From assembly GCA_002402165.1 (NCBI GenBank), contig NVVI01000001.1, positions 19,916-30,638 of the forward strand: a stretch of 10,723 bases of DNA, written 5' to 3'. A program made the translations under genes and the position numbers. The notes beneath the pieces were generated by a model that worked only from the letters and a program-made list of their open reading frames with translations, did no database searches and was not told where the DNA came from. Position 1 is the stretch's first letter. Every line of letters starts with the position of its first letter. Positions 1-10,723 of this stretch are shown here, one piece after another. The DNA comes from Flavobacteriales bacterium (GTDB taxonomy: Bacteria > Bacteroidota > Bacteroidia > Flavobacteriales_E > Vicingaceae).

Positions 1-425
1 AAGAAAATAGCGTTAGCAATTAAACTTGCCACTACAATAAATATCGAATAATTAACATGGTAAAAAACGAACATTCCTGAGCCAATAAACAGAGCCATGT
101 ATGCTAATGTGTGTTTTTGAAGATGCTCAGCATCCATTACACTCCACATGTAAGCATTCTGTATAGAAATCAGCAAAACAGGAATAACTCCCATTAATTG
201 AATAGAAATATTTAGCTTTTTATGAAAGAGAACGGTAATTAAACAGATGAAAGAAACAAGCACTCTAAAAGTTAAGAACTCTTCCCAATACTCATAAATA
301 TTGATGTAATCGGTAGCAAAAAACAACATGTTAAAGACCACAGCTACCCATAAAGTAATTTTGTGGTACTTTAATGCCGTTTTATCTAACTCAAACCTCC
401 AAGGTGTTTTTAATGTACTCCCCAT
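1..425 (-). CDS. N-terminal membrane region of a sensor/cyclase-type protein (partial, cut by left edge)
   Basis: Reading leftward from an ATG at 425, 141 codons are open to the window edge. The product starts MGSTLKTPWRFELDK and then shows about five hydrophobic segments (around residues 22-40, 52-67, 72-89, 105-122 and 125-141) joined by short loops, with the loop motif QNAYMWSVMDAEHLQKHT. It has no signal peptide. An N-terminal multi-helix membrane block after a short soluble head is typical of Bacteroidota membrane sensors whose C-terminus is an adenylate/guanylate cyclase or histidine kinase. The loop motif reminds me of the cyclase type, but the output domain lies outside the window, so this is inference. 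The ATG overlaps the stop of the preceding exported-protein gene by one base (TAATG), which points to translational coupling and joint expression. The gene is clear; its function is only a class-level guess. Confidence 0.7.
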   Translation of the reverse strand, partial: MGSTLKTPWRFELDKTALKYHKITLWVAVVFNMLFFATDYINIYEYWEEFLTFRVLVSFICLITVLFHKKLNISIQLMGVIPVLLISIQNAYMWSVMDAEHLQKHTLAYMALFIGSGMFVFYHVNYSIFIVVASLIANAIF

Positions 426-1171
426 TAAAAATGGAAATTAAAGGAAATTGTACCATTTGGCCCAATCCTATTATCATGACCCTCAAAATCAAATGACCGA
501 TTTTGATTATTAAAGCCATTATTGAAATCTACATATATAGATTCTCTATTTGCAGTGAATTTATCAAATGATAATCTCAATTCTGTAGAAATAGAAAAAT
601 TATTTAAAACAAAACATTTTATCCCTAACAATGGCTCAATACTATACCCTTTATATTCTAGCACCTCCCTACTTTCTGTTTTGTAAATATTAGTAGAATA
701 TATTGTAATAGTCTCCGCATTCATCCTAAATGAAAGATAATCTGCTCCAACAAAAAAAGTTAATTTTTCAAAATGTTTTTGGTATACTAATCCTAACCCT
801 ATTTTATACTGATTATGGTTTGATTCAACCTCATAAGCATAAAGATCTATATATGAATCAGACGAACTTGAATAATAAAATCTTGCTCTAATTCCGAAAT
901 GATTCATATTGTAATTATAACCTAAACCATAACTAAACTTATTTTTATATATATTATAGTTATCTAACGCATCAAATGCTACATAACTGTAGATAAGATC
1001 GTAAGGAGCTGCTTCATTGTTTTTACCAAAAAAATTCTCCATGATTATTCTAACCTCATGTTTCGGTTTTTTAGTTTCTTTTTTCTCCTCTTTCATTTTT
1101 TCTTCTTGTCCAAAAGAAAATATTGGAGTTAACATTAAGATAATTAAAAAGCACTTATAGAAAGGTTTCAT
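425..1171 (-). CDS. Exported outer-membrane beta-barrel-like protein, unknown function
   Basis: The 248-residue product begins MKPFYKCFLIILMLTPIF and ends its signal peptide near FSFGQ (residues 18-22), a common Bacteroidota signal-peptide end. A lysine/glutamate-rich linker (about 24-38) follows, then a mature region rich in alternating Tyr/Phe/Asn strands (for example FSYGLGYNYNMNHFGIRARF). The chain ends with NFHF, an aromatic C-terminal residue as expected for outer-membrane barrels. At about 210 mature residues it would suit a small barrel of 8-10 strands. I chose the ATG at 1171 because the upstream in-frame alternative at 1189 is a TTG that would add six residues ahead of a good signal peptide. 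The gene starts 28 bp after the xerD stop and overlaps the next gene by one base, so the three are probably co-transcribed. No named family was recognised. Confidence 0.75.
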   Translation of the reverse strand: MKPFYKCFLIILMLTPIFSFGQEEKMKEEKKETKKPKHEVRIIMENFFGKNNEAAPYDLIYSYVAFDALDNYNIYKNKFSYGLGYNYNMNHFGIRARFYYSSSSDSYIDLYAYEVESNHNQYKIGLGLVYQKHFEKLTFFVGADYLSFRMNAETITIYSTNIYKTESREVLEYKGYSIEPLLGIKCFVLNNFSISTELRLSFDKFTANRESIYVDFNNGFNNQNRSFDFEGHDNRIGPNGTISFNFHF

Positions 1172-1199
1172 AAAATAAGTTTTTACCAATTTACAAAAA

Positions 1200-2105
1200 T
1201 TATTTGGCTCTCGGATGAAAATCTAAAATTGCTTGCCTAAGATATTCTCTATCCAAATGGGTGTAAATTTCTGTTGTGGTAATGGATTCGTGTCCAAGCA
1301 TTTCTTGTATGGCCCTTAAATCAGCACCACCCTCTACTAAATGTGTAGCAAAAGAGTGTCTAAATGTATGTGGACTAACCGTTTTGGTAATTCCTGCCTT
1401 TTCGGTTAATTTTTTAATAATGGTAAAAATCATTACACGAGTTAATTGTTTACCTCTCCGATTTAAAAACAAAATATCCTCACTATCCTTGTCAATATTA
1501 TTCATGTGGTTTCGCTTACTTTCAATGTAAGTATTAATGTGTTTAATCGCCACACTTCCTATTGGTGTAATTCTTTCCTTATCTCCCTTTCCAATTACTC
1601 TAATGAAACCCTCCTTTAACAATAAGCTAGACAGCTTCAATGATATTAATTCCGAAACTCGTAATCCACAGCTATAAAGTGTTTCTAGCATAGCTTTATT
1701 TCGTTCTCCTTCAGGCTTACTTAAATCAACAGCATTAATAATGTCATTAATCTCTTCAATGCTTAATACTTCAGGTAATTTTCTTCCAATTTTAGGGGAT
1801 TCTAACAATTCAGTTGGTGCAACTTCAATAATATCTTCCATTAATAGGTACTTATAAAAAGCTTTTAAACCTGATAAAATACGTGCTTGAGACCTAGCAT
1901 TTAAACCAATTTCACTTACCCACTGTAAAAAATCTTCTACCTGACTTTGTTCTACTTTTTCAGGATTCACATCAATTTCCTTCAGTTCTAAAAACTGAAC
2001 GAACTTTTCTACATCACGCAAATAGGCATCAATTGAATTTGTAGAAAGAGAACGTTCTAACTGCAAATAATTTTTAAAACCTTTTATGGTTGGTGTCCAG
2101 TTCAT
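1200..2105 (-). CDS. xerD: Site-specific tyrosine recombinase XerD
   Basis: A 301-residue tyrosine recombinase of normal Xer length. Residues about 1-90 form the SAM-like core-binding domain (ERSLSTNSIDAYLRDVEKF). Residues about 110-301 form the catalytic domain with all expected residues: R149 in CGLRVSEL, K173 in IGKGDKER, H246 and R249 in PHTFRHSFATHL, H272 in LGHESI, and the nucleophile Y281 in TTEIYTHL. Xer recombinases act in pairs at dif to resolve chromosome dimers at division. The start is the ATG at 2105 (MNWTPTIKGF). An in-frame GTG at 2132 lies inside a REP-like repeat and would only add residues translated from that repeat. Divergent pairing with aroQ and the absence of phage genes nearby favour the housekeeping role over a prophage or integron integrase. 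XerD rather than XerC is assigned on general resemblance. Confidence 0.93.
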   Translation of the reverse strand: MNWTPTIKGFKNYLQLERSLSTNSIDAYLRDVEKFVQFLELKEIDVNPEKVEQSQVEDFLQWVSEIGLNARSQARILSGLKAFYKYLLMEDIIEVAPTELLESPKIGRKLPEVLSIEEINDIINAVDLSKPEGERNKAMLETLYSCGLRVSELISLKLSSLLLKEGFIRVIGKGDKERITPIGSVAIKHINTYIESKRNHMNNIDKDSEDILFLNRRGKQLTRVMIFTIIKKLTEKAGITKTVSPHTFRHSFATHLVEGGADLRAIQEMLGHESITTTEIYTHLDREYLRQAILDFHPRAK

Positions 2106-2115
2106 ATAAAATAAA

Positions 2116-2208
2116 GCGTCATTGCGAGGCACGAAGTAATCTGCTTTATTTTATGAGATTGCTGCCCAAGCTTTCGCTTGGCGTGTTACCCTACATCCGC
2201 AATGACGT
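2116..2208. repeat. Degenerate REP-like palindrome without an ORF
   Basis: The left arm 2116-2142 matches the 27-bp terminal repeat of the GIY-YIG cassette downstream at 24 of 27 positions. After a 13-bp spacer, the right arm begins AGATTGCT (2156-2163) and ends CGCAATGACGT (2198-2208), the two ends of the inverted copy. The 8 bp expected between them are replaced by 34 bp (2164-2197) that contain their own hairpin, CCAAGC-TTTC-GCTTGG (2166-2181). It looks like a solo, ORF-less relative of the cassette lying between xerD and aroQ, and it probably forms part of the xerD 5' leader. Confidence 0.8.
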
Positions 2209-2221
2209 AATAATCTAAATA

Positions 2222-2229
2222 CAAATATA
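2222..2229 (-). promoter_or_regulatory. Candidate -7 box for xerD
   Basis: On the minus strand the sequence is TATATTTG, a full match to the Bacteroidota -7 consensus TAnnTTTG. No clear -33 TTTG is seen upstream. If it is used, the xerD transcript would start near 2218 and carry the whole palindrome 2116-2208 in its leader. Confidence 0.4.
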
Positions 2230-2237
2230 TATCTTTG
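2230..2237 (+). promoter_or_regulatory. Candidate -7 box for aroQ
   Basis: TATCTTTG matches TAnnTTTG and ends 17 bp before the aroQ ATG, giving a leader of roughly a dozen bases. It directly abuts the oppositely directed box at 2222-2229. No good -33 element is visible; the expected region overlaps the end of the REP-like palindrome. Confidence 0.45.
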
Positions 2238-2254
2238 TCTTTCAGAAATTTATT

Positions 2255-2680
2255 ATGAAAATTTTAATTATTAACGGCCCTAACTTAAATTTACTCGGTA
2301 AACGAGAAAAATCCATTTATGGTGAAAATTCTTTTGAGGACTATTATAAAACGTTACAAAATGAATTTTCTGATGTCAATTTTGAATATTATCAAAGTAA
2401 TGTTGAAGGAGAACTCATAAACAAACTACATGAGGTTGGCTTTAGTTTTGACGCTATTATTATGAATGCTGGAGCATACACCCATACTTCTATTGGTATT
2501 GGCGATGCAATTGCTGGAATTGAAACTCCAGTTATTGAAGTTCATATTTCTAATGTTTATGCTCGAGAAGAATACCGGCATCAATCATTAATGGCTAAAA
2601 ATTGTGTTGGAGTTATTGCTGGAATGGGGTTAAATTCTTATCGATTAGCAATTTTACAATTTATTCATCTTAACAAGTAA
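2255..2680 (+). CDS. aroQ: 3-dehydroquinate dehydratase, type II
   Basis: A 141-residue protein of the usual length for the type II enzyme, a cytoplasmic dodecamer in known members. It converts 3-dehydroquinate to 3-dehydroshikimate in the shikimate pathway to chorismate and aromatic amino acids. Family motifs are intact: GPNLNLLGKRE near the N-terminus with the lid-loop residues R17 and Y22, then NAGAYTHTS with N71 and H77, then EVHISN with H97, and REEYRHQS with R108. The start is the ATG at 2255, preceded by a plausible TAnnTTTG box at 2230-2237. The gene is divergent from xerD. Its stop codon lies only 2 bp before the terminal repeat of the GIY-YIG cassette, so any native terminator has been displaced or is supplied by the repeat. 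Confidence 0.96.
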   Translation: MKILIINGPNLNLLGKREKSIYGENSFEDYYKTLQNEFSDVNFEYYQSNVEGELINKLHEVGFSFDAIIMNAGAYTHTSIGIGDAIAGIETPVIEVHISNVYAREEYRHQSLMAKNCVGVIAGMGLNSYRLAILQFIHLNK

Positions 2681-2682
2681 CC

Positions 2683-2709
2683 ACGTCATTGCGAGGAACG
2701 AAGCAATCT
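2683..2709 (+). repeat. Left 27-bp terminal inverted repeat of the GIY-YIG cassette
   Basis: The sequence starts ACGTCATTGCGAGG and ends GCAATCT. It is the exact reverse complement of 3018-3044 over all 27 bases. Each copy also contains its own small stem, ATTGC (2688-2692) with GCAAT (2703-2707), giving a REP-like fold. It starts 2 bp after the aroQ stop. Confidence 0.95.
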
Positions 2710-2727
2710 CATTCAAAATAAAGGGAA

Positions 2728-3018
2728 ATGGAAAGAGGTGGTGCAGTTTACATTTTAACAAATAAATACAATAAAGTACTTTATACAGGTGTAACAAGTA
2801 ATCTTAAAAGTAGAATTCTCGAGCACAAAGAAAAAATTTATCCTAGTAGCTTTTCTGCTAAATACAATACTTGCAAGCTAGTTTATTTTATGGGGTTTGA
2901 CAATATTGAAGATGCAATTGCTGAAGAAAAAAGAATAAAGGGAGGATCAAGAATAGAAAAAATTAAACTAATTGAATCAATTAACCTAGAATGGAATGAC
3001 TTATACAATCAACTATAA
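2728..3018 (+). CDS. Small GIY-YIG domain nuclease
   Basis: A 96-residue protein that is almost entirely one GIY-YIG domain, as in the UvrC N-terminal-like, YhbQ/UPF0213-like stand-alone group. The two signature strands are VYI (residues 7-9) and YTG (19-21), here replacing the textbook GIY and YIG. The conserved Arg is R29 in NLKSRILEHK, with H33 behind it. The metal-binding Glu is probably E67 in AEEKRIKGGSR, and a conserved Asn is N86 in LIESINLEW. All residues needed for DNA cleavage therefore seem present, so it is probably active, although its target is unknown. It has no extra DNA-binding domain, unlike homing endonucleases. The ATG at 2728 (MERGGAVYILTNK) fits family starts. The gene lies inside perfect inverted repeats and its stop codon merges with the right one, so it most likely belongs to the repeat element and not to its neighbours' pathways. 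Confidence 0.9.
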   Translation: MERGGAVYILTNKYNKVLYTGVTSNLKSRILEHKEKIYPSSFSAKYNTCKLVYFMGFDNIEDAIAEEKRIKGGSRIEKIKLIESINLEWNDLYNQL

Positions 3019-3044
3019 GATTGCTTCGTTCCTCGCAATGACGT
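3018..3044 (-). repeat. Right 27-bp terminal inverted repeat of the GIY-YIG cassette
   Basis: This is the exact reverse complement of 2683-2709. It begins AGATTGCTTCG, shares base 3018 with the nuclease stop codon, and ends 3 bp before the MFS start codon at 3048, so it forms the immediate upstream sequence of that gene. Confidence 0.95.
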
Positions 3045-3047
3045 ATT

Positions 3048-4229
3048 ATGACGGTTAGTTCAAACATCTGGAAACTCTACGTAATCAAAGCATCAAAATG
3101 GCTAATGCTGTTTATGCCAATTATATGGCTATTTTATGAAGAAAATGGACTAACCATTGCTGATTTATTTATCATCCAAAGTATTTATTCTGTTACTATA
3201 GCAATCATTGAAATTCCATCAGGCTATGTTGCTGATGTACTGGGTAGAAAAAATTCCATGATAATTGGAACATTTTTCGGGATGTTAGGGATGATAGTTT
3301 ATTCCTTTTCTTTTGGCTTTGAAGGATTTTTAATTGCGGCACTCTGCCTAGGAATTGGACAAAGTTTTATTTCAGGATCTGATACAGCAATTATGTACGA
3401 CTCGTTATTACAGCTTAACAGAACAAAAGATTTTATAAAATTGGAAGGCCGAACTATTTCTATGGGAAATTTGGCTGAAGCATTTGCATTTATTATTGGT
3501 GGCCTTTTAGCAGAAATCAGCTTAAGAACTCCCTTTTATTATCAAATAGGAATAGCTTTTATAGGATTTTTAATCGCCATAACTTTAGTTGAACCAACAA
3601 TGCTTAGACTAGAAGATGGGAAGAAAAAGCCATGGAAGAACATTAAAAAAATAGTTCGATTTGCTTTAAAAGAAAACAAAGCATTACGTTATTATATTCT
3701 TTATTCTTCAATTATTGGGGCTGGAACATTAACTATGGCTTGGTTTAGTCAGCCTTATTTTATGTCCATAGGAATTGATAGTAAATTTTATTTCGGATTA
3801 TTAGGTGCTGGATTAAATTTAGCCGTTGCCATTCCCTCTTTTTATGCTCATAAAATTGAAGAAAAAATTAAAACTAAAAATCTTCTCATCTTAATTCTCA
3901 TCTTAATTTGTAGTTGCTATATTGCTATAGCATATATTTCAAGTTATTGGGGGTTACTCATTTTGTTGTTATTTTATATTACCAGAGGTGTTGCAACTCC
4001 AGTTCTAAGAGACTATATGAACAGACATATTCCTTCTGAAATGAGAGCAACAGTTATGTCAATTAGGAGCTTTATTATTAGAATTGTTTTTGCTTCTACT
4101 TCTCCATTTTTTGGTTATGTAGCTGACATATACAGCTTACAACAAGCACTCCTCCTTTCGGGGGTATTGTTCTTGGTTTTAGGTGGAAGCACTTTATTCT
4201 TATTGTTGCACCTACAACAGAAAAATTAA
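3048..4229 (+). CDS. MFS family exporter (drug-efflux-like)
   Basis: A 393-residue inner-membrane protein with about 12 hydrophobic helices and a charged central loop (LEDGKKKPWKNIKK, about residues 188-201) dividing two halves, the usual major facilitator layout. Motif A is clear in the loop after helix 2: GYVADVLGRK (59-68). ISGSDTAIMYDSL (108-120) in the helix 4 region is typical of a bacterial MFS group often annotated as multidrug exporters. The substrate cannot be read from the sequence. The start is the ATG at 3048, since the next Met (M20) lies inside helix 1. That ATG is only 3 bp from the right repeat of the GIY-YIG cassette, so the gene has no untouched promoter region of its own. 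An operator-like palindrome matching the marR site falls within its last codons (4205-4218). Confidence 0.88.
   Translation: MTVSSNIWKLYVIKASKWLMLFMPIIWLFYEENGLTIADLFIIQSIYSVTIAIIEIPSGYVADVLGRKNSMIIGTFFGMLGMIVYSFSFGFEGFLIAALCLGIGQSFISGSDTAIMYDSLLQLNRTKDFIKLEGRTISMGNLAEAFAFIIGGLLAEISLRTPFYYQIGIAFIGFLIAITLVEPTMLRLEDGKKKPWKNIKKIVRFALKENKALRYYILYSSIIGAGTLTMAWFSQPYFMSIGIDSKFYFGLLGAGLNLAVAIPSFYAHKIEEKIKTKNLLILILILICSCYIAIAYISSYWGLLILLLFYITRGVATPVLRDYMNRHIPSEMRATVMSIRSFIIRIVFASTSPFFGYVADIYSLQQALLLSGVLFLVLGGSTLFLLLHLQQKN
4205..4218. promoter_or_regulatory. Operator-like palindrome at the 3' end of the MFS gene
   Basis: GTTGCACCTACAAC matches the marR promoter palindrome at 4327-4340 in 12 of 14 bases, including both GTTGCA and TACAAC arms. 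It lies within codons LLHLQQ, so coding chance is a real alternative. It is 122 bp upstream of the promoter site. Confidence 0.35.
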
Positions 4230-4245
4230 ATTAAATTAATTTTTT
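4221..4245 (+). terminator. AT-only hairpin with T-run after the MFS gene
   Basis: Perfect 9-bp arms AAAAATTAA (4221-4229) and TTAATTTTT (4236-4244) enclose a 6-base loop, and the T-run continues to 4245. The left arm overlaps the MFS stop codon. The stem has no G or C, so it would be a weak rho-independent terminator; in such AT-rich DNA it may also be fortuitous. Confidence 0.35.
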
Positions 4246-4324
4246 AACATATTCTTCTCTTTTTCAAATAGTTATAAAAATTAAATTTCCTATTTTTATT
4301 TAAATTAAATAATTTAATATTTAA

Positions 4325-4357
4325 TTGTTGCATATACAACATTAATGTGTATGTTTG
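4325..4357 (+). promoter_or_regulatory. Promoter of the marR-RND operon
   Basis: TTGTTG (4325-4330) as a -33 element and TATGTTTG (4350-4357) as a -7 element are 19 bp apart, matching the Bacteroidota pattern TTTG-N19ish-TAnnTTTG. The transcript would start at about 4361-4362, at the ATG itself. The AT-only tract upstream (about 4280-4325, with inverted arms at 4304-4310 and 4319-4325) could act as an UP-like element. Confidence 0.55.
4327..4340. promoter_or_regulatory. Putative MarR operator
   Basis: GTTGCATATACAAC is an imperfect palindrome (GTTGCAT against ATACAAC, 6 of 7 pairs). It overlaps the -33 element and fills part of the spacer to the -7 box, a position where a bound dimer would block RNA polymerase. 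Autorepression is the rule for MarR regulators encoded at the head of efflux operons. Confidence 0.5.
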
Positions 4358-4361
4358 TCAA

Positions 4362-4805
4362 ATGAGAAAGAAATCTAACATAGATTTTAACGATGAAAAT
4401 TTCTGTTGCCCTATGGGAAGCATGAATAGATTATCGAAAATAATTAGTAAAATGTTTCGCTGTCACTTTTCAAAATTGAATGTTACTAATAGCCAAGTTG
4501 GTATATTTATGATATTAGGTGAAAAAGGTGAAACATCTCAAGATAGTCTTGGAAAGATGATGCTATTAGAGCGTTCTACGGTATCAAGAGATTTGGTCAG
4601 ATTGGTAGACCAAGGATACCTTTATAAAGCTAAAGGGGGGAAAAGTCCACTAATTGGTTTAACAAAAAAAGGACAAGAGTTAGCAGCAGAAATTAAAGTA
4701 GAATGGGAAAAAGGTTACAATGAATCAAGGGATCTTTTGGGGGAAAAAGGACTGATTGCTTTAAAGGAACTTGAGAAGAGAATATTAGAAAGTAAAAACA
4801 AATAG
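4362..4805 (+). CDS. MarR family transcriptional regulator
   Basis: A 147-residue protein with the MarR winged-helix layout: dimerisation helices at both ends and a DNA-binding core from about residue 45 to 105. The core has helix TSQDSLGKMM (58-67), recognition helix ERSTVSRDLVRLVDQG (70-85) and a wing through KAKGGKSPLIGLTKKG (89-104). MarR dimers usually repress efflux genes and leave DNA when a ligand or oxidant binds. Three cysteines lie in the N-terminal part (C15, C16, C34), so thiol sensing is possible but unproven. The ATG at 4362 is chosen because the in-frame GTG at 4347 lies upstream of the -7 box. M18 or M21 are alternatives that would give a leadered transcript and lose C15-C16. 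The gene heads a same-strand series with the RND gene 27 bp downstream. Confidence 0.88.
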   Translation: MRKKSNIDFNDENFCCPMGSMNRLSKIISKMFRCHFSKLNVTNSQVGIFMILGEKGETSQDSLGKMMLLERSTVSRDLVRLVDQGYLYKAKGGKSPLIGLTKKGQELAAEIKVEWEKGYNESRDLLGEKGLIALKELEKRILESKNK

Positions 4806-4817
4806 TGTACATACAAC
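4804..4817. promoter_or_regulatory. Weak second MarR-site candidate between marR and the RND gene
   Basis: AGTGTACATACAAC keeps the right arm ATACAAC of the marR operator followed by AT, but only 4 of 7 bases of the left arm. It overlaps the marR stop codon and lies 15 bp before the RND start. It may be a half-site or chance. Confidence 0.25.
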
Positions 4818-4832
4818 ATAAAGAAAATTAAA

Positions 4833-7157
4833 ATGGGAGAGAATAAAAAAATACAAAATTTTGCCAATTGGGTAGTAAAGCGAAGATGGTTCGTACTACT
4901 TGGTGCAATAATTTTAGTAATGTCTGCTGGTAGTGGCGGTCGGTTTTTAACATTTAATAACGATTACCACATCTTTTTTGACGAAGACAATCCTCAAGTT
5001 ATTGCTTTTGACGAACTACAAGACAAATACACAAAAGATGATAACGCATTTATTGTTGTGGTTCCAAAAAGTGGCAATGTATTTACAAAAGAAACATTGG
5101 CTGCTGTAGAAGAATTAGAGCAAATGGCGTGGCAAGTTCCTTATTCCACCAGAGTAGATGCTTTATCGAATTACCAACACACAAGGTCGGTTGGTGATGA
5201 TATGTATGTAGAAAACCTGGCAAGTGATATTGAAAATAAATCTGATTCTGCACTTCAATACATCAAAACAATTGCATTAAGAGAACCTGCCTTAAAAAAC
5301 AGGATAGTTAATGAAGAAGGAACTGTAACCGCTATTAATGTTACAGTTAACCTTCCTATGGATAGTATGAATGCCCCTATGGAGGTTATGGCTTATGTTC
5401 GAACCTTGGTAGATGATTGGAATGAAAAGTACCCAGAATTTGATACTTACATATCCGGTATTGTGATGATGAATGGTTCTTTTGCAGAACTCTCTATGGG
5501 AGATATGATGACATTAGTTCCTCTAATGTTTCTTGTTATACTATTGGTGGTCTTCCTTACGACAAGAAGCATAAGTAGCATGTTTACTTCTTTATTTGTC
5601 CTATTCTTTTCTATAATGACAGCAATGGGATTAGCAGGCTGGATGGGAGTTGAATTAACTGGCCCTTCTTCATCTGCTCCAACAATGATAATGACTTTAG
5701 CAATTGCAGATAGTATTCATTTACTGGTTACCATGCTGCAATTAATGCGAAAAGGTATGCCAAAAAGAGAAGCTATCGTAGAAAGTGTTAGGATTAATTT
5801 TATGCCAGTATTCATTACGAGTATTACCACAATAATTGGCTTCCTTACTTTAAATTTTGCAGAAGGAGCTCCTTTCCATGATTTAGGAAACATTACTGCA
5901 ATGGGTGTGGCAGCTGCATTCTTTCTTTCTATAGTATTATTACCAGCATTAGTTGCTATTCTTCCTTTTAAAGTTAAAATAAAGGAAGAAAAAGAAGGAA
6001 AAACACCTCTTTTAGATAAACTAGCAAATTTTGTTATTAGTAAGTATAAACCAATATTAGTGGTTTCAGTAATTGCTGTTTTAGGAATAAGCTATTTATC
6101 ACTTAAAAATGAGTTAAATAATAAATTTGTAGAGTTCTTTGATGAAAGTGTTCCTTTTAGATCAGATACTGATTTTATCAGCGACAATTTAACAGGCATC
6201 TACAACCTAGAGTATTCATTAGGCTCAGGAGAGGCTGATGGAATAAGCAATCCTTCTTACCTCAATAAATTAGATGAATTTGAGCAATGGTTTAAAGCAC
6301 AGCCAGAAGTAGTTCATGTAAATTCTTTTTCTGAAGTTATGAGAAGGGTTAATGCCTCTATGCATGGTGATGATGTTAAGTATTACAAGGTTCCTGAAAA
6401 TAAACAACAGGCAGCTCAGTTTTTATTATTGTATGAAATGTCATTGCCGTATGGATTGGATTTAAACAATCAAATAAATGTTGATAAATCAGAAACTCGA
6501 TTTACTGTTACACTTAAAAATATTTCTAGTAATGAAATGATAGCACTAACAGCTAAAGCTGAACAATGGTTAAGAGATAATGCTCCTGAGACAATGTTTA
6601 GTCATGGAATTAGTACTGCTTTAATGTTTTCTCATATTACAAAAACTAATATGGACAGTATGTTGCAAGGTGGGTTAGGAGCATTAATATTAATCTCTCT
6701 AATTTTAATTTTTGCTCTAAGAAGTTTTAAATATGGCATGATTAGTTTAATTCCAAATATAACTCCTATAGCTGTAGCATTTGGGATTTGGTTTATGATA
6801 GTCGGAGAAATAAATATGGCTGTAACAGTAGTTTTAGGTATGACATTGGGAATAGTAGTCGATGATACCATTCACTTATTATCCAAATACATCCGTGCAA
6901 GGAGAGAATTGAATAAATCTCCAGAAGATGCTATTAGATATGCCTTTCAAACCGTTGGCAGAGCAATAATTGTTACAACAATAGTTTTAACTGCTGGTTT
7001 TTCTGTACTAATGCAATCTAATTTTGGCTTTAATTCTGATATGGGGAAATTAACTGCAATTACCATAGTTGTTGCTCTTATTTTAGATTTGCTGCTGTTA
7101 CCAGCATTGTTACTCACAATAGATAAAGTAAGAACAAAAATTAAAAACAATTTATAA
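4833..7157 (+). CDS. RND superfamily transporter, MmpL/HAE3 type
   Basis: A 774-residue inner-membrane permease made of two repeated halves. Helix 1 is at about residues 17-37, with a periplasmic domain to about 222, then a helix bundle at about 226-378. The second half repeats this, with a helix at 406-424, a periplasmic domain to about 608, and a bundle at about 612-766. The length fits the MmpL/HAE3 branch, shorter than the roughly 1,000 residues of AcrB-type pumps. Matching acidic motifs in helix 4 of each half, LAIADSIHLL (289-298, D293) and GIVVDDTIHLL (673-683, D677/D678), are the expected proton-relay positions. No periplasmic adaptor (HlyD/AcrA type) gene is nearby; instead a LolA-like protein and an outer-membrane protein follow. 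HAE3-type members often handle lipids or other hydrophobic molecules, so a lipid-like substrate is plausible. The gaps to marR and to the next gene are both 27 bp, suggesting one operon. Confidence 0.9.
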   Translation: MGENKKIQNFANWVVKRRWFVLLGAIILVMSAGSGGRFLTFNNDYHIFFDEDNPQVIAFDELQDKYTKDDNAFIVVVPKSGNVFTKETLAAVEELEQMAWQVPYSTRVDALSNYQHTRSVGDDMYVENLASDIENKSDSALQYIKTIALREPALKNRIVNEEGTVTAINVTVNLPMDSMNAPMEVMAYVRTLVDDWNEKYPEFDTYISGIVMMNGSFAELSMGDMMTLVPLMFLVILLVVFLTTRSISSMFTSLFVLFFSIMTAMGLAGWMGVELTGPSSSAPTMIMTLAIADSIHLLVTMLQLMRKGMPKREAIVESVRINFMPVFITSITTIIGFLTLNFAEGAPFHDLGNITAMGVAAAFFLSIVLLPALVAILPFKVKIKEEKEGKTPLLDKLANFVISKYKPILVVSVIAVLGISYLSLKNELNNKFVEFFDESVPFRSDTDFISDNLTGIYNLEYSLGSGEADGISNPSYLNKLDEFEQWFKAQPEVVHVNSFSEVMRRVNASMHGDDVKYYKVPENKQQAAQFLLLYEMSLPYGLDLNNQINVDKSETRFTVTLKNISSNEMIALTAKAEQWLRDNAPETMFSHGISTALMFSHITKTNMDSMLQGGLGALILISLILIFALRSFKYGMISLIPNITPIAVAFGIWFMIVGEINMAVTVVLGMTLGIVVDDTIHLLSKYIRARRELNKSPEDAIRYAFQTVGRAIIVTTIVLTAGFSVLMQSNFGFNSDMGKLTAITIVVALILDLLLLPALLLTIDKVRTKIKNNL

Positions 7158-7184
7158 TTTACATAAAACGCAAAACATTTTAGT

Positions 7185-7973
7185 ATGAAATCAATTATAA
7201 CAGTAATAATAGCAGCTACATTAGTAGTTTTCACACCTACTAAAGCTCAAACACCTGAAGAAAAGGGATTAAATATTTCTAAAAAAGCAGAATTGGCTGA
7301 TAATGGTTGGGGGAATTACTCAAGCACTTCAGTGATGACCTTAAAAAATAGAAATGGACAAACAACCACTCGTAAAACTCATGGCTACTTTATGGAAGTT
7401 GAGGGAGATGGCGATAAGTCTTTAACCATATTTGATACCCCAAAAGATGTAAAAGGAACTGCTAGTATGACATTTACTCATAAAGTGGGAGACGATGACC
7501 AGTGGTTATACCTACCCTCCATAAAAAGAGTAAAAAGAATTTCATCAAGTAATAAATCTGGTCCTTTTATGGGAAGTGAATTTGCGTTTGAAGATCTTTC
7601 TTCTCAAGAAGTAGAAAAATACAAGCATAAATACATTGGACTAGTTAAATTGAATGGAGTTGTTTGTTATAAATTAGAAAGATATCCTATTGCAAAAACT
7701 TCAGGTTATAAAAAAGTTATCGCTTATTTAAATAAAGAAAACTACCGTCCTGAAAAAGTTATTTTTTATGATAGAAAAGATTCGAAATTAAAAACTCTTA
7801 CTTATTCAAGCTATAAAAAATACGCTGGAAAATATTGGAGAGCAAACCAAATGAAAATGGTTAATCATCAAAATGGAAAAGAAACGTTGTTAAATTTTTC
7901 TAACATGAAGTTTAATGATGAAACAATAACAGAAGAAACTTATACTCAAAACAGCTTAAAAAGAGCTAAATAG
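7185..7973 (+). CDS. LolA-like periplasmic protein ('outer membrane lipoprotein-sorting protein' family)
   Basis: A 262-residue protein with a signal peptide (MKSIITVIIAATLVVFTPTK, cleavage about A21/Q22). It has no lipobox cysteine, so the mature protein should be soluble in the periplasm. The family hallmark runs from about residue 103 to 138, DDDQWLYLPSIKRVKR followed by GPFMGSEFAFEDL. This resembles the LolA-like/DUF1329-like group, half-open beta-barrels with a hydrophobic cavity. Despite the family name, true LolA partners (LolCDE) are absent. Members next to MmpL/HAE3 pumps are thought to receive a hydrophobic cargo, which fits its place between an RND gene and an outer-membrane gene. 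The start ATG is 27 bp after the RND stop, and the following gene begins 10 bp after its own stop. The family call is firm; the carrier role is inferred. Confidence 0.85.
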   Translation: MKSIITVIIAATLVVFTPTKAQTPEEKGLNISKKAELADNGWGNYSSTSVMTLKNRNGQTTTRKTHGYFMEVEGDGDKSLTIFDTPKDVKGTASMTFTHKVGDDDQWLYLPSIKRVKRISSSNKSGPFMGSEFAFEDLSSQEVEKYKHKYIGLVKLNGVVCYKLERYPIAKTSGYKKVIAYLNKENYRPEKVIFYDRKDSKLKTLTYSSYKKYAGKYWRANQMKMVNHQNGKETLLNFSNMKFNDETITEETYTQNSLKRAK

Positions 7974-7983
7974 TTAATCAAAA

Positions 7984-9270
7984 ATGTTTTTTAATAAGTT
8001 AGGTTTGGTTGCAATATTACTGCTCGCTATGAGCAGTAATATTTTTGCTCAAGATACTGATGAAGAAATAATAATAGAAGAGGACTTAATTGAAGAAGAA
8101 ATTCTAGAAGAGAATGAACCTACCCCTGTAGAAGAGGTAAGTGCTTCAAAAAAAATTACTACCGAAATAAGCGGAAATATAAGAGGAGATTATCGTTTCT
8201 ATCCTGATGATGCTCTTTACCCGAATCAAGAACAAGAATATTTTTCAGCCATTTTTAATCCTGAATTTTATATATCGTGGGATAAAGGAAATCAGCTAAT
8301 CCAATTTAAAGGGTTTGCAAGATTAAATCAGTACGATAATAAACAATCACATTGGGACATAAGAGAGCTTTATTACCAAAAAGTATTTAAAAAATGGGAG
8401 TTTAGCTTAGGTGCAAAACAACTTTATTGGGGGTTTACAGAGTCTAATCATCTGGCAAACATTATCAATCAAGATGATGTATTAGAAGGAAGTGACATCA
8501 AAAATAAGTTAGGTCAACCCATGGCTCACCTTTCATTTTCTCCAAAATGGGGGATAATTGACCTTATGGTAATGCCTTATTTTAGAACCTTACAATTTCC
8601 TGGAATAAGAGGAAGAGGAAGACCCCCTTTTATCCTAGACAACAATAATACTGTATACGAAAGTGAGATGGAAGAGTACAACCCCGACTTAGCAATTAGA
8701 TGGTCTCATAGCATAAAATCAGTTGATTTAGGTATATCTCACTTCTATGGAACAAGCAGACTGCCATTTATTGCTCCAATTGATAGTACAAATTTTAGTT
8801 TGGTATATGAGCTAATTAATCAAACAGGATTAGAACTTCAAGCTACTACTGGCTCAATGTTATGGAAATTAGAAGCTATTTACCGGATTAGCGAAAGAAA
8901 AACCATTAAAGCTACCACAATTGGAGGAGAATATACTTTTAGCAATGTTTTTAAATCTGATATTGGAATTTTAGTAGAATATACATATGATGATAGAGGA
9001 AATGAATCTATTAATGGGTTGGATGATGATTTCTTTTTTGGATTAAGACTTGCTTTAAACGACAAACAAAGCACTGCTTTTTTAGGTGGATTTAACCTAG
9101 ATCGTAAAAAAGGCACATTAACTTATTTTGCTGAAGCAAACAGAAGACTTGGAGATTCTTGGAAAATAAGTGTTAAAACTTTAGGGTTTGAAAATATTGA
9201 TAATACTGATTTTATATACTTGCTCAGAAATGATGGTTTTATTGAAGTCTCTCTTGCTAAGTATTTTTAA
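7984..9270 (+). CDS. Outer-membrane beta-barrel protein linked to the RND/LolA-like genes
   Basis: A 428-residue protein with a signal peptide ending near NIFAQ (residues 19-23). A strongly acidic stretch follows (about 24-51, 15 of 28 residues Asp or Glu), then roughly 370 residues of alternating aromatic/polar strands ending in LAKYF. The terminal Phe and the strand pattern support an outer-membrane barrel. The motif KQLYWGFTESNHLANIINQDDV (starting at residue 145) recalls the WGES...NP-D signature of DUF1302-type barrels, which in Gram-negative bacteria sit beside DUF1329 (LolA-like) and MmpL-type genes; I offer this as an analogy, not an assignment. The 10-bp gap from the LolA-like gene makes co-translation likely. 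It would be the outer-membrane end of a three-part envelope pathway. The acidic N-terminus would lie in the periplasm, where it could dock the carrier, though this is speculative. Confidence 0.8.
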   Translation: MFFNKLGLVAILLLAMSSNIFAQDTDEEIIIEEDLIEEEILEENEPTPVEEVSASKKITTEISGNIRGDYRFYPDDALYPNQEQEYFSAIFNPEFYISWDKGNQLIQFKGFARLNQYDNKQSHWDIRELYYQKVFKKWEFSLGAKQLYWGFTESNHLANIINQDDVLEGSDIKNKLGQPMAHLSFSPKWGIIDLMVMPYFRTLQFPGIRGRGRPPFILDNNNTVYESEMEEYNPDLAIRWSHSIKSVDLGISHFYGTSRLPFIAPIDSTNFSLVYELINQTGLELQATTGSMLWKLEAIYRISERKTIKATTIGGEYTFSNVFKSDIGILVEYTYDDRGNESINGLDDDFFFGLRLALNDKQSTAFLGGFNLDRKKGTLTYFAEANRRLGDSWKISVKTLGFENIDNTDFIYLLRNDGFIEVSLAKYF

Positions 9271-9305
9271 AGAATCCCCTATTAACTTCTAGTTGTTAAT
9301 TCTTT
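9269..9305 (+). terminator. Possible terminator hairpin after the RND operon
   Basis: ATTAAC (9281-9286) pairs with GTTAAT (9295-9300) around an 8-base loop. Outer arms AAAGA (9269-9273) and TCTTT (9301-9305) extend it after a left-side bulge. It is AT-rich with only a short T-run, so termination strength is uncertain, but it sits right at the end of the last operon gene. Confidence 0.4.
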
Positions 9306-9377
9306 ATCCATAGCCTGAGCCTATAATTTCCTAATACAAATTACTTTTATGGCGGTATAAAAAGAATTGATTATTTA

Positions 9378-10723
9378 ATGACCAAAAAAATTCTTTTAGG
9401 ATTATTTATTTTATTGATGGGGGCAGTAAGCATCATTGCTTACAACTTTTATAAAAATATAAAACAACCTGTTAATAAAACTGCTTTTGAGGCTATTCCT
9501 CAAAATGCTGCATTAATTATTAAAGAAAATAATTTTAATGCACTTTACACAAAATTAGCAACCACAAATATTATTTGGGAAGAACTAATAACCAACACAG
9601 CAATAACTCGAAAAATAAATTCTCAAATTCATTATTTAGACTCCCTACTAAAAGGGCCCTTTAAACCATTATTCATTAATCAAACTATTTTAGGTTCATT
9701 GCATCTTTCTGGAGCAAACGATTACGATTTTATCTTTTATATCCCTCTGAGTAATGAAATAACTGAAGATAAGCTAATTCGAAAAATTAAAAACATTACT
9801 CGAAAAAATCCAATAACGAGAGATTATGATGGAGTTTCCATTCATACATTTCCCACAAACACCCATGATAAAATTTCCATCATCATCTATAAAAACACCT
9901 TAGCATTTAGTTATAGCACTATTTTAATTGAAGATGTTATTCGGCAATTGAATTCCGATAATAGCTTGTTAAATAACCCGAAATTTTCAAAAGTAATTGC
10001 TAATTCTGGTCAATCTGAAGATGGAAACCTCTTTATTAACAACAACTATTTTTCTAAAATTATTAAGCAATATTTAAGCCTTTCGGCTAAAAAAGAATTT
10101 AGAAAATTTGAAAACTACACTGGTTGGACAGAACTTGATATTAGCGTTAAACCAAACTCAGTAACTTTTAACGGATTTAGTTTTTCAGATGATAAAGATA
10201 ATCATTGGCTTTCTCTTTTTAAAGATCAAAAACCACAAGATATTGACATGCTCTCTATTATTCCTTTCAATACTGCATTCATCTACCATTATGGTTTAAG
10301 CGATTCTAAAAACTTTTTTGAAAACAGAAAACTATCTCTTAAAAGCACTAACCAATTTTTTAATTACCAAAAATACTTAGATGAGCAAACCAAAAAATAT
10401 GGCATTGATTTAGAAGAAGAATTTTTAGCCAACATAGGAAACGAAGTGGCTTTTATTGTTACAGAATCATTAACCGATGATTTTTCTGCCAACAAATTTG
10501 TTATTATTCATTCTAATGAAATAGGCAGAACGAAAGAAAATTTATTAAACATTGCTACAAAAGTAAATCAAGAACCCTTTGAAATCACTTTTTTTAATGA
10601 TTACGAAATCAATAAAATTAATTTAAAAAATGTATTTAAAAACCTCCTCGGTAAACCCTTTGTAAATCTCGATAATCATTTTTATACAATTATTGATGAC
10701 TATGTGGTTTTTGGGAATTCAGA
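9378..10723 (+). CDS. DUF3352-like membrane-anchored protein (partial, cut by right edge)
   Basis: From the ATG at 9378, 448 codons are open to the window end without a stop. The product starts MTKKILLGLFILLMGAVSII, one N-terminal membrane helix (about residues 5-22) without a convincing cleavage site, so the rest should be periplasmic and anchored. The body begins with the phrase AFEAIPQNAALIIKENNF, followed by long stretches rich in Phe, Asn, Lys and Ser. This resembles the DUF3352-type proteins common in Bacteroidota, which are typically longer than the part seen here and have no established function. It has no enzyme motif I recognise. The 107-bp gap from the previous gene, with a hairpin in it, suggests a separate transcription unit. 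TACTTTTA (9342-9349) is a near match to a -7 box, but without a -33 partner. Confidence 0.75.
   Translation, partial: MTKKILLGLFILLMGAVSIIAYNFYKNIKQPVNKTAFEAIPQNAALIIKENNFNALYTKLATTNIIWEELITNTAITRKINSQIHYLDSLLKGPFKPLFINQTILGSLHLSGANDYDFIFYIPLSNEITEDKLIRKIKNITRKNPITRDYDGVSIHTFPTNTHDKISIIIYKNTLAFSYSTILIEDVIRQLNSDNSLLNNPKFSKVIANSGQSEDGNLFINNNYFSKIIKQYLSLSAKKEFRKFENYTGWTELDISVKPNSVTFNGFSFSDDKDNHWLSLFKDQKPQDIDMLSIIPFNTAFIYHYGLSDSKNFFENRKLSLKSTNQFFNYQKYLDEQTKKYGIDLEEEFLANIGNEVAFIVTESLTDDFSANKFVIIHSNEIGRTKENLLNIATKVNQEPFEITFFNDYEINKINLKNVFKNLLGKPFVNLDNHFYTIIDDYVVFGNS

Follow-up and report, generated by a model that had tools for sequence, protein, structure and literature searches.

A small nuclease gene between aroQ and an MFS gene in a Flavobacteriales genome is tightly enclosed by two inverted repeats, which raises the question of whether the gene and its repeats form a mobile unit and, if so, what role the nuclease plays for the repeats. 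The window, the whole stretch of 10,723 nucleotides that was analysed, belongs to a genome (G000) of 3.06 Mb in 65 contigs that is 91% complete. The features of the locus are as follows.

2683..2709, forward strand: left CGTC-tagged REP, with the tag CGTC at 2684-2687, the stem ATTGC/GCAAT, and the tag pointing outward
2710..2727, forward strand: leader of 18 bp, from the left REP to the start codon
2728..3018, forward strand: gene for a GIY-YIG nuclease of 96 aa, with a PF01541 match
3018..3044, reverse strand: right CGTC-tagged REP, an exact inverted copy of the left one, with the tag pointing outward and base 3018 shared with the stop codon
about 2117-2207: REP dimer without an ORF, with one copy at 2117-2142 on the forward strand, its partner at about 2156-2207 on the reverse strand, and the tags pointing outward
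2681..3047: insertion interval from the aroQ stop to the MFS start, 0-3 bp long in the eight empty genomes of the genus (to the TTG read as the MFS start)

A preliminary description, made from the letters alone, reported exact 27-bp inverted repeats bracketing one gene, and it was correct to the base (2683-2709 and 3018-3044); the pair is the first-listed inverted pair of the window and extends to 30 nt at 97%. The gene was likewise read correctly, as an ORF at 2728-3018 of 96 codons plus TAA (PF01541, 2.9e-13, 50.4 bits), and so were the overlap of the right repeat with the stop codon, since base 3018 is the last base of the TAA, and the tight spacing of the unit, 2 bp past the aroQ stop (2680) and 3 bp ahead of the MFS ATG (3048). 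The ORF-less relative noted upstream does exist, although it is a whole repeat dimer at about 2117-2207 rather than a single copy. The internal ATTGC/GCAAT stem is also present in the repeat, but a lone 27-nt copy folds weakly as DNA (-2.4 kcal/mol, z -0.5); the 362-nt unit (z -4.8) and the upstream dimer (z -5.6) fold well. Further along, at 4347-9270, the window holds what we take to be a MarR-like regulator, an RND/MMPL-like exporter, and two more secreted or outer-membrane proteins in a row, an arrangement that resembles a common type of efflux or lipid-export block.

The repeat resembles a described class. To its describers, no dedicated transposase was apparent for the CGTC-tagged REP superfamily (Di Nocera et al., 2013; PMC3733652, as far as the available part of the paper goes). 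According to that part, the tag is CGTC, often TGTC, the stem begins with AT, and a terminal tail follows; the repeats are mostly dimers with the tags outside, lie mainly in intergenic regions downstream of genes, and were reported in several phyla including Bacteroidetes, as well as in A. lipoferum and S. meliloti. The window repeat, CGTC-ATTGC...GCAAT, has the CGTC tag followed by a stem starting with A(T). It is also dispersed and multicopy: G000 holds 36 copies of the GTCATTGCGAG type, with 0 for the control pattern, and among the matches listed, at 38 typed places, all eight repeat pairs less than 130 bp apart are head-to-head dimers with the tags out. With these features, the window repeat fits the published superfamily, so that the REP analogy of the preliminary description is right in a precise sense.

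In its dimensions, the window type differs from most of the families in the available description, which have stems of 8-9 bp, loops of 4-5 nt, and a CCA-like tail (PMC3733652), whereas its own stem is 5 bp, its loop 10 nt, and its tail CT. Two folded alphaproteobacterial repeats match the published stem and loop lengths, and the repeats of Sphingobium, Shinella, Rhizobium, Neorhizobium, Sinorhizobium meliloti, and Azospirillum fit the description closely; A. lipoferum and S. meliloti both carry repeat-bearing GIY-YIG genes here. Pairing beyond the five stem pairs of the search rule did not reach significance (139 against 124.5 in shuffled data, whose maximum was 145), and no covariation is therefore claimed. 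In addition, whereas the window has a GIY-YIG gene between its repeats, no associated gene was reported for the superfamily: in the accessible part of the paper, no RAYT gene is flanked by CGTC repeats, other transposases show few, fortuitous associations, and the intragenic set excluded repeats within hypothetical proteins of fewer than 120 aa, a range that includes the 96-aa window gene (PMC3733652). The term 'GIY-YIG' is absent from the text of PMC3733652 in a text search. A literature search at the level of titles and the starts of abstracts found no link between GIY-YIG and REPs; bioRxiv and most subscription journals lay outside its scope, and priority is unproven.

The enclosed protein has an intact GIY-YIG active-site pattern. 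Across 65 aligned rows (the window and 64 loci), Y8, Y19, G21, H33, E67, and N86 are invariant and R29 nearly so, and Y, Y, G, R, H, E, and N are presumably the catalytic residues of the fold; the PF01541 domain with this pattern places the protein in the GIY-YIG superfamily. Neither Pfam nor NCBIfam finds a transposase family in the gene, in contrast to an insertion sequence with terminal inverted repeats, and a PADLOC search at 1e-3 found no defence system. At E <= 0.01, profile A1 (a profile of 13 rows, described below) matches no PDB sequences other than 1zg2 and 1ywl, both UPF0213, a single-domain protein of similar length to the window protein.

RAYTs are Y1 HUH transposases with GTAG-tagged REPs. 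As far as the accounts at hand describe them, REP/RAYT (TnpA-REP) elements and REPtrons also have a small nuclease gene within REPs, clade-wise matching of enzyme and repeat, and many gene-free copies and dimers. In contrast, the window unit has an unrelated GIY-YIG protein of 96 aa and the tag CGTC. Because a Pfam scan of the enclosed gene yields PF01541 alone, without the Y1 HUH domain PF01797, and because the tags beside the gene are CGTC rather than GTAG, the unit is not a member of the RAYT family. By analogy, it is best described as a unit that would work like a REP/RAYT element but outside that family, as a GIY-YIG counterpart for CGTC repeats.

PF01541 matches 13 times in G000, and 11 of these matches are to short frames of 81-158 aa. 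Six of these 11 small GIY-YIG genes have tagged hairpins on both sides, with 12 of 15 hairpins pointing outward. Conversely, five of the 11 fail the hairpin rule, which counts against a partnership; of these, L033 and L038 belong to another subfamily, and L031, L032, and L034 show other hairpin-like repeats outside the rule. L039, L037, and L041 carry the window repeat type, L036 a perfect 30-bp repeat of the GGGCTTGACCC type, L040 the CTGAA type, and L035 a TTCC-like type, and three GIY-YIG clades correspond to three repeat families. As counted by eye, at least 7 of 36 window-type copies have a small GIY-YIG gene no more than 150 bp away, against 0.08 expected at random, as do at least 4 of 23 CTGAA-type copies (0.05 expected) and at least 2 of 8 GGGCTTGACCC-type copies (0.02 expected), the remaining six of which carry paired changes in the stem relative to the pattern used for the search. 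When the 39 ORFs lying no farther than 150 bp from 30 repeat places were compared, two families occurred more than once: GIY-YIG, as a pair with 74% identity, and a distantly related pair with 29%.

The same pairing was found across bacteria. A scan of genome contigs with profile A1 yielded a best 80 loci from about 19 phylum-level groups (as judged from record titles), 79 of them scorable (L169 is cut by a contig end); the 13 rows of A1 were hand-picked, flanked genes among them, and the loci therefore lean to one subfamily. A tagged hairpin lies within 200 bp of 71 of 79 GIY-YIG loci vs 45 of 308 controls (Fisher 4e-37), and on both sides of 39 of 79 vs 5 of 308 (6e-26), where the loci are not independent (nine of the 80 are from Chryseobacterium, and L145 is the same locus as L049) and the controls are mechanical ORFs from the same loci rather than annotated genes. 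With seven other tags, the same rule is satisfied at 3-19 of 79 loci. Flanking inverted-repeat scores of at least 12 occur at 53 of 79 loci vs 10 of 304 control ORFs, and scores of at least 20 at 22 of 79 vs 1 of 304. Hairpins are densest beside the gene, with 0.686 per 100 bp in the first 100 bp and only 0.019 at 2-4 kb, and the ratio of outward to inward tags is 114:43 (p 1e-8) vs 32:38 in the controls. Of 52 loci whose right repeat points outward, 16 have this repeat beginning within 2 bp of the stop codon (the window value is 1). Of 47 elements with an outward repeat on each side, 42 have the same tag letter (C or T) in both arms, vs 26.2 expected; only six of these 47 have identical hairpin arms, so the identical arms of the window are not the rule.

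These counts bear on the possibility that the gene is an ordinary host nuclease gene, with REPs adjoining it by chance as terminators or intergenic filler. Such adjacency would suit the mainly intergenic, downstream position of REPs (PMC3733652, in the part available). However, control ORFs with wide gaps (>=80 bp on both sides) have a hairpin on either side in only 17 of 79 cases and on both sides in 2 of 79, vs 71 and 39 of 79 for GIY-YIG genes. In addition, the gene is dispensable, because it has empty sites and broken copies, with stop codons within the GIY-YIG match at five of the 80 loci. An ordinary host gene is thus scarcely tenable. Chance adjacency is rejected, as the matched controls disfavour it, and so is a terminator role alone.

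The association is weaker in other sets. In a phylum sample of 30 loci, with two duplicates removed, a hairpin occurs on either side in 20 of 28 and on both sides in 9 of 28, although the outward to inward ratio of only 22:18 counts against a partnership. For the window's own genome and its relatives at E<1e-30, the counts are 15 of 25 and 13 of 25, with a ratio of 24:13. More distant small GIY-YIG genes (E >= 1e-30) show little, with 2 of 14 on either side and 1 of 14 on both, compared with 12 and 2 of 43 for the controls of these short-locus sets (L046, too near a contig end, is left out). For plasmid and chromid loci, the counts are 10 of 13 and 8 of 13, vs 3 and 2 of 25 controls, in a set hand-chosen from the matches (near-copy L230 left out) of which 10 of 13 are alphaproteobacterial; these 10 give 7 and 6. 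L242, L244, and L246 have no hairpin, and L243 (Photobacterium) scored through one inward hairpin 172 bp off. Matches on plasmids are few (33 of 72,556 records at 1e-5), and the unit therefore does not look plasmid-borne.

Repeat type also follows the GIY-YIG tree: among 106 proteins it requires 31 changes vs 52.2 shuffled, with 0 of 200 shuffles as low, a figure to which near-copies and common taxonomy contribute and which rests on coarse labels and many unresolved forks. Together with the counts above, the proposed proximity of repeats and GIY-YIG genes holds both in G000 and across phyla against matched controls.

Two loci of other make-up were also seen. On the 70-kb plasmid p1 of Planktothrix agardhii (L228), a GIY-YIG gene with repeats is flanked by a type IIL restriction gene on one side and DISARM drmA on the other. 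At L220 (G023:C9, 906055-910401), a small GIY-YIG gene from another subfamily is repeated head to tail in ten near-identical copies with a 457-bp period; the hairpins satisfying the rule are within the repeated gene itself, apart from two outside the array.

Among 148 Bacteroidota genomes, a GIY-YIG match at 1e-12 is present in 27 of 31 with at least three repeat copies vs 52 of 117 with fewer (Fisher 1.5e-5, kinship ignored); at a threshold of ten copies, the difference (9 of 12 vs 70 of 136) is not significant. That 52 of the 117 genomes with fewer than three copies have a match, so that many GIY-YIG-bearing genomes lack the searched repeat type, counts against a partnership. There are exceptions of the opposite kind, which also count against a partnership. 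G042 has 421 repeats and two PF01541 frames only, both long (609 and 460 aa), without a small GIY-YIG gene, and G172 has 11 repeats and only long frames (585 and 661 aa). G060 (3 repeats) and G076 (23) each have a single small PF01541 gene, which by eye belongs to another type and in G060 contains a stop, and neither has a tagged hairpin within 1.5 kb. These four genomes indicate that the repeats can persist or amplify without this enzyme.

Another agent could be a RAYT or other transposase that moves the repeats, with the GIY-YIG genes as passengers. Y1_Tnp matches do occur in seven of nine repeat-bearing genomes searched, some of them, including two of the three in G000, in long frames that may not be transposase genes. 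However, none of the 27 Y1 transposase frames scored in these nine genomes has a tagged hairpin within 200 bp (35 matches gave 30 loci, of which two were not entered and one was too short), a result whose scope is the Y1 family. Moreover, G042 and G172 have no Y1 match despite their 421 and 11 copies, and the available description reports no RAYT gene flanked by CGTC repeats (PMC3733652). A transposase as the mover is thus very unlikely, and RAYT mobilisation in particular was rejected.

Whether the unit moves was addressed at the aroQ-MFS junction, for which 11 of 14 genomes of the genus are informative (the MFS match is missing at this place in G006 and G007, and the aroQ match in G009). The 362-bp unit is present in three (G000, G001, and G010), in all of which the leader begins CATTCAA, and is absent from eight (G002-G005, G008, and G011-G013), in which the MFS start as read lies 0-3 bp past the aroQ stop. 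None of the eight empty junctions holds any repeat, which indicates that the whole unit came or went. The filled genomes fall in two clades of the genus tree, not one, a point against the proposed system. The unit must have been gained, lost, or exchanged two or more times, and the tree does not support one insertion in an ancestor that only the three filled genomes share. The synonymous divergence of the GIY-YIG gene between filled sites (dS 0.90-1.28) is similar to that of aroQ (0.85-1.45). The MFS start is ATG in the three filled genomes (3048 in the window) and TTG, as read, in all eight empty ones, and this difference in the start codon seems to stem from the insertion or from what followed it. 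The dimer between xerD and aroQ is present in G000, G010, and G012 at different lengths and is absent or replaced in the other rows.

Empty junctions, the comparison that had been proposed for the locus, were found in three lineages: the genus, Sphingobium, and Azospirillum. In Sphingobium, the four strains aligned as filled, TomMM7A, TYG46, MM15, and TYG73, carry a unit (in TYG73 with a one-base loss in the gene), TYG64 and TYG74 (L233 and L234) have, precisely at the site of the unit, a palindrome that lacks the gene and is tagged at each end, and TYG72 and TYG65 have neither, with no tagged repeat recognised. The palindrome is possibly an excision product or a target. In Azospirillum lipoferum, the GIY-YIG gene lies between sufB and sufC, where three related records hold a short gap only, with no tagged repeat recognised. 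No target-site duplication was recognised at the diverged junctions of the three lineages, which counts against the proposed system.

Duplication of the unit was seen in G113, where two 99% identical 420-bp REP-GIY-REP units lie 6.45 kb apart in a repeat-rich region; the identity stops 2-3 bp beyond the right tag and about 19 bp ahead of the left tag. Tandem or clustered units are present in G025, G092, G105, and G131, and recombination between repeats in such arrays could also duplicate a unit.

The GIY-YIG gene is under purifying selection among the three filled genomes (dN/dS 0.10-0.12). This would suit a domesticated enzyme that trims or removes REP hairpins, as DNA or RNA, for the host without mobilisation. 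Such a role appears hardly credible, given the patchy presence, the empty sites, and the duplicated and broken copies.

A further possibility is that the gene encodes a free-standing GIY-YIG homing endonuclease with the REP as its target, which would cut gene-free REPs or dimers so that recombination copies its gene into the cut site, while the repeats spread otherwise. GIY-YIG is a homing-endonuclease fold, and the gene has a weak NCBIfam match, below the cut-off, to group I intron endonucleases. The lone palindromes of the two Sphingobium strains and the 421 repeats of G042 without a small GIY-YIG gene point the same way. However, such a gene would enter existing repeats, whereas the eight empty junctions of the genus, the three Azospirillum gaps, and Sphingobium TYG65 and TYG72 have no recognised repeat; the G113 duplication covers both repeats; and no association is seen for Y1 transposases, which would be the evident alternative agent. 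Homing into repeats that spread by other means is thus unlikely. Free-standing GIY-YIG homing endonucleases are likewise selfish, patchy, and dispensable nuclease genes, whereas the window unit has no visible intron, no DNA-binding module beyond a short C-terminal part, and multicopy inverted repeats around it. Penelope-like retroelements also carry a GIY-YIG endonuclease that serves a mobile element, whereas they are eukaryotic and based on reverse transcriptase, which the window unit lacks.

Overall, the 362-bp unit is probably an autonomous member of a REP-like selfish system, in which two CGTC-tagged hairpin repeats with outward tags would enclose a dedicated GIY-YIG nuclease, the partner of the CGTC repeats. 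Most likely, the hairpin of the repeat, in extruded or single-stranded form, is what the nuclease recognises, and the enzyme would cut at or near the CGTC tag. To our knowledge, GIY-YIG enzymes are hydrolytic nucleases and not strand-transferases, so that a repair or replication step would be needed, and the cut or released unit may be copied to new places in this way. Gene-free dimers and single repeats would then be non-autonomous derivatives of the unit. The earlier proposal of a REP-partner system built on a GIY-YIG domain thus withstood both the association and the empty-site comparisons, and from these patterns we infer that the protein itself would cut or disperse its repeat. Because the same pairing recurs in many unrelated bacteria, the GIY-YIG enzyme is the probable long-missing spreading partner of the repeat family. 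We also lean slightly towards the broader reading that a GIY-YIG selfish element crossing phyla is the missing partner of the whole CGTC/TGTC superfamily, with dimers and single repeats as its non-autonomous forms, and represents a second, HUH-independent origin of REP partners.

CGTC repeats occur in several phyla and had no candidate enzyme in the 2013 description, in the part available (PMC3733652), and a specific enzyme makes their spread testable at the bench. If the proposal is true, GIY-YIG would join the nuclease folds used by bacterial repeat-based selfish elements, and small genes annotated as 'excinuclease ABC subunit C' or 'GIY-YIG nuclease family protein' would be mobile-element genes rather than repair genes.
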